A DNA stretch of 64,000 nt, taken from contig JAFLUA010000001.1 of NCBI GenBank assembly GCA_022508985.1, positions 248,001-312,000 of the forward strand. Reading direction: 5' to 3'. The DNA is from Muribaculaceae bacterium. Its GTDB lineage: Bacteria; Bacteroidota; Bacteroidia; Bacteroidales; Muribaculaceae. Shown here in pieces: positions 1 to 64,000 of the stretch; within the stretch, counting starts at the first letter, position 1, and each line of letters opens with the position of its first letter. Under the pieces are notes generated by a model. The model was not told the origin of the DNA. It made no database searches and saw nothing but the letters and a program-made list of their open reading frames with translations. A program made the translations under genes and the position numbers.

Positions 1-69
1 TATTTCGATATGGTTAATTATGCTGTCTTTGGAATAATAAAGCTTAGCGAAGATGCAACTGCGCACTAA
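1..69 (+). CDS. C-terminal end of a DUF1599-type protein (partial)
   Basis: Frame 1 is open from the window edge and reads 22 residues (beginning YFDMVNYAVFG) to a TAA at 67-69. The amphipathic segment resembles the conserved end of DUF1599 (nucleotide-modification-associated domain 1) proteins, which in Bacteroides lie directly upstream of the DoxX-like gene and tpiA; that conserved order is recalled knowledge. The stop codon overlaps the next gene's start by 17 bp, which points to translational coupling. The family call rests on a short tail plus gene order, so it is tentative. That it is coding is supported by the frame and the overlap. Confidence 0.55.
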   Translation, partial: YFDMVNYAVFGIIKLSEDATAH

Positions 70-1312
70 ATTGCGGCTGCGTCGCATTGCTGTATGGCTG
101 TGCCGATTCATTGTCGGTGCCGCCTTTATTATATCGGGATGGGCTAAATCAATTGATCCACGAGGCTTTATAATAAAAGTAAATGAATATCTTTCGGCAT
201 GGGATTTTTCGCTCCCAGTAGAGGTCGTTTTCACTGCTTGTGTAGCCCTGTCGTGTGTTGAATTTATAGTAGGCCTATTGTTATTTACGGGGTCGCTTAA
301 ACGTAGCTCCGCGATAATAGCAACAGCGATTATGGCTTTTATGTTGCCGTTAACATTGTACATTGCCATAAAGAATCCGGTGTCGGATTGTGGCTGCTTC
401 GGCGATTTTATTGTACTATCGAATTGGGCAACTTTCTTCAAGAATGTAGCGATTGTGGCTATGTCGGTATATCTATTGAAAGTAAACCATACCATCAAAG
501 GCATATTTGCTCCTCCCGTTCAGTGGCTTACGATAATTGTCTCGGTAGTATTTGTGCTGTACATTGTTCTGGTGGGGTATAACGTGCAACCATTAGTTGA
601 TTTTCGGCCCTATAAACTGGGCACGGTATTATTCGATGAAGACGCCATGTCGCAAGAAACGATCGAATATTATATCTATGAGAAAAATGGTCATAGAGAG
701 CGTTTTACTTTGTCCGATATGCCCGATACCACTTGGACGTTCATTGATGTTGTGGAAGATGGTGGTGTTGGTCCTATTGCAGGTTTTGATGTTCACGATA
801 GCGACGGATATGATGTTACGGAAGAATTGTCGACCATGTATGGAGCTGTGTTGTATCTCATAGTACCTAACCCTGATGTTCAGTTCTTATCAAGGGCTCA
901 TTATGTGAATCGACTTTATGAATATGCACGCGCACATGGTGTTAAAATGATAGGAATCGCTGGTACGGACGGCACTACTTTAGAGAAATGGACCGAATTG
1001 ACACGCCCGCAATTCGAGGTCTTTTCGGCCGAAGATACTGCCTTGAAGCAGTTGGTGAGAGGAGACGCCGCGTTAGTATACACTTATGATGGTGCTATAA
1101 AGTGGAAACGCACTCTTTCATCAATGAAATCTACCCTTCCAGAGGATACAACTCCAGGTAATGCGTTAGACGGCGTGCGGCCCGTCGACGATGGTAAAAT
1201 ACATACCTTGGTGGTGTGTCTATACCTGTTTTCGCTCGCGATAATTTATATGCTGAGTCTTTCGCCTAAAATCTTGAGTTTCTTTGTGCGACTTGCCAAA
1301 AAAAATAATTAA
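53..1312 (+). CDS. BT_3928-family DoxX/MauE-like membrane protein
   Basis: A 419-residue inner-membrane protein. About five hydrophobic segments lie in residues 13-180 and one more near 392-412, on either side of a long soluble region (about 190-385). The N-terminal half looks like the DoxX/MauE fold. A DCGCFGD motif near residues 112-118 is the cysteine pair typical of MauE-like proteins, which suggests a link to thiol-disulfide chemistry. The soluble part has a weak thioredoxin-like look but no clear CxxC. Bacteroides orthologues sit in the same place before tpiA. The substrate is unknown. The start at 53 overlaps the preceding gene's end. Confidence 0.8.
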   Translation: MQLRTKLRLRRIAVWLCRFIVGAAFIISGWAKSIDPRGFIIKVNEYLSAWDFSLPVEVVFTACVALSCVEFIVGLLLFTGSLKRSSAIIATAIMAFMLPLTLYIAIKNPVSDCGCFGDFIVLSNWATFFKNVAIVAMSVYLLKVNHTIKGIFAPPVQWLTIIVSVVFVLYIVLVGYNVQPLVDFRPYKLGTVLFDEDAMSQETIEYYIYEKNGHRERFTLSDMPDTTWTFIDVVEDGGVGPIAGFDVHDSDGYDVTEELSTMYGAVLYLIVPNPDVQFLSRAHYVNRLYEYARAHGVKMIGIAGTDGTTLEKWTELTRPQFEVFSAEDTALKQLVRGDAALVYTYDGAIKWKRTLSSMKSTLPEDTTPGNALDGVRPVDDGKIHTLVVCLYLFSLAIIYMLSLSPKILSFFVRLAKKNN

Positions 1313-1317
1313 CTTTG
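1283..1317 (+). promoter_or_regulatory. Bacteroidota-type promoter for tpiA
   Basis: A TAACTTTG box (1310-1317) matches the phylum consensus TAnnTTTG and lies 32 bp before the tpiA ATG. A TTTG at 1283-1286 could be the -33 element, but the spacer of 23 bp is longer than the usual 19-21. The promoter overlaps the end of the upstream gene, so tpiA can be transcribed separately. Confidence 0.55.
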
Positions 1318-1349
1318 CAACCCGAAATTAATTAAACCTTACATAACTG

Positions 1350-2105
1350 ATGAGAAAAAATATTGTTGCAGGCAACTGGAAAATGAACACCACTGTTTCA
1401 GAAGGTGTTGAACTTGCCAAAGAAGTAAACGCAGCGCTTAAAGCTGCGAAAGCAAATTGCGACGTAGTTATCTGCGTGCCTTTTACACACTTATGCCCTG
1501 TAGCGGCTGCTATCGACGCAACTGTGCTTGGCCTCGGTGCTGAAAATTGTGCCGACCATAAATCGGGAGCATATACAGGTGAAGTTTCTGCAGCCATGGT
1601 AGCGTCGACAGGTGCTAACTATGTAATTCTTGGCCACAGCGAACGCCGTCAATATTACGGCGAAACATCGGAAACGCTTCGCGAAAAAGTTGCTCTTGCG
1701 CTTGAAAATAATCTCAAACCTATTTTCTGCATTGGTGAAGTTCTTGAAGAACGCGAAAATGGTACATTCAACGAAGTAGTACGTTGTCAAGTAGAAGAAG
1801 GCCTGTTTAACCTCAGCGCCGAAGATTTCGGTAAAATCGTACTTGCTTACGAGCCGGTATGGGCAATCGGAACCGGTAAGACAGCTACAGCAGAACAAGC
1901 TGAAGATATGCACGCATTTATTCGTGGTGTCATTGCAGAAAAGTATGGTAAAGAAATTGCCGACAACACATCGATACTTTACGGTGGTAGCTGTAAGCCT
2001 TCAAACGCAGCCGAATTATTTGCCAAACCTAATGTTGATGGCGGCCTAATCGGTGGTGCAGCTCTTAAATGCGCCGATTTTATGGGCATTGTTAGCGCTT
2101 TTTGA
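1350..2105 (+). CDS. tpiA: Triosephosphate isomerase
   Basis: A 251-residue cytosolic TIM-barrel enzyme that interconverts dihydroxyacetone phosphate and glyceraldehyde 3-phosphate in glycolysis and gluconeogenesis. It carries the full set of family signatures: GNWKMN at residues 8-13 (substrate-binding Asn and Lys), the electrophilic His in LGHSERR near 93-99, the catalytic Glu in [12 protein letters not shown] near 165-177 followed by flexible loop 6, and the phosphate-binding GGS and GG motifs near the end. Length is normal. It has its own promoter and is followed by a strong hairpin terminator, so it is probably mostly monocistronic. No anomalies. Confidence 0.99.
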
Positions 2106-2124
2106 TATTAAACATGAATAATAC

Positions 2125-2166
2125 CAACCTTGGTCGGATAATTCCGACCCGGGTTGCGTCTTTTTA
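2125..2166 (+). terminator. Rho-independent terminator after tpiA
   Basis: A nested perfect hairpin: CAACC (2125-2129) pairs with GGTTG (2152-2156), and GGTCGGA (2132-2138) pairs with TCCGACC (2143-2149) around a TAAT loop, followed by a short T run (2160-2164). It separates tpiA from the SPOR-folE pair. No strong promoter was seen between it and the SPOR gene, so some read-through is likely. Confidence 0.85.
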
Positions 2167-2175
2167 GAGCTTAGA

Positions 2176-2658
2176 ATGAAACTATGCACAATAATAGCGG
2201 GATTGTTAGTGTTGCCGTCAATGATGGCAGCGCAGAATGTTGCTGACACCGTGTCTATAGTTAACTCGATAAACAACTCCGGAAGTATAAAACTAAATCA
2301 GCCGGAGGCTCTGTCTGCTTTATTGCTTAAAAAACAATCGCCTGCGATTGAAGCCGAAAAAGAAACGACACCCAAAGAACAAGCTACGACTCGAAGCGGT
2401 TATAGAGTGCAGGTGTTCGATGATAACAATCCTCATACAGCTCGCCGTAATGCCGAGAATACTCACCAGAGGCTTGTTGCAGAGTTTCCCTATCTAAGAA
2501 GTTATATAACGTTCAACTCTCCGTATTGGCGAGTAAAAGCCGGCGACTTCCGCACTCGGGCAGAGGCAGAGGCCGCTATGGCTCAAATTCAAGAGGCATT
2601 TCCATCGCTTAGTGCCTATATCAGAGTTGTTCGTGATAAAATCAATATAATAGACTGA
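2176..2658 (+). CDS. SPOR-domain protein
   Basis: A 160-residue secreted or periplasmic protein. Residues 1-19 form a signal peptide (short charged end, hydrophobic core, cleavage near MAAQN). Residues 20-75 are a low-complexity linker. The C-terminal 85 residues match a SPOR domain: GYRVQVFDDN as strand 1, then a helix rich in alternating Arg, Ala and Glu, YWRVKAGDFRTRAEAEA, and a closing strand. SPOR domains bind denuded glycan strands of septal peptidoglycan. The gene overlaps folE by one base (TGATG), so the two are translationally coupled, as in Bacteroides. The exact role is unknown. Confidence 0.85.
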   Translation: MKLCTIIAGLLVLPSMMAAQNVADTVSIVNSINNSGSIKLNQPEALSALLLKKQSPAIEAEKETTPKEQATTRSGYRVQVFDDNNPHTARRNAENTHQRLVAEFPYLRSYITFNSPYWRVKAGDFRTRAEAEAAMAQIQEAFPSLSAYIRVVRDKINIID

Positions 2659-3233
2659 TGCAAGAACTTAGCGAAAAAGAACGTATCGACGCGCTGGCAT
2701 CGCATATTGAGGCCGTAATTAAGCTTTTGGGAGAGGATCCGACAAGGGAAGGACTCCTAAAGACTCCGCAGAGAGCGGCTAAGGCGTTATGGTTTTTAAC
2801 ATCTGGCTATCGCGAAAATGCTTCTGCTATAATTGAGCAGGCAATGTTTGAGAACGAAGGCTCTCAGTTGATAGTTGTAAAAGACATCGAGTTTTATTCG
2901 ATGTGCGAGCACCATATACTTCCCTTTTTCGGCAAGGTGTCTATAGGATACATCCCCGGAGATAAAATTGTAGGACTAAGCAAATTGGCGAGAATTGTAA
3001 ATGTGTATGCACGTCGTTTGCAGGTTCAAGAGCGTTTTACCGCTCAAATATGTGAAGAGGTGCGCAAGACTCTTGGCGCAAAGGGCGTGATTGTTTCATG
3101 CTCGGGCGAGCATCTTTGTATGAAGATGAGAGGTGTAGAAAAACAACACTCATCAACTACAACAATGCACTACAATGGAGTTTTCGAAACAGACGCTACT
3201 TTACGGGCAGAGTTTTTTGAGGCAATAAAATAA
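2658..3233 (+). CDS. folE: GTP cyclohydrolase I
   Basis: A 191-residue cytosolic enzyme that converts GTP to 7,8-dihydroneopterin triphosphate, the first step of folate (and queuosine-type) pterin synthesis. Key features are the zinc ligands Cys and His in SMCEHHILPFFG and Cys in EHLCMKMRGV, the YIPGDKIVGLSKLAR signature, and the QVQERFTAQI segment of the toroid-forming fold. Length is typical for the short bacterial form. It is coupled to the SPOR gene and ends before a hairpin terminator. A folate partner, folC, lies about 30 kb away. Confidence 0.98.
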   Translation: MQELSEKERIDALASHIEAVIKLLGEDPTREGLLKTPQRAAKALWFLTSGYRENASAIIEQAMFENEGSQLIVVKDIEFYSMCEHHILPFFGKVSIGYIPGDKIVGLSKLARIVNVYARRLQVQERFTAQICEEVRKTLGAKGVIVSCSGEHLCMKMRGVEKQHSSTTTMHYNGVFETDATLRAEFFEAIK

Positions 3234-3270
3234 CCCCCTTTTCTCGTAAAGCGCAAACAATAAAACAGAT

Positions 3271-3304
3271 GGCGGCGAGGCTTTGATGCTTGCGCCGTTT
3301 TTTT
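3271..3304. terminator. Terminator between folE and the convergent SDR gene
   Basis: A GC-rich hairpin (GGC-GGCGAG pairing with CTTGC-GCC, one bulged G, loop of about nine bases) followed by seven T residues at 3298-3304. It lies between convergent genes and mainly terminates folE on the plus strand. Confidence 0.8.
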
Positions 3305-3305
3305 G

Positions 3306-4043
3306 TTATCCCATAATTTCAATTCTACGCCAAAGCGCATTGGGGATTAGTTTCCAAAGTGCTGTTACGACCGCCCATCGAGAATCGATAACAGCTATTC
3401 GTTTTGAACGCAGAATTGCTTTTTCGAGTCGTGGCGCCACATAGTCCACGCTCATTTCGAGAGGGTAGTCCGATTTACCATTTAATAAGGGAGTGTCGAC
3501 AAATCCAGGCCGAATGTCGGTTATCGAAATGTTAACCCTTTGTTGATTGGCCAATTGCTCGATAGCTTGAAGATAGCACCACTGATAACGCTTCGATGCT
3601 GAGTATGTCGCAGATATGCCAATACCTTTGGTGCCGGCAATGGATGTTATAGCGGCAATGTGCCCTCGTTGTTGCCTTTTGGAGGTCTTATAGTACTTGT
3701 ATGCCGCATTTATAATTCGCGTAAAACCAACGACGTTAACTCCAATGGTTTCCTCGTCGCGTGTTGTGTCAAGTTCGGGATTTTGCCATCCGCAACCGGA
3801 GGCATATAATAGATAGTCCATTCCACCTATCATATCGATAAGCTTGTAGAAACGCTCAACGGCATCGTCGGCTGTAACATCAATAGTAAGATATTCGATA
3901 TTATTGGGGTAACGCTCTTTTAATTCTTCGAGTCTGTCTTGTCGTCGCGCTGCAATGCCCACTTGCCATCCTAATCTTGCAAAATCGGATGCCACACGCA
4001 TACCCATACCCGACGACGCGCCGATAACAATAATTTTTTTCAT
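3306..4043 (-). CDS. Short-chain dehydrogenase/reductase
   Basis: A 245-residue classical SDR with a Rossmann fold. It has the NAD(P)-binding GASSGMG motif at residues 8-14, a following AARRQDR that favours NADP(H), a catalytic Ser in ITSIAGTKG, and catalytic Tyr and Lys in YSASK, then the IRPGFVDTPL segment. The substrate cannot be inferred. It is the last gene of a minus-strand run, and its ATG overlaps the stop of the DUF6048 gene by four bases. The tail carries a hydrophobic, tryptophan-rich stretch (VVTALWKLIPNALW) that may touch a membrane. Confidence 0.9.
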   Translation of the reverse strand: MKKIIVIGASSGMGMRVASDFARLGWQVGIAARRQDRLEELKERYPNNIEYLTIDVTADDAVERFYKLIDMIGGMDYLLYASGCGWQNPELDTTRDEETIGVNVVGFTRIINAAYKYYKTSKRQQRGHIAAITSIAGTKGIGISATYSASKRYQWCYLQAIEQLANQQRVNISITDIRPGFVDTPLLNGKSDYPLEMSVDYVAPRLEKAILRSKRIAVIDSRWAVVTALWKLIPNALWRRIEIMG

Positions 4044-5008
4044 TCTTCTATAATAAAAACTTGCGATTGTGATAATGTATCAATACTGTCGTTTTCTATA
4101 CTATTTGAAATGGGTATAGCATCATCTATGGGCTCTAATAATTTCTTTTTCTCTTTAAAGCCAAGAGTGTAAACTACCGAAAAACTGCCGGTAATGCTAC
4201 TGTTACGGGAGCCGAATCCGGGGATATACCAAGGCTCGCCATATGAGGCCTTGCTTTGATGTAGAAAGTTTTGATATTTGAAAGTCCATCCTGCAGAGAT
4301 AGGCCCATATATTTTCACTCTAAGGCCCAGAGCCAGTTCCAGCCATCCTGCAGAGGCGTGTTGCGCTTCAACGCCAAAATATGTCGACTCATCCCAGTAT
4401 GGTGAATTGAGTGTAACATCGTCGATACTATATTTAAAATTGGAATATCCATATTTAACTCCTGCCATAAAAGAGTAATCGGGATTAGAATTATATAGGA
4501 AATTATAATATGCGCCAACACGGAAATATACGCTCATAGGACTTCTATAAGTGTAATTGCCACCTTCAGGCCTATATTTTGCAGCACCGAGACCTACTTC
4601 TACGACAGGCTTGAATCTATTATATAGCGATAACTCAACAAAAGCATCGGCTATGCCATATTTTTGGCCTACGGCGCGCATTACGGGATCCCATATGTTA
4701 ACCCCGACACTTATTGCATGAAGGAGCGGCTGCTCCATTTTTTTCCCATGTTTAAGTAGGGTAGAATCCATCCATTCTTCACCGGTTATGGTGTCGACAT
4801 AGATTGTGTAGCCTCTATCATCTACATAATTGATGGAAGCGGCACGGCGCTTGGCATTGATACGTGAAGTATCGTTTGCCGTTTCGTTAATTGCCTGTGT
4901 TGTAGTAGCTGCGGTATTGACAGGTGTCATACGCCGACGTCCTTCAGCTTGGAAGACAAGGAGAATGCAAAACGCAATCAAAAGTATAATAATCGAGCGC
5001 CTCTTCAT
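4040..5008 (-). CDS. DUF6048-like outer-membrane protein
   Basis: A 322-residue exported protein with an N-terminal signal segment (residues 5-22) that lacks a clear lipobox cysteine. From about residue 95 onward it shows alternating aromatic and small residues with Tyr/Phe-rich strand ends (VYFRVGAYYNFLY, GVKYGYSNFKY, ISAGWTFKYQNF, SVVYTLGF), as expected for a small outer-membrane beta-barrel. The sequence resembles the DUF6048 family of Bacteroidales, which is paired with DUF6452 lipoproteins. Its start overlaps the DUF6452 stop by four bases. Function is unknown; a joint envelope role for the pair is an inference. Confidence 0.7.
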   Translation of the reverse strand: MKRRSIIILLIAFCILLVFQAEGRRRMTPVNTAATTTQAINETANDTSRINAKRRAASINYVDDRGYTIYVDTITGEEWMDSTLLKHGKKMEQPLLHAISVGVNIWDPVMRAVGQKYGIADAFVELSLYNRFKPVVEVGLGAAKYRPEGGNYTYRSPMSVYFRVGAYYNFLYNSNPDYSFMAGVKYGYSNFKYSIDDVTLNSPYWDESTYFGVEAQHASAGWLELALGLRVKIYGPISAGWTFKYQNFLHQSKASYGEPWYIPGFGSRNSSITGSFSVVYTLGFKEKKKLLEPIDDAIPISNSIENDSIDTLSQSQVFIIEE

Positions 5009-5601
5009 ATGCTATCACCCTCTTTGGCGTTATTGTCTTCTTGGTTTTCAGAATCGTTAGGCTCTTCCGATTCTTCCGGCTCTTGCGGCTGTTCGGGTTC
5101 AGGGTCGGCTGTTCTGAAATATATACGGATTCGTTCGATGTCGGCATTTGTCATTAACGAATCTGTCAAAGCAACGGAGTCAAGTAGATGTGTCGTATAG
5201 CGCAAAGATTCAATACGATATTGATAGTAGGCGCCGCATTCTTCAGAGGCGAAATAAGGAATCGATTTATAATCAAATTCGATGGTATCGTTAAATGCGG
5301 GGTCGGATATGTTGCTTTGGGTATAGTGTAAACACCACGTAGTTGTCGACATGGTAGAGCGCATTGGCAGATACACTCGTGATATGGAGGTGCCGCCTCT
5401 TACAATTAAAGAATCGTTAGGGGCACCCACGCCATGAATCTCAACAATATTAACCGATATCGCTTTTCCCGTCTCCGAGGAATACATGCCGGCCAACGGT
5501 ATGGCACTCTGATTATCGAGACACCCGGAATTATTGCATGCATAGGTTAGAGCTGCAACAATTAATACTATGAATATGCGGGTTGTTAATTTTAACGCCA
5601 T
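5005..5601 (-). CDS. DUF6452-like lipoprotein
   Basis: A 198-residue predicted lipoprotein. The signal peptide ends in a lipobox with the modified Cys at about residue 22 (LTYAC). The body has cysteine-bearing beta segments, including NSGCLDNQSAIPLAG and SEECGAYYQYRIESL, like the Bacteroidales DUF6452 family. The last 35 residues are a very acidic, Pro/Glu-rich tail. It overlaps the nitroreductase stop by ten bases and the DUF6048 start by four, so all three are one transcriptional unit. Its function is not known. Confidence 0.7.
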   Translation of the reverse strand: MALKLTTRIFIVLIVAALTYACNNSGCLDNQSAIPLAGMYSSETGKAISVNIVEIHGVGAPNDSLIVRGGTSISRVYLPMRSTMSTTTWCLHYTQSNISDPAFNDTIEFDYKSIPYFASEECGAYYQYRIESLRYTTHLLDSVALTDSLMTNADIERIRIYFRTADPEPEQPQEPEESEEPNDSENQEDNNAKEGDSI

Positions 5602-6110
5602 TCAACGATTTCAGATAATGGTTTGCGAGTTTTGTTTGGCACAACTTGTTCCGGAGCCGGTTTGCCTACCGGGAGTATTACTTTGGGTGTTACTCCTTCC
5701 GGAAATGAGATGTTGTCGATAAGAGTAGCCGGATCAAAGTTGCATATCCAGCAAGTTGCGAGCCCTATTTCAGTGGCTTTAAGACAGATATGCTCGGTTG
5801 CAATAGCGATATCGATATCTATATGATTATGATTGTCGAAAGGCCTTACCCAAGCGCTGTCTTCGATGCCACCAACAATGATAAAAGTGTTGGCACTTGC
5901 AATCCAATCGCGTGAATATGCTTTTAGAATTGCATTGCGCCCGGTAGTGTCGCCGGGTGTTACTATTGTAAAATGCCATGGTTGACGATTACAAGCCGAT
6001 GGCGCTATGTTGGCAGCTTCGAGTAATAGGGTTATTTCTTCTTTTGACGGAATGTATTCTGAATATTTGCGGCACGAGAAACGCTCGCGCATGAGCCTTG
6101 TTAAATCCAT
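5592..6110 (-). CDS. Nitroreductase-family flavoprotein
   Basis: About 172 residues from the ATG at 6110 (MDLTRLMRERFSCRKYSE). The reading frame extends upstream to 6185, but that part overlaps the glycosyltransferase gene, and 6110 leaves a 4-bp gap. Family signatures are the N-terminal RFSCRKYS (FMN phosphate binding), NIAPSACNRQPWHFTIV, and a C-terminal GLATCWICNFDPATL followed by ILPVGKPAPE. These proteins are usually homodimeric NAD(P)H:FMN oxidoreductases. The substrate is unknown. It lies in an operon-like run between a glycosyltransferase and the DUF6452 gene. Confidence 0.88.
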   Translation of the reverse strand: MDLTRLMRERFSCRKYSEYIPSKEEITLLLEAANIAPSACNRQPWHFTIVTPGDTTGRNAILKAYSRDWIASANTFIIVGGIEDSAWVRPFDNHNHIDIDIAIATEHICLKATEIGLATCWICNFDPATLIDNISFPEGVTPKVILPVGKPAPEQVVPNKTRKPLSEIVEWR

Positions 6111-6114
6111 AGCT

Positions 6115-7086
6115 TTAAATCTTAATATTTTCTCCAATAACGTCTTCGATTTCGTAGTCGTTGCGCTTAGATGAATTGCGCACAACGAGCTCTCCTATAA
6201 ATCCTGTGAGAAATAATTGAGCTCCTAACAACATTAGCACCAGCGAAATATAAAAATAAGGAGAGTCGGTTACGAGAATATAAGGATGCCCTGAATGCAT
6301 ATAATACAGCTTAGTGGCACCAACTATTATCACTGCAATCAAGCCAAGTAAAAACATCAAGCTACCGAGAAGCCCAAATAGGTGCATTGGTTTCTTGCCA
6401 AATTTTCCGGTAAACCAAAGTGTTGCTAAATCGAGATATCCATTGACAAAACGATCGAGCCCAAACTTTGTTTTTCCGTACTTGCGAGCTTGGTGCTGAA
6501 CCACCTTTTCGCCTATGCGATTAAAGCCAGCAAGCTTGGCAAGGTATGGTATGTATCGGTGCATATCACCATAGACTTCGATGTGTTTAACAACAATAGA
6601 ACGATACGCCTTGAGGCCACAATTGAAGTCGTGAAGATTTTTTATGCCGCTCACCTTCCTGGCTGTAGCATTGAAAAGCTTGGTGGGTATGGTCTTAGAA
6701 AGAGGATCGTAGCGTTTTTGTTTATAACCGCTCACGAGGTCGTAACCATCTTCCTTTATCATTCTGAACAGTTCCGGAATCTCATCGGGGCTATCTTGCA
6801 AGTCGGCATCCATTGTTATTACCACATCACCTTTAGCGTGGCGGAAGCCGGTGTTGAGGGCCGGCGATTTACCATAATTGCGTCGGAAAGAGATGCCTTT
6901 AATATGCTCGGCATCTTCTTCTCTGAGCTTGCGAATAACTTCCCAAGAGGCGTCTGTCGACCCGTCGTCGATAAACAAGACTTCATAAGAGAAGCCATTG
7001 TCGTCCATTACACGTTTTATCCACGCGCTCAGCTCCCGCAGCGACTCCGCTTCGTTGTATAATGGAATAATTACTGAAATATCCAT
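6115..7086 (-). CDS. Family 2 glycosyltransferase, membrane-anchored (DPM1/GtrB-like)
   Basis: About 323 residues from the ATG at 7086 (MDISVIIPLYNEAESL); the upstream extension to 7155 overlaps the DUF4199 gene and is not used. The GT-A domain carries DDGSTD and DADLQDSPDE, the nucleotide- and metal-binding acidic motifs. Two hydrophobic hairpin segments near the C-terminus match the polyprenyl-phosphate glycosyltransferase type (GtrB, ArnC, DPM1). It probably loads a sugar onto undecaprenyl phosphate on the cytosolic face. The neighbouring DUF4199 membrane protein is a common companion in Bacteroidales. Confidence 0.9.
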   Translation of the reverse strand: MDISVIIPLYNEAESLRELSAWIKRVMDDNGFSYEVLFIDDGSTDASWEVIRKLREEDAEHIKGISFRRNYGKSPALNTGFRHAKGDVVITMDADLQDSPDEIPELFRMIKEDGYDLVSGYKQKRYDPLSKTIPTKLFNATARKVSGIKNLHDFNCGLKAYRSIVVKHIEVYGDMHRYIPYLAKLAGFNRIGEKVVQHQARKYGKTKFGLDRFVNGYLDLATLWFTGKFGKKPMHLFGLLGSLMFLLGLIAVIIVGATKLYYMHSGHPYILVTDSPYFYISLVLMLLGAQLFLTGFIGELVVRNSSKRNDYEIEDVIGENIKI

Positions 7087-7090
7087 TTTG

Positions 7091-7663
7091 TTAATTGTTA
7101 AACGTTCTGTTATCATTCCCTCGTGCCGACACTCGTACTTTAAGCCATAGAGCAACTATTAAAGATAGAACAGTTCCTACTATTATGTTGAATGATATAA
7201 TTTGAGCGGCTACGTCGGACGGTGTCGGAAGGTTGGCCTTCGACTTAATATCCTCAAGTGTCTCGGCCCATAGCTCGCCTTCGTCGGTATTGAGATTGCG
7301 GAATAGTTCAACGGCATTATTAAAAGTATCGTCGATAAATGTAGGCGCGTAAAACCGCAATAAAATATAGGCGAGCACAGCCGGAAGCAAAGTGCCTAAG
7401 AAGAAAGAAGCTATGCCCTCGGCCCATAGTTCAGGAAAACCCAATGTACCATTGGCGCTCAACATGCTTTTCTTCAGCAGACGATATAGGAAAAAAGGCA
7501 TTACCAAAGAACCAGCCCATACAATAAAAGATGCAGGCGCAAACGAAGTGGCCATACCTGTCGCTATGACAAGTACGCAGATATAAATGCTTAAATAAAG
7601 ACCATTTTCGGCCGCTCGTGCTGTTATCGGGCGTGGTGGCGGTGTCGGTTGTGCACTTAGCAT
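7091..7663 (-). CDS. DUF4199-type membrane protein
   Basis: A 190-residue protein with about four predicted transmembrane helices (roughly residues 25-45, 48-66, 85-105 and 155-178) and a hydrophilic stretch of about 40 residues between the third and fourth. This matches the DUF4199 layout. The N-terminus is proline-rich and probably cytoplasmic. It is the first gene of a minus-strand run ending with the SDR gene. A TAnnTTTG-type box on the minus strand (7691-7698) lies just upstream. It may assist the glycosyltransferase that follows, but only adjacency supports this. Confidence 0.75.
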   Translation of the reverse strand: MLSAQPTPPPRPITARAAENGLYLSIYICVLVIATGMATSFAPASFIVWAGSLVMPFFLYRLLKKSMLSANGTLGFPELWAEGIASFFLGTLLPAVLAYILLRFYAPTFIDDTFNNAVELFRNLNTDEGELWAETLEDIKSKANLPTPSDVAAQIISFNIIVGTVLSLIVALWLKVRVSARGNDNRTFNN

Positions 7664-7773
7664 TATTGTTGCGTGTGAATTATCTGACTACAAAAGTAAA
7701 AAAAAATCGCCATACATAGAATATTTTAGCTTGTTAATTGTTATATATATAGAAATGAAAAAATATTACTACA

Positions 7774-8403
7774 ATGAAAGGTCGAAATTTAATCTTTACA
7801 GGTGTTGCTACCACTCTAATAGGCATAATTCTTATTTTATGCCGGCAGTATTTAGCCAGTGGCGGCGTAGTTGAAACGGCCGGTGTGCTCTTCGTGCTGG
7901 CTGGTGTGTTAAATATTACCATAGTTCTCGGTTCTCGCGGCAAGGACGGGCAGATGCGCTTTGGCGTTGTGGGTACGGTCTTTGCGTGGATAGCCAATGC
8001 CGCAGTTGTGCTCGTTGGCCTTGCTATGCTGATATTTAGTGATAAATTTGTAGCATTCTCGGGATATCTGTTTGGTGTGCTCGTTGCACTTGCAGCATTA
8101 TTCCAGGTCTCTGTTATTCTTTTTGGTTCACGCGCAGTACGACTACATCCATCCTTTCTGATAATACCGGCATTGCTCACCGGTGCGGCCATATTCTTAT
8201 TCATACGCAAGCCTGAGGAGGTCGGTGAACATATAATAATGATAGTATCGGGCATTTCATTAATTTTATTTGGTATATCATCGGTGGTAGAAGGAATCTT
8301 GATAGGAAAGGCCAATAGAGCCTTGAAGCTTGAGCAGCAAGAAGAGCAGCAAGAAGACGACACGGTTATTTTTGTTGATGAGTTCGAAGATGATTTGGAA
8401 TAA
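7774..8403 (+). CDS. DUF308 (HdeD-like) membrane protein
   Basis: A 209-residue protein with six hydrophobic helices arranged as three repeated hairpins (about residues 8-25, 33-52, 65-85, 90-110, 120-140 and 145-170), each with Gly-rich turns such as VVETAGVLFVLAGVLNI. This is the DUF308/HdeD pattern. The C-terminal 35 residues are charged and end in a strongly acidic segment after a Gln/Glu run. HdeD is linked to acid stress in Escherichia coli; no such role is shown here. It is transcribed divergently from the DUF4199 operon. Confidence 0.8.
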   Translation: MKGRNLIFTGVATTLIGIILILCRQYLASGGVVETAGVLFVLAGVLNITIVLGSRGKDGQMRFGVVGTVFAWIANAAVVLVGLAMLIFSDKFVAFSGYLFGVLVALAALFQVSVILFGSRAVRLHPSFLIIPALLTGAAIFLFIRKPEEVGEHIIMIVSGISLILFGISSVVEGILIGKANRALKLEQQEEQQEDDTVIFVDEFEDDLE

Positions 8404-8625
8404 AAAGAGTATAAAACTTGGATTATAAGATAAAATGCACCGAAATCTCAGAAAAAACACTTAAAATGGGGTGTCGGAGTAAAAAAAATGCAAATTTGGG
8501 CTTTTTCTTTGTGCTTGAATGAAAAATAATTACGATATTTGCACCGCGAAACCAACGAAGGTGCTTAAGCGCCTGCGAATTTTGCATGAATAATCATTTA
8601 TCTTAACATATAAAAAAATACAACA
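8404..8625 (+). promoter_or_regulatory. Upstream region of the HU gene with degenerate promoter
   Basis: This 222-bp AT-rich gap holds a TTTG (8508-8511) and a degenerate TATTTG box (8536-8541) followed by GCACC, the best promoter candidate for the HU gene. The spacing of about 22-24 bp is looser than consensus. A start near 8548 would give a leader of about 78 nt. No other feature was recognised in the gap. Confidence 0.35.
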
Positions 8626-8901
8626 ATGACTAAAGCAGACATCGTTAACGAAATCGCTAAGAGCACCGGTCTTGAAAAAGCAGCTGTGCTCGCTACTGTT
8701 GAAAAATTTATGGAAGTCGTTAAAGAATCACTTGTTAGCGGCGAAAACGTATACCTCCGCGGTTTTGGTAGCTTCATCGTTAAGACTCGTTGCCAGAAAA
8801 CAGCTCGCAACATCTCAAAGAACACCACCATCATCATACCCGAGCATAAAATTCCCGCTTTCAAGCCCGCTCGCGTGTTCATGGACGAAGTAAAGAAATA
8901 A
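8626..8901 (+). CDS. HU/IHF-family DNA-binding protein
   Basis: A 91-residue histone-like protein. The N-terminal helices (MTKADIVNEIAKSTGLEKAAVLATVEKF in outline), the RGFGSFIVK turn, the beta-arm with RNISKNTTI, and the final PAFKPARVFMDEVKK match the HU/IHF family. In the arm the proline that intercalates in DNA (usually in RNP) appears as the variant RNISKN. Such proteins dimerise and bend DNA. The gene precedes the 29-residue basic protein and RNase G, an arrangement common in Bacteroidales. Confidence 0.95.
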   Translation: MTKADIVNEIAKSTGLEKAAVLATVEKFMEVVKESLVSGENVYLRGFGSFIVKTRCQKTARNISKNTTIIIPEHKIPAFKPARVFMDEVKK

Positions 8902-8936
8902 TACAAATTAGAATAACATCCTAAAGCGTAATAAAA

Positions 8937-9026
8937 ATGCCCAGCGGAAAGAAAAGAAAAGGCCACAAGATGGCCACTCACAAACGTAAAAAACGTCTGA
9001 GAAAGAATCGTCATAAGAAGAAATAA
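8937..9026 (+). CDS. 29-residue Lys/Arg-rich protein (AURKAIP1/COX24-like)
   Basis: A short reading frame of 29 codons from ATG at 8937 to TAA at 9024-9026. Nearly two thirds of its residues are Lys, Arg or His (for example THKRKKRLRKNRHKKK). It lies 35 bp after the HU gene and before RNase G, where Bacteroidota genomes carry a nearly identical mini-gene. The pattern resembles the AURKAIP1/COX24 domain of tiny ribosome-associated proteins (bS22 in mycobacteria), so a ribosomal role is plausible. The family link is inference from composition and motif; the gene itself is well supported by frame and context. Confidence 0.75.
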   Translation: MPSGKKRKGHKMATHKRKKRLRKNRHKKK

Positions 9027-9030
9027 AGAA

Positions 9031-9114
9031 AGCCGTTATCGGCTATAGTCCGCCCTTGCTGCGCTTGTGTAAGCCCGGTATGGGCGGGCAATTGTTTATA
9101 ACCGTTTGATACGG
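9031..9114 (+). other. Hairpin-rich leader of the RNase G gene
   Basis: Three predicted hairpins fill the gap before rng: AGCCG/CGGCT (9031-9044), CCGCCC/GGGCGG (9050-9055 with 9082-9087) with an inner GCTT/AAGC stem, and CCGT/ACGG (9102-9114). None is followed by a T run, so they are not typical terminators. In Escherichia coli the RNase E leader mediates autoregulation; a similar role here is a hypothesis only. Confidence 0.5.
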
Positions 9115-9146
9115 ATATTTTCACAACCCACACAACAACCTGCATT

Positions 9147-11078
9147 ATGAAAAGTGAACTTATTGTAGACGTGCAGGCAGCTGATGTTTCGATAGCATTA
9201 CTTGAAGACGGACGCTTGATGTCTTTTCAGAAAGAGGCTCGAAATATCGAATATGCCGTGGGCGATATTTACCTCGCTAAAGTGAAGAAACTTATGCCGG
9301 GGCTGAATGCCGCCTTTGTGAACGTGGGCTATGAAAAAGATGCATTCCTTCATTATCTCGACCTCGGGCCGCATTTTACATCCTATGCCGAGTATGTTAA
9401 GCGTTTGCTTGGCGAGCGTAGAAAGCAGCCCAAAATTCAGCAAATAGATTTGCTCCCGGAAATAGATAAACACGGCTCGATATCCGATGTGTTATCTCCG
9501 GGGCATGAACTGCTTGTTCAGATAGTAAAAGAGCCTATTTCGTCGAAAGGGCCGCGACTTACTACTGAGATATCGTTTACCGGCCGCTTTTTGGTTCTCA
9601 CTCCCTTTGCCGATAAAGTTTCTATCTCACAGAAAATAAAATCGAAGGAGGAGAAGATGCGTTTGCGTCAATTAATAGAAAGTATTAAGCCTCGCAATTT
9701 TGGCGTTATAGTAAGGACTTCGGCCGAAGGCAAAAAGGTTGCAGAGCTCAATCATGAGATGAAAGCGCTTGTGCAGTCGTTTGAAGATGCTTGTGCCAAA
9801 GCACAGCGCACCGAGGCTCCGGCACTTGTCTTTGAAGAGCAAAACCGCGTGGTGGGAATGCTACGCGATGTGTTCAGCCCTTCATTTGAGAGTATACACG
9901 TGAACGATGCCGATACTTACGAGCAGATTAAGAAGTATGTAAACCTGATAGCACCTGAGAGAAGCGATATCGTGAAACTCTACTCGAAAGAGTTGCCTAT
10001 TTTCGACCATTTCAATGTTACACGGCAGATGAAATCGTCTTTCGGCAAAACGGTATCTTTCAAATCGGGTTCTTACATTATTATAGAACATACCGAAGCG
10101 CTGCATGTTATCGATGTAAACTCAGGTAATCGAGCCAAGGCATCTAACGATCAAGAAACGAATGCCCTTGATGTAAATCTGCGTGCTGCCGATGAAATAG
10201 CACGACAGCTAAGGCTTCGCGATATGGGTGGTATTATTGTTGTCGATTTTATCGATATGGCTAAGAATGAACATCGACAGCAGCTATATGACCATATGCG
10301 AGAAGTTATGGCTAACGATCGGGCACGGCACAACATATTGCCTTTGAGTAAGTTTGGCCTAATGCAGATAACGCGTCAGCGAGTGCGTCCGGCTATCAAT
10401 ATACCCACAGCAGAAAAATGTCCTTCTTGTTTGGGACAAGGCGAAGTGCAACCATCGATATTATTTACCGACACTCTCTATGAAAAGCTCGATTATCTCA
10501 TAAGTGAGCTTGGTCAGCGCGATTTTACATTGTATGTGCATCCATATGTTGAGGCTTATCTTAAAAAAGGATTTATTTTCAATTCTATTTATGCCGGCTG
10601 GCGTCGTCGTTTGGGCAAGTGTTTCAAAATCTTGCCCGACCAATCGTTGGCCTATCTCCAATATAAGGTTGTCGACAAAAATCGCAATGAATTGCATTTG
10701 CGCGACGAAAAAGATAGTGGGCAGACATCGGCATCGAAAACAGCAGATAAACGTAAAAGGGTAGTAGACGCTGCCGAAAGTGAGCCTATGGCTCCTCCGG
10801 CTGAAGCCTTGATGGTTATAGAGCCAGACGTAGAAGAGTTAACTACGCAGCCTCAAGATATTAATCAGCCACAAACCGACGACACTACAATGATAGTAGA
10901 AGCTGAGAATGATGCCGATGAGGCATCGGTAAAGCGCAAACGTCGTCGCAAGCGTAAACCTAAGACTGCAACATCAGATGATGTAGGAGAGAATCTCTCT
11001 GAAGACGACAATGATGCACAATTAGAAACAAACAACGAAGCAAAAACAGAAGAGACAGACTTGGTCGAGTCTGAATAG
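9147..11078 (+). CDS. rng: Ribonuclease E/G family endoribonuclease
   Basis: A 643-residue RNase G/E protein. The order is an N-terminal S1-like RNA-binding domain (about 35-125, including YLAKVKKLMPGLNAAFVNVG), a 5'-sensor/RNase H-like region, a DNase I-like catalytic core with the metal-binding aspartates in HVIDVNSGNR and IIVVDFIDM, and a Zn-link CPSC near 425. The core ends near residue 520. The last 120 residues are a disordered acidic tail with a basic KRKRRRKRKPK patch near 596-606. Most RNase G proteins stop around 500-525, so the tail is notable. It acts in rRNA maturation and mRNA decay. Confidence 0.97.
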   Translation: MKSELIVDVQAADVSIALLEDGRLMSFQKEARNIEYAVGDIYLAKVKKLMPGLNAAFVNVGYEKDAFLHYLDLGPHFTSYAEYVKRLLGERRKQPKIQQIDLLPEIDKHGSISDVLSPGHELLVQIVKEPISSKGPRLTTEISFTGRFLVLTPFADKVSISQKIKSKEEKMRLRQLIESIKPRNFGVIVRTSAEGKKVAELNHEMKALVQSFEDACAKAQRTEAPALVFEEQNRVVGMLRDVFSPSFESIHVNDADTYEQIKKYVNLIAPERSDIVKLYSKELPIFDHFNVTRQMKSSFGKTVSFKSGSYIIIEHTEALHVIDVNSGNRAKASNDQETNALDVNLRAADEIARQLRLRDMGGIIVVDFIDMAKNEHRQQLYDHMREVMANDRARHNILPLSKFGLMQITRQRVRPAINIPTAEKCPSCLGQGEVQPSILFTDTLYEKLDYLISELGQRDFTLYVHPYVEAYLKKGFIFNSIYAGWRRRLGKCFKILPDQSLAYLQYKVVDKNRNELHLRDEKDSGQTSASKTADKRKRVVDAAESEPMAPPAEALMVIEPDVEELTTQPQDINQPQTDDTTMIVEAENDADEASVKRKRRRKRKPKTATSDDVGENLSEDDNDAQLETNNEAKTEETDLVESE

Positions 11079-11099
11079 GAATGAATTTTTAGCTTAACC

Positions 11100-11149
11100 C
11101 ACAAATAAAAATCGCACCCGTCAAAACCGAGTGCGATTTTTTATTTGTG
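11100..11149. terminator. Bidirectional terminator between rng and the DUF4493 operon
   Basis: A long hairpin: CACAAATAAAAATCGCAC (11100-11117) pairs with GTGCGATTTTTTATTTGTG (11131-11149) with one bulged T. The A and T runs inside the stem give a U tract on both strands, so it can end transcription from both convergent units. Confidence 0.88.
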
Positions 11150-11165
11150 ATTAGTGGTGTAACCT

Positions 11166-13352
11166 TTATTCGTATATCATTTTAATATCGTCGATATACA
11201 TCGTAGAACCTTCGCCACCTTGGAAATAGTCACCATAGCGGCTTGCCGAAGCTACAAAAATGATATTCGACGGAGTCTTAGCACTTTTGTATTTAAATGG
11301 AATCTCAATTAAGATAAGGCCTTCACCCTCTGTAGCTTCCATGAAAATCTGTTCACCGTAGGCTATCACGTTAGCTCCGTCTTTATCGAACAATTCGGCA
11401 GAAGCTGTTCTCACGATGCATGGCCACTCGGTTCCATTAAAGTTGTTGCCGCTCTGAGTATATTTCTGTTTAGTATCATCGACTAAAGCTGCATAAATGA
11501 TACCTTGGTCGAGACTACCGGCAGGCATATAATTTCCATCGCCGCTTTTGCTTCCGCTTTGTACGGTTTTAGGAATGTATTTAACCCATAGCTGAACAGA
11601 TTTCGGTTTTGCCGCAAATGGGCGTCCCCAACCGAGTTCGCCGCCTGTAGTGCCAACGGTACGGAGATAGTTGCCTGCAAAAATGTTGCCGGCGGCAAAT
11701 TTGCCCAGACTTCCGCCAACACCTACATATTGCGATTTCAAGCGTGCCGAGTACTGGCCATCGTGGGCATAATCTGTTGAGTTTTCGGTAACATTTATAC
11801 TCAATGTAGTAGAGCCATGGTTGCCACTATCCCAGAATGTAGTAGCGTAACTCGTTCCGGGAACAAGAGCTTTCCCTTCTGTGCACCAATCTTCAAAACT
11901 TGAATTCGGCAGCTGTATACAACGGAGTGTAGTGAAGCGCTGCGTAATAGTCGATTCATAGTCGTCGGAAGTGGCTACATATTCATATTCAGCGCCATCT
12001 TCAAGGCCGGTGACAGTTGCGGTATATTCGGTGCCGACAGCATAACTACGACTCATTGCCACGCCTTCGACTGTTGACCATTCTTCGGTGCCCACACGGC
12101 GATATTTGAACCCAATGTTTTCAACACCATCTTTTGTAACAGTGCCGTAGAGGGTCGCGCTAAAGTGCGATACTGCACCATCTTCGGGCATGGGAGATGT
12201 CATTACCAATGCATCGCTAATCAACAACCTCCAATCGCAAGTCGAAGTTTTGCCATATTGGTCGGTTGCGACAATCTCGATAGAGTAGTTGCCATTGTCG
12301 AGAGTGTTGGTAAAGGGCTCTTCAAAATTAATCTTAATGAGTGTTTCGTCATTTTCCTCATTATAATTATTCTGATGATTAATCCCGGCCTCATTGATAA
12401 CTTTTAAGCCGGCTTCGTTCATCTTGAGCAAGTCGAATTCGTTACCGCCAAGTATTGTCATTGAATTGAAAATATCACTGCGCAATATAACCGAGTTTAC
12501 TTTAGTTGCACTCGATACATATATAGTGCGCTTGCCAACTGTGCCTTTTTCGGTCATCAGTGGTGTGTCGATACTAAAGCCGTATCCACTAATTTTGGGA
12601 GCGGCAATAACTTGTAAATCAACACCTTTTTCAATAGTGGTATTGTCAATGGTGATAGAGAATATAGCACCGCCGACTTCATTGCTCACAGGCGTAAATG
12701 TTACTTTCAAAGCATATTCTGTGCCGGGTTGAGCATCTTCGATAACACCGTTATAAACAAATTCTTTACCGTCGAGTTGAGTGCCTCGAAGTTCGTAGGC
12801 AAGATTTTTATCGAACGACGGCATCATAAAGTAGCCACGACGTTCTTCACGGCCAGAGTATATAAGAGAGCCTCCTTTATGTCCGATAGTCATAGAGAAG
12901 TCGTGTAACACATTTTCCATGCCATCGGCATACGATACTGTCGCTGCCACATTGGCAATCTTACATTCGAGATTAACGGTCTTAGTATCCGACGATTCAA
13001 TATCGAATTCTTCGCGCCCCTTGAACCAGCGTTTTTCAAATGACGCGGGCACAGAGTCGCCGGTCCATGCTTCAGCTACATAGTGTCCCGACAAGAGAGA
13101 AATTGGTTCGGTTGGTACATCGTTGTATTTATCATATCGACGTATCAGTCCCTTTTCATTTGAAATCCATACCATACAGTTGTCGATAAGATCTTGTTCA
13201 ACCGTACGCGATACTACGGTCATGTCGGTGCTTAAACTTGTTTTTAGCACGAGTTTGCCCTCGCCACCGATATTAATTTGCTCTTCCGAGCATGCAGCTA
13301 TCGTTACTGCGAGTAGAGCGATAGCGCTATATTGATATATCTTCTTTTTCAT
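11166..13352 (-). CDS. DUF4493-PCMD lipoprotein
   Basis: A 728-residue predicted surface lipoprotein; the lipobox Cys is at about residue 21 (TIAAC) and is followed by Ser-Glu-Glu, like the Bacteroidota surface-export signal. Residues 30-240 match DUF4493 (ISLLSGHYVAEAWTGDS, FEKRWFKGREEF). Ig or fibronectin-like strands follow at about 390-470. Residues 475-728 match PCMD, the putative carbohydrate-metabolism domain, starting at LPNSSFEDW and ending in STMYIDDIKMIYE. It is the last gene of a three-gene operon of related proteins. Carbohydrate binding is the family-level guess; no substrate is known. Confidence 0.85.
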   Translation of the reverse strand: MKKKIYQYSAIALLAVTIAACSEEQINIGGEGKLVLKTSLSTDMTVVSRTVEQDLIDNCMVWISNEKGLIRRYDKYNDVPTEPISLLSGHYVAEAWTGDSVPASFEKRWFKGREEFDIESSDTKTVNLECKIANVAATVSYADGMENVLHDFSMTIGHKGGSLIYSGREERRGYFMMPSFDKNLAYELRGTQLDGKEFVYNGVIEDAQPGTEYALKVTFTPVSNEVGGAIFSITIDNTTIEKGVDLQVIAAPKISGYGFSIDTPLMTEKGTVGKRTIYVSSATKVNSVILRSDIFNSMTILGGNEFDLLKMNEAGLKVINEAGINHQNNYNEENDETLIKINFEEPFTNTLDNGNYSIEIVATDQYGKTSTCDWRLLISDALVMTSPMPEDGAVSHFSATLYGTVTKDGVENIGFKYRRVGTEEWSTVEGVAMSRSYAVGTEYTATVTGLEDGAEYEYVATSDDYESTITQRFTTLRCIQLPNSSFEDWCTEGKALVPGTSYATTFWDSGNHGSTTLSINVTENSTDYAHDGQYSARLKSQYVGVGGSLGKFAAGNIFAGNYLRTVGTTGGELGWGRPFAAKPKSVQLWVKYIPKTVQSGSKSGDGNYMPAGSLDQGIIYAALVDDTKQKYTQSGNNFNGTEWPCIVRTASAELFDKDGANVIAYGEQIFMEATEGEGLILIEIPFKYKSAKTPSNIIFVASASRYGDYFQGGEGSTMYIDDIKMIYE

Positions 13353-13366
13353 TTGGCAAGGAGTTT

Positions 13367-14701
13367 TTAGTTATCAGCTTTAAATCGTAAGTCTAATGAG
13401 GCTTTCTTACCTTCATTATCTGTTACTGTTATATTGAATGTATGGGTTCCACTAAAGTTGGCAAGGAGCGATACAAATTGAGTGATGTTAAATTCAACTT
13501 CCTGTTTATTAATTACTTGGTCGCCGTATGCAAGCTCTAAAGACTTGATGTTATCTTCAGCATCACCGGGATAAGCCAAATCAAACGATTTCAGTTTCAT
13601 TTCATCGATAATATCTGCAAAGCCGTCGTCGGTTGTCGATATTGTAACCACGAGGTGTTGAATTTTCTTTTCGCAATGTATTGTTACAATGGCGTTACCG
13701 GCGGGAACTTCTCCTTCAGGGAAATCCGACACCATGTTGATGTCGTCGAGCTTGAGATTAGGCGAATTGGTAGCTTCGAAAGTAGCAGCCGGAGCCGATG
13801 GCTCATCATCACCCGGGCCCGGATTGGGGCTTTCTTGAGGTTCTTCCTGACCGGGGCGGTCGGTAGGTGTTGTAGCATCTTCCGATGGGGTTACATTTCC
13901 ATTGATAGTGCCTCCGTTTGCAACTTCAACATCAACAAACAGTCCTTCCGATGGGTCGATATTTCCCGATTGTTCAGGTATTTCAGGTCCCCTTTTTGTG
14001 CTGTAGGTGATGATACGGTGTTGACCGGGTTCAACATCGGTAAATGGAGTGTCTTGAACGGTGTACACGCCATCGATAGAACCTTCGAAATGCGCAATCA
14101 TTGTCATCGAGTTATCGATAACCTCAAAATAACCGGCGCGCTGCTCATCTACTTTATAAACAAGTTGTCCGCGATCGTTGGCTGAGATAGTGACAGTTGC
14201 ATCGTTGCTTAACACAGCTCGGAGGTCGGCGTCGAATACCACGGAAACTTTCAAAGAGGCAAATTTGGCCTCTACAGAACCTATTTGAGTTATTTTTCCG
14301 TTTGTTATTTCGAAGCTTGTTGATCCTTTGAAATATGGAGCATCCCATTCAGCCGGTTTAACTTCATGAGATTCCACTTCTAAGTTGTACGTGCCAACAG
14401 GCAGAACAAGCACCTCAGGCATTTCTCCGAAAATAAACTCTTTTGGAGCACTGTTGCCATTTTGGTTAGACACTTTAACTTTGAAATTCTCGACCCTGAT
14501 ATTGCTGATATCAATTTGGCCACGCGACGAGGTATTTATAACCTTTTCGGCATCGCTTAGCTCAATAGTCATTGAGCTAAGTTTTACCGAGCCTTCTTCG
14601 CTCGTTTGAGGAGTCCAGCCTTCATCACAAGAGCTTGCTCCTAATAGCAACGCACCTAACGCTACTATATTTAATATATTGATTTTCATATATCTTTTCA
14701 T
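13367..14701 (-). CDS. DUF4493 lipoprotein without a PCMD domain
   Basis: A 444-residue predicted lipoprotein with Cys at about residue 25 (ASSC) followed by Asp-Glu. Residues 35-250 carry the DUF4493 pattern (VLPVGTYNLEVESHE, PYFKGSTSFEI). A Pro/Glu/Asp-rich linker of about 30 residues follows near 270-305, then a C-terminal all-beta domain (about 310-444) ending in TFNITVTDNEGKKASLDLRF, which looks Ig-like. It lacks the PCMD module of its neighbours. The start overlaps the preceding gene's stop by one base (TAATG). The ATG at 14689 is an alternative start with an equally good signal peptide. Confidence 0.82.
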   Translation of the reverse strand: MKRYMKINILNIVALGALLLGASSCDEGWTPQTSEEGSVKLSSMTIELSDAEKVINTSSRGQIDISNIRVENFKVKVSNQNGNSAPKEFIFGEMPEVLVLPVGTYNLEVESHEVKPAEWDAPYFKGSTSFEITNGKITQIGSVEAKFASLKVSVVFDADLRAVLSNDATVTISANDRGQLVYKVDEQRAGYFEVIDNSMTMIAHFEGSIDGVYTVQDTPFTDVEPGQHRIITYSTKRGPEIPEQSGNIDPSEGLFVDVEVANGGTINGNVTPSEDATTPTDRPGQEEPQESPNPGPGDDEPSAPAATFEATNSPNLKLDDINMVSDFPEGEVPAGNAIVTIHCEKKIQHLVVTISTTDDGFADIIDEMKLKSFDLAYPGDAEDNIKSLELAYGDQVINKQEVEFNITQFVSLLANFSGTHTFNITVTDNEGKKASLDLRFKADN

Positions 14702-17208
14702 TAGTAGATTAATTCAATGTCGTCGATGTAGAGTTTCGAGCCAATAAATCCTTCAGCGGTGCCTAAAAGCCCTTCGGTGTAGTCAAAATTGTCGGCGCTG
14801 AACTCTAAACAAGCATCATTGCCTGTCGAACGGAATGTTACTTGCAGTTTTGCTGCTTTTTTCAAGCCGGGCGTAAATGCCAGGTCGACGCTTGCCTCAG
14901 TATATTCGTCGGATCTATTGAGAGTTATCTGCTTTTCAGCAATAACAGAATTTGTTTCGTCGAGTATGTGAATTTCGGCGACACCCCAATCTGCTTCGTT
15001 CTTAGGCATGTACTTATACCAGAATTTAAGTGCTGATGGGCGTGATGAGAATTCAATGCCATAGTCGGCTGTCTTTGAGTCGTTGTTATATACTCCTAAG
15101 TATAGTTCTCCCGGAGTAGTATTATCACATCGTAAGGGATAGTTTACTCGCGTAAGCCCTATTGAGCCGGAATATCCGAGCCCGTTTGCGCTTCCCCATC
15201 CTACAGTCTGGATAAGAGCGGCTCTGCCTGAGTGTGAATCGGAAGTTTCAATTGTTCCCGATTTAGCGCGATAACCGGCTCCGCCATTGTTATTAATTTG
15301 CTGGCCGGTCAAAATTGTACTTCTGCTATAAGCAGCTCCTTCAGAGGTAGTCAATAGATTCATGGTGTCCCAAACAGACTGGCTGTCTTCTCCGGGATAA
15401 TAAATTTGCCAATCGGAATCGGATTGTGGTTTTTCTTGATACCATGATTCCATATCACTGTTATAAAGCTGAGTGGCATCTTCGGTGTGTATGGTTGTAG
15501 CTTTTGAATTTTGGCCGTCAACACTAACTTTGATGTCGTAGTCATAACCACCGATTAGTCCGGTAATATGAGCAAATCCGCTTTCAATAGTGTGGCTTAC
15601 AGTATTGAAATCTGCCTCGCCGGCCCTTCTTGCATAGAAGATAGCGTTATCGAGAGCAGGGCTACCACCGTCTTCGGTGTTGTTGACACTTACGAACGCG
15701 TGAGTAGCATAAACATTATCATTATCAGCGACAATAGTATACGGGGCTGTCATTTCGAGTGATATTTCTTCACTCTTTCGGTCGCCGCAAATAGCGAATA
15801 CTACGAGTTCCTCTTCAAAATTCTCGGGAGCACGAAGTGTTACAGTATAGTCCGACATAGAGCGACTTACAGCCTCGGACACCTCTATTATCTCGAGCGT
15901 TTTATCAGTACCGGATATCGGATTGCGATATTTGAATTCAACATTATCTTTTACGGCATTGCCGTTGAAACCAAGCTTAACCTTAAAAGGATTGCCGGGG
16001 TTATATTTCTCGTCAACTTTGGCAAGATCAATATCGACGCCTTCAACCTTAAGTGCAAGTGTCTGCGGGAGGCTTGCTCTTAGCAATTTGTCTTTTACAA
16101 CCAGGGTAAACGTTACGTCGTTATTGTCGGTAGATATCTTCAAGTTCTTGGGCACTCCGGCAAAATCTATGAAAGCCATTTCCCCCGGCGCTTTCCACAA
16201 ACCGAGAACGTTAAGGCCAAGACTTGTCATGGTAGCCTGCTGTTGTGCATCGGCTTTTAAGAGGTCAATCTCGGCAGGCCATCCACGCGCGATGAGATAT
16301 GACGAAGAAGTTGTCATGATAACTTCACCTATACCGGCCTGTGCTATAAGGCTCATCGAGAGGGTTTGGTCGGTGCTTAATCCGGCAACAACATCAACTG
16401 GAACTTCCGAAGTGAAACCATCAACGTCAATTATCGGTTCGGGTTTTACCAACAAATCATCGCTAATGTCGATGACAACATCTTGATTAGCCATATTATC
16501 GTCGAATGTTATGCTCAACTGAGCGTCACCTACGTTGCCATTGTTAACGTCGACCAACACTGTGTAGTGATAGCGAGCTTGAGTGCTTACTTTATCAAGT
16601 GTGAAATCGGCTTTCAATCCGTTGGGCTTTGTTACAGAAATAACGATAGTAACGTCGCCGGGCTTTATGTATACAGGCTTAGTTTCGCCTTTAGAATAAG
16701 CGATGCCGTTGACATTAGCACTCCAATCGGCCATATATGCCTTAAAAGCATCGGTGTAATCGATTGTTAGCATGCTTTTCGACATTGTTGCCGTAAGAGC
16801 GAGGCTTGTGGTTTGACCGTCGGAAACGGTAAGGCTTTGTTTGCCATAATATGAAGGACAGTCAAATCCTTCTTTGTTTTCGTCGCCATAAAAAGCCTCG
16901 AGGGTGTATTCACCAACTCCAAACTTCTGCTCGGAATCAAAATCGGCAACAGATTCCCATTCCCATGATCTTGAACCATCGGATTTGGTTAGACGAAGCG
17001 ACAAGTCGGCAGCCGTAATATCGGCAGCTCTCGAACTCGTCGAAGTTTCCGACGGACGAGATGTGACGACATCGGTGTCGAGTCCTACTGAAAAGGAGAT
17101 GCGTCCGCTGCCTTTCTGATTGTCGCTTAACCCCCACTCATCGGCACACGACCATAGTAGAGATGCGGCAGTGAGAACGCCAATCCCCGTCAGGATAGTT
17201 TTCTTCAT
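14701..17208 (-). CDS. DUF4493 lipoprotein with PCMD-like C-terminus
   Basis: About 835 residues from the ATG at 17208 (MKKTILTGIGVLT); an upstream in-frame start at 17241 would add 11 residues ahead of the signal peptide and is unlikely. The lipobox is LLWSC (Cys about 21) followed by Ala-Asp-Glu. DUF4493 covers about residues 30-250 (VGEYTLEAFYGDENKEGF). Several Ig-like segments follow. The last 250 residues look like PCMD, from NSDMESWY to GSKLYIDDIELIY. It is the first gene of the operon and the largest. Its paralogues downstream differ in length and in the middle region. Confidence 0.84.
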   Translation of the reverse strand: MKKTILTGIGVLTAASLLWSCADEWGLSDNQKGSGRISFSVGLDTDVVTSRPSETSTSSRAADITAADLSLRLTKSDGSRSWEWESVADFDSEQKFGVGEYTLEAFYGDENKEGFDCPSYYGKQSLTVSDGQTTSLALTATMSKSMLTIDYTDAFKAYMADWSANVNGIAYSKGETKPVYIKPGDVTIVISVTKPNGLKADFTLDKVSTQARYHYTVLVDVNNGNVGDAQLSITFDDNMANQDVVIDISDDLLVKPEPIIDVDGFTSEVPVDVVAGLSTDQTLSMSLIAQAGIGEVIMTTSSSYLIARGWPAEIDLLKADAQQQATMTSLGLNVLGLWKAPGEMAFIDFAGVPKNLKISTDNNDVTFTLVVKDKLLRASLPQTLALKVEGVDIDLAKVDEKYNPGNPFKVKLGFNGNAVKDNVEFKYRNPISGTDKTLEIIEVSEAVSRSMSDYTVTLRAPENFEEELVVFAICGDRKSEEISLEMTAPYTIVADNDNVYATHAFVSVNNTEDGGSPALDNAIFYARRAGEADFNTVSHTIESGFAHITGLIGGYDYDIKVSVDGQNSKATTIHTEDATQLYNSDMESWYQEKPQSDSDWQIYYPGEDSQSVWDTMNLLTTSEGAAYSRSTILTGQQINNNGGAGYRAKSGTIETSDSHSGRAALIQTVGWGSANGLGYSGSIGLTRVNYPLRCDNTTPGELYLGVYNNDSKTADYGIEFSSRPSALKFWYKYMPKNEADWGVAEIHILDETNSVIAEKQITLNRSDEYTEASVDLAFTPGLKKAAKLQVTFRSTGNDACLEFSADNFDYTEGLLGTAEGFIGSKLYIDDIELIY

Positions 17209-17306
17209 TGCTTTATTGTTTAGTTGTTTGTTTATTAGCATAATAACAAGACGGACACTTCGGAAAACCGGCCCCGCCTCAGATATAAATAGTAGTTATA
17301 TTTTCA

Positions 17307-17338
17307 CAAAAGTACTTAAAAATGGCCGAACGTGCAAG
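17307..17338 (-). promoter_or_regulatory. Promoter of the DUF4493 operon
   Basis: On the minus strand a TACTTTTG box (complement of 17307-17314) fits TAnnTTTG, with CTTG (complement of 17335-17338) 20 bp upstream as a near-consensus -33 element. It would give a leader of about 90 nt before the ATG at 17208. The rest of the 209-bp gap to aguB holds nothing else recognisable. Confidence 0.6.
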
Positions 17339-17417
17339 CAAATAAAGACAAAACGGACAGATTTTGCCCGTTTGTACCAATTAGTTGGAATAATCTCACT
17401 CGAGGAGATTATAACAT

Positions 17418-18302
17418 TCAATCTATAAATCGCGAACAGATATTGCCGTAGGCATCGATTCGTCTATCGCGAAGGAAGGGCCACCACCGACGCACCGATT
17501 CGCTACGATGGATGTCGATATCAACAATAGCTTCCGTTTCTTTATCAGAAGGCGCTTGATATAGGAATTCTCCTTGTGGCCCTACGACAAAACTTGAGCC
17601 CCAGAATTTAATTCCTTGAGTGGCGCTGGAAGGGTCGGGCTCGTGTCCGACGCGATTTACTGCTATTACTGGCAGGCCGTTGGCAACGGCATGACCTCTC
17701 TGAACAGTGATCCATGCTTCTCGCTGGCGCAGTTTCTCGTCAGGCGTATCACTTGATTCCCATCCGATAGCTGTAGGATAGATTAATATTTCGGCACCGG
17801 CAAGTGCCATTAGACGAGCAGCTTCGGGATACCATTGGTCCCAGCATACTAATACACCTAACCGTCCCACCGACGTTTCAATAGGGCTAAATCCTAAATC
17901 TCCAGGTGTGAAATAGAACTTCTCATAGTATGCAGGATCATCGGGTATATGCATCTTTCGATATTTACCTGCGATAGAACCGTCTTTTTCAAAAACGATA
18001 GCTGTGTTGTGGTACAATCCGGCAGCACGCCGCTCGAAGAGAGAGCATACAATGACGACAGCACACTCTTTTGCTAAGGCCGAATAGAAATCACATACTT
18101 CTCCGGGTATTTCAACGGCCAGGCTACACAAGTCGACATTCTCTGTTTGACAAAAATAAAGAGAGTCATGCAACTCTTGATTAACAATGAGTTGCGCCCC
18201 ATTAGAAGCTAATTTCCGTATTTTATGAGCCAAACGATTGCGATTGTCGACAATATCGGCTGTGTTGTGTTGTTGTATTAAGCCTATTTTGAGAATATTC
18301 AT
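17418..18302 (-). CDS. aguB: N-carbamoylputrescine amidase
   Basis: About 294 residues from the ATG at 18302 (MNILKIGLIQQHN); the frame extends to 18383 but overlaps aguA. It belongs to the nitrilase/carbon-nitrogen hydrolase superfamily, with the Glu-Lys-Cys triad visible: Glu in VNQELHDS, Lys in YRKMHIPDD, and Cys in LVCWDQWYPE. The YYEKFYFTPGD segment is typical of AguB. The enzyme hydrolyses N-carbamoylputrescine to putrescine, CO2 and ammonia. It follows aguA with a 2-bp gap, so the two catalyse consecutive steps of arginine-derived polyamine synthesis. Confidence 0.96.
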   Translation of the reverse strand: MNILKIGLIQQHNTADIVDNRNRLAHKIRKLASNGAQLIVNQELHDSLYFCQTENVDLCSLAVEIPGEVCDFYSALAKECAVVIVCSLFERRAAGLYHNTAIVFEKDGSIAGKYRKMHIPDDPAYYEKFYFTPGDLGFSPIETSVGRLGVLVCWDQWYPEAARLMALAGAEILIYPTAIGWESSDTPDEKLRQREAWITVQRGHAVANGLPVIAVNRVGHEPDPSSATQGIKFWGSSFVVGPQGEFLYQAPSDKETEAIVDIDIHRSESVRRWWPFLRDRRIDAYGNICSRFID

Positions 18303-18304
18303 AT

Positions 18305-19348
18305 TCAGATGTTTAAAGAGTTTGACGGTAGCTGCATTGTGGCACAATGCAAAGAGCCATGTTGGCGTATCAAAGCGTTGCAATCAATGCCTATAACGTC
18401 ATAGTCGGGCATAGCACTTTCAATAGCCATTTTAGCCATGAGATCTTTCATCGGCTGATTATAAATAGGTAATAATACCGTGTGATTCAGAATTAGAAAA
18501 TTGGCGTAGGTGGCTGGCAGACGTACACCTTCATCGGCATCGTAAATAGGGTCGGGTAGTGGTAATTCGATAAGGTGAAATGGCTTGCCGTCGGAAGTGC
18601 GGAGAGCTTCAAGCTCTTTTTTCATTTCTGACAAAACTGTGTGGTGAGAATCATCTGTTTCGTGGCAGCCTGTGTAAAAAATAACGTCGCCAGGAGGTGC
18701 AAGTCGAGCAAGTGTGTCGATATGCCCGTCGGTATCGTCACCTTCGAGCGCACCTTTTGTTAACCAGAGCACACGCTCTGCCCCAAGCGTATCTTTTAGA
18801 TATTGCTCAATATGGTCTCGGCTCATGTTGCCATTGCGGTTGGGCGATAAAAGACAATCGCTGCTTGTTAAGATAGTGCCTTTTCCGTCACTTTCGATAG
18901 AGCCCCCTTCGAGCACAAAGCCAAGACAATTATTTCGGGTGCCGTTAAGTATGCCTTTTTCGTAAAGTAGCGATGTGGCAAGGTTGTCTTTGTCGGCAGC
19001 AAATTTCAAACCCCATCCGTTGAATTTGAAGTCGTTGAAAATTAGCTTGTTGTCACTGCCAATGGTCGTGATGGGACCATAATCGCGAGTCCAGGTATCG
19101 TTAGTGGGGATATCTATATATATAATGTTGTCGCGATAAGGGGCCGACGGAAGATAGCGGTCGTCGGGCATCTCCGGCCCGATGATAATAACTTTTACCT
19201 GTTTTGCCGCCGCTGAAATAATATTAGCATAACAATCTCTCACCTCATCGAGCATATATGCCCAATCGGTGTTGGCGTGTGGCCATGCCAAAATGATAGC
19301 TTGAGCGGGCTCCCATTCGGCAGGTAAACGCAGTTTAGGATGCATCAT
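18305..19348 (-). CDS. aguA: Agmatine deiminase
   Basis: A 347-residue guanidino-modifying enzyme that converts agmatine to N-carbamoylputrescine. Signatures include LPAEWEPAQAIILAWPH at the start, TNDTWTRDYGPI, FNGWGLKF, the LEGGSIESDGKGT block, EGDDTDGHID with a catalytic His, and the nucleophile Cys in GSLHCATMQLPS near the end. Length is normal. Its ATG overlaps the stop of the preceding 81-residue gene (ATGA), and the aguB gene begins 2 bp after its stop. No speA-like arginine decarboxylase is in the window. Confidence 0.97.
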   Translation of the reverse strand: MMHPKLRLPAEWEPAQAIILAWPHANTDWAYMLDEVRDCYANIISAAAKQVKVIIIGPEMPDDRYLPSAPYRDNIIYIDIPTNDTWTRDYGPITTIGSDNKLIFNDFKFNGWGLKFAADKDNLATSLLYEKGILNGTRNNCLGFVLEGGSIESDGKGTILTSSDCLLSPNRNGNMSRDHIEQYLKDTLGAERVLWLTKGALEGDDTDGHIDTLARLAPPGDVIFYTGCHETDDSHHTVLSEMKKELEALRTSDGKPFHLIELPLPDPIYDADEGVRLPATYANFLILNHTVLLPIYNQPMKDLMAKMAIESAMPDYDVIGIDCNALIRQHGSLHCATMQLPSNSLNI

Positions 19349-19590
19349 TCTTCGTCATTATAGTCGTTTAGCACATCCCATACCATATCTCGTTCGCTAC
19401 AATAAGCGTCGCAATATTCAAGAAACCCGTTGCGCTCCGAAGTCCCTTGTTCGCGGCAATATTCCCGATATATACGACGTAGCTCAGGGTCATCGACTAA
19501 CATACGCTTAAATTCCGATTCTGCAATGTCGATGCTTGGCGCTTCGTTTATGATAGATTCAAATATTTTAGTTAAGTTATCCATAATCAT
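19345..19590 (-). CDS. Small acidic protein of unknown function ahead of aguA
   Basis: An 81-residue reading frame (ATG at 19590 or, two codons on, 19584) that overlaps aguA by four bases. It is helical in appearance and acidic, with three cysteines in the second half (REYC, LEYCDAYC), one pair spaced CDAYC. It has no signal peptide or recognised domain. Overlap with aguA and coding-like codon use support it as a real gene co-expressed with the polyamine enzymes. Its role is unknown. Confidence 0.7.
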   Translation of the reverse strand: MIMDNLTKIFESIINEAPSIDIAESEFKRMLVDDPELRRIYREYCREQGTSERNGFLEYCDAYCSERDMVWDVLNDYNDEE

Positions 19591-19696
19591 TGGTTTAAGT
19601 TAAATCATAGATGGATATCCGAGCCCAAAAATAGAAAAAAATGCGGGGGCGACAAAGCTCTTGATGTTAAAGAATATTAAGCATTGCCAGTATTAT

Positions 19697-19727
19697 ATTG
19701 TAGCGTGCATCATATTGACTATTTTTG
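19697..19727 (+). promoter_or_regulatory. Promoter of the SGNH hydrolase gene
   Basis: A TATTTTTG box (19720-19727) fits TAnnTTTG, with ATTG (19697-19700) 19 bp upstream. It lies 40 bp before the ATG in the divergent gap shared with the aguA operon. Confidence 0.6.
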
Positions 19728-19766
19728 TAAAAAATAAAAAATGACAATTAATAATACAGATTAACT

Positions 19767-20858
19767 ATGAAACGACTGCTTTATATTGCATTTATTTCAA
19801 TTGTACTAATCTTTGCCGATAGTGCTATAGCTCAGGGGTATAAATACTATAACCTCGATTGTTTCCCGGTGCTTGGAACTTTAGCGCCCAATGCCACGGC
19901 CCGATATTCGCGTCTACCGGATGAAATGAAAGACAGTATTCGTAGTGATTTGTGGGGCTTAGGATTGCATTCCGCGGGCTTGGCTGTGAGATTCCGCTCC
20001 AACTCATCGCGTCTATCAGCAAAATGGCATTCAAGAAATAAATTCAATATGAATCACATGACGGCAACAGGTATTCGTGGTCTTGATTTGTATGTACTTC
20101 AAGACAGTATATGGACAACCGTGTCGAGCGCTCGCCCGTCGTTTAATAATCACAATTCAACATCGACTCTCGTTACGGATATGAAGCCGGGAGTTATGCG
20201 CGAATATATGTTGTATCTGTCGCTATATGATGGTGTTGATTCACTCTATATAGGCGTCGATTCATCAGCCGTGGTAATGCCCCCTGTTTTGAACCTTCCG
20301 CGGGTGGGTAAACCTATAATTATGTACGGCACGAGTATTCTCCAAGGAGGTTGTGCCACGCGACCCGGTATGGCTCACACCAATATACTACAACGTCAAC
20401 TACAGCGAGAGGTCGTAAATCTGGGCTTTAGTGGCAATGCCAGGCTCGACCCTGAAATAGGGCGTTTGATGGCCGACAGTGACGCGTCGTTATTTGTACT
20501 TGATATGCTGCCGAATTGCACTGCTGATATGCTTGACGAGCGCCTCGAAAATTTTGTGACGATATTGAGAAACAAGCACCCTGAGACGCCTATTCTCTTT
20601 GTAGAGAGTCCCATGTTCCCAATATCGCGATTTAGCACGGAAGTATTTGAGACCTTAACAGAGAAAAATGCGCGGTTCCGCAAAATTTATGAGCGCTTGG
20701 TAGAAGCAGGCGATGCCAATATTCATTATTTCAGATCTGAAGATATTCTTGGCGTCGACTATGAAGCTACGGTCGACAACTACCATTTTACCGATACGGG
20801 ATTTCAGCGCTTTGCCGACTCGATGCTGCCGGTTGTGAAATCTTTGCTTAAAGATTGA
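19767..20858 (+). CDS. Secreted SGNH/GDSL-type hydrolase
   Basis: A 363-residue exported protein with a signal peptide ending near residue 22 (SAIAQG). An N-terminal beta-sandwich (about 25-175) resembles the accessory domain of SsfX3-like esterases. The C-terminal SGNH domain has the nucleophile in IIMYGTSILQGG (GTS rather than GDS), the Gly in NLGFSGNAR, the Asn in DMLPNCT, and the Asp-His pair in VDNYHFTDTG. It likely removes acyl groups from a carbohydrate in the periplasm or outside; the substrate is unknown. It is a single-gene unit. Confidence 0.88.
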   Translation: MKRLLYIAFISIVLIFADSAIAQGYKYYNLDCFPVLGTLAPNATARYSRLPDEMKDSIRSDLWGLGLHSAGLAVRFRSNSSRLSAKWHSRNKFNMNHMTATGIRGLDLYVLQDSIWTTVSSARPSFNNHNSTSTLVTDMKPGVMREYMLYLSLYDGVDSLYIGVDSSAVVMPPVLNLPRVGKPIIMYGTSILQGGCATRPGMAHTNILQRQLQREVVNLGFSGNARLDPEIGRLMADSDASLFVLDMLPNCTADMLDERLENFVTILRNKHPETPILFVESPMFPISRFSTEVFETLTEKNARFRKIYERLVEAGDANIHYFRSEDILGVDYEATVDNYHFTDTGFQRFADSMLPVVKSLLKD

Positions 20859-20890
20859 TATTTTATAATCGTAATTTATACGATATTTCT

Positions 20891-20898
20891 TAATTTTG
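20891..20898 (+). promoter_or_regulatory. TAnnTTTG box ahead of hisS
   Basis: TAATTTTG at 20891-20898 matches the -7 consensus 22 bp before the hisS ATG. No clear TTTG -33 element lies at the proper distance. Confidence 0.45.
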
Positions 20899-20920
20899 CA
20901 CCATAAAAAGCAAAAACACC

Positions 20921-22282
20921 ATGGCACAGAAACCCTCGACACCCAAAGGCACGCGCGATTTCACGCCTATTGAAATGGCGCGCCGAAACTATATCTTTGA
21001 TACTATTAGAGAAGTATTTCGACTATTTGGATATCGCCAGATTGAAACTCCGGCAATGGAAAATCTTTCCACACTTATGGGAAAATATGGAGAAGAAGGC
21101 GATAAACTTTTATTCAAAATTCTTAACTCAGGTGATTATCTCAAAGGCGTCGACCGAGAATTAATCGAAAACAATGACACGACGCGCCTTGCGGCAAAAC
21201 TGTGTGATCGTGGCTTGAGATACGACCTTACGGTGCCCTTTGCAAGGTTTGTTGTTCAACATAGAGACGAATTGCAGCTCCCATTCAAGCGCTTTCAAAT
21301 ACAGCCGGTGTGGCGTGCCGACCGCCCGCAAAAAGGCCGTTATCGTGAGTTTTATCAATGCGATGCCGATGTGGTAGGCTCTAACTCTCTTATCAATGAA
21401 ATAGAACTACTACAGATGGAAGACCTCGTGTTTTCTCGTCTTGGCATAAATGTTGCAATAAAACTCAATAACCGTAAGGTGCTTGCCGGAATTGCTGAAT
21501 TGATTGGAGAACCCGACAAACTCATTGATATAACGGTCGCGATAGATAAAATCGACAAAATTGGCATTGAAAAGGTCAATGAAGAGCTATCTGACAGAGG
21601 ATTGAGCCAACAAGCGATAACGGCGTTACGACCAATCCTCGAGATTGACGGAACAGGGACGGAGCGGCTTAATAAACTTGCAACATTGCTCGCACCAAGC
21701 GAAGTCGGAACAAAAGGTGTAGAAGAGTTGCGTACGGTATTTGAAGGTACGCTTGCTCTCGGCCTTAAAGCACAACTCGATATCGATGTATCCCTGGCCC
21801 GTGGATTGAATTATTATACTGGAACAATAATCGAAGTTAAAGCTCTCGATACCGAAATCGGAAGTATCTCGGGCGGTGGTAGATACGACAACCTTACCGG
21901 CGTTTTTGGTCTTGATGGCATTTCAGGTGTGGGCATTTCATTTGGCGCTGATAGGATATATGATGTGCTAAACGCGCTTAATCTGTTCCCTGAGGAGGCG
22001 TTGAAAACGACACAAGTTTTATTTGCTAATTTTGGACAGGCCGAAGCCGATGCATCGTTGAAATTGATTAAGCAACTTCGAGTTAATGGTATTTCGGCCG
22101 AAATTTATCCTGACGCATCAAAAATGAAAAAGCAAATAGGATATGCCGACGCTATCGGAGTGCCGTATTTCGCAATCGTAGGCGAAAGTGAACTCGCCGA
22201 AGGCATGGTTACCATTAAGAATATGGCCGATGGTACGCAAACGTCAATAGAAGCCGAAAAACTTGTAGATTTCTTCTCATGA
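20921..22282 (+). CDS. hisS: Histidine--tRNA ligase
   Basis: A 453-residue class II aminoacyl-tRNA synthetase that charges tRNA-His. Visible are [12 protein letters not shown] at the start, [12 protein letters not shown], motif 2 in [21 protein letters not shown], the His-specific [15 protein letters not shown], motif 3 near SFGADRI, and a C-terminal anticodon-binding domain (about 360-453). Length and order are normal for Bacteroidota. It is followed directly by the promoter of a structured RNA. Confidence 0.98.
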
Positions 22283-22283
22283 A

Positions 22284-22315
22284 TTTGCATAAATGAACAA
22301 ATTCGTATAACTTTG
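22284..22315 (+). promoter_or_regulatory. Strong consensus promoter of the RNA after hisS
   Basis: TTTG (22284-22287), a 20-bp spacer and TAACTTTG (22308-22315) match the Bacteroidota -33/-7 promoter exactly. The start site is expected near 22321. The -33 box begins one base after the hisS stop codon. Confidence 0.85.
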
Positions 22316-22320
22316 TGTTA

Positions 22321-22580
22321 AAGTAACAGAGGAAAGTTAGAGAACTTTTACCCAATAGCCACATCAAAGTAGATTGGGAAACTCTTCAAATTATTATGAA
22401 ATGCCGAGACATGCGAGCCGACCAATGGCGGGCCTCAACGACAGTAATTGTCGGTGCCACAGTGCCGGAGGATTACAAAGGTCGGTGAGCACTCAAACCC
22501 TGTCTTATCGGAGTTTCATCGCATCCTTTGGTGTGGACTTTATAGTGTCGCAGTGCGTAAAAGCATTGCGGCATTTTTTT
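22321..22580 (+). ncRNA. Structured RNA of about 260 nt, candidate 6S-like RNA
   Basis: An RNA unit framed by a consensus promoter and an intrinsic terminator. Long-range pairings form a rod: 22359-22369 with 22526-22536 (11 bp), 22396-22401 with 22514-22519, 22404-22407 with 22508-22511, 22408-22411 with 22501-22504, and 22418-22423 with 22480-22485. Between the last two stems is an asymmetric bubble (22412-22417 against 22486-22500). The apical part holds CCTC/GAGG (22433-22436 with 22468-22471) and CGACA/TGTCG (22439-22443 with 22449-22453). A rod with a central bubble is the hallmark of 6S RNA, and GGTCGGTGAGCA resembles part of the Escherichia coli 6S sequence. The identity is inference; the ORF at 22374-22637 runs through the terminator and is rejected. 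Confidence 0.7.
22549..22580 (+). terminator. Terminator of the RNA after hisS
   Basis: CGCAGTGC (22549-22556) pairs with GCATTGCG (22563-22570), with one G-T pair and a six-base loop, followed three bases later by seven T residues. Confidence 0.85.
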
Positions 22581-22652
22581 TATTTGTGTAGCTTAATGTA
22601 TTTGATTATATTTGCTTGCCATTTGGATAAATGGTAATAACAATCGGTGTAT

Positions 22653-23996
22653 ATGAAAAAAGTAATAACATACGGAACTTATGATTTACTGCACCAAGGG
22701 CATATAAACCTACTCACACGAGCAAAAGCTCTTGGCGATTATCTTATTGTAGGAGTTACGTCGGATAATTTTGATAGAAACAGAGGAAAACTTAATGTGC
22801 GCAATAATGTACTTGAGCGCATAGAAGCAGTGAAAAACACCGGATTAGCCGATGAGATAATAATAGAGGACTATGACGGACAAAAAATCGACGATATTCA
22901 GAAGTATGAAGTCGATGTATTTACGGTAGGTTCGGATTGGGTGGGCAAATTTGACTATTTGCAAGAGTTTTGCGAAGTGATATATCTGCCGCGAACAGAA
23001 GGCGTGTCTTCTACAATGCTTCGCTCCGCCGATACAATAAATATAAAGCTCGGTGTCATCGGGACGGGGCGTATGGCCAATCGCTTTATGCCGGAATCAA
23101 AGCACGTAAGTGGTGTTGAGATTGTATCGGCTTATAATCCTATAGATAAAATTGGCCTCTCAGACTTCTCTTCGAGGTATGATGTCAAAGATTTTGAGAA
23201 TCTTGAAAAATTTTTAGAAAGTGTTGATGCAGTCTATATAGCATCACCACATCTTAGCCATTATTCATATATAAAATCGGCACTTGAGGCAAATAAGCAT
23301 GTGCTTTGCGAAATCCCCATAGTGCTGTCCAAAGCAGAGGCGGAAGAGTTGTATTCTCTTGCCGAATCACGTCATTTAGTGCTTCTTGAAGCGAGTAAAA
23401 CGGCTCATTGTCCGGCGTTTAACCATCTCATTAACATCGTAAAAGGTGGCGCTATCGGCACGGTTATAGATGTTACGGCATCTTTGTCGAAACTTGTGAG
23501 TGGAGAATTGCGAGAACTTGACCCCCAACAAGCCGGAGGCTCGATGACCGAACTCGCTCATTTCCCATTGTTGTCGATAGTTAAGCTTCTTGGAAAAGAT
23601 TTTACCGATATCTCGTTCTTCTCCAAGTTTGAAAACGGAGTGGATATTTTCACAAGGGGCATTATTAATTATGAACACGCGGTGTCGTCGATAACTCTTG
23701 GCTTGGGTGTTAAAACAGAAGGCAACCTCGTTATCTCCGGTACGAAAGGTTATGTTTATGTGCCCGCGCCGTGGTGGCTTACCGACTTTTTTGAAGTGCG
23801 TTACGAAAATCAAAACCTCAATAAAAAATATTTCTATTCATTCGATGGCGATGGCCTTAGATATGAATTACAGGAGTTTATATCAATGATAAGAAACAAT
23901 CGATTAACATCACATCGTCTTCGTCGTGAGGAGTCGATAGTTATAGTATCGGTAATTGAAAAATTCCTTAACTCAGAAAACGTTAAGCAACTATGA
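22653..23996 (+). CDS. Cytidylyltransferase-like / Gfo-Idh-MocA oxidoreductase fusion
   Basis: About 447 residues from ATG at 22653; a GTG two codons earlier is an alternative. Residues 1-130 form a nucleotidyltransferase domain like glycerol-3-phosphate cytidylyltransferase: TYGTYDLLHQGHINLL (HxGH motif), then YLPRTEGVSSTMLR (RTEGxS(S/T)T). Residues 135-447 form a Gfo/Idh/MocA-type dehydrogenase, with GVIGTGRMANRF as the dinucleotide-binding motif and CEIPIVLSKAEAEEL. The C-terminal part has the expected alpha/beta substrate domain. The likely role is making an activated polyol phosphate for a surface glycan. It overlaps the next SDR gene by four bases. Confidence 0.88.
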   Translation: MKKVITYGTYDLLHQGHINLLTRAKALGDYLIVGVTSDNFDRNRGKLNVRNNVLERIEAVKNTGLADEIIIEDYDGQKIDDIQKYEVDVFTVGSDWVGKFDYLQEFCEVIYLPRTEGVSSTMLRSADTINIKLGVIGTGRMANRFMPESKHVSGVEIVSAYNPIDKIGLSDFSSRYDVKDFENLEKFLESVDAVYIASPHLSHYSYIKSALEANKHVLCEIPIVLSKAEAEELYSLAESRHLVLLEASKTAHCPAFNHLINIVKGGAIGTVIDVTASLSKLVSGELRELDPQQAGGSMTELAHFPLLSIVKLLGKDFTDISFFSKFENGVDIFTRGIINYEHAVSSITLGLGVKTEGNLVISGTKGYVYVPAPWWLTDFFEVRYENQNLNKKYFYSFDGDGLRYELQEFISMIRNNRLTSHRLRREESIVIVSVIEKFLNSENVKQL

Positions 23997-24727
23997 AAAA
24001 AGCATTAATCGTAGGAGGTGCCAGCGGTATTGGTCTTGCAATATCTGTGGCCTTGGCAGAGCGTGAAGATTACGACAAAGTATATATTCTCGACAAGAAG
24101 CAGCTTGATACAACCAAGTTCTCTCACAAAATAACAAGTCGGATATTTGATATTACGCAATTAGATTATAGTTTGTTGTCGGAATATAAAGATATTGATA
24201 CGCTGATGATTACGGCAGGGTTTGGACGTCTTGCCAGATTTGAGGATTTGTCGGAACGGCATATAATCGATTCGTTTAACGTAAACGCTGTTGGCGCAAT
24301 ACGTATAATACACTATTTCTATGATCGGTTGTTGTCGAAAGAAACGTTTCGTTGTGGTGTAATGGTGAGTATCGCAGGGTTTATGTCATCACCATTGTTT
24401 TCGGTATATGCATCTACGAAGGCCGCATTAAAAATATTCATAGAAAGTGTAAATGTTGAACTCCTTAAGAGCGGTACGCACAACTGTATCTTGAATATTT
24501 CTCCGGGGTCGATAAAAGGCACGGCGTTTAATAATGGCCAAACAGATTTAAGCCTCACCATGCCTTTGGCCAATGAAATAATAGAAAATCTTGAAAATGG
24601 CAACGACCTATTTATACCTCAATATGAAGAGGTATATAAAACCGTTTTAGCGCGTTATGCTAACGACTTCAGGAAAGAAGGAGAGCATAGCTACGAATAT
24701 AAAATGAATTCGGGTCGATTTTCTTAA
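23993..24727 (+). CDS. Short-chain dehydrogenase/reductase paired with the fusion protein
   Basis: A 244-residue SDR with GGASGIGLAISVAL (NAD-binding GxxxGxG) at residues 8-21, MVSIAG with the catalytic Ser, and YASTKAALK with Tyr and Lys. The start overlaps the fusion gene's stop (ATGA), so the two are coupled. With a cytidylyltransferase and two dehydrogenase modules in one operon, the pair plausibly makes and activates a sugar alcohol or modified sugar phosphate. The substrate is not known. Confidence 0.9.
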   Translation: MKKALIVGGASGIGLAISVALAEREDYDKVYILDKKQLDTTKFSHKITSRIFDITQLDYSLLSEYKDIDTLMITAGFGRLARFEDLSERHIIDSFNVNAVGAIRIIHYFYDRLLSKETFRCGVMVSIAGFMSSPLFSVYASTKAALKIFIESVNVELLKSGTHNCILNISPGSIKGTAFNNGQTDLSLTMPLANEIIENLENGNDLFIPQYEEVYKTVLARYANDFRKEGEHSYEYKMNSGRFS

Positions 24728-24746
24728 TAATACACTTACACCAGAG

Positions 24747-25358
24747 CTATTCTACTGCGAGTAACGGTAGTTTGTTCATTTCTTCGATGTAATTTAGAAT
24801 TTCATCTTTTCCAAAACCCTTTTCGCTCGATGTTCGGAATATCGGAGGCAACTCTTCCCATGTTTCGAGGAGGGTCGCCAAGTAATCATTTGTTTTCGAT
24901 TCACCTGCAGTTGCCGACTGCTTGTCCATTTTAGTAAACACAATGCTGAACGGGATGCCGCTAACACCGAGCCACTCCATGAATTCAAGATCTATTTTCA
25001 ATGGCTTGTGACGGCTATCGATGAGTACAAAAAGATTTGTCATCTGTTCACGCCCTAAAATATAGCTTTTAATTATTTTCTCAAGCCTGTCTCGGTCGGC
25101 TTTGCTGCGTTGAGCAAAGCCATAACCCGGAAGATCGACAATATACCATTGATTGTTAACCAAAAAGTGATTGATTAGCATGGTCTTTCCGGGTGTCGCC
25201 GACGTTTTGGCAAGCCCCTTAACGCCAGTCAACATATTTATTAGCGACGATTTACCAACATTAGATCTGCCGATAAACGCATATTCATGCCTAACTTCTT
25301 GAGGACATTTTCGATAATCTGTGTTACTTATTATAAATCGTGCGTTATTGATTATCAT
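24747..25358 (-). CDS. engB: Ribosome-biogenesis GTPase YihA/YsxC (EngB)
   Basis: About 203 residues from the ATG at 25358 ([12 protein letters not shown]); the frame extends three codons to a TTG that is less likely. TRAFAC GTPase motifs are present: G1 [10 protein letters not shown]3 DLPGYGFA, G4 TKMDK and G5 TSSEKGFG. It assists assembly of the 50S ribosomal subunit. Length is normal. It faces the SDR gene tail to tail with a 19-bp gap and has its own promoter. Confidence 0.97.
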
Positions 25359-25385
25359 ATTAAGCAATTACTTGTTTTAGTGCAA

Positions 25386-25417
25386 CAAAGTTAGCAAAAA
25401 ACTATAAATGCAGCAAT
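25386..25417 (-). promoter_or_regulatory. Promoter of engB
   Basis: On the minus strand TAACTTTG (complement of 25386-25393) and ATTG (complement of 25414-25417) are spaced by 20 bp. The leader would be about 20 nt. Confidence 0.65.
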
Positions 25418-25484
25418 AATAGGCTAATAGGTTGTTATAAAGTGGCAATGCTATATTAAAGTATGTTAAATGCAGCTGTGGCGT

Positions 25485-25515
25485 ATTGTTTTGCCAAAAT
25501 TTATAGCTATCTTTG
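25485..25515 (+). promoter_or_regulatory. Promoter of the initiator tRNA
   Basis: TATCTTTG (25508-25515) matches TAnnTTTG, with ATTG (25485-25488) 19 bp upstream. The tRNA begins 14 bp after the box. Confidence 0.6.
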
Positions 25516-25528
25516 CACTACAAAACAT

Positions 25529-25600
<72 letters not shown>

Positions 25601-25616
25601 CTACAAATAACTGAAT

Positions 25617-25647
25617 GTGTCTCGAAAATCTTTGGGACACTTTTTTT
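25617..25647 (+). terminator. Terminator of the initiator tRNA
   Basis: GTGTCTC pairs with GGGACAC (one G-T pair) around a short A/T-rich loop, followed by seven T residues. It ends the tRNA transcript before the mlaE promoter region. Confidence 0.82.
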
Positions 25648-25748
25648 GTGTTATTGTTTCAGTTTTAACTCTAAATTATTTGATAGTGCTAATGGAGAAA
25701 AAATTGGATAAAAGGTCTTATCGAATATGTAGCGTGGGAAAAAATGAT

Positions 25749-25756
25749 TAACTTTG
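25749..25756 (+). promoter_or_regulatory. TAnnTTTG box ahead of mlaE
   Basis: TAACTTTG at 25749-25756 lies 33 bp before the ATG. The -33 position holds only a weak TATG. It probably starts the five-gene run mlaE to hemW. Confidence 0.5.
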
Positions 25757-25789
25757 CACGTATACATTACTTGAAAATTGTAAACAGAT

Positions 25790-26539
25790 ATGATATTGAC
25801 AGATTCTTTGGCTACATTCGGGCGCTATTGTCTCTTTGTACGTCGCGTATTTGCATTGCCTGATCGGTTCAAGATATTTCTAAAACGGACGGTGCAAGAA
25901 GTGTCGAAACTTGGCCTTGACTCTATTCCGCTTGTGATAATAATATCACTTTTCATAGGAGCTGTAATAGCTATTCAGATGCAACTAAACATATCCTCTC
26001 CTTTGATACCTGCATACAGTGTTGGCTTGGCAACCCGTGAAATTATTTTACTTGAATTTTCCAACTCTATCTTATGTCTGATATTGGCAGGTAAAGTTGG
26101 CTCGAATATAGCCTCTGAAATTGGTACAATGCGAGTAACCGAGCAGATTGATGCGCTCGAAATAATGGGAGTAAATTCGGCCAATTTTCTTGTGTTGCCA
26201 AAAATAGTGGCATTTGTGGGTTTTATGCCCGTGCTCGTTGTGTTGTGTATGGGCACCTCGCTTCTGGGAGGCTATCTTGTAGCAGTCGTTACCGATATTA
26301 TTACAGAGTCACGCTACCTTTATGGACTTCAGACGATGTTTATTGATTGGTATGTATGGTATTCGCTTATCAAATCATTGGTATTTGGTTTTATCATTGC
26401 TTCCGTGTCATCGTTTTTTGGATACTATGTTAAGGGGGGCGCTCTCCAAGTTGGTAAGGCGAGTACAGATGCCGTAGTTACGAGTAGCGTATTTATCTTA
26501 CTATTCGATGTTATTCTCACCAAACTCTTGCTCCAATGA
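25790..26539 (+). CDS. mlaE: MlaE-type ABC transporter permease
   Basis: A 249-residue inner-membrane permease with about five to six hydrophobic segments. The region IISLFIGAVIAIQMQLN, the glycine-rich AGKVGSNIASEIGTMRVTEQIDALEIMGVN, and the closing helices match the MlaE (YrbE) family. These permeases move phospholipids between the membranes with MlaF and an MCE-domain MlaD. The gene overlaps mlaF by four bases. No MlaD-like gene is next to the pair. Length is normal. Confidence 0.95.
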   Translation: MILTDSLATFGRYCLFVRRVFALPDRFKIFLKRTVQEVSKLGLDSIPLVIIISLFIGAVIAIQMQLNISSPLIPAYSVGLATREIILLEFSNSILCLILAGKVGSNIASEIGTMRVTEQIDALEIMGVNSANFLVLPKIVAFVGFMPVLVVLCMGTSLLGGYLVAVVTDIITESRYLYGLQTMFIDWYVWYSLIKSLVFGFIIASVSSFFGYYVKGGALQVGKASTDAVVTSSVFILLFDVILTKLLLQ

Positions 26540-27321
26540 TTGAGATTAAAAATATTACCAAGTCGTTCGATGATCGCACAGTGTTACATAGCATCAACGC
26601 TACATTCTATACGGGCAAGACAAATCTTATAATCGGGCAGAGTGGCTCCGGTAAGACTGTCTTGATGAAGTCGCTTGTCGGGCTGGTAACACCCGAAGAA
26701 GGCGAAATATTATTCGATGGTCGCAATTTGCTAACAATGGCCGACGAAGAGATAATTAATTTGCGAAAGGAAATTGGAATGTTGTTTCAAGGTTCGGCAC
26801 TTTTCGACTCGGAAACGGTGCTTGGCAACGTGATGTTTCCTTTGGTAATGTTTACAAACAAGAGCAAGGCTGAGATTTTAGAGCGGGCAATGTTCTGTAT
26901 TGAGCGCGTGAATTTACTTGGCGCTGAAAACAAATATCCCTCGGAAATATCGGGTGGTATGCAGAAACGTGTGGCCATTGCCAGAGCAATAGCTCTAAAT
27001 CCTAAATACCTCTTCTGCGATGAGCCTAATTCGGGGCTTGACCCAAAAACATCAATATTAATTGATGAACTTCTTCACGATATCACTCACGAGTATAAAA
27101 TTACAACAGTTATCAACACTCACGACATGAATAGTGTGCTTGGTATTGGTGAAAATATTATTTTCATCAATAAGGGACACCGTGAATGGGTGGGTGATAT
27201 GAGTATGATATACACAACGTCAAACCAACCCCTCAACGATTTTGTATTCGCCACTCGTCAATTTAGAGAGGTGCGCGAGTATGTAGCCGAACACGGGTTA
27301 ATACAATCGTCACAAAAGTGA
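26536..27321 (+). CDS. mlaF: MlaF-type ABC transporter ATPase
   Basis: A 261-residue ATPase with Walker A IIGQSGSGKT (about residues 33-42), the Q-loop in GMLFQGSALFDS, the ABC signature ISGGMQKR, and Walker B YLFCDEPNSGLDP followed by the H-loop (INTHDM). The FQGSALFDS segment is typical of MlaF. It energises lipid transport with the upstream permease. Its stop overlaps the next gene's GTG start (GTGA). Confidence 0.96.
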   Translation: MIEIKNITKSFDDRTVLHSINATFYTGKTNLIIGQSGSGKTVLMKSLVGLVTPEEGEILFDGRNLLTMADEEIINLRKEIGMLFQGSALFDSETVLGNVMFPLVMFTNKSKAEILERAMFCIERVNLLGAENKYPSEISGGMQKRVAIARAIALNPKYLFCDEPNSGLDPKTSILIDELLHDITHEYKITTVINTHDMNSVLGIGENIIFINKGHREWVGDMSMIYTTSNQPLNDFVFATRQFREVREYVAEHGLIQSSQK

Positions 27322-28445
27322 AATTCGCCGATATCCCAGGACACGATGATGTGAAAAAGCACCTGCGTGAGATGGTCGATAATAATCGCATCCCACACGC
27401 CGTGCTACTTGAAGGGCCTGCCGGCTCCGGCAAGTTTGCCCTCGCACGTGCTTTTGCCCAGTATATCCATTGCACAAACCATACGAGCGACGGAGATAGC
27501 TGTGGACACTGTTCGGCATGTCGGCAACACCAGTCGTTTAATCATATCGATACAGTATTTTCTTTCCCTATAACAAAAAAGAGCAGTAATAAACCGGCAC
27601 TTTCTGACGATTATATCGATGTTTTCAGAGAATTCATGAGCAAGTATCCATATATGGATTTTGACCAATGGCTCATCTCTCTCGATAATATCAATGCCCA
27701 GCCGCTAATATACGTTGATGAAGGAACGGAGTTGCTTCGGCGCCTCACTTACATGGCGCGTCAATCTAAGTATAAAGTTGTGCTATTATGGTTGCCAGAG
27801 AGGTTGAAAGAAGATGCGGCAAACAAACTGTTGAAGCTGGTAGAAGAGCCATTTGGCGACACTATTTTCATAATGGTGAGCAACAACTCTCGGCGCATTC
27901 TCGGCACTATATATTCGCGCACGCAACGTATACAAGTTAAACGTTACGAAGAAGATGAAATAGCCGATATTCTTGAAGGTATGGGATATGACCCATACGC
28001 GGCAAGCGATGTGGCAAGAATAGCTGAAGGCAATATGAATGAGGCTCTTAAGCTTATAGACATATCGGCTGAACGCTTGAAGTATTTCGACTTATTTGTA
28101 GAACTTATGCGAAAAGCATATGCGCGTAAGGTCGCAGATTTGCGAGAATGGAGCCTGAACGTTGCTGCTTTAGGGAGAGAACCTTCGATGCAATTTATCG
28201 ATTACGCAACGCGCCTTGTAAGAGAAAGCTTTTTGATGCATTTAGGCGATGATAAATTATTGACGTTAAATCAATCAGAACGAGCTTTCATAGTTAAGTT
28301 CTTCCCATTCATAAATGAGAAGAATGTGCTTGATATGATACAACTGTTTGATTTAGCCCGTCGTGATATTGCAGCAAACGGAAATGCCAAGATTGTATTT
28401 TTTGATTTGGCAGTGCGAGTAATAATATTAATTCGTCGCAAATGA
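27318..28445 (+). CDS. holB: DNA polymerase III subunit delta prime
   Basis: A 375-residue clamp-loader subunit starting with GTG at 27318, which overlaps the mlaF stop. It has an AAA+ fold: a Walker A-like LEGPAGSGKFALA near residues 31-43, a zinc-binding cysteine cluster (CGHCSACRQH near 62-71, with a fourth Cys upstream), and the SRC-like region VEEPFGDTIFIMVSNN. The C-terminal collar domain is divergent. The clamp loader opens the sliding clamp on DNA. No other replisome gene is nearby, and its place between lipid-transport and nuclease genes is shared with other Bacteroidales, as far as recalled. Confidence 0.9.
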   Translation: MKFADIPGHDDVKKHLREMVDNNRIPHAVLLEGPAGSGKFALARAFAQYIHCTNHTSDGDSCGHCSACRQHQSFNHIDTVFSFPITKKSSNKPALSDDYIDVFREFMSKYPYMDFDQWLISLDNINAQPLIYVDEGTELLRRLTYMARQSKYKVVLLWLPERLKEDAANKLLKLVEEPFGDTIFIMVSNNSRRILGTIYSRTQRIQVKRYEEDEIADILEGMGYDPYAASDVARIAEGNMNEALKLIDISAERLKYFDLFVELMRKAYARKVADLREWSLNVAALGREPSMQFIDYATRLVRESFLMHLGDDKLLTLNQSERAFIVKFFPFINEKNVLDMIQLFDLARRDIAANGNAKIVFFDLAVRVIILIRRK

Positions 28446-31435
28446 ACTCAGAGAACTTCCTGCGGTCGGTAGCTGCATACTATGCCGAAAATGTAGCCGG
28501 GAGACCAGCTCCCGAAAATATCGTTTATATCCTCCCGAATAAACGTAGTGCAATGTTCCTTAAAAAATATGTGCGGGAATATGTCGAAGGTATTGCCGTT
28601 ATGCCTCGTTTTATGACGATGCGCTCGTTTATAAGCATCTTTTCACAATATCCTGAGGCTTCGCAGCGTGAGTTGTTGTTTATATTATATGACGCGTATA
28701 GAAAGGTATTACAAACTAAAAATCAAAATGATAGCATAAGCGACTTCGATTCTTTTATATTTTGGGGAGATATGATGCTATCCGATTTTGATGAAATAGA
28801 TACCTCTCTTGTAAACGCTTCGGCTCTTTTCAAAAATCTGAAGGACTTAAAACAAATACAAGCAAATTACTTAGATGAGCATCAAAAAGAAGTGATACGC
28901 AGAGTCTGGGGGGAAAGCCGTCTAACAGCCGATATCGATATCTTTTGGGAACATCTCAAACCTAATGATGGTTCTGAAGGCGAAATGGCATCTAAATTTA
29001 TCTATCTATGGGAAATCCTTGGCGATGTATACCGGGAATTTCATAGCATATTGACAGACAAAAAGTTGTCGTCGATCGGTAGTCAGTATCGCTCTGCATT
29101 AGACGCTATTAAAGGCTTGGATATTAACGAGATAGACGATAGTGTTCATTATGCCTTTGTCGGATTTAATGATTTGACAGTGGTCGAAACGTTAATTTTC
29201 GACCACCTCAAAACTATGAATGTGGCTTCGTTTTTCTGGGATACCGCGGCAATGTCGTTATTCAATATATCAGAAAAAACAGCTTTGCCAAAGCCAATAA
29301 AACGTATGCGCGAGCTTTTACGCCACTTCCCCATGCCGGATGATTATGTGGCTCCGTCGCCCCAGACACTCCCGCAAATAACAGTTACTGCATGCCCATC
29401 CGATGTGGGGCAGGCTAAGGCTATTAATTCTGTTCTCTCGCAATGGATTAATGGTGAATTTATCGACGTAAATAACCCATTAAATACCGCGATAGTTCTT
29501 CCGGACCAAAATTTACTATTGCCGACACTCTTGTCAATTCCGGACGACATTGAGAAGATAAATATTACAATGGGGCTGCCGTATCGAACGACTACTTTTG
29601 CAACATTGTTGCATGCTATAATCAGTATGCAACTGAGAGCTCGAAAAATACATGGCAGCATACACTTTTTCTATGAAGATGTCAATGCAGTACTTGTACA
29701 TCCACATATTCAATTTATCGCGGCTTCTGCTGCAGACAAAATTTCACGGCAAATATCCGATAATAAGCTATATAACATATCGACAGATGAATTGTTGTCG
29801 GTAGCCCCGGTCTTGGCTCCTATATTTGCTCCGGTGGCAGATAATAGTAGTGTATCCGAAGTCGCTTCTTATCTTACCGGTTTACTCGATTTCTTATATG
29901 AGCAACTGTCGGGTGATGCAGAAAAACAGAGTTCTACGCCTAAATTTGAGATAAAGGCTATAAAATATTTCCGAGAGGAGGTTGAAGACATATCGCAACT
30001 CGTAAAAGAGTATGGCATTGATATGAATGAGCGCACATTCTTCCTTCTTTTTGAAAAAATATTCAATAGCCGTGCACTATCTGTTAACGGGACGCCTCTT
30101 CAGGGTTTACAAGTATTGGGAGTGCTTGAAACCCGAGCCCTCGATTTCGACAATGTAATAATATTGTCGATGAATGAACGAATTTTCCCGCGCCGGCAGT
30201 ATTCTAAGACAATGATTCCCGGAAACTTACGATCGGGGTTTGGCCTTCCCGATTTTGAGAGTTTGGAATGGACATATGCCTATTGTTTCTATCGGTTGAT
30301 AGCTCGAGCGAAACGTGTGGAATTGTTCTACGATTCACGTGACGATGGGCAAGGTTATGGAGAGGTGTCGCGATATGTATCGCAGATGCACTATCTGATG
30401 CCAAATGTAAAAGTCGTGATGCAAGCGTTGACTTATTCGTCAACTCCCGATACCTATCGAAGTATAGAAATAGAGAAAACATCTGAAGTCATGAAGTATA
30501 TCAATCAATTCCGGGCCGGCGGCAATTTGCGACTTTCGGCATCGGCTTTGAAGACATATAAAAAGTGTCCGATGAAGTTTTACTTGGAATATGCGCGACG
30601 AATGCGTGGAAGCGACGAATTGGTCGATTATATTTCCTCTGCTGAGTTTGGGACTATTGTACATAATGTGATACAACAGTTGTATAGTGGCTATAAAAAA
30701 CAATTGATAACATCAGATCTTATTAACAGATGGCTCGATGCTTCAAACCCAATAATTGACAATGTGGCTCGCGAACAAGTAATAAAAGAGCGCTATCCAA
30801 AGGTTAAAGATGTGTCGCAAGTGACTCTATTGGCAGAGGCACAACTTGCTTGTCGATTGGTAGCATCAATTGCACGAGCTGATTTGGCCGCTGAAGCAAA
30901 GCTATATTGTAGCAATGGCTCGGCATTTACTTTTATTGAAAATGAATATAAAGTAAATGATGTATGGCATATCGACAACGGACTTGATGTAAATTTTTAT
31001 ATGTCAATCGACCGTGTCGACAGTATCGATGCGAAAAAACTTCGCTTTATAGATTTTAAGACCGGTAATGACAACTATTGTGTGAAATCTGTTCCGGAAC
31101 TTTTCAATAGTGACGCAGATGATACAGATGGCATATTTCAACTATTCACCTACTGCGAGGCATATAATTCCATTGTAAACGATAATGTGGAACTACAACC
31201 GGTATTGCACCCGATGCGAAAATTATCGGCAGGTGATGATTTGTCTCCAATAATGGTAGATGAAGATAGTGTAATGGCTTATAGCGAGTATAGAGAGCTG
31301 TTCCAACCTCTTTTGCGCGATTTTATCAAAGAGATTTTTGATGATAAAGTAAAAATACGTCAGTGCGATAAGATAGAGAACTGCACTTACTGTCATTTCC
31401 AGACGCTTTGCGGACGTATCCAGAATAAAAATTGA
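28442..31435 (+). CDS. AddB-like PD-(D/E)XK nuclease
   Basis: A 997-residue DNA-repair protein. The N-terminal half is helicase-like but lacks a clear Walker A, consistent with an inactive AddB-type helicase domain. The C-terminal quarter has LSASALKTYKKCPMKFYL, a PD-(D/E)XK nuclease core with LRFIDFKTGN, and a terminal CTYCHFQTLC. The Cys of YKKCP plus the CxxC-x5-C cluster fit the iron-sulphur staple of AddB. It would act with an AddA-type UvrD helicase in end resection, but no addA is adjacent. The start overlaps holB by four bases. Confidence 0.9.
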   Translation: MNSENFLRSVAAYYAENVAGRPAPENIVYILPNKRSAMFLKKYVREYVEGIAVMPRFMTMRSFISIFSQYPEASQRELLFILYDAYRKVLQTKNQNDSISDFDSFIFWGDMMLSDFDEIDTSLVNASALFKNLKDLKQIQANYLDEHQKEVIRRVWGESRLTADIDIFWEHLKPNDGSEGEMASKFIYLWEILGDVYREFHSILTDKKLSSIGSQYRSALDAIKGLDINEIDDSVHYAFVGFNDLTVVETLIFDHLKTMNVASFFWDTAAMSLFNISEKTALPKPIKRMRELLRHFPMPDDYVAPSPQTLPQITVTACPSDVGQAKAINSVLSQWINGEFIDVNNPLNTAIVLPDQNLLLPTLLSIPDDIEKINITMGLPYRTTTFATLLHAIISMQLRARKIHGSIHFFYEDVNAVLVHPHIQFIAASAADKISRQISDNKLYNISTDELLSVAPVLAPIFAPVADNSSVSEVASYLTGLLDFLYEQLSGDAEKQSSTPKFEIKAIKYFREEVEDISQLVKEYGIDMNERTFFLLFEKIFNSRALSVNGTPLQGLQVLGVLETRALDFDNVIILSMNERIFPRRQYSKTMIPGNLRSGFGLPDFESLEWTYAYCFYRLIARAKRVELFYDSRDDGQGYGEVSRYVSQMHYLMPNVKVVMQALTYSSTPDTYRSIEIEKTSEVMKYINQFRAGGNLRLSASALKTYKKCPMKFYLEYARRMRGSDELVDYISSAEFGTIVHNVIQQLYSGYKKQLITSDLINRWLDASNPIIDNVAREQVIKERYPKVKDVSQVTLLAEAQLACRLVASIARADLAAEAKLYCSNGSAFTFIENEYKVNDVWHIDNGLDVNFYMSIDRVDSIDAKKLRFIDFKTGNDNYCVKSVPELFNSDADDTDGIFQLFTYCEAYNSIVNDNVELQPVLHPMRKLSAGDDLSPIMVDEDSVMAYSEYRELFQPLLRDFIKEIFDDKVKIRQCDKIENCTYCHFQTLCGRIQNKN

Positions 31436-31439
31436 TATA

Positions 31440-32546
31440 ATGGCCGGATTATATGTCCATATACCATATTGTCATAGCAAATGCGCATATTGCGATTTTT
31501 ATTCTGTAGCAAATACGCTGAGTATATCACAGTTCCTACCTGCTATCACAAACGAATGGCATAAGCGTTGCTCTGAAATTGACAAAAACGACATTAAGAC
31601 CATCTATTTTGGAGGTGGGACACCTTCGATATTGTCACCCTCGCAATTTGAGCTTATTGCATCTGTATTCCCTAAAGATAAACTTGAAGAGTTTACTATA
31701 GAAGTAAATCCTGAAGATGTTTCGGCCGATGCTGTAAGGATATGGCGCAGATCAGGCGTTAACAGGGTGAGTATGGGCGTACAATCTTTAGTCGATAGCG
31801 AACTGCGATTTATAGGCCGCCGACATGATGCTACAAAAGCTCTCGATGCGATTTCTATTCTTAAAGACGGCGGCATATCCAATATTAGTTGCGACTTGAT
31901 ATATGGCCTTCCATTGCAAACATGTCAATCGTGGCAATATTCGTTGGAAAAGCTTTTGGAGCAGAATATTCAACATCTTTCGGCCTATTGCCTAAGCTAT
32001 GAAGAAGGTACGCGCTTATATCGCATGCTTGCCAAAGGCAAAATCGCTGAATGCGACGATAATTTGATAAGCGAAATGTATGGCGTCTTGTGTAAAGTTG
32101 CAAAAGCACACTTGATGGAGCATTACGAAATATCAAATTTTGCAATGCCGGGTATGTATTCACGTCATAATTCTGCCTATTGGAATTCGACCCCATACCT
32201 TGGTCTTGGGCCCGGTGCTCATAGTATGGACAGTAACGGATTTCGTCGCTATGTCCCGGCTGATGTTAAGGCGTATATAAACTCTCTCGGATTGACGGTA
32301 GTTGAAGACATGGAAGACGAGATAGACAAGCTAAATGATATAATACTCACGGGATTACGAACTGCAATAGGAGTTGACTTGTCTAAGTTTACAGAAGCAC
32401 AAAAGGAACGAATCATTATTTTAGCTGATTCTTACCTTCGAAAAGGCATGGTGGTGTGTGACGGCTCAACGATGAAAATTACAGAAGAATCGTGGCTTTT
32501 ATCCGATGCGATAATCAGAGATTTATTTTTTGAGCGAGATTGTTGA
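31440..32546 (+). CDS. hemW: HemW-like radical SAM protein
   Basis: A 368-residue radical SAM protein. The cluster motif is CHSKCAYCDF (CxxxCxxC followed by Phe, as in HemW), then IYFGGGTPSIL, VNRVSMGVQSL and the GLGPGAHS element of the HemW family. HemW is a heme chaperone, long misannotated as coproporphyrinogen III oxidase. It starts 4 bp after the AddB-like gene and overlaps the convergent folC by 24 bp at the 3' end. Confidence 0.95.
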   Translation: MAGLYVHIPYCHSKCAYCDFYSVANTLSISQFLPAITNEWHKRCSEIDKNDIKTIYFGGGTPSILSPSQFELIASVFPKDKLEEFTIEVNPEDVSADAVRIWRRSGVNRVSMGVQSLVDSELRFIGRRHDATKALDAISILKDGGISNISCDLIYGLPLQTCQSWQYSLEKLLEQNIQHLSAYCLSYEEGTRLYRMLAKGKIAECDDNLISEMYGVLCKVAKAHLMEHYEISNFAMPGMYSRHNSAYWNSTPYLGLGPGAHSMDSNGFRRYVPADVKAYINSLGLTVVEDMEDEIDKLNDIILTGLRTAIGVDLSKFTEAQKERIIILADSYLRKGMVVCDGSTMKITEESWLLSDAIIRDLFFERDC

Positions 32547-33830
32547 AAGGAAATCGGCTACAACAAAAGTGCTACCGCCGATAAATATTGTATCACCTAT
32601 TTTTGCATCGTTCATAGCTGCGTTGTACGCGTCTTTAACACTATCAAAAGCCCTGCCTTTAAGATTGTGGGCTGCACCTAACAATGCCGTTTCGCCTGCT
32701 ATCCGTCCACGTTTTACAGAAGGGCTCGCAAAATAGTATGAAGCTCCGGTTGGCATCTGTTCCATAATGGCGTTGATATCTTTGTCGTTGACAAACCCTA
32801 ACACCATGTGAAGCTGCGATTTAGATGCTATTTCTTTAAGTTTTGCTCCAAGCAAAATCCACCCGCCGATATTGTGCCCTGTATCGCATATAATCTTTAT
32901 AGGGCCCTCGGAAATTACCATCCATCGGCCCATAAAGCCTGTCAATTCACACACATTCTTAAAACCATTAAGAACAGCTGCTTTAGTTATCTTTTCAAAT
33001 TTCCTTTCAAGAAATTTAAGTGCAGCGAGTATTGTTGCGGTATTTTCTATTTGACAATCTCCGGTAAGCTCTCCTTGGATATCGCCCCAAGGAGTTCGGG
33101 TGTAAGTAATGTAGTTGCCTACAACAGATGCTGAAGAATAAAGCGGGCTATCGCTGGCATAAATAATCTCAGAATTAGTCTCTGTTGCTTTCCGCTCAAA
33201 AACGTCTCTAACAGCTCCATGTGCATTACCTATAACAATAGGCACACCACTCTTAATAATTCCAGCTTTTTCGTGAGCTATTTCGGGCTCGGTGTTACCC
33301 AAAAGCGCAGTATGATCGAGCGATATATTTGTAATTATAGAAAGGCACGGCATAATGATATTAGTGCAATCAAGACGCCCGCCCAGGCCAACCTCTATGA
33401 TGGCTACATCTACATCGCACTCAACGAAATAGTTTAAAGCCATTATCGTGGTAAGTTCAAAGAAAGTAGGGTGGAGCTCTATTAGATTTTCTTGGGCTAA
33501 ATATTCCTCAACAAAATCTGTTACGTATTTTTCGGCAATAGGAGTACCATTTACTCGTATTCTCTCCCGAAAATCTATTAGGTGAGGAGATGTGTACAAA
33601 CCGGTTTTATAACCGGCCGATTGCAAGATAGCGGCTAAGGTGTGAGCTGTGCTACCTTTGCCATTTGTGCCTCCGACATGAACAGCAGCACGTAATTTTT
33701 TATGAGGATTGTGCCAATATTTTGCCAACGCCAGAGTGGTGTCAAGCCCCGGTTTATAGGCTCCGGCACCAAGATTTTGAAACATAGGTACCTGCGAGTA
33801 TAAAAAATCTATAGTCTCTGCGTATGTCAT
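32523..33830 (-). CDS. folC: Folylpolyglutamate synthase/dihydrofolate synthase
   Basis: A 435-residue Mur-ligase-like enzyme that adds glutamate to dihydropteroate and to reduced folates. Key motifs are the P-loop VGGTNGKGSTAH (about 52-63), the TSPHLIDFRERI signature, DVAIIEVGLGGRLDCTN, and SLDHTALLGNT. Length is normal. It is the last gene of the minus-strand run mutS2-chrA-chrA-folC, 4 bp after the second transporter. Its 3' end overlaps hemW by 24 bp. Confidence 0.97.
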   Translation of the reverse strand: MTYAETIDFLYSQVPMFQNLGAGAYKPGLDTTLALAKYWHNPHKKLRAAVHVGGTNGKGSTAHTLAAILQSAGYKTGLYTSPHLIDFRERIRVNGTPIAEKYVTDFVEEYLAQENLIELHPTFFELTTIMALNYFVECDVDVAIIEVGLGGRLDCTNIIMPCLSIITNISLDHTALLGNTEPEIAHEKAGIIKSGVPIVIGNAHGAVRDVFERKATETNSEIIYASDSPLYSSASVVGNYITYTRTPWGDIQGELTGDCQIENTATILAALKFLERKFEKITKAAVLNGFKNVCELTGFMGRWMVISEGPIKIICDTGHNIGGWILLGAKLKEIASKSQLHMVLGFVNDKDINAIMEQMPTGASYYFASPSVKRGRIAGETALLGAAHNLKGRAFDSVKDAYNAAMNDAKIGDTIFIGGSTFVVADFLSTISLKK

Positions 33831-33834
33831 ATCG

Positions 33835-34407
33835 CTAAAAAATACAATAACCGATTAATCCGGATATAATGATGAGCACAATAGGATGTACTCGAGTAAA
33901 AAGCACACAAGCTAAAACGCCGACTGCAATAGCAATACTCTTGCTTATCTCGGGAGTTGTATACCCAAAATTCTCACCATTCATTAACAGAAGAGCTGCC
34001 GATGCTATCAGCCCTATCACAACCGGGCGCAAGCCCTTAAATATACCCGATAAGGCTTCGCTCTGCTTATGCTTGGCAATATAATGTCCGGCATACCTTA
34101 CTATAATGAATGAGGGCAAAATTACCACCAAAGTACATATCAACGCACCTATAATGCCGTAGATTGGCGATGCTAACTCAGGCGAAGCACCCCCGGGGGC
34201 TATATATCCAATGTAAGTGGCGGAGTTTATACCTATTGGGCCGGGAGTCATTTGTGAAATCGCTACAATGTCGGTAAACATTTGCTTTGAAATCCAACCG
34301 GGACTCACTATCTCGTTTTCGATGAGAGACAACATTGCATATCCTCCACCAAAACCGAAGAATCCTATTTTAAGGTAACTCCATATTAATCGCAGATAGA
34401 TCATCAC
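33835..34407 (-). CDS. chrA: Chromate transporter, half-size subunit (second)
   Basis: A 190-residue membrane protein with about five hydrophobic segments. The N-terminal signature FLGFGG-type motif reads KIGFFGFGGGYAML, followed by MTPGPIGINSATYIGY. This is a short-chain ChrA (half of the usual bidomain protein). Its start overlaps the stop of the other half by four bases, so the two are made together and probably form a heterodimer. Substrate specificity (chromate or another anion) cannot be told. Confidence 0.92.
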   Translation of the reverse strand: MMIYLRLIWSYLKIGFFGFGGGYAMLSLIENEIVSPGWISKQMFTDIVAISQMTPGPIGINSATYIGYIAPGGASPELASPIYGIIGALICTLVVILPSFIIVRYAGHYIAKHKQSEALSGIFKGLRPVVIGLIASAALLLMNGENFGYTTPEISKSIAIAVGVLACVLFTRVHPIVLIIISGLIGYCIF

Positions 34408-34994
34408 TTGTCTTCTTTATGATTATTTGTTTCGGCTAAACGCCGGAGCGATTTAGTAGTTAGATAGTATCCAATAACACCTCCGGCTACAATATATAGA
34501 ATGGGATTAGATATAACAGGTAATTTCGACCATATTAGAAGAGCCACACACGTCGGTATCCACGCCATTTTCCACCCTATATGAGCTGAGCGGGCCGAAG
34601 TAATAACAGGTGCTACAATGAGGGCGACAACAGCAGGGCGAATACCCTTGAATATGGCGCGTAAAGTGGGATTCGACGTAATTGTCTCGGGTGTAAGAAA
34701 CATTGCGATAAACAATATTATAAAAAAGCATGGCATTATAGTGCCGGCGGCAGCTGTTAATGCACCCTTGAGGCCGCGTAGTTTATCGCCAACAACTACT
34801 GAAATATTAACAGCAAGTATGCCAGGAAGCGATTGTGCTACGGCGATAAGATCGAGGAATTCGGCTTTATCGATCCATTTATGTTTATCAACGACTTCGC
34901 GTTCTATGATGGAAATCATGGCCCATCCTCCGCCGAAAGTGAAGGCGCCAATCTTAGCAAATGTGGCAAATAGTTTTCCCAACATACTTTTCAA
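34404..34994 (-). CDS. chrA: Chromate transporter, half-size subunit (first)
   Basis: A 196-residue membrane protein paralogous to the next gene, with the signature KIGAFTFGGGWAMI and the SLPGILAVNISVVVG segment. About five to six hydrophobic segments are present. The pair matches the two-gene short-chain ChrA arrangement. Its start overlaps the mutS2 stop by four bases. Confidence 0.92.
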   Translation of the reverse strand: MKSMLGKLFATFAKIGAFTFGGGWAMISIIEREVVDKHKWIDKAEFLDLIAVAQSLPGILAVNISVVVGDKLRGLKGALTAAAGTIMPCFFIILFIAMFLTPETITSNPTLRAIFKGIRPAVVALIVAPVITSARSAHIGWKMAWIPTCVALLIWSKLPVISNPILYIVAGGVIGYYLTTKSLRRLAETNNHKEDK

Positions 34995-37462
34995 AATTCA
35001 ACAACTGTAATTCCGGCACCTCCCAATCTAACATCTTCATCATGATATGAGTGCACGGCTCCAACCGTGTCGAGATATCGACGTATGTATTGACGCAAAA
35101 CACCTGTGCCTGTACCATGCAGTATTCTCACCCTGCTACTGTTGAACTGTATGGCATCGTCGATATAATACATCACAGCTTGAACAGCTTCATCGGCTCG
35201 CATACCTCGTACATCTATCTCTTGGCTAAAAGCCAACTGCCGTTCGCGACTTGAATCGGATGTTTGTGAAGAAATGAAGCTAACACCACCTTTTACGGCA
35301 CCGCTTGGAGCTTTTTTTATTGTCCTTTTTAAGCGATTTAGTTTTACCATAGTCTTCATTTGACCGAAAACGACATAGGCATCCTTCCCGTTAATTTCAG
35401 TTATGGTGCCAACAGTGCCACCGCCATCAAGGATAACGTTATCGCCAACACTAAGAGGACGCTCTTCCGTAGCCTTTGTGTTGGTTTGTATCGTATTTTT
35501 TTTCTTTTTAGGGACTTTGCGGTCGAGCAGGGGATGATTATTTGCTTTTTCGGCATTCTCTTTCAGGGCTTGACGCTCGGCTTCGAAACGTCGTCTTGCT
35601 TCTTGCGTCCGCTCCTTTTCGGCTTGAGCACTACGTATTTCGCGAATTGTACGTTCAATAGTGGCGTTGCTGCTATCGAGTATCCGTTTTGCTTCATCTT
35701 GTGCTTCGCTAATAATTTCGCGACGTTTGCCACGCAGAGTTTCCATCTCGGCTTCGTAGCGAGATAGCACATCTTCGATTTGCTTTTCTTTCTGTCGGAT
35801 AGATTGTCGTTTGTTTTCCCAATATCGGCGGTCACGGGCAATATCTAAAAGATACTTGTCCATATTGATATAATCGCTTCCAACAATCTCTTTTGCATCA
35901 GAAATAATATTATCGGGCAAGCCTGTGTTACGTGCAATCTCGATAGCGAAAGAACTGCCTGGTTGACCAATCGACAATCGAAATAAAGGTTTCATGTGTT
36001 GCCTATCGTAGAGCATGGAGCCATTAGTGAGACCGGGCGTTTCTTCTGCAAATTGTTTCAAATTATGATAGTGCGTGGTGATTACACCCCACATCTTCTT
36101 GATATTGAACTGCTTGAGTAAGGCCTGCGCGATAGCTCCTCCAATTTGTGGCTCGGTACCACCTCCAAATTCGTCGATAAGCGCAAGAGTCTTTTCATTG
36201 CCTTTTGCCAGGAAGAACTTCATATTGCGCAAATGAGATGAGTAGGTAGATAAATCATCTTCTATTGATTGATCGTCGCCAATATCGATGAAAATACTAT
36301 CCATAATTCCGAGGTGTGAATTGTCGTAGACAGTAGGCAGCACACCACATTGAGCCATATATTGAATTATTCCTACTGTTTTAAGGGTCACCGATTTACC
36401 ACCGGCATTAGGGCCTGAGATAACTAATAGACGTTTAGACTCATTCAATGTAATGTCAAGAGGCACAATCTCTTTGCCTTGTCGCTCAAGCGAAAGTTTA
36501 AGTCCAGGGTGACATGCGTGATACCACTCTAATTCGGGGCTGTCGGAAATATGCGGAAGGGTACCGTCAACTATTTTAGCGTACTGCGCTTTAGCATAGA
36601 TGAAATCGAAAGTGCCCAGAAGTTCAAAGCCATCAAGTAGAGCATCAATTTCAGGACGTATATTGTCGGCAAGAGACGTTAATATTTTAACTATTTCGCG
36701 GCGCTCTTCTATGCCGAGCTCCCTAAGGCGATTATTGGCCTCCACAATCTCGGCCGGTTCTATGTAGAATGTTTTACCGGATGCAGATTCATCGTGAACG
36801 ATACCCGATATCTTACGTTTGTGCATAGGGGTGACAGGAATTACCAATCGGCCTTCACGCATCGACGGCGTAACATCAGCATCCAGATATCCTTCCTTAA
36901 TAGCCCTCGAAATTACCTTACGCATAGTGGAGTTTATACTCCCGGCACAGGCGACGATAGAGCGTCGTATTTCTGCAAGGTCGGGCGATGCATTGTCTTT
37001 AATTTCTCCGTGGCGGTCAATTATTCTATCAATAGCGCTGCTGATAAGTGGAAATGCAAACATCTCGCGAGCTATTGTGTCGAGCTCGGGATATGGTGTA
37101 TCGATAGTATTTCCGTCGTATTTACGCAATTTGCCGAAAAAATTGGCGATATCTGCCATCGCTTCAAGGGAAGAACGCAATCCGAGCAACTCGCTTTCTG
37201 GCGGAAATGACCCGGCAACTCGCAGTGACAGTAATAGCTGTCGTTTGTCGTGAATATTGCCCAAACTGAAATCATTATTGCCTGTTATAATATCTAACAT
37301 TTCGGCTACCTCGTGTAGCTGACGTCGCACGATGCTATAATCGGTCTGGAACGACATTGCGTCGCATGCCGTTAAGCCTAATGGTGATACGCAAAGCCGC
37401 CCGATGTGTTGTCTAACAGCATCGAAGCCAATTTTATGTTCTATCGAGTCGGGATATACCAA
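34991..37462 (-). CDS. mutS2: MutS2-type endonuclease/ATPase
   Basis: An 823-residue protein. It has a MutS core and lever region (about 1-320), an ABC-type ATPase with Walker A ISGPNAGGKSVTLK near 345-358 and Walker B in TLALIDEFGGGTEP, a long charged coiled coil (about 510-640), a KOW-like segment, and a C-terminal Smr domain (EIDVRGMRADEA and HGTGTG). MutS2 suppresses recombination and, in other bacteria, acts on collided ribosomes. Its stop overlaps the first transporter gene. Length is normal for Bacteroidota. Confidence 0.97.
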   Translation of the reverse strand: MVYPDSIEHKIGFDAVRQHIGRLCVSPLGLTACDAMSFQTDYSIVRRQLHEVAEMLDIITGNNDFSLGNIHDKRQLLLSLRVAGSFPPESELLGLRSSLEAMADIANFFGKLRKYDGNTIDTPYPELDTIAREMFAFPLISSAIDRIIDRHGEIKDNASPDLAEIRRSIVACAGSINSTMRKVISRAIKEGYLDADVTPSMREGRLVIPVTPMHKRKISGIVHDESASGKTFYIEPAEIVEANNRLRELGIEERREIVKILTSLADNIRPEIDALLDGFELLGTFDFIYAKAQYAKIVDGTLPHISDSPELEWYHACHPGLKLSLERQGKEIVPLDITLNESKRLLVISGPNAGGKSVTLKTVGIIQYMAQCGVLPTVYDNSHLGIMDSIFIDIGDDQSIEDDLSTYSSHLRNMKFFLAKGNEKTLALIDEFGGGTEPQIGGAIAQALLKQFNIKKMWGVITTHYHNLKQFAEETPGLTNGSMLYDRQHMKPLFRLSIGQPGSSFAIEIARNTGLPDNIISDAKEIVGSDYINMDKYLLDIARDRRYWENKRQSIRQKEKQIEDVLSRYEAEMETLRGKRREIISEAQDEAKRILDSSNATIERTIREIRSAQAEKERTQEARRRFEAERQALKENAEKANNHPLLDRKVPKKKKNTIQTNTKATEERPLSVGDNVILDGGGTVGTITEINGKDAYVVFGQMKTMVKLNRLKRTIKKAPSGAVKGGVSFISSQTSDSSRERQLAFSQEIDVRGMRADEAVQAVMYYIDDAIQFNSSRVRILHGTGTGVLRQYIRRYLDTVGAVHSYHDEDVRLGGAGITVVEF

Positions 37463-37491
37463 AGCTACAGAATTTATAAGACTAATACACT

Positions 37492-37944
37492 CTATTTTTG
37501 CATGAGCCGAGCAAGATTGCGTTTATCTTCACGCTCTTTGATAGCCTGTCGTTTATCATATTCTTTCTTACCTCGAGCGATGCCTATAACTAACTTAGCT
37601 AAGCCGCGCTCATTGATGAATAGTCGCAGGGGAACTATAGTAAAGCCGGTGTCGTGGCTCTTTGCAAGCCGTGCAATTTCTTTTTTATTTAATAGTAGCT
37701 TGCGATCACGACGCGTTTCATGATTATTGTAGCTGCCATAAAAGTAGGTGGCGATATTCATATTTTTTACCCACACCTCTTTTTGGGCTGTCACATAACA
37801 AAAGGTGTCGACAAGAGAGGCATGCCCCGTGCGTATGCTTTTTATTTCCGTGCCGGTAAGAACGATGCCCGCCGTAAAAGTCTCTACTATTTCGTAGTCG
37901 AATGTAGCACGACGATTTTTTATGTTTATATCTTTAGCATTCAT
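37492..37944 (-). CDS. smpB: SsrA-binding protein SmpB
   Basis: About 150 residues from the ATG at 37944 ([19 protein letters not shown]); the frame upstream to 38007 overlaps the YIP1-like gene. It shows [16 protein letters not shown] and the [13 protein letters not shown] tail typical of SmpB, which carries tmRNA to stalled ribosomes. Its ATG overlaps the preceding stop (ATGA), and mutS2 lies 29 bp upstream of its end. The tmRNA gene is not in the window. Confidence 0.97.
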
Positions 37945-38489
37945 GATATAATCAGATGAAGGAGATAGTAGATAATGAGAGGCACTGCAACGATAGCACC
38001 TGCGCATAACCCTGTAAACTTGAGCTCGTTGTCTTTATTTATCCCTATATATGGAATGGCTTTGAATAATACAAGGATAACATATATCGGAAGTATTGTT
38101 AATACAACAAGCGACCATGGTAGGCAATTATTTATTATCTGTGTTAGAGTCATAAGGCCAATGCCAATAACTGCCAAGGTGTCGATTCTGTTGCTGTCGG
38201 GTCTTGAGGCGGTTAATCGTCCGATATAGAGCTCTATGATGAGTTTTGCTATAAACAGGGACGCGAAAAAGGTGCCAAAATCGGTTATTGCTCTTATGAG
38301 TACTTCTCCTATTGTGATATCTTTTTCATAGAAAAACGACAAAAGTTCTGTAGCTGCAAGTATGCCTAATAAAGGATACAATCCGGTGCGTGCAAGTTTT
38401 GTGGCATCGGGTTTGCTATTTTCTAAGTCTTGCCAACCATTTTCCGGCGACAATATAAGCTGAATGAGATATTTTAGAAATAAAAACAT
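37941..38489 (-). CDS. YIP1-like membrane protein
   Basis: About 182 residues from the ATG at 38489 ([19 protein letters not shown]); a GTG 12 codons earlier is unlikely. It has about five hydrophobic helices, and the opening [10 protein letters not shown] segment is typical of bacterial YIP1-family proteins (motif SPxxxW near the N-terminus). Function is unknown. It is translationally coupled to smpB. A TAACTTTG box on the minus strand (38525-38532) lies just upstream. Confidence 0.75.
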
Positions 38490-38564
38490 TGTGTTTTTAC
38501 AATAGATTACACGAAAATACACCACAAAGTTACGAAATTTGAACTGTATTTCGCGATGATTTGC

Positions 38565-38572
38565 TATTTTTG
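38565..38572 (+). promoter_or_regulatory. TAnnTTTG box ahead of the DUF5606 gene
   Basis: TATTTTTG at 38565-38572 precedes the ATG by 41 bp. The nearest TTTG (38538-38541) is 23 bp upstream. The divergent minus-strand box (complement of 38525-38532, TAACTTTG) serves the YIP1-like gene. Confidence 0.5.
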
Positions 38573-38613
38573 CACTCGTAAATTGTAGTATGAAACATAA
38601 TTAATACTGAAAA

Positions 38614-39039
38614 ATGATAAAAGGAATACTTTCAATAACAGGGAAGCCCGGTTTGTATCGTCTCCTGAGCCGTGGCCGAAACTCTCTCATCGTAGAAAAT
38701 CTTGCAACAAAAAAACGAATGCCGACCTATGCTCACGAAAAAGTAATATCGCTTGCAGATATTACGATGTTTACTGAGCATGGTGACGAACCATTGCCAA
38801 ATGTTTTCCAGAAAGTATTTGACTTCACAGAAGGAAAAGCTGTAGATGTGAAATCATTTGCATCAGATGGCGATATTCGCGATTATTTTGGCAAAATACT
38901 GCCCGATTTTGATTCGGAAAGAGTATATACCTCCGATATACGGAAGCTGTTTTCGTGGTATAACCAGTTGATTGATGCAGGAATTACAGAATTCAACGAA
39001 CCGGAAGAAGAGGAATCGACAGAAGTACCGACTGAATAA
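38614..39039 (+). CDS. DUF5606 protein
   Basis: A 141-residue cytosolic protein beginning KGILSITGKPGLYRLLSRGRN, with the VISLADITMFTEHGD and DIRKLFSWYNQL segments of the Bacteroidota DUF5606 family. The C-terminus ends in an acidic stretch. It is a single-gene unit followed by a strong terminator. The start of this family resembles an SH3-like fold. Function is unknown. Confidence 0.88.
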   Translation: MIKGILSITGKPGLYRLLSRGRNSLIVENLATKKRMPTYAHEKVISLADITMFTEHGDEPLPNVFQKVFDFTEGKAVDVKSFASDGDIRDYFGKILPDFDSERVYTSDIRKLFSWYNQLIDAGITEFNEPEEEESTEVPTE

Positions 39040-39060
39040 GTGTAATGTTATAATATTGAG

Positions 39061-39103
39061 CTCTGCTGCATATATATATTTCATCCTTGCAGCAGAGTTT
39101 TTT
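39061..39103 (+). terminator. Terminator after the DUF5606 gene
   Basis: CTCTGCTGCA (39061-39070) pairs perfectly with TGCAGCAGAG (39088-39097), followed by six T residues (39098-39103). Confidence 0.9.
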
Positions 39104-39155
39104 AATGTAGACTTTACTTTTTGTGGTTTCTTGAGTCTAATAAACAAAAAGCCTT

Positions 39156-39725
39156 ATGAAAAGATTTTATCTCATACTCATTTTCGCGCTTTTATTCCCC
39201 TTTGGAAGTGTTGTGGCGCAAAGACCATATAATAATCCGCCGCGGCACGGACATCAGAATAATCAGAACCGTCCTACGCCGCCACCGGCCCCACGCATGA
39301 TGCCTTCGCATCGCCCGTCGTCGCCTTATTTTGTGAGTGGGAATGCCGTTTTCTTTAACGGGCATTTAATAAAAGAAGCCTCGGCTCAAAGTTTCGTCAT
39401 TCTTGCCGATGGTTATGCTAAAGATCGGTGGAATGTCTATTATGCAGGCAAGAGGTTAAAGAATGCATCGACTAATTCATTTCATACACTTGGCTATGGT
39501 TATGCCAAAGATTCGTGGAATGTGTACTTTAATGGAGGTGTTGTAAAGAATGCATCGGCGAATTCGTTTCACGTGTTAATTGATGGCTATGCAAAAGATA
39601 CTTGGAATGTATATTATGCCGGAAAAAGGATAAAAGAAGCCTCGCCCAACACTTTTCGCATTTTACGCGATGGTTATGCCCAAGATGCATGGCACACCTA
39701 TCGATATGGCACAAGAGTAAGATGA
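39156..39725 (+). CDS. Secreted DKNYY-repeat protein
   Basis: A 189-residue exported protein with a signal peptide (about 1-22, ending VVAQ). A Pro/His/Asn-rich linker follows (about 24-55). The rest carries four to five copies of a 26-28 residue repeat of the type DGYAKD.WNVYY.GK..KNAS..SF, matching the DKNYY family. The repeats probably form stacked beta structure. Such proteins are found at cell surfaces, and their role is unknown. The gene is convergent with ddl. Confidence 0.82.
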   Translation: MKRFYLILIFALLFPFGSVVAQRPYNNPPRHGHQNNQNRPTPPPAPRMMPSHRPSSPYFVSGNAVFFNGHLIKEASAQSFVILADGYAKDRWNVYYAGKRLKNASTNSFHTLGYGYAKDSWNVYFNGGVVKNASANSFHVLIDGYAKDTWNVYYAGKRIKEASPNTFRILRDGYAQDAWHTYRYGTRVR

Positions 39726-39749
39726 AAATAGAGTGAAAGTATTAAAAGA

Positions 39750-39779
39750 ACGACAGGCGTGGATTTCCACGCCTGTCGT
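39750..39779. terminator. Perfect 14-bp hairpin between the DKNYY gene and ddl
   Basis: ACGACAGGCGTGGA (39750-39763) pairs with its exact complement (39766-39779) around a two-base TT loop. It lies between convergent genes and probably ends transcription both ways, although neither side has a long T run. Confidence 0.65.
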
Positions 39780-39799
39780 CGTATATTGATTTATGATTG

Positions 39800-40987
39800 T
39801 TATTTAATGCCTTTAGTACCTTTGACGCCTTTTACGCCTCCGCCCAGAGCGAAAATGTTGGCATCGTAACTTACTGTTTTGGAGCCTTGATCGCGTTTTC
39901 TCTTAAGGGCTAAACGTACGAGCCGTTCCATCAGTTCGGAGAATTTAATGCCGGCAGCTTCCCAGAGATAGAAAGATAGAGACCCTGGAATGGTGTTTAT
40001 TTCATTTACATAAATGTTGCGCGACTTAGCATCGATCATCATGTCGACACGGCTAACACCATGGCAGGAAAGCACGCGGAATGTCTCACCGGCGAGGTGC
40101 TGAATTCGCGCTGTTTCGTCGGCTGGTAAATCGGCCGGAATACGCTTCTGCGCGGCATGCATACCGCGATTATCTTTCGTTCCGCCCATATACTTATCGG
40201 TATATGATAAAATTTCACCGCTTTTTATCGGCTCCTCTAAAACAGATGTTTCGTATTCATCGCAATCGCCAAGTACAGAGCAGTTTATTTCTTGAAGATT
40301 TTCAACCATATCTTCAACTATAATGCGCGCAGAATATCTCTGGGCGTCATCAACGCGTTCGAGTAATTGTTGGCGATTTTCTGCACGACCAATTCCGACA
40401 CTCGATCCGAGGTTGGCCGGCTTAACGATTACGGGATAGCCAAGTCGTTGCTCAATTTTGTTTATAAGTTCATCGCGCATTCCAAACCACTGTTTGTCGG
40501 TAAACCAAACGTAATCGACAACGGGAATGTCGTTGGCGGCAAGAATCATCTTCATAGTAATTTTATCCATGCCATTTGCCGATGCAAGAGTATTACAGCC
40601 GGCGTAAGGTAGGCCTATGGTTTCGAGAACGCCTTCAAAAATGCCGTCCTCACCGTTAGAACCATGAAGCACAGGGATAGCGACGTCGAGAGTTGCCACT
40701 ACGTCGCTTTTAAACATTTTCTTTTTAACAGTGTAAAGGTTGTAATCGCCGAAAACAGGGCGCATATACACTTCTTCACATGAGCTTAATAGACTTTTTG
40801 AATCACGATAATTTTTTACATCGGTGAGCGCTTGTCCGGTGTACCATTTGCCTTGCTTTGTAATATAAACCGGTACAACATTGTATTTATCATGGTTGAT
40901 AGCTGCCATCGCCTGATTGGCAGAGATTACCGATATTTCGTGTTCGGTTGAGCGACCACCGAAAAAAATTCCTATTGTGGTTTTCAT
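39800..40987 (-). CDS. ddl: D-alanine--D-alanine ligase
   Basis: A 395-residue ATP-grasp enzyme that joins two D-Ala for peptidoglycan. Signatures are FFGGRSTEHEISVIS at the start, VLHGSNGEDGIFEGVLE, PVIVKPANLGSSVGIGRA, and VNEINTIPGSLSFYLWE. It is somewhat longer than most Ddl proteins (usually 310-360). Insertions include the part around LLSSCEEVYMRPVF and a C-terminal tail of Gly/Lys/Val repeats (GVKGVKGTKGIK). It follows the MurF-like gene by 11 bp and is part of the hydrolase-MurF-Ddl trio. Confidence 0.96.
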   Translation of the reverse strand: MKTTIGIFFGGRSTEHEISVISANQAMAAINHDKYNVVPVYITKQGKWYTGQALTDVKNYRDSKSLLSSCEEVYMRPVFGDYNLYTVKKKMFKSDVVATLDVAIPVLHGSNGEDGIFEGVLETIGLPYAGCNTLASANGMDKITMKMILAANDIPVVDYVWFTDKQWFGMRDELINKIEQRLGYPVIVKPANLGSSVGIGRAENRQQLLERVDDAQRYSARIIVEDMVENLQEINCSVLGDCDEYETSVLEEPIKSGEILSYTDKYMGGTKDNRGMHAAQKRIPADLPADETARIQHLAGETFRVLSCHGVSRVDMMIDAKSRNIYVNEINTIPGSLSFYLWEAAGIKFSELMERLVRLALKRKRDQGSKTVSYDANIFALGGGVKGVKGTKGIK

Positions 40988-40998
40988 TGTTGATAAAA

Positions 40999-42612
40999 CT
41001 ATTTGAATGTGTCTGGAAGATCGTTTTCATATAGTATGGTATCGCCGCCAACAGCCATTGATGTCAGTAGCGATTGAGCTTGTGCAAAGCTGTCTACCTG
41101 ATGTATTGAATCAAGAGCCATCCCGCCTTCGGTTAGCCCGTTGACGATAGCATCGCGGTTATACCGGCCGACAACAATTGCGATATCGCAACAAGAAGCG
41201 GCCTTAAAACCAAATTGACGATTGAGTTCTTGCTGCTCATCGCCAAGCTCAATCATTCCCGGAGTGATAAGGAATCGACGTCCGCCTTTCATCGATGCGA
41301 GTACATCAAGAGCCATAGCAGAGCCTACGGGATTGCTGTTGAATGCATCGTCGATAATTGTAAGTCCTCCGGGTATACGTTTAATGCTCAAGCGATGTTC
41401 TACCTGTTCTATTTTCTCAACGGCATAAGCTATGCGTTCATCGCTCACGCCTAAGCTGTGTGCAACGGCAACCGCAGCAAGTATGTTGGAGATATTACAT
41501 TCTCCCACAAGGTGTGTGTAGAGGCTGAGTTTATGCCCGTCGGCACAACGAATAATATCGAAACGAGTACCAATAGGGCTATATTCGATATTTGAAGCAA
41601 TATAGTCGGCCTCCTCGGTGTTTTTTACGGCATAACGCAATACCTTGGTGTTAGTTACGATGCGATCGGAAATCTTTTCAAAATCGTTGTTTATAACCGC
41701 TAAGCCATCGCTTGGCAAGGCGTCGGCAAGTTCAAATTTAGTGGCCTGTACGTTATCTATCGATTTAAATGATTCGAGGTGCTGAGGTCCTACGGCGGTA
41801 ATGACTCCACCCCAAGGATGCACGAGATCGCATATTTCACGAATATCACCGGTCTGTTTGGCGCCCATTTCAACTATAAACACTTCGTGATAAGGCTTCA
41901 ACATTTCGCGGATTGTACGGACAACTCCTAATGTGGTGTTAAAGCTTCCGGGTGTCATAATTGTCTCGAATTGTTCAGACAATATTCTATGTAAATAGTG
42001 TTTTGTTGTTGTCTTACCATAGCTACCCGTTACTCCAATTATTTTTAAATCGGGCATAGCCGCCAAGATAGAGGCTGCTTCGTTGCAATATCTTTTTGTT
42101 ATGCGTTTTTCGATAGGAGTGAGCATATAATTCGCAGCCAAAATAATTGCGTGGGATAGGCAATAAGCAGCAAGCAATACTTTAATAAATACCATATAAT
42201 TATCCCATCCGGCAATAGTCATTATTAGTGACGAAGCAAGAGCTACAATAAGCAATGAGCTAATGATAATACGATAAGCTCGTTTGGTCATTACAAGAGG
42301 CTTTTTGTATTTGCGTCTTGATAATTTAATGATACTCACTATGCTAAATAATGCAACTAATGGCATCATTACCACAAACGAATTGCAAAAAGGAGAGAGC
42401 GTAAGCATCAAGACTATAATGCCGAAAAGCCTTAAAGTAGAAGTGCTGTCGCCCGACTCCTTTAACCAACGGTTATAACGTTCAGGCCGATAACTATTCT
42501 GTTGAAACATCATCAGGCATCGCCTCAACTCAATGATGAGGTTAACAAGACATAAAGCTACCACCGTAGTAATTATCAGAATTATGGCGTATGTTACTAT
42601 TTTGAGCGACAT
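40999..42612 (-). CDS. Membrane-anchored MurF-like Mur ligase
   Basis: A 537-residue protein. Residues 1-165 contain about five hydrophobic segments, an unusual anchor for a Mur ligase. The ligase part has the P-loop VTGSYGKTTTKHYL near 195-208, VEMGAKQTGDI, and DDAFNSNPVGSAMALD as in MurF. MurF adds D-Ala-D-Ala to UDP-MurNAc-tripeptide. Because Ddl is next to it, the pair would make and attach the dipeptide, but the membrane anchor makes a different acceptor possible. Cells usually hold a soluble MurF in the dcw cluster, so this may be a second enzyme. Confidence 0.88.
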   Translation of the reverse strand: MSLKIVTYAIILIITTVVALCLVNLIIELRRCLMMFQQNSYRPERYNRWLKESGDSTSTLRLFGIIVLMLTLSPFCNSFVVMMPLVALFSIVSIIKLSRRKYKKPLVMTKRAYRIIISSLLIVALASSLIMTIAGWDNYMVFIKVLLAAYCLSHAIILAANYMLTPIEKRITKRYCNEAASILAAMPDLKIIGVTGSYGKTTTKHYLHRILSEQFETIMTPGSFNTTLGVVRTIREMLKPYHEVFIVEMGAKQTGDIREICDLVHPWGGVITAVGPQHLESFKSIDNVQATKFELADALPSDGLAVINNDFEKISDRIVTNTKVLRYAVKNTEEADYIASNIEYSPIGTRFDIIRCADGHKLSLYTHLVGECNISNILAAVAVAHSLGVSDERIAYAVEKIEQVEHRLSIKRIPGGLTIIDDAFNSNPVGSAMALDVLASMKGGRRFLITPGMIELGDEQQELNRQFGFKAASCCDIAIVVGRYNRDAIVNGLTEGGMALDSIHQVDSFAQAQSLLTSMAVGGDTILYENDLPDTFK

Positions 42613-42631
42613 GGTGCAAGTTTTCTGTGTG

Positions 42632-43402
42632 TTATTTAATATTTAAGAAACTCTTAACGACCGCAGCGGTCTGACCCGGGCGGTCGAGAAAAGAGTAGTG
42701 CCCGGCTTCGGGATAAGAAACGAGGCCGGCATCGGGAATTTCTCTCTCCATGATTTTGGCATCGCGAAGAGGTGTGGCAGTATCTTTTTCACCCCAAATG
42801 AGCAGGGTGGGAGCTTTTATCAGGTGTAATAGATGGGTGAGATCTTCATTTACAACACGGCTCATTATGGTGCGCATCTTTGGCGAGGCTTGTTTATAGT
42901 CGGTGGAGCCGGACTTATTACGCATTTTTTCAATAATTTTAGAAGCACGATTCTTCCCCAAAATATATGGTAAAATATGTTTCGCCGCTTTGAATGGATA
43001 TACTTTTAGATAATATTTCATGCTTCGGCGAGGCTTAATTCCCGCAGCATCAACCAATATTACGCGGTCGGTCTTATTGCGCGATGCAAAAACAATTGCG
43101 ATGCGACCGCCGAAAGAATGCCCTATTAGCACCGGGTTCTCAATGCGCTCCATCTTTGCGAAATCTTCGATGAATTTGGTGTACATATCTACGCCCCACA
43201 CTTCAGCCGGCTCAGTTGACTCACCAAAACCAGGCAGATCGAGGTTGTATACGGTAGTGGTTGAATCTGTCGCGGCATTGGCGAGGATAGCCATTGTTGA
43301 AGCTTTGCACCCCCAACCATGCATGACAATGACAGGGCGCTGGCCGCTGCCTTCAACATCATAGCGCATTTTAACGCCGCCTATTTCGATTGTGCGTTCC
43401 AT
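42632..43402 (-). CDS. Alpha/beta hydrolase
   Basis: A 256-residue alpha/beta-fold hydrolase. It has VMHGWGCK (oxyanion hole), the nucleophile Ser in LIGHSFGGRIA (GxSxG) near residues 92-96, the Asp in LIWGEKDTATPL, and the His in YPEAGHYSFLD, so the catalytic triad is complete. It is the first gene of the trio with the MurF-like ligase and Ddl (19-bp gap). A peptidase or esterase acting in cell-wall metabolism is plausible from context only. Confidence 0.9.
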   Translation of the reverse strand: MERTIEIGGVKMRYDVEGSGQRPVIVMHGWGCKASTMAILANAATDSTTTVYNLDLPGFGESTEPAEVWGVDMYTKFIEDFAKMERIENPVLIGHSFGGRIAIVFASRNKTDRVILVDAAGIKPRRSMKYYLKVYPFKAAKHILPYILGKNRASKIIEKMRNKSGSTDYKQASPKMRTIMSRVVNEDLTHLLHLIKAPTLLIWGEKDTATPLRDAKIMEREIPDAGLVSYPEAGHYSFLDRPGQTAAVVKSFLNIK

Positions 43403-43478
43403 AAAATGTTTTGCAAAACACCTACAAAATTAAGCAAACACAACGGACTTACGAAAAGTTTTTGCAAAAAAAACGCTA

Positions 43479-43486
43479 ACTTTGTG
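43479..43486 (+). promoter_or_regulatory. TAnnTTTG box ahead of rlmD
   Basis: TAACTTTG at 43479-43486 lies 24 bp before the GTG start of rlmD. No TTTG -33 element sits at the expected distance. On the minus strand TAATTTTG (complement of 43425-43432) may serve the hydrolase operon. Confidence 0.45.
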
Positions 43487-43510
43487 GCTCAACTATTAAA
43501 CTTAACAACA

Positions 43511-44920
43511 GTGTCAAGAAAAAGAAAACCTCTTCCTGTCTTGCAGGATGTTGAGATAGTAGATGTTGCGGCTGAAGGTAATGCCTTGGCTCGTGTCGAC
43601 GATATGGTCGTTTTTGTTCCTTTTGGAGCTCCTGGGGACTGTGTTGACATAAAACTGGAAAAAAAGAAAAAGAATTACGCCGAAGGTCGTATTACTGTTT
43701 TTCATAAACAAAGCGAACTGCGTGTCGAGTCTCCATGTTGCCATTTTACGATATGTGGTGGTTGTCGATGGCAACATCTGCCATACGATTATCAGCTTCA
43801 ATGTAAGCGCAAGCAAGTGGTCGATGCACTCCAACGGATTGCAAAGGTGGAATTGCCTGAAATACCACAAGTTATAGGTAGTAAAAATGTTTGGGAATAT
43901 AGGAATAAGATGGAGTATACATTCTCAAATAAATCGTGGCTTACATTTGAGCAACTTAATAGTGGCGTGGATTTTCCCGACCGTGATGCCGCCGGTTTTC
44001 ATATCCCCGGAGCTTTCGACAAGGTATTGGATATAAATCGATGCTATTTGCAGGATGATATCTCTAATGCAATGCGCCGATTTGTAAAAGATTATGGAAA
44101 AAAACATTCTTTGCCATTTTACGACCTCAAGGCACAACAAGGATTTTTACGCACTATGATGGTGCGTATTGCGTCGACGGGAGAGATTATGGTCGTACTC
44201 GTTGTTGGAGAATCTCGGCCAACAGAAACGGAGTCTTTGCTGAAAGCTCTTATTGACGAATTCCCGCAAATAACGTCGTTGATGTATGTTATCAACACAA
44301 AGGTTAATGACACAATAGGAGATTTACCCGTACACCTATTTTATGGCAAGGAATATATCGAAGAAGAAATGGAGGGTCTGAGGTTCAGAGTAGGGCCAAA
44401 ATCTTTCTATCAGACAAATTCGGTGCAAGCTTACGAGTTATATAAGGTGGCACGAAACTTTGCAGGGCTAACAGGTAACGAACTCGTGTATGACCTTTAT
44501 ACCGGGACTGGTACGATAGCAAATTTTGTAAGCCGTAGGGCTCGAAAGGTCATTGGTGTGGAATATGTTCCTGAAGCCATTGAAGACGCTAAGGTGAATT
44601 CAGCCATAAATGGAATCGAGAATACTATGTTTTTTGCTGGCGACATGAAAGATGTCCTTACCGATGATTTTATTTCAGAGCATGGTAGACCCGATATAAT
44701 GATTATCGACCCCCCACGAGCAGGTATGCACAACGACGTCGTTGAAACGATTCTTCGCGCTGAGCCTCCTGTGATAGTTTATGTAAGTTGTAATCCGGCC
44801 ACTCAAGCACGTGATATCGCAATTCTCGATAGCAAGTATAGAGTTAAGGCGGTGCAGCCTGTTGACATGTTCCCTCATACACAACATATTGAAAATGTTG
44901 TGAAGCTGGTAAAACGTTAA
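43511..44920 (+). CDS. rlmD: 23S rRNA (uracil-C5)-methyltransferase RlmD-like
   Basis: About 469 residues from the GTG at 43511 (VSRKRKPLPVLQDVEIVDV); the frame extends to 43319, but that stretch overlaps the divergent hydrolase gene and the promoter. It has a TRAM domain (about 8-70), an iron-sulphur cluster set (CCHFTICGGCRWQHL), and a SAM-binding methyltransferase domain with YDLYTGTGTIANF, IIDPPRAGMH and the catalytic Cys in VYVSCNPATQARD. The uridine it modifies (U1939 or another) cannot be told. It overlaps the CYTH gene tail to tail by four bases. Confidence 0.94.
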   Translation: MSRKRKPLPVLQDVEIVDVAAEGNALARVDDMVVFVPFGAPGDCVDIKLEKKKKNYAEGRITVFHKQSELRVESPCCHFTICGGCRWQHLPYDYQLQCKRKQVVDALQRIAKVELPEIPQVIGSKNVWEYRNKMEYTFSNKSWLTFEQLNSGVDFPDRDAAGFHIPGAFDKVLDINRCYLQDDISNAMRRFVKDYGKKHSLPFYDLKAQQGFLRTMMVRIASTGEIMVVLVVGESRPTETESLLKALIDEFPQITSLMYVINTKVNDTIGDLPVHLFYGKEYIEEEMEGLRFRVGPKSFYQTNSVQAYELYKVARNFAGLTGNELVYDLYTGTGTIANFVSRRARKVIGVEYVPEAIEDAKVNSAINGIENTMFFAGDMKDVLTDDFISEHGRPDIMIIDPPRAGMHNDVVETILRAEPPVIVYVSCNPATQARDIAILDSKYRVKAVQPVDMFPHTQHIENVVKLVKR

Positions 44921-45366
44921 GAAAGACTTAAATTTGAGTTGTAATATCTGGTGTCGCCGGTTACCTCTTCACCTATATAAGGGGGCTTGACAAAGGATGT
45001 TTCTTCAGATGGAAGTTCAATCTCTGCAATAACAAGACCTGAATGGCGCCCATGAAACTCGTCTATCTCCCAACGAAGCCCATCTTCGGCGTCAATAATA
45101 TAGCGCGTTTTTTCTATCTTTCGAGAACCACAACACGCAAGCATCTCACGAGCATCGTTCAGAGGAACGGAGTATTCCCATTCGTCACGTGTGGCGCCTA
45201 TGGTGCGGCTCTTAACGGTTATCCAGGCTTGATTATCTGAAATACGTATTCTGACAGTACTATCTGGTGACACGCTTAGATATCCTTGAGCAATTTCAAA
45301 CCGCTTAATAGCAAGATGTTTGAACGGGCCTACGACAAGAAATTTTCGTTCTATTTCTACTGACAT
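44917..45366 (-). CDS. CYTH-domain protein
   Basis: About 149 residues from the ATG at 45366 (MSVEIERKFLVVG); the upstream frame overlaps the next gene's start. The EIERKFL motif (ExExK) and several alternating Glu, Arg and Lys strands (VRIRISDNQAWITVKSR, RYIIDAEDGLRWEIDEF) identify the CYTH triphosphate-tunnel fold. Members cleave inorganic triphosphate or other polyphosphates with divalent metals. The stop codons of this gene and rlmD share bases in TTAA. Confidence 0.93.
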   Translation of the reverse strand: MSVEIERKFLVVGPFKHLAIKRFEIAQGYLSVSPDSTVRIRISDNQAWITVKSRTIGATRDEWEYSVPLNDAREMLACCGSRKIEKTRYIIDAEDGLRWEIDEFHGRHSGLVIAEIELPSEETSFVKPPYIGEEVTGDTRYYNSNLSLS

Positions 45367-45399
45367 GTTATAAAATTTTGGTAAAGTTAAACAAAAAAA

Positions 45400-47964
45400 T
45401 TGAATAGAATAAAACATATTGCATTAGCGTTCATTGCTTGCCTTATAATAGGTATAGTCGATGCGAATGCTTATGTGGCATCGGCGACATTCATAAAAGG
45501 TATTGTACGCGATTCCCTTTCGACTCAAGGTCTGCCGTATTCCTCTGTTACGGCACAACCATCGGGAGTTGCTACCGTAACTGATAGTCGAGGCATTTTT
45601 GAGTTTAATGTTCCGGCAGGGACTGTGAGCGTAACCGCCTCATGTCAAGGTTATGCTTCTAAAACAGTAGAAGTAAAACCTTCGGCATTAAATCTATACG
45701 ATATAAATCTTACTACTCAAGCTGTTGAACTTAAGGCTCTTGAGGTGAGGAAGAGCAAGTATTCGAAACGCAATAATCCGGCTGTTGATTTTGCTCGCCG
45801 TCTCAGAAATGCGCGACATTTAAGCGACCCTAAACAAAATGACTATTACACCTACGATAAGTATGAACGCATTTCGCTGGGAATAAACAATTTTGACACC
45901 ACGATGCAAAATGGCATCCTCAAGCGTATGCCGTTTTTGATGGAGCATGTCGATTCATCTGAAATTAATGGCGTTCCGGTGTTAAATCTGTCACTTAAAG
46001 AAAATGCAACGACAGTGATGTGGAACAAGGCTTCAGATAAAGAGCGTGTAATGGTCCGTGGCACACAAAGTTATGGTGTTGACGAGTTTCTTGAAAAAGA
46101 GAATGTCGATGTGTTGTTGGCCGATTTGTTGCGCGAGGTTGATTTATATGCCGATAACATTACTTTGTTAAGGAATACGTTTATAAGTCCGCTGTCGCCT
46201 ATCGCCCCCGATTTTTATAGGTTTTATCTTGTCGACAGCACAGCTCAGGTAGAGGGATATCCGGGAGATCACATAGCGCTCGCATTTTATCCTCGCAACA
46301 AAGCTTCGTTTGGCTTTAGTGGTCATGTATATATTCCGGCGAATGATTCGACAATGTTTATACGACGTGTCGATATGCATACGCCTAAAGACATAAACCT
46401 GAATTTCATAAAAGATTTACGCATAACTCAGTCGTATGACCGCGCCGATAACGGCTTTCGATTGAAGCGTAATGATGATATGTGTATGATTTTTAGTGTG
46501 TTGCCTAACTTGCCAGAGTTGTATGTTTCGCGTAAAATAAATTATAAAAATCATTCGTTCGACCACAATGCTATTGCCGACTCTTTAATGATGAAACTTG
46601 GGAAAGAATATGTGCAAGATGAGGCAAATTCACGCGATTCTATATTTTGGATTAATGAGCGAGTCGTTCCCGAGCTGCCTGGCGAGAAGAATATCCCCTT
46701 GTTGGTACAACGATTACGCCAGAACAAAGTTTTTTATTGGGGCGAAAAAGTTCTTAAGATACTTTTTTCAGGCTATGTTGGCACATCGCCCAAAGATAGT
46801 AAGTTTGATATAGGCCCGGTCAACACTTTTGCAAGTTATAATGCCTTCGAAGGGTTGAGGTTGCGATTTGGAGGGGTGACGACAGCATCATTGAGTAAGC
46901 ATTGGTTTGGCCGTGCTTACGTAGCACATGGTTTTCGCGATCATCATTGGAAGTATGGAGCAGAATTAGAGTATTCTTTCAACGAAAAGAAATATCATTC
47001 AAGAGAATTCCCAGTGCATTCGTTGAGGCTAACTCACAACTACGATGTCGACCGACTTGGATCTAAGTATATGTTTACCAATCCCGATAATTTTGTTTTA
47101 TCCGTATCGCGACAAGACAATCGTCGCTACACATACTTGAGAGATTCTAAATTGGAATATACATTAGAACTTGATAACAATCTTTCAATAGCGGCAAACA
47201 TAGAACATACGCGGCAAGAAGCAACACCATATGTTCCATTTGTTAAGGGCAATGGTCAGGTTTTCAATTACTTCAATGAAATGGCTGTGGGTATGCAGTT
47301 GCGATTTGCTCCCGGTGAGAAGTTTTATCAGACAAAGTCGGAACGAATTCCCGTTGACTTAGCTACCCCCGTTTTTATTTTATCGCATAAAACGGCTGCA
47401 AGAGGGATTTTGGGTAGCGCTTATACGATAAACCGAACAGAACTTTCTGTGTCGAAACTTTTCCGTCTGCCTGTTGTAGGTAATCTGTACATGATACTCA
47501 AAGGCGGACATATCTGGGGAAGCGCCCCATTTACAGAACTCTTTTTGCCTAATGCCAATTTGTCATACACAATACAGCCCGAAAGCTTTGCTCTGATGAA
47601 TCCTATGGAATTTATGAATTCAACCTATGCAGCCATCCATGCCACGTGGTATCTCAGAGGAGCATTGTTCAACCTTATTCCGGGTTTCAAAAAACTCGGA
47701 CTACGCGAAGTCTTTACATTTAACGGATTATATGGGCATTTATCGAAGCGTAGTAATCCGGAGTATAATAGCGACTTGCTTATATTTCCCGAGTCGGCAG
47801 GCATAACATCGTTACGCCATAAGCCATATATGGAAGTATCTGCAGGAATTGATAATATATTTAGGGTGTTACGAGTAGATTATGTTTGGCGTCTCACCTA
47901 TCTCGATGTGCCATATTCTATCGATAGGCACGGAGTGAGGGTAGCCCTCCATTTTACCTTTTAA
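45400..47964 (+). CDS. DUF5686 outer-membrane protein with carboxypeptidase-regulatory domain
   Basis: An 854-residue protein from a TTG at 45400 (no in-frame ATG fits the signal peptide, which ends near residue 29). Residues 32-115 form a carboxypeptidase-D regulatory-like domain (IKGIVRDSLSTQGLPYSSVT). Residues 120-854 match DUF5686, whose C-terminal half shows repeating amphipathic strands of a beta-barrel that ends in GVRVALHFTF with a terminal Phe. It is predicted to lie in the outer membrane. Function is unknown. The start is only 33 bp from the divergent CYTH gene. Confidence 0.88.
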   Translation: MNRIKHIALAFIACLIIGIVDANAYVASATFIKGIVRDSLSTQGLPYSSVTAQPSGVATVTDSRGIFEFNVPAGTVSVTASCQGYASKTVEVKPSALNLYDINLTTQAVELKALEVRKSKYSKRNNPAVDFARRLRNARHLSDPKQNDYYTYDKYERISLGINNFDTTMQNGILKRMPFLMEHVDSSEINGVPVLNLSLKENATTVMWNKASDKERVMVRGTQSYGVDEFLEKENVDVLLADLLREVDLYADNITLLRNTFISPLSPIAPDFYRFYLVDSTAQVEGYPGDHIALAFYPRNKASFGFSGHVYIPANDSTMFIRRVDMHTPKDINLNFIKDLRITQSYDRADNGFRLKRNDDMCMIFSVLPNLPELYVSRKINYKNHSFDHNAIADSLMMKLGKEYVQDEANSRDSIFWINERVVPELPGEKNIPLLVQRLRQNKVFYWGEKVLKILFSGYVGTSPKDSKFDIGPVNTFASYNAFEGLRLRFGGVTTASLSKHWFGRAYVAHGFRDHHWKYGAELEYSFNEKKYHSREFPVHSLRLTHNYDVDRLGSKYMFTNPDNFVLSVSRQDNRRYTYLRDSKLEYTLELDNNLSIAANIEHTRQEATPYVPFVKGNGQVFNYFNEMAVGMQLRFAPGEKFYQTKSERIPVDLATPVFILSHKTAARGILGSAYTINRTELSVSKLFRLPVVGNLYMILKGGHIWGSAPFTELFLPNANLSYTIQPESFALMNPMEFMNSTYAAIHATWYLRGALFNLIPGFKKLGLREVFTFNGLYGHLSKRSNPEYNSDLLIFPESAGITSLRHKPYMEVSAGIDNIFRVLRVDYVWRLTYLDVPYSIDRHGVRVALHFTF

Positions 47965-48006
47965 TAAGCCTATGTTGTATGAACGAAATATTCAATCTTA
48001 AGCGAT

Positions 48007-49485
48007 ATGAATGATGTGTTGGGTCGCATATTAGAACTATTGCGATATGACCAATCGCAGCCTATGCTTTTTAATACGGGGCTTTTCTTCGTACTGTTTG
48101 TCGTGTTTCTGCTCATATATCAAAATCTGCATCGTTGGCAAACGATTAAAAAGTTGTTTGTGATAGCTTTTTCGTTATATTTCTACTATAAGTCAAGTTC
48201 TTGGTGTGTAGTCATTTTGTGTTTCGTTTGTGTTTGCGATTATTTACTTGGATTATGGTTGGGATGTACCGAAAATCGTTTGATGCGAAGGTTTATAGTG
48301 GCCCTAAACGTTGTGGCGAATGTGGCGATGCTATCATACTTTAAGTACTTTAATTTACTAATTGATGCAATTAATGGCCTTTTTAACTTTAGCTATAATT
48401 TTGTTGATATTATATTACCTGCCGGAATATCATTTTTCACGTTCCGTTCAATAAGTTATATCGTTGACATATATCGTCGAACACTCGCTCCGTGCAAAAG
48501 TTTACTCGATTATACATTTTTCCTCACATTCTTTCCTCCGTTACTTGCCGGCCCTGTTGTAAGGGCAAAAGACATGCTTGGCCAGATTAAAGAAAACAAA
48601 CCGCCAACCTCGGCAATGTTTTCTGAAGGAATCTTCTTGATTATGTGCGGACTTGTAAAAAAGGTAGTTATAGCCGATTATATTAGCGGAAACTTTGTCG
48701 ATCGTATTTTCGATAATCCGGCCCTTTATACCGGATTTGAAAACTTACTCGGAGCTATTGGCTTTACAATACAGTTATATTGCGATTTCTCCGGCTACTC
48801 TGATATGGCCATAGGATTGGCGTTGGTGTTAGGTTATCGTTTCAAAGAAAATTTCTCATCACCTTTTAAGTCTCAAAATCCCACAGAGTTTTGGCGTCGC
48901 TGGCACATATCTCTCTCAACGTGGTTGCGCGATTATATCTACATACCCTTGGGCGGAAATCGTCGTGGTCGGATTCGGGCCTACTTTAATCAGTTTGTCA
49001 CCATGGTGATTGGGGGACTATGGCATGGAGCTTCGTGGATGTATATCATCTGGGGTGTATATCATGGCTTGTTACTGGTATTGCATAAAATAATGCATCG
49101 GTTGTGGCGGCTCCCGACATTTTTACAGGATACCATTGTGATACGCGTCTCAAACATGGCTTTTACTTTCTTGCTTATTGTTTTTGGCTTTATACTTTTC
49201 AGGGCTTCGTCGCTGGAGACCGTTGGTGTGATGCTATATCAGATAGTCTCCGATTTCCATATATCGGTAGCACCACAATTTTTCGCAGGATACACTCTGA
49301 TAGTGGCACTAATGATATTTGCCTTTATTGCCCACATGTTGCCTCATTCAGTAACACTTAAGTTTGAGAAGGTCTACGCGTCATTGCCGGCGGTGTTACA
49401 AGGGATAGTAGTGGCGATTGTGATATTTTTTGTAATCCAAATGCGGCAAAGCGAAATCGTGCCATTTATCTATCTTCAGTACTAA
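48007..49485 (+). CDS. MBOAT-family O-acyltransferase
   Basis: A 492-residue polytopic protein with about 11 hydrophobic segments. It carries the MBOAT signatures EFWRRWHISLSTWLRDYIY (about 294-312) and the catalytic His in IGGLWHGASWMYIIWG. It is of the AlgI/DltB type, which transfers acyl groups to extracellular polysaccharides or teichoic acids. Two SGNH proteins lie about 3 kb downstream, a usual partner type. The substrate is not known. It begins 42 bp after the DUF5686 gene. Confidence 0.94.
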   Translation: MNDVLGRILELLRYDQSQPMLFNTGLFFVLFVVFLLIYQNLHRWQTIKKLFVIAFSLYFYYKSSSWCVVILCFVCVCDYLLGLWLGCTENRLMRRFIVALNVVANVAMLSYFKYFNLLIDAINGLFNFSYNFVDIILPAGISFFTFRSISYIVDIYRRTLAPCKSLLDYTFFLTFFPPLLAGPVVRAKDMLGQIKENKPPTSAMFSEGIFLIMCGLVKKVVIADYISGNFVDRIFDNPALYTGFENLLGAIGFTIQLYCDFSGYSDMAIGLALVLGYRFKENFSSPFKSQNPTEFWRRWHISLSTWLRDYIYIPLGGNRRGRIRAYFNQFVTMVIGGLWHGASWMYIIWGVYHGLLLVLHKIMHRLWRLPTFLQDTIVIRVSNMAFTFLLIVFGFILFRASSLETVGVMLYQIVSDFHISVAPQFFAGYTLIVALMIFAFIAHMLPHSVTLKFEKVYASLPAVLQGIVVAIVIFFVIQMRQSEIVPFIYLQY

Positions 49486-49582
49486 CGACGCAGCGCTACA
49501 CTTTTGTGATAAATAATTTTACTATACGCCAATTATGTCATATAATTTGCGTAATTTTGTAACACAAAAGGAAAAGTTAGTA

Positions 49583-50551
49583 ATGGGATTTTTTGATTTC
49601 TTCAGCAAAGATAAAAAGCAAAACCTTGATAAAGGTCTTGAAAAGACTAAGGAGGGTGTCCTCAGTAAGTTACGCCGCGTATTCGCAGGTCGACGTACTA
49701 TCGACGATGATTTCCTTGATGAACTTGAGGAAGTGTTTATAACAAGCGATGTTGGTGCAGAAACCACGTTGAAGATTATCGACCGTATTCAAGCTCGTGT
49801 GGCTCGCGACAAATATGTTGATATTGACGAACTCAATGAGTTGCTATGCGAAGAAATCAGCGACCTTTTGGCAGAAAGTGATAACGGTGAAAATACTGCC
49901 GAAAAGTTTATGCCGCCGGCCGGCAAAAAGCCATATGTAATAATGGTAGTAGGCGTTAATGGCGTAGGTAAAACAACCACAATAGGTAAACTCGCATATC
50001 ACTATAAAAGTTCCGGCAATAAAGTTATGCTTGGAGCGGCCGATACTTTCCGCGCCGCTGCTGTCGAACAGCTTGATGAATGGGCCCGTCGTGCCGAAGT
50101 ACCGGTCGTTAAACAACAATTAGGCTCCGATGCGGCAGCTGTTGCTTTCGATACTCTGTCGTCGGCTGTTGCTAATAATATCGATGTCGTTATAATTGAT
50201 ACTGCCGGCCGTTTGCATAACAAAAAGGGCTTGATGGACGAGTTGTCGAAAATCAAGCGCGTTATGGACAAGGTCGTGCCGGGTGCTCCCCACGAAGTTT
50301 TACTCGTCCTTGATGGCTCTACAGGTCAAAATGCCTTTGAACAGGCGCGTCAGTTCTCTGTCGCGACTCAGGTAACGCATCTGGCCGTTACTAAGCTTGA
50401 TGGCACTGCCCGTGGCGGTGTTGTGATAGGCATTAGCGACCAGTTTAAAATCCCGGTAAAATATATAGGAATAGGCGAGGGTATCGAAGACCTGCAATTA
50501 TTCAATAAACGAGCTTTTGTCGAGTCTCTTTTCGGACGCAAGGAGGCGTGA
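49583..50551 (+). CDS. ftsY: Signal recognition particle receptor FtsY
   Basis: About 322 residues from the ATG at 49583 (MGFFDFFSKDKKQ); an ATG at 49535 would add a non-conserved 16 residues. It has a short charged N-domain, GTPase motifs G1 VGVNGVGKTTTIGK, G2-G3 DTFRAAAVEQL and DTAGRLHNK, and G4 TKLDGTARGG. FtsY docks the SRP-ribosome complex at the membrane. A TAATTTTG box (49552-49559) precedes it. It is shorter than FtsY of Enterobacteria because the acidic A domain is missing, as is usual in this phylum. Confidence 0.98.
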   Translation: MGFFDFFSKDKKQNLDKGLEKTKEGVLSKLRRVFAGRRTIDDDFLDELEEVFITSDVGAETTLKIIDRIQARVARDKYVDIDELNELLCEEISDLLAESDNGENTAEKFMPPAGKKPYVIMVVGVNGVGKTTTIGKLAYHYKSSGNKVMLGAADTFRAAAVEQLDEWARRAEVPVVKQQLGSDAAAVAFDTLSSAVANNIDVVIIDTAGRLHNKKGLMDELSKIKRVMDKVVPGAPHEVLLVLDGSTGQNAFEQARQFSVATQVTHLAVTKLDGTARGGVVIGISDQFKIPVKYIGIGEGIEDLQLFNKRAFVESLFGRKEA

Positions 50552-50555
50552 AGCG

Positions 50556-51863
50556 ATGGTTCGGCGTGTCTCAATCATTAGCCTTGGTTGCTCTAAAAAC
50601 CTTGTCGATAGCGAACGTCTTGCAAAACGATTCGAAGAGGTCGGATACAAGGTCGTTTTCGTTGACGAAATACCATCTGATGGATCGGTAGTGGTGGTTA
50701 ATACTTGTGGTTTTATTGGTGATGCCAAAGAAGAGTCGATAAATGTAATACTTGAGGCAACCGAGCAAAAAAAACGTGGTAAGATATCGGCGTTATATGC
50801 GATGGGATGTCTTACCGAAAGATATCGCTTGGAATTAAAAGATGAGTTGCCTGAGCTTGATGGTATTTACGGTAAATTTGATTGGACGGCGATTGTAGAC
50901 GTGGTTTCGCGTAATAATGATAAGTCGATAAAAGTGTGGGAGAGAGTTATCTCAACGGCTCCACACTATACTTATATAAAAATTTCAGAGGGTTGCAATC
51001 GATTTTGCGCTTTTTGTGCAATCCCACTCATTACCGGACGACATCATTCTCGCCCGGTAGATGAAATTATCGATGAAGTGCGTTCATTGGCGGCAAATGG
51101 CACAAGAGAATTCAATATTATAGCACAAGACTTGTCGTCTTATGGTAAGGATTTGGCTGATGGTAATTCGTCGCTTGCCTGTTTGATAAGTGGCATGGCT
51201 GAAGTCTCGGGAGTTGAAATGATACGTCTTCATTACGCATATCCATCGGAATTCCCTTACGATATTCTGCCGGTTATGGCAAAATATAAAAATGTATGCA
51301 ATTATATCGATATAGCATTACAGCATATCGACGATAGGGTGCTGTCGAATATGCGTCGCCATATCACGGCAGACGAAACACGTGCATTGCTTTCGCGAAT
51401 ACGTAAAGAGGTGCCCGGGATACATATACGTACCACTATGATGGTTGGATTTCCGGGAGAGGATGACGCGGCCTTCGAAAACCTCTTGGAATTTGTTGCC
51501 GAACAGCGATTTGAGCGTCTGGGGGCATTTGCTTACTGCGAAGAAGAAGGGACTTTCGCGGCTACAAACCTCAAAGATGAAATACCTGAAAGTGTTAAAC
51601 AACAGCGACTTGACCGCCTAATGGAACTCCAACAAGAAATAGCTTTTGATATTTCGGAAAGCAAAGTTGGAACCGAATTAGATGTTATAATAGATTCTTA
51701 CAATGGCAAATACTATGTAGGCCGTAGCGAATATGATTCTCCTGAAGTTGATTGTAATGTATATGTAGAATATTCGCCATTGATAGAGATTGGCAGGATA
51801 TATCGCGTTGAAATTACTGCTGCCGAAGGTTTTGATTTGATAGGGAAACTTGCAGTAAAATAA
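50556..51863 (+). CDS. rimO: Ribosomal protein S12 methylthiotransferase RimO
   Basis: About 435 residues from the ATG at 50556, 4 bp after ftsY. The N-terminal MTTase domain has SLGCSKNLVDSE and VNTCGFIGDAKEES with the cluster cysteines, and the radical SAM core has ISEGCNRFCAFCAIP (CxxxCxxC). A C-terminal TRAM domain follows. It methylthiolates a conserved Asp of S12. Gene order ftsY-rimO is common in Bacteroidales. The stop overlaps the next gene by one base (TAATG). Confidence 0.98.
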   Translation: MVRRVSIISLGCSKNLVDSERLAKRFEEVGYKVVFVDEIPSDGSVVVVNTCGFIGDAKEESINVILEATEQKKRGKISALYAMGCLTERYRLELKDELPELDGIYGKFDWTAIVDVVSRNNDKSIKVWERVISTAPHYTYIKISEGCNRFCAFCAIPLITGRHHSRPVDEIIDEVRSLAANGTREFNIIAQDLSSYGKDLADGNSSLACLISGMAEVSGVEMIRLHYAYPSEFPYDILPVMAKYKNVCNYIDIALQHIDDRVLSNMRRHITADETRALLSRIRKEVPGIHIRTTMMVGFPGEDDAAFENLLEFVAEQRFERLGAFAYCEEEGTFAATNLKDEIPESVKQQRLDRLMELQQEIAFDISESKVGTELDVIIDSYNGKYYVGRSEYDSPEVDCNVYVEYSPLIEIGRIYRVEITAAEGFDLIGKLAVK

Positions 51864-52804
51864 TGCCGTCTTTTCTGATATATCGTCTGCCTGGTGAGAA
51901 CAGTGTGTGTAAATGTCGATTTACAGCCATGTTGCCGCAATCACTTGAATATGAGATTGTATCGGTTGTGCCGTGGTACGATTGTTCGTTTAGAAACGAT
52001 AGTGTCATGGACGTCGCAACAGTATCGACTCCCCAAGACGTCTATTTAGATAATGTTGGTCGGCTTGTGAAAAAACTTCGCATGCGAGGTGGAAAATCGG
52101 TTTTGTGTAGGCAAATATGTGGTACATTCAAAGATTTTAATCTCGAATCAATAATCAGAGACTACTTTTCTTTGTTCCCTGATATGTTTTGCTTTTGTTT
52201 TTATCATCCTTCGAGTGGATATTGGATGGGTGCAACACCTGAATTATTACTTGAATCAATATCAGGTAATGTGGCTATAACAAGAGCGTTAGCCGGCACA
52301 AAAAAACATGGGGTGGGAGAGTGGAGTAGTAAAAATACTGAAGAGCATCAGATTGTAATAGATGATATGGTTAAAAGGATATCAGAGGTAAACGGTGATA
52401 TTGAAATTAAAACTATGCCTACTTATGATTTCCATTACCAAAATATTGATCACCTATGCACTCCAATACATCTGAAAACCTTAGATTGTAAATTTGAGAT
52501 ATCAAAGATTATTAATGCCATTCATCCAACAGCAGCTGTTGGAGGGTTTCCGCAAGCCGAGGCTCTTCGTGATATCAAATTGTATGAAGACGTGCGTCGA
52601 CATTGCTATGGTGGCCTTATTGATATTAAACGTGATGATAGCCGAGTGGTATACGTTATGCTCCGTTGCGTCCACTTCGACAATGAAAAGTGGGCAATTT
52701 ATACGGGTAGCGGTATTACAGCCGGCTCTTCTCCGGAAGACGAATGGATTGAAACGGCCGATAAAGCGACTCCGCTCCTGAAAATTCTCGAGAAATACTC
52801 GTAG
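51863..52804 (+). CDS. menF: Isochorismate synthase-like chorismate-binding protein
   Basis: A 313-residue chorismate-utilising enzyme. The C-terminal two thirds match MenF/EntC: GATPELLLESISG, ITRALAGTKK, EHQIVIDDM, HPTAAVGGFPQAEAL, and IYTGSGITAGSSPEDEW. It converts chorismate to isochorismate for menaquinone synthesis. It is shorter than most isochorismate synthases (about 350-430) because the N-terminal region is reduced. Other men genes are not adjacent. It is coupled to rimO by a TAATG overlap. Confidence 0.88.
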   Translation: MPSFLIYRLPGENSVCKCRFTAMLPQSLEYEIVSVVPWYDCSFRNDSVMDVATVSTPQDVYLDNVGRLVKKLRMRGGKSVLCRQICGTFKDFNLESIIRDYFSLFPDMFCFCFYHPSSGYWMGATPELLLESISGNVAITRALAGTKKHGVGEWSSKNTEEHQIVIDDMVKRISEVNGDIEIKTMPTYDFHYQNIDHLCTPIHLKTLDCKFEISKIINAIHPTAAVGGFPQAEALRDIKLYEDVRRHCYGGLIDIKRDDSRVVYVMLRCVHFDNEKWAIYTGSGITAGSSPEDEWIETADKATPLLKILEKYS

Positions 52805-52809
52805 GCGTT

Positions 52810-54237
52810 ATGAGGCAATCGTCAAAGCATATTGTCATCGTTATTGCAACAACTATTGTCGTGTTGCTAGTGTTGTCTTATGTGCCATGGAGCTCAATTA
52901 CTGAGAATAGAATAAAGGATTTCGGCATTTTTTCAGATTTATTCCCTAAAGAATCTAATATAAACGTAAAATCTAACATAGAAATAGACCCTGAACTTAC
53001 AAAGTTTATTGCTGAAAACCAACAAGAGATAGATAAATTACTAAACGCAACGACTGAAACGAGTGATTCGCTTGTTTGTGCTAAGGGCGATTCTATTAAC
53101 TCTGCCCCTAAAAACGAACCTGTTATCAATGCTTCGATTGATGTAGACTCTGTGCAAATAGAGAATTATACGTCTGATGATGAGATGTTTCCGCATCTTA
53201 AGAAAGCCTTATCTCAACGCGAGAATCGCCTTGTGAGGATTGCAATGATTGGCGATTCTTTTATCGAAGGCGACATATTGTGTCAAGATTTCCGCGACAC
53301 ACTTCAAATACGATATGGCGGTTGCGGTGTGGGATATATGGCAATGCATAGCGATTTCCCAGGTTTTAGGAAGACTGTCAGGCAATCAGATAGCGGATGG
53401 ACGATGCATGATGTTCATAATATGAAATCTAACGATACGATTCGAGTCTTATCAGGTGACTATGCAAAGGGCAGCCAAGGTTCGCGGACAACATATAAAG
53501 GCTCATCGTTTTCAACGAGAACGAGCTCATGGCAGCGCTCATCGTTTATATTTATAGCGCATAACGATGGGACTATTAATTTTACAACTTCTGATGGCAC
53601 CGTGCATTCATTCAACGTGACAGCATCATACGAGCCTCAGTATATAAAATTAGATAGTGCCACAACGTCGCTAAATATCAGCAGCGATATTGCCGATTTA
53701 ATAAGTCTCGGAGCTTATCTCGATGGCCAAAATGGCGTTCAACTTGATTGCATGTCACTTCGGGGTGCTTCCGGTGTCAGCCATGGCAAATTAAATGTCG
53801 ACCTATGTCGTCGAATGGCTGAATTTGTAGATTACGATTTGATAATTGTAGAATTTGGTATTAACGCACTGACCGCTGAGCAAACCGACTATACACCATA
53901 TATGTATGCTATGATACAAGCGGTGACTCACATCAAAAAATGTTATCCAGAAGCCGACATCCTCATTTTAGGCATTAGTGATAGAGGGTTTAAAGATGGT
54001 GTGGAAATAAAGTCGATGCCAACATGTGATGCAATGGTAAAAGCTCAACGAGAGCTGGCTCGACGTTCGGGAGTGTATTTTTGGGATACACGTGCTGCTA
54101 TGGGCGGCGCTGGAGCTATCGTCGATTGGCGTAAACGCAAACTGATGAATGCCGATTATATCCACCTTAATCACAAGGGTGGCCACGAAATGGCAAAACT
54201 TCTATCAACCTCGTTATTTCAAGCTCTCGATGAATAA
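52810..54237 (+). CDS. Membrane-anchored SGNH/GDSL protein (first)
   Basis: A 475-residue protein with one N-terminal membrane helix (about 8-27), a Ser/Asp/Asn-rich linker (about 40-135), and a C-terminal SGNH domain. Motifs are the nucleophile in RIAMIGDSFIEGD, LIIVEFGINALT with the Asn, and NADYIHLNHKGGHEMA with the Asp-His pair. Together with the MBOAT protein it could act in acetylation of a surface glycan. The next SGNH gene overlaps its stop by eight bases. Confidence 0.87.
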   Translation: MRQSSKHIVIVIATTIVVLLVLSYVPWSSITENRIKDFGIFSDLFPKESNINVKSNIEIDPELTKFIAENQQEIDKLLNATTETSDSLVCAKGDSINSAPKNEPVINASIDVDSVQIENYTSDDEMFPHLKKALSQRENRLVRIAMIGDSFIEGDILCQDFRDTLQIRYGGCGVGYMAMHSDFPGFRKTVRQSDSGWTMHDVHNMKSNDTIRVLSGDYAKGSQGSRTTYKGSSFSTRTSSWQRSSFIFIAHNDGTINFTTSDGTVHSFNVTASYEPQYIKLDSATTSLNISSDIADLISLGAYLDGQNGVQLDCMSLRGASGVSHGKLNVDLCRRMAEFVDYDLIIVEFGINALTAEQTDYTPYMYAMIQAVTHIKKCYPEADILILGISDRGFKDGVEIKSMPTCDAMVKAQRELARRSGVYFWDTRAAMGGAGAIVDWRKRKLMNADYIHLNHKGGHEMAKLLSTSLFQALDE

Positions 54238-55507
54238 AAAGGCTATTATATGTGCGTTGCTATTGAATTGCTGGTCTGCCATCATTGCAAAAAACGATGA
54301 TAATCAGTCTCAGCTTAGGTTAAACCCAGATATCGAAGTCGCTATTGAAAGTGATACGAACTATTCTAATTATCCTTTTTTGAATCTTGCCAAGAATAAA
54401 ATAGAACTAAATGGTGATGATTGGAGCGGACTGGTGAAAAAGTATAAGGGAGCTTGTAGTGGCGATAGCATATTTACTATCGTGTATCTTGGAGATTCTC
54501 ACGTTCAAGCAGATTTAGGTGGAGCTGTATTGCGACGCCGTATTGCAGAGAAAACTCATGGCGCCGGCCGAGGGATTATAATTCCCTATAAACTCGCAGC
54601 AACAAATCAACCTTTAGATTATACATTTGCTACCGATTGTAAGTACGCCTCTTCTAAATTGTTGAAGCAACCGTGGAATACCGAAATGCCATTTACCGGT
54701 ATAGGGATCAAACCGATGGATAGCAATTATAGTTTTTCGCTAAATAGTTCAATACCCTTTAATCGGTTGCGCTTATTTTATATTGGCTCTCAACCGCAGG
54801 TACTATCGGTTATGAGCAAAGCTGCAGAGCTTGACTATAGCGTATCTCATCTTGATAATTATTGCTATGTGTCATTAGCTGGAACGGTAGATGCTATTAC
54901 ATTATCATGTCAAGGCGACAATAACACTACATTTGGCGGCATAGAGCTATTAGCCGATTCATGTGGTTCAATAGTTCATTCGATAGGAAATAATGGTGCA
55001 ACTTATGGCGCTTATTCGCGGATAAATAATTTTGCTAAGGAATTGTCGTCGCTCCAGTCCGACATCATTATCGTAGCATTAGGTACTAATGAAGCGTTCG
55101 GAAATTCTAATAAAGATACTTTATATTGCGAAATTGATAATCTTATAACGGATATTAGAACGCATAATCCCTATGCTCATATTATCATGGTGAGCCCAAC
55201 GGAATGCTTTAAGAAGGTATATCGATATGTGAAAAATAAGAATGGCCGTCGTCGCAGGGTGAGAAATACTGTGGTTAACGTCAAAACTCATCAAGTGCGT
55301 AATATTATTATGTCTTATGCCAAAGAGCACAATATAGCTTACTACGACCACTTCGCTGTAGCCGGGGGTGAGGGGAGTGCAAAAAAGATGCAAAACAGTA
55401 AGGTATTAAATAAAGATGGCGTCCACTTTACCTCTGCCGGGTATTTTCTTTGGGGAAACTTACTTGCTGATGCCTTAATTTCAGAATTAAACAGTTTCGG
55501 GAATTAG
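54230..55507 (+). CDS. Secreted SGNH/GDSL protein (second)
   Basis: About 425 residues from the ATG at 54230 (MNKKAIICALLLNCW); the frame upstream to 54149 lies inside the previous gene and is not used. A signal peptide ends near residue 20. The SGNH motifs are VYLGDSHVQADLG, DIIIVALGTNEAFG, and LNKDGVHFTSAGYFLWG with the Asp-His pair. A paralogue of the upstream gene in domain type, but of low similarity. It ends the run that began with ftsY. Confidence 0.87.
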   Translation: MNKKAIICALLLNCWSAIIAKNDDNQSQLRLNPDIEVAIESDTNYSNYPFLNLAKNKIELNGDDWSGLVKKYKGACSGDSIFTIVYLGDSHVQADLGGAVLRRRIAEKTHGAGRGIIIPYKLAATNQPLDYTFATDCKYASSKLLKQPWNTEMPFTGIGIKPMDSNYSFSLNSSIPFNRLRLFYIGSQPQVLSVMSKAAELDYSVSHLDNYCYVSLAGTVDAITLSCQGDNNTTFGGIELLADSCGSIVHSIGNNGATYGAYSRINNFAKELSSLQSDIIIVALGTNEAFGNSNKDTLYCEIDNLITDIRTHNPYAHIIMVSPTECFKKVYRYVKNKNGRRRRVRNTVVNVKTHQVRNIIMSYAKEHNIAYYDHFAVAGGEGSAKKMQNSKVLNKDGVHFTSAGYFLWGNLLADALISELNSFGN

Positions 55508-56131
55508 CTAAAAACCATTTACTTCTTGATTATCAGTCTTTAAGTTCAAATTATTGAACTTTTAAGGCCTTGAGATTGTTATTTTTGTAGCAGAGGCGAG
55601 CAAGTGTATGCAAATTATGGAATTTTTCAGTGTTAAATATGGCGATTTATATAATTAATCAGTGAATTAACATTTGCGGAATTAAATTGTGCAATAATTC
55701 CCGAATATGAATTTGCATCGTTATATTATAAATGAAATAAATGTGACAAGCAATTTGCATCTATATAATTATTTCAACTCTGTATTTACATTGTAGCAGG
55801 GTAGGGGATTCGCATTAGCAAGTTGTGAATTTAAGTTAAAATTACACGTTTTCATGTTTTAACACATTTGGTAAATTGTTGAATTATAGTAGCATACGGA
55901 TAAAATCTATATATTTTCTGGAGATGTAGTAAAATGCAGCATCATTTGAAAATGACTATTTGTATAATACTGATAATTAACAATATGGCATAGCGTATTG
56001 CAAGTAATAGTTTAATTGTTTCTAGTCCAGTTTATAGCCGTGATAGATGCATGGATTGGTTTGCGTTTGCAATCGGGAATAATATAAATTTCATATAGTT
56101 GCAATTGTGAATAACGTTTTGAGAACAAGTG
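55508..56131. other. AT-rich intergenic region with no gene
   Basis: More than 600 bp with no reading frame worth calling. It starts with a perfect 8-bp hairpin AAGTTCAA/TTGAACTT (55542-55549 with 55554-55561), which may end the SGNH operon. A TATTTTTG box (55580-55587) could be a plus-strand promoter, but nothing recognisable follows. The 10-mer AATTTGCATC occurs twice, at 55710-55719 and 55752-55761. No terminator-like or tRNA-like structure was found in the rest. Confidence 0.5.
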
Positions 56132-56163
56132 TTTGCATGATTAAATTTTATTGTTTAACTTTG
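56132..56163 (+). promoter_or_regulatory. Consensus promoter of the HTH regulator
   Basis: TTTG (56132-56135), a 20-bp spacer and TAACTTTG (56156-56163) form a full-consensus promoter. The ATG at 56194 lies 31 bp after the box. Confidence 0.85.
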
Positions 56164-56193
56164 CAAACAAATAAATTGCTAATTGTAAATCAG

Positions 56194-56730
56194 ATGAGTG
56201 CAATTGAAGAAAGTCCTATTATTCAACGACTTAGACAATACATGCAAGAAAAAGGCTTGTCAACGACTCAGTTTGCTGACAAAGCTGGTATTCCGAGGCC
56301 TACATTTTCTCAATTGATGTGTGGGCGTAACAAAACAATCAACAATCAAATGTTAGCGAAGATCGACGAAGGTTTTCCTGACTTAGATATTGTGTGGTTG
56401 CTTTTTGGCCGTGGTGATATGCGTCAGTTGTCAAATTTTGAAACCTCAGAGGCTCAAAATTCGGTCTATAAGCATGATAAAGAACCTCAAGACGTTGAAA
56501 AACACTTGTTTAATTCGGCTATTGACACTCGTGAAACTTCGCGAGATTCTAATATTAGCAATGATAACTCTAAAGGATTGTTTGATCTTCCCTTCAATTC
56601 CGACGGATTCGTTGCAGTGCCTGGCGCTCTAAAAAATGATAAAGATTCTAATCGCGAAAAAAAACGAATCAAGTCTATAATTGTTTTTTACACCGATAAT
56701 AGCTTCCAGGCTTTTGAGCCAGAATCCTAA
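56194..56730 (+). CDS. HTH_XRE-like transcriptional regulator
   Basis: About 178 residues from the ATG at 56194 (MSAIEESPIIQRLRQYMQE); the frame continues to 56107 but the promoter lies inside that part. Residues 8-70 form a helix-turn-helix of the Cro/C1 type (GLSTTQFADKAGIPRPTFSQLMCGRN) followed by the Bacteroidales-typical WLLFGRGDMR. The middle is disordered, and the last 25 residues (IKSIIVFYTDNSFQAFEPES) form a conserved strand-rich tail seen in related regulators. Its targets are unknown. It is a single gene flanked by AT-rich DNA. Confidence 0.88.
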   Translation: MSAIEESPIIQRLRQYMQEKGLSTTQFADKAGIPRPTFSQLMCGRNKTINNQMLAKIDEGFPDLDIVWLLFGRGDMRQLSNFETSEAQNSVYKHDKEPQDVEKHLFNSAIDTRETSRDSNISNDNSKGLFDLPFNSDGFVAVPGALKNDKDSNREKKRIKSIIVFYTDNSFQAFEPES

Positions 56731-56753
56731 GCATAATATAATTTACAAAACAT

Positions 56754-56803
56754 CTCCGGTATCTGTGAAGTTATTGTCTTTCATCATGTGCCGGAGTTAT
56801 TTT
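56754..56803 (+). terminator. Possible terminator of the HTH gene
   Basis: CTCCGG (56754-56759) pairs with CCGGAG (56791-56796) across a 31-base loop and is followed by TTATTTTA. The large loop makes it a weaker candidate. Confidence 0.45.
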
Positions 56804-57221
56804 ATGCAGAAACCTTTTAAATAAATATCCACTTTTGGTACATAATAAGGATTATGTTAAATTCTATTTTGGCCAGCCAAAATTTTGACGCATACGGTAG
56901 GAGTTTACCGCACATCTGCCTTTCTGCATATAGCGGAAAAAAGGCTATTTTTTTATCGAAAAAAGGAACGCGAGGGCGTGTGTGTGGGCTTGACAGACAG
57001 CCTTTAAGGGGAAAGCCCCTTAAAAATCCCCTAATCGCTGAAATTTAGACCGTTACAAATTTCAACTCTTAACAAAATCGAGATTTCGTTAAGGTTTGAC
57101 CCCTCAAAAACACCGCTTTTCGCCTGAAAATACGTCTTTTAGGGGGGCAGATTTTCAACTGATATTTGCCACTCAAAGCGACAAATACCAGTTTTTGTTT
57201 TTCAAATTTTGTTACAAATTT
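56804..57221. repeat. Cluster of inverted repeats, no gene
   Basis: About 420 bp without a supported gene. It contains a tight run of hairpins: ATTTTGGC-CA-GCCAAAAT (56866-56883, perfect), CGGTA/TACCG (56895-56899 with 56906-56910), AAGGGG/CCCCTT (about 57006-57021), and an imperfect palindrome CTTAACAAAATC...GATTTCGTTAAG near 57068-57093. CCCCT and AGGGGGG tracts near 57101 and 57141 could also pair. A 64-codon frame across it (56854-57048) has no coding look. It may be a mobile-element remnant, but no transposase or integrase is present. Confidence 0.5.
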
Positions 57222-57680
57222 TTACTGTGCAAACATTATACGATAATAATATTCATCAGTATTCTTTGGATTTACTATGATGAAAGCAATCGTTTTCCCT
57301 TTTTGCTTGGAAATCATAAACATACTAATTTTTCCATCTTCAAAACCTCCATGCGTGATTGGCATCTCCTCAATAATCTCATTTCCACGAACCAAGGCTG
57401 TTTGGGAAACCTCTGCTCTTTCATCTTTGTGATAAAAGGCCGATGGTGTTCTGAATTGAGCAAGTGGAGCTTCTATCCCAAAATCGTTATCAAAAACCTG
57501 AATAAAGATTGTTCCATTGTTTGTTACACGCATTATGGTCGCCGTAGCATTTGAAAGTATTGTAGTTTTTTCGGTTCTTTCTTCAACAGCATTTACATAA
57601 TGACATTTTTCAACAACAACCTTATCATAATTTGTCATAAACGTGCCACCTTCACTAATTTGCTTAATAGATATATCCAT
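57222..57680 (-). CDS. Hypothetical protein, accessory-looking
   Basis: A 152-residue reading frame not recognised by family. It is mostly beta-strand in appearance, with a Thr-rich segment (TTILSNATATIMRVTNNGTIFIQVFDNDFG) and an AFYHKDERAEVSQ region, and no signal peptide or membrane segment. The ATG at 57680 or the one at residue 15 could be the start. A consensus promoter on the minus strand lies just upstream. Codon use is more AT-rich than in neighbouring genes, and the gene is isolated between the hairpin cluster and an AT-rich gap, which suggests acquisition by transfer. Confidence 0.65.
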   Translation of the reverse strand: MDISIKQISEGGTFMTNYDKVVVEKCHYVNAVEERTEKTTILSNATATIMRVTNNGTIFIQVFDNDFGIEAPLAQFRTPSAFYHKDERAEVSQTALVRGNEIIEEMPITHGGFEDGKISMFMISKQKGKTIAFIIVNPKNTDEYYYRIMFAQ

Positions 57681-57721
57681 TTTTTTTGAGTTTAATAAAT
57701 TAAATTTCTGTAAAAGTAGGA

Positions 57722-57753
57722 CAAATATAGAAAGAAATAATTATTTATCCAAG
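57722..57753 (-). promoter_or_regulatory. Promoter of the orphan gene
   Basis: On the minus strand TATATTTG (complement of 57722-57729) and CTTG (complement of 57750-57753) are spaced by 20 bp, a near-consensus arrangement. The leader would be about 35 nt. Confidence 0.6.
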
Positions 57754-57807
57754 CAAAGATAATATCCTACTCAGGCTATCGAATTTTTATTTGGCCATGG
57801 AAATTTT

Positions 57808-57855
57808 CATGACTCTAAAATTTTTTGAGGCAAATATTTGACTCTTAGAGCCATG
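57808..57855. repeat. Imperfect inverted repeat in an AT-rich gap
   Basis: CATGACTCTA (57808-57817) and TAGAGCCATG (57846-57855) are inverted copies with one mismatch, 28 bp apart. They lie in the 243-bp gap between two minus-strand genes; a terminator for the upstream HEAT-like gene or an operator are both possible. The rest of the gap shows no feature beyond the orphan promoter. Confidence 0.4.
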
Positions 57856-57923
57856 TGTATTGAGTTGAGGTTTGTATTTGAGGCAGTCATTGGTTTGTTG
57901 CGATTTCGCACCTTATAATATAT

Positions 57924-58478
57924 CTATAAATTAGAAGTGAGATATCGGCACTCTGATATTATAGAGTTTGATAGAGGTAATAAATCATCTTGAATATCAG
58001 AGTTTTGCAGCATATCTATAGCCCTTTGAGGGTCTTGATTAATTAGGTTAAAAGTGAGTCGAAGGCCGGTATATTGATGCCACGTTCCCGAAGGGGTGCT
58101 AATTAACTGTTCGGCGAGAGTCCATGCATATGGCACTTTCCGCAATAATCTATGGCAAAGGATGTCGGCGACTTCGGCAGATGGTATACTATCAATCCAG
58201 CGCAGAGAGTCGTTGAGGGTGAAATGTTGCTCCTCGACGAGCATTGGAGCAAGCAACATACTTTCGCGTGTGCTATTGTTCTGCCACAATAATTCTGCGA
58301 GCTCTGTTGACTTACCACACTCCCCTGCTATCTCAACTAACTGAGGCAGGTTTAAGCCGAAGATTATACGAAAAGGCGAGCCTGCATTGCGCAGTGTGTC
58401 GGCAATAATGCCGTTTCGCATAGCAAAAAAGCGTCGTTTAATAGTCTGCATAGCGTTGAACGCGGGAGGATTACTCAT
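57924..58478 (-). CDS. HEAT/AlkD-like protein
   Basis: A 184-residue all-helical protein. The opening KRRFFAMRNGIIADTLRNAGSPFRIIFGLNLPQLVEIA resembles the first repeats of DNA-alkylation-repair (AlkD-like) HEAT proteins, which hold a conserved FG.N/P.LR motif. Later segments (SLRWIDSIPSAEVADILCHRLLRKVPYAWTLAEQLI) look like further HEAT repeats. The catalytic residues of AlkD are not evident, so a structural relative without glycosylase activity is possible. A TAACTTTG box (complement of 58511-58518) precedes it. It is divergent from clpP. Confidence 0.65.
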   Translation of the reverse strand: MSNPPAFNAMQTIKRRFFAMRNGIIADTLRNAGSPFRIIFGLNLPQLVEIAGECGKSTELAELLWQNNSTRESMLLAPMLVEEQHFTLNDSLRWIDSIPSAEVADILCHRLLRKVPYAWTLAEQLISTPSGTWHQYTGLRLTFNLINQDPQRAIDMLQNSDIQDDLLPLSNSIISECRYLTSNL

Positions 58479-58557
58479 AAAAACAGGGCTAAAAGCGTTA
58501 TATTTAGTTGCAAAGTTACGTTTTCCTAAAAAAAAATTAAATAGTCAAGCAAAAATA

Positions 58558-58589
58558 TTTGCGAAAGCACAAAAAATTGCTTAATTTTG
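58558..58589 (+). promoter_or_regulatory. Consensus promoter of clpP
   Basis: TTTG (58558-58561), a 20-bp spacer and TAATTTTG (58582-58589) match the phylum consensus. The ATG at 58644 follows after a leader of about 45 nt. Confidence 0.85.
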
Positions 58590-58643
58590 AAATAGAAAAT
58601 TTTTACGAAAACCGATTGAACCGACTTAAAACATAGATTAAAG

Positions 58644-59336
58644 ATGACAAATAAAGATTTTAGAAATTATGCCGTGCATCATCTCAATATGAGTGGAAAT
58701 GCACTCGATCAATATGCCGCTTTCACATCAAAAACAGCAATGCCTATCGACTCTTATATCAGTCCTACGATTATAGAAGAACGCTCTCTCAACGTTGCTC
58801 AGATGGATGTTTTCTCGCGCCTTATGATGGATCGTATAATCTTTTTGGGTACCGAAGTTAATGACTATACGGCAAATGTAATACAAGCACAGCTACTCTA
58901 CCTTGATTCGGCTGACCCAGGCAAAGATGTGTCGATTTACATAAACTCTCCGGGCGGATCTGTTTATGCCGGTCTTGGCATCTACGACACAATGCAGTAT
59001 ATATCGTCGGATGTTACTACGATATGTACCGGTATCGCCGCTTCGATGGCGGCTGTGTTGCTTGTGGCGGGAGCCAAAGACAAACGCTTTGCGTTGAAGC
59101 ATTCGCGTGTGATGATACATCAGCCTATGGGCGGTGCTCAAGGACAGGCTACAGATATGGAAATCACTGTTAGAGAAATAAAGAAGTTGAAACAAGAATT
59201 GTATAGTATCATTTCTACTCATTCTGGCCAGCCTTTTGAAAAGGTCGAAAAAGACTCCGACCGCGATTATTGGATGACCTCAGAAGAAGCTCTTGAATAT
59301 GGGATGATTGACCGAATTCTTGTTAATGCTAAATAA
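58644..59336 (+). CDS. clpP: ATP-dependent Clp protease proteolytic subunit
   Basis: A 230-residue serine peptidase. The catalytic Ser is in [17 protein letters not shown] (GxxxSMA, near residue 133), the His in [11 protein letters not shown] (near 158), and the Asp in [25 protein letters not shown] lines the substrate groove. The N-terminus is longer than in Escherichia coli, with a propeptide-like extension of about 20-25 residues. It forms a tetradecamer with the ClpX unfoldase encoded 8 bp downstream. Confidence 0.98.
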
Positions 59337-59344
59337 TAATTTAG

Positions 59345-60652
59345 ATGCCCAAAAGTAAGAAAGTAAATTACCGTCATTGCAATTTCTGCGGTCGAAGTGA
59401 GGCAGATGGGGCCACTATACTCCCCTCACCTAACGAAGATGCCGGTATATGCCTCGATTGCATCGAGACGGCCGCATCAATGTTGGGCATTGTTTCTGCA
59501 TATTCGTTTGAAGATGAGCAAGATGCTACAATAGCTCGTGCTCGCGCAGCTCATGGAGCTCATCCTTCGAAAGGAAACAAGGGTCATGGCAACAAGTCCA
59601 TCCCTACGCCGCACGAGATAAAAGATTTTCTCGACCAATATATCATTGGGCAAGATCAAGCTAAAAAATACCTGTCGGTAGCTGTATATAACCATTATAA
59701 GCGCTTAGATCAACCCGAAGATAAAGACGGTGTAGAGATAGAAAAGAGCAACATCATAATGGTCGGCCCTACTGGTACGGGCAAGACGCTTATTGCCAGG
59801 ACAATAGCGAAAATTCTTGATGTGCCGTTTACTATTGTAGACGCTACAGTGCTTACACAAGCCGGTTACGTTGGCGAAGATATTGAAAGTCTTCTCACAC
59901 GATTACTGCAAGTAGCTGATTATGATGTTAAACGCGCACAGCGAGGCATCGTTTTTATTGACGAGATAGACAAGATAGCGCGAAAAGGCGACAACCCATC
60001 GATAACACGCGATGTGGGCGGTGAAGGCGTGCAACAAGGGCTACTCAAGTTGCTTGAGGGCTCGGTTGTCAACGTGCCGCCACAAGGGGGCCGCAAACAT
60101 CCTGAACAGCCGATGATTGCAGTCGACACAAAAGATATATTGTTTATATGTGGTGGCGCTTTTGAAGGCATCGAGCAGGCAATAGCGCATAGGCTTAATT
60201 CCAGCTTTGTGGGCTTTTCGACCGATGCTGCCACACGACGTATCGAGCGCGATAATTTTATGAGCCATGTTGCTCCGCAAGACCTTCGCACCTATGGTCT
60301 TATCCCTGAGATAATCGGACGTTTACCTATCCTAACGCATTTGTTACCTCTCGATCGTGAAGCCTTAAGGCGGATATTGGTCGAACCCAAAAATGCGATT
60401 GTAAGGCAGTATATTAAATTATTTGCGATGGATGGTGTTGAACTTCAGTTCGAGTCAGAGGCTCTCGATTTTATTGTAGACAAAGCGATAGAGTTTAAGC
60501 TTGGCGCCAGAGGTCTGCGTTCGATTGTCGAGACAATTATGATGAATCCGATGTATGACATTCCGTCGACCAAAGAAAAGAAATTTGTAATCACTAAAGA
60601 ATTTTGTGCAACACAATTAGACGCTGCTCATTTTGATGCTGCAGCCGTCTAA
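59345..60652 (+). CDS. clpX: ATP-dependent protease ATP-binding subunit ClpX
   Basis: A 435-residue AAA+ unfoldase that feeds ClpP. The N-terminal zinc domain has CNFCGRSEADG and CLDCIE (four Cys), then Walker A GPTGTGKT, Walker B GIVFIDEIDK, the pore loop within QAGYVGEDIE, and sensor motifs. The ISGF-type ClpP-contact loop (IGF) is expected near residue 285; the sequence there reads SSFVGFSTDAATR, so the central residue is Val instead of Ile. Length is normal. It follows clpP in one operon. Confidence 0.97.
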   Translation: MPKSKKVNYRHCNFCGRSEADGATILPSPNEDAGICLDCIETAASMLGIVSAYSFEDEQDATIARARAAHGAHPSKGNKGHGNKSIPTPHEIKDFLDQYIIGQDQAKKYLSVAVYNHYKRLDQPEDKDGVEIEKSNIIMVGPTGTGKTLIARTIAKILDVPFTIVDATVLTQAGYVGEDIESLLTRLLQVADYDVKRAQRGIVFIDEIDKIARKGDNPSITRDVGGEGVQQGLLKLLEGSVVNVPPQGGRKHPEQPMIAVDTKDILFICGGAFEGIEQAIAHRLNSSFVGFSTDAATRRIERDNFMSHVAPQDLRTYGLIPEIIGRLPILTHLLPLDREALRRILVEPKNAIVRQYIKLFAMDGVELQFESEALDFIVDKAIEFKLGARGLRSIVETIMMNPMYDIPSTKEKKFVITKEFCATQLDAAHFDAAAV

Positions 60653-60692
60653 ATAATATAAACTTCTCATCCTCACTAAAGACTCTCCTCAA

Positions 60693-62879
60693 ATGGTAAA
60701 CACAGCACAACTTGCCGACGCCCTTAAGCACAACTTCGGTTTCGACACTTTTAAGGGAAACCAAGAAGCGATAATGCTAAGCCTATTGCAAGGTCGCGAC
60801 ACCTTTGTTATTATGCCTACGGGCGGCGGCAAATCATTGTGCTATCAGTTACCTGCTTTATTGAGCGAAGGCACGGCTATTATAATATCCCCACTCATTG
60901 CCCTGATGAAAAATCAAGTTGATGCAATGAGACATTTCAGTGAAAATGATAGCGTTGCCCACTTCTTGAACTCTTCCTTGACAAAGACAGCGATAGACTC
61001 TGTCAAGGCAGATATCGTAGCAGGAAAAACGAAGATGTTGTATGTGGCACCGGAGTCTTTAACAAAAGAAGAGAATATTGAGTTTCTAAAAACGGTGCCA
61101 ATATCGTTCTATGCTGTCGACGAAGCGCATTGTATCTCGGAGTGGGGCCATGATTTTCGCCCTGAATATCGCCGTATTCGTCCGATTATTACGGAGATAG
61201 GCACACGTCCTGTTATAGCGTTAACGGCAACGGCTACGCCCAAAGTACAGCACGACATCCAGAAAAATCTCGCAATGCCCGATGCGGCTATTTTTAAGTC
61301 GTCGTTTAATCGCGAAAATTTATACTACGAGATTAGGCCCAAAACAAATAATGTCGACCGCGACATTATAAGATTTATAAAGCAACGTACCGGAAAATCG
61401 GGTATAATATACTGCTTATCGCGCAAAAAGGTTGAGGAGTTGGCCGAATTACTTAGGGTAAATGCCATAAAGGCGCTGCCCTACCATGCCGGAATGGATC
61501 CTCTCACTCGTACGGAAAATCAAGATGCTTTTTTGCTTGAGAAAGTAGATATTATAGTTGCTACGATTGCTTTTGGCATGGGTATCGATAAACCTGATGT
61601 GCGCTTTGTGATACATTACGATATACCTAAGTCACTTGAAGGTTATTATCAAGAAACGGGCCGAGCCGGGCGCGATGGCGGTGAGGGTATCTGCCTTACG
61701 TTTTACACGCGTAAGGATCTCCAGAAAATGGAGAAATTTATGCAAGGCAAACCATTATCAGAGCAGGAAATAGGTCGGCAATTGCTTGCTGAAACTGCGT
61801 CGTATGCCGAGTCGTCGGTATGTCGACGACGCTCACTACTTCACTATTTTGGCGAGTCTTATGGCTCGGAGAATTGTGGAAATTGCGACAACTGCTTAAA
61901 TCCCAAGAAGAAAGTTGAAGCAAAAGACGACTTGTTGGCAGCGCTCGAGACCATAGCAGCACTTAAAGAAAAATTCAAAACAGAGTATATAGTAGATGTC
62001 ATGATGGGTCGAGCATCGGCCGATGTGCGCTCTTATCGACATGATGAGTCGGATGTGTTTGGATGCTGTGAGGGCTCGAGTCCTAAATTCCTCAATGCAG
62101 TAATACAACAAGCTATTATTGACGGTTATATAGAGCGCGGTATAGAAAATTATGGCATATTACATTTGACTGCAAAAGGCAAAACTTTTATAGAGAATCC
62201 TCAATCATTTAAAATCGTTGAAGACAACGAATTCAGCGAAGATTCGATCGATGAGGATGCTATGGCAAAAAGCGGGCCTACGTGCGCTGCCGATCCGGAA
62301 TTATATGCAATCCTCAATGCTCTCCGTCGACAGATTGCGCAACACCTTGATTTGCCGCCATACGTTATATTCCAAGACCCATCACTCGAAGCTATGGCCA
62401 CTACCTATCCTATCACTCTTGAAGAGCTCGCTAATATACCCGGCGTAGGTAATGGTAAGGCTAAACGTTATGGAGAGGAGTTTGTTCGTGTCATAAACAC
62501 TTATGTGCAAGATAATGAGATAGAACGACCGGAAGACTTACGAGTAAGGACCGTTGCGAATAAAAGCAAGCTTAAAATTTCTATTATTCAGGCGATAGAC
62601 CGAAAGATAGATTTAAATGAAATTGCCAATAATAATAGCATAGACTTCGACCGTTTGTTAGATGAAATAGAAGGTATTGTAAATGCCGGTACTCGACTCA
62701 ATTTATCTTACTATATTGATGATTTAATAGATCCTGAAGACCAGCAGGAAGTATTTGAGTACTTTAAGCGCAGTCATTCAGATAGTCTTGTAGAAGCGTA
62801 TAAAGAACTTTGTCCCGCATATAATGAAGACGAAATACGCTTAATACGAATAAAATTTTTATCCGACCTTGGTAATTAA
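60693..62879 (+). CDS. recQ: RecQ-type DNA helicase
   Basis: A 728-residue superfamily 2 helicase. It has the motif I IMPTGGGKSLCYQLP, the DEAH box AVDEAHCISEWGHDFRPEY, the SF2 core up to about 330, an RQC domain with zinc cysteines (SVCRRRSL, GNCDNCLNP), and a C-terminal HRDC domain (about 525-600). It extends about 120 residues beyond the HRDC domain. It unwinds DNA in recombination and repair. It begins 40 bp after clpX, probably as part of the same unit. Confidence 0.97.
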   Translation: MVNTAQLADALKHNFGFDTFKGNQEAIMLSLLQGRDTFVIMPTGGGKSLCYQLPALLSEGTAIIISPLIALMKNQVDAMRHFSENDSVAHFLNSSLTKTAIDSVKADIVAGKTKMLYVAPESLTKEENIEFLKTVPISFYAVDEAHCISEWGHDFRPEYRRIRPIITEIGTRPVIALTATATPKVQHDIQKNLAMPDAAIFKSSFNRENLYYEIRPKTNNVDRDIIRFIKQRTGKSGIIYCLSRKKVEELAELLRVNAIKALPYHAGMDPLTRTENQDAFLLEKVDIIVATIAFGMGIDKPDVRFVIHYDIPKSLEGYYQETGRAGRDGGEGICLTFYTRKDLQKMEKFMQGKPLSEQEIGRQLLAETASYAESSVCRRRSLLHYFGESYGSENCGNCDNCLNPKKKVEAKDDLLAALETIAALKEKFKTEYIVDVMMGRASADVRSYRHDESDVFGCCEGSSPKFLNAVIQQAIIDGYIERGIENYGILHLTAKGKTFIENPQSFKIVEDNEFSEDSIDEDAMAKSGPTCAADPELYAILNALRRQIAQHLDLPPYVIFQDPSLEAMATTYPITLEELANIPGVGNGKAKRYGEEFVRVINTYVQDNEIERPEDLRVRTVANKSKLKISIIQAIDRKIDLNEIANNNSIDFDRLLDEIEGIVNAGTRLNLSYYIDDLIDPEDQQEVFEYFKRSHSDSLVEAYKELCPAYNEDEIRLIRIKFLSDLGN

Positions 62880-62892
62880 GCAATTATAATAT

Positions 62893-64000
62893 ATGGATAT
62901 CACCACTCTATCCAAACTCTTTGCCGGCATCAAAGGAAAAATTCCGGCTAAAGTAGATGAGATGCCATCTTCGGGCTCCAATCGCCGTTATTTTCGTTTA
63001 TACGATGAAGTCGGTGATAGCCTTATAGGCGTTATTGGTACTTCAATAGAAGAAAATCGTGCCTTCATTTATATGGCTGAGCATTTTGCGGCAAAAGGAA
63101 TACCCGTTCCTAAAGTTCTGTCTGTGAGTGATGACGGCAAGGCCTATGTTCAACAAGACCTTGGTGATATCTTGCTGTTTAATGAAATAGAAAAAGGACG
63201 AGCGACAAAATCGTTTTCTGCGTATGAGAAAGAGTTGCTGATTAAAACATTGCAACGACTTCCCGACATACAGTTTGCCGGGGCTGAAAATATGAATTTT
63301 TCAGTCTGCTATCCTACCGCTGAATTTGATAAGCGGTCTATAATGTGGGATTTGAACTATTTCAAATATTGTTTTCTAAAAGCAACCGAGCTCGATTTCC
63401 TTGAAGATCGTCTTGAAGATGATTTTCAAGCCTTGGCCGATGTGTTGATGCAATCGGCTGATTGTAACTCGTTTATGTATCGCGACTTTCAAAGCCGCAA
63501 TGTTATGATATGTAATGGCGAGCCATGGTTTATTGATTTTCAAGGAGGTAGGAAAGGCCCATTTTATTACGATGTAGCTTCTTTCTTATGGCAAGCCAAA
63601 GCTAATTTCCCGGAAAGCCTTCGTGATGAATTGCTGGATGTTTATCTTGAATCATTACAGAAATATTTGCCCATTGAAAAGGAAACGTTCCGCTATCATT
63701 TACGCCATTTTGTGTTGTTCCGCACACTTCAAGTTTTAGGTGCATACGGCTTCAGAGGCTACTTCGAAAAGAAACCTCATTTTATGCAGAGTGTTCCTTT
63801 CGCCATTGCAAATTTGCGAGCGCTTCTTAATGAACCATATAGCGAGTATCCATATCTTAATGAAATGCTGCACCGATTGGTAAATATGAAGCAGTTTACC
63901 GATGAGCTTTCGGGGAAAAAGCTAACGGTGAAAGTTATGAGTTTCGCTTATAAGAAGGGAATACCCAACGATACATCCGGTAATGGCGGCGGCTACGTGT
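62893..64000 (+). CDS. Phosphotransferase/RapZ-C-like fusion protein (5' part, leaves the window)
   Basis: An open frame from ATG at 62893 to the window edge, 369 codons without a stop. Residues 1-330 resemble an aminoglycoside phosphotransferase-like kinase: a nucleotide-binding SSGSNRRYFRL segment, YVQQDLGD, and the catalytic-loop motif YRDFQSRNVMI followed by WFIDFQGGRKGP. From about 335 the sequence (VKVMSFAYKKGIPND) matches the start of the RapZ C-terminal domain. Kinase-RapZ-C fusions are known in Bacteroidales. The substrate is unknown. Confidence 0.85.
   Translation, partial: MDITTLSKLFAGIKGKIPAKVDEMPSSGSNRRYFRLYDEVGDSLIGVIGTSIEENRAFIYMAEHFAAKGIPVPKVLSVSDDGKAYVQQDLGDILLFNEIEKGRATKSFSAYEKELLIKTLQRLPDIQFAGAENMNFSVCYPTAEFDKRSIMWDLNYFKYCFLKATELDFLEDRLEDDFQALADVLMQSADCNSFMYRDFQSRNVMICNGEPWFIDFQGGRKGPFYYDVASFLWQAKANFPESLRDELLDVYLESLQKYLPIEKETFRYHLRHFVLFRTLQVLGAYGFRGYFEKKPHFMQSVPFAIANLRALLNEPYSEYPYLNEMLHRLVNMKQFTDELSGKKLTVKVMSFAYKKGIPNDTSGNGGGYV

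Follow-up and report, generated by a model that had tools for sequence, protein, structure and literature searches.

The window, that is, the whole stretch of 64,000 nt that was analysed, carries on its + strand a structured RNA in the interval between hisS, whose stop lies at 22282, and a gene at about 22647–23996 in which a cytidylyltransferase-like domain is fused to a Gfo/Idh/MocA oxidoreductase. A cmscan search of the whole window returned only two matches above cut-off, a tRNA at 25529–25600 and, at 22357–22544 (+), the Rfam family RF01693 (Bacteroidales-1), matched over its full length (model positions 1–179 of 179, 113.8 bits, E 4.3e–18). The score exceeds the gathering cut-off of 60 bits, and the Bacteroidales host, the presence of the RNA in relatives and its single copy all agree with membership in this class. 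Rfam itself labels RF01693 with '6S-Bacteroidales RNA suggested'. The preliminary description of this DNA had offered a 6S-type RNA or, alternatively, Bacteroidales-1, and in view of the match and the label its two suggestions come to the same thing. Of the two covariance models that it proposed to run, the Bacteroidales-1 model finds the locus and the 6S model RF00013 does not: between 22150 and 22720, at E up to 10, three further Rfam families appear, all far under their cut-offs, and RF00013 is not among these.

The RNA appears to be transcribed alone, from its own housekeeping promoter to its own terminator. A promoter of the Bacteroidetes sigma-A type occupies 22284–22315 (+), with TTTG at 22284–22287 followed after 20 nt by TAACTTTG at 22308–22315; as had been pointed out before, it starts one base past hisS, and it is an exact match to the consensus TAnnTTTG with TTTG near –33 given in passages of PMC7366714. 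The pattern TTTG-N20-TAnnTTTG occurs four times on the + strand of the 64-kb window and not at all on the – strand. One further copy, starting at 22583, just past the terminator, provides the next gene with an exact promoter of its own, and two others lie at 56132 and 58558. A sigma-70 scan does not list the promoter at 22284–22315, as expected since it is of a different type. Transcription would start at about 22320, and the 5′ leader, 22320–22356 (+), is predicted to fold into a small hairpin at 22332–22349. In relatives the inferred start and the rod are 6–98 nt apart (median 35), therefore the leader lies outside the conserved RNA and may be trimmed; we consider 5′ trimming of the precursor probable. 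In E. coli the leader of 6S RNA is trimmed. On the other side, the intrinsic terminator reported in the preliminary description is indeed there at 22544–22581 (+), a stem of 13 pairs (22544–22575) followed by a T tail, so that the predicted transcript framed by promoter and terminator has about 260 nt.

These signals recur across the family. We collected 115 loci, namely those of all 110 matching family genomes (the window's own included) and five of the same order. TAnnTTTG is found within 130 nt upstream of the rod at 108 of them, compared with 445 of 5488 equally long background blocks taken from the same loci, coding DNA included. Among the 113 loci with 170 nt of upstream DNA, 106 have the –7 element, which is preceded by TTTG at a distance of 17–23 nt in 65 of the 106 and of exactly 20 nt in 57. 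A T-run located from 12 nt before to 80 nt after the end of the rod accompanies 90/115 loci versus 656/3847 background blocks.

The fold of 22325–22580 (–86.3 kcal/mol, z –4.58) was equalled by none of 200 shuffles, while the rod alone gives z –2.97 with two of 200 shuffles as good. Its structure was assessed on an alignment of 61 rows: 56 family sequences mutually less than 82% identical, the window included, which were retained from 110 (54 dropped; the other family sequences have identities to the window of 0.58–0.80), plus five of the same order. The rod comprises 36 pairs, and 94.8% of the cells are paired across the 61 sequences. Changes on both sides were seen in 20 of the 36 pairs as against 11.1 in shuffles (sd 1.5), and the covariation score was 0.253 versus 0.133; not one of 500 shuffles reached the observed value on any of five rod measures. 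Sliding the partners by 1–3 columns reduces rod pairing to 38–50%. The rod, including its closing stem, is thus supported by covariation in this alignment, and the rod with an asymmetric central bubble that had been drawn from the single sequence holds up, with bubble strands of 19–22 and 15–17 nt among relatives.

The closing stem joins 22359–22369 to 22526–22536 (+); seven of its 11 pairs are doubly changed and 95.8% of its cells are paired. It is followed by the bubble-border stem, in which GAAACUC (22378–22384) pairs with GAGUUUC (22511–22517), with 97.7% of cells paired and four of seven pairs invariant. The central bubble (+ strand, as is the whole rod) consists of a 5′ strand of 21 nt at 22385–22405 and a 3′ strand of 16 nt at 22495–22510. 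Above it, the 5′ side of the apical arm (22406–22434) ends in the conserved internal-loop strand AAUGGCGGGCC (22424–22434), and the 3′ side (22470–22494) is made of the loop strand GGAUUACAAAG (22470–22480), the arm stem and CUC (22492–22494), which pairs with GAG at 22406–22408. In the main arm helix 10 of 12 pairs are doubly changed, and loop strand AAUGGCGGGCC is mostly invariant or nearly so. We also observed that AAUGGCGGGCC and GGAUUACAAAG, both strongly conserved, face each other in the apical arm. Both border stems, GAAACUC/GAGUUUC and GAG/CUC, show almost no variation, so little covariation is to be seen in either. For the upper border, GAG/CUC is 100% paired and nearly invariant, and the other option, GACA/UGUC, has 92.9% of cells paired and one doubly changed pair; a first version of the structure, with another pairing at this border, was 91.6% paired, also with 20 doubly changed pairs. 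It should be noted that GAG/CUC and its neighbours were taken from RNAalifold on the same alignment, so the upper part of the rod is not independent of that program; the closing stem and GAAACUC/GAGUUUC were fixed beforehand from the single-sequence fold, and RNAalifold alone recovers most of both. Compared with the Rfam consensus of RF01693, which pairs the apical part only and, of its 179 positions, leaves about 54 at the start and 52 at the end unpaired, the present structure adds the 11-pair closing stem and the bubble-border stem. In this respect the two structures differ, and in nothing essential; the window RNA resembles Bacteroidales-1 (Weinberg et al. 2010, PMC2864571) in its full-length match, in the order of its host and in its conserved sequence blocks.

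Open frames do exist within the RNA, one of 87 codons from TTG and one of 30 codons from an ATG at the bubble edge, but none is conserved among the 61 aligned relatives, in keeping with the earlier remark that the interval has no coding frame. That a small protein is encoded here, starting at the bubble-edge ATG and spanning 30 codons in the window, could be argued from the frequency of long open frames: a + frame at least 95% stop-free is found at 68/115 loci and in 38 of the 61 aligned sequences, as against 12% of letter shuffles. However, these 38 frames are not one frame (26, 8 and 4 relative to the 5′ block; 21, 9 and 8 relative to the 3′ block), the ATG is kept in only 32 of the 61 relatives, where the frames from it run for 5–58 codons, and sequence changes follow the base pairs of the rod. 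Rod lengths modulo 3 are likewise spread (46, 36 and 33 of 115). We give a protein-coding function hardly any credence.

RF01693 is a regular component of the family's genomes. It was found in 110 of the 119 drawn, own genome included, at one place each and always above the cut-off, and in 91 of the 92 near-complete ones; the nine genomes in which it is missing include one near-complete assembly (G069) and eight of 68–87% completeness. No second copy is present in the window's own genome, where the next best match has 19.2 bits; sub-threshold Rfam matches elsewhere in that genome, including one to RF01685 on contig 12 (25.2 bits), were taken as chance. In an even draw of 395 genomes from the phylum, 12 RF01693 matches were obtained at E 0.001 or better, of which six exceed the cut-off, one in the own genome and five in other genomes of its order. 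No genome of the own order occurs among the unmatched rows listed, which leave a further 363 unmatched rows unlisted.

The surroundings of the gene are variable. The 227 neighbour proteins of 121 loci form clusters that at the largest have 18, 18 and 12 members; the two with 18 are an ABC-F-like ATPase (by eye) and ribosomal protein L20 (by Pfam on its start). When 70 loci from named genomes are added (191 in total, partly overlapping), rplT lies in the DNA around 58, not always adjoining the RNA. hisS is found upstream only in the window and at two of the 70 named-genome loci; at the other 120 loci both hisS and a homologue of the downstream protein are absent from the DNA examined (mostly 1.5–1.6 kb on each side, in some cases shortened by contig ends, four with less than 300 nt upstream), and in the comparison of neighbour proteins across the 121 loci the downstream protein clusters with no other. 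The hisS neighbourhood was therefore rejected as evidence for 6S identity, its linkage being rare. The preliminary description had also proposed to look for covariation in orthologous hisS 3′ regions: the stems do covary in 61 related sequences, and orthology of hisS 3′ regions hardly applies, as hisS is rarely the neighbour.

The position between two genes of the same strand, together with the terminator, might suggest a cis element, either a riboswitch or attenuator of the cytidylyltransferase–oxidoreductase gene or a part of the hisS 3′ UTR. Against this, the RNA and the next gene each have a promoter, that of the next gene being exact and lying past the terminator, and neither gene accompanies the RNA at the other 120 loci, with hisS at just the two named-genome loci mentioned; the chance that we are dealing with a cis element is accordingly minute. 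Variable neighbours and the next gene's own promoter make it most likely that the RNA is a free-standing gene acting in trans.

A connection to 6S RNAs is provided by the flavobacterial class 6S-Flavo (RF01685). Sub-threshold RF01693 matches of 38–41 bits (<60) were found in six genomes from f6 and f7, two further families of the class, and in 6/6 an RF01685 match lies inside the same place on the same strand, three times above the RF01685 cut-off and three times below it (49–50 bits). RF01685 matches 49 of the 395 genomes of the phylum draw at E 0.001, and 19 of these exceed its cut-off; 43 of the 49 are not reached by RF01693 at the same E, and no genome in the draw exceeds both cut-offs. 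6S-Flavo shares with Bacteroidales-1 the AAACUC/GAGUUU sequences that border the bubble and, on the 3′ strand of the bubble, AAA..C.UGU or something close to it; its closing stem, too, looks comparable by eye. The apical motif of Bacteroidales-1 (AUGGCG[C/U]GC, [A/G]GAUUACA) occurs within the 6S-Flavo frame at 5/5 f6 loci and at 0/7 of the f7 loci read (one row was flagged only via a match beyond the RNA), thus f6 forms a bridge between the two classes. 6S-Flavo differs from the window RNA in that its model does not score the window locus, in its genomic neighbours and in the absence of the apical motif from f7. With regard to the model, membership in RF01685 would take more than 85 bits, and the window locus gives no match even at E up to 10, the best one in the own genome lying elsewhere (25.2 bits); in the five same-order genomes RF01685 reaches the RF01693 place once, at E 2.3. 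RF01693 shows no clan in the Rfam search output.

As to the neighbours, 12 of the 49 loci matched by 6S-Flavo were read, six coincident with RF01693 and six others; by tblastn with queries from one locus (L250) all 12 have zapA upstream and, downstream, a gene that we take to be rny. The start of the zapA query matches Pfam ZapA, and that of the rny query matches no Pfam family. Among the 191 loci this flavobacterial-type zapA and rny neighbourhood is confined to the six of flavobacterial type, and the remaining 185 gave no such match; it was not found at the Bacteroidales loci, where rplT is frequent instead, and the flavobacterial zapA query finds nothing in the stretch around rny of the window's genome. 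The zapA–rny setting of the 6S-Flavo loci (L152–L157, L248–L253) recalls the zapA–ssrS arrangement of proteobacteria. In E. coli K-12 ssrS directly follows zapA, and passages of PMC7641849 report a zapA–ssrS array from beta- and gamma-proteobacteria.

The relation to E. coli 6S RNA itself is less direct. E. coli ssrS resembles the window RNA in length (183 nt); it differs in that the window locus has no RF00013 match and lies outside the zapA–ssrS–fau arrangement. E. coli 6S RNA is a rod with a central bubble, and its way of working is presumably like that of the window RNA. RF00013, membership in which requires more than 46.4 bits, gives no match to the window RNA at E up to 10, nor does it find anything at this E in the own genome or, in 11 related genomes, at their 6S loci; across these 12 genomes it hits just one fragment, away from the 6S loci (E 2.3), although it does give matches in 8 of 14 control genomes. 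The claim that GGTCGGTGAGCA looks like a part of the E. coli 6S sequence proved mistaken, since this string is absent from ssrS and the longest piece in common, GGTGAGCA, has 8 nt. By eye 11 of 12 letters match at one place, and we took the likeness as accidental because the first part of GGTCGGTGAGCA falls in the most variable stem of the family. One could imagine that Bacteroidales-1, 6S-Flavo and proteobacterial ssrS are orthologues going back to one ancestral gene linked to zapA. The almost invariant apical module, in which AAUGGCGGGCC faces GGAUUACAAAG, would then be an addition of the Bacteroidetes branch that canonical 6S does not have, and it may bind either a portion of the polymerase peculiar to Bacteroidetes or some other protein. 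This scenario is tentative, and we would rather bet against it.

Does the RNA act as a 6S RNA? In shape, a rod in which a central bubble separates a long closing stem from an apical arm, the RNA agrees with the functional class, and homology to accepted 6S RNAs exists indirectly via 6S-Flavo, not directly with RF00013. A Bacteroidales-specific rod-shaped sRNA of another function, for example one that pairs with other RNAs or sequesters a protein, would account for the missing RF00013 match, for the fact that the most conserved parts include the apical loop AAUGGCGGGCC/GGAUUACAAAG, which a pure promoter mimic does not need, and for a bubble that contains no sequence like the –7 element. On the last point, a mimic of TAnnTTTG in the 3′ bubble strand is indeed unsupported, 58 of the 61 sequences matching at 3/6 positions and three at 4/6 where the bubble begins, in comparison with 491 of 11180 octamers (4.4%) in the same RNAs that reach at least 4/6. 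The corresponding octamer of six 6S-Flavo sequences matches at 5/6 in one, 4/6 in three and 3/6 in two, which was noticed post hoc and is suggestive at most. Such an sRNA is nevertheless hard to reconcile with the coincidence with 6S-Flavo in 6/6 genomes, with the bubble-border sequences common to both classes and with the pRNAs reported for Bacteroides 6S RNA in passages of PMC7366714, and we judge it improbable. Rfam's own label and the coincidence with 6S-Flavo loci in related families lead us to read Bacteroidales-1 as, most likely, the 6S RNA of Bacteroidales. For the window this means, with a probability of about nine in ten, that the bacterium, a member of Bacteroidales, carries here its one 6S RNA gene, complete with promoter and terminator. 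The rod of the RNA would hold the polymerase by means of its bubble, as analogy suggests.

6S RNA is a rod-shaped RNA thought to restrain RNA polymerase. By analogy with its relatives elsewhere, the bubble of the window RNA would imitate melted promoter DNA, and, when nutrients are scarce, the RNA would occupy the polymerase that carries the primary sigma factor. The 5′ bubble strand is presumed to be the pRNA template because of what is known of E. coli 6S RNA: once nucleotides return, the polymerase could use this strand, together with the stem next to it, to make a short product RNA, with synthesis probably starting near the border between the bubble and the GAAACUC stem (around 22385–22386) and running into the closing arm. 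The product might then remodel the rod and free the enzyme.

Parts of this picture are already in print. Passages of a dRNA-seq study of B. thetaiotaomicron (PMC7366714), which do not name RF01693, report detection of a Bacteroides 6S RNA with evidence for two pRNA classes. Bacteroidales-1 has been in print since 2010 (Weinberg et al. 2010, PMC2864571), and the conclusions of that paper describe 6S-Flavo as an RNA that does the work of a class already known. One Bacteroidales-1 RNA is annotated per strain in P. gingivalis, according to a section of PMC5771137, and sections of PMC5581868 and PMC9723704 mention a 6S RNA of Flavobacterium psychrophilum and hold nothing further on the class. A uniting of Bacteroidales-1 with 6S-Flavo was not found in those parts of the open-access literature that our search covered; Wehner et al. 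2014, a likely place for it, falls outside that scope. Because the class has been in print since 2010 and the latter work is the likely place of the family union, the finding concerns a known RNA class and we file it as already known.

The window RNA is, in this sense, one more instance of a known housekeeping RNA. Our analysis completes the rod structure of Bacteroidales-1, connects this class with 6S-Flavo by sequence and by position, and brings out the conserved apical module. The primary sigma factor of Bacteroidetes is unusual, as stated in the passages of PMC7366714 at hand, and this makes promoter mimicry by their 6S RNA a testable question.
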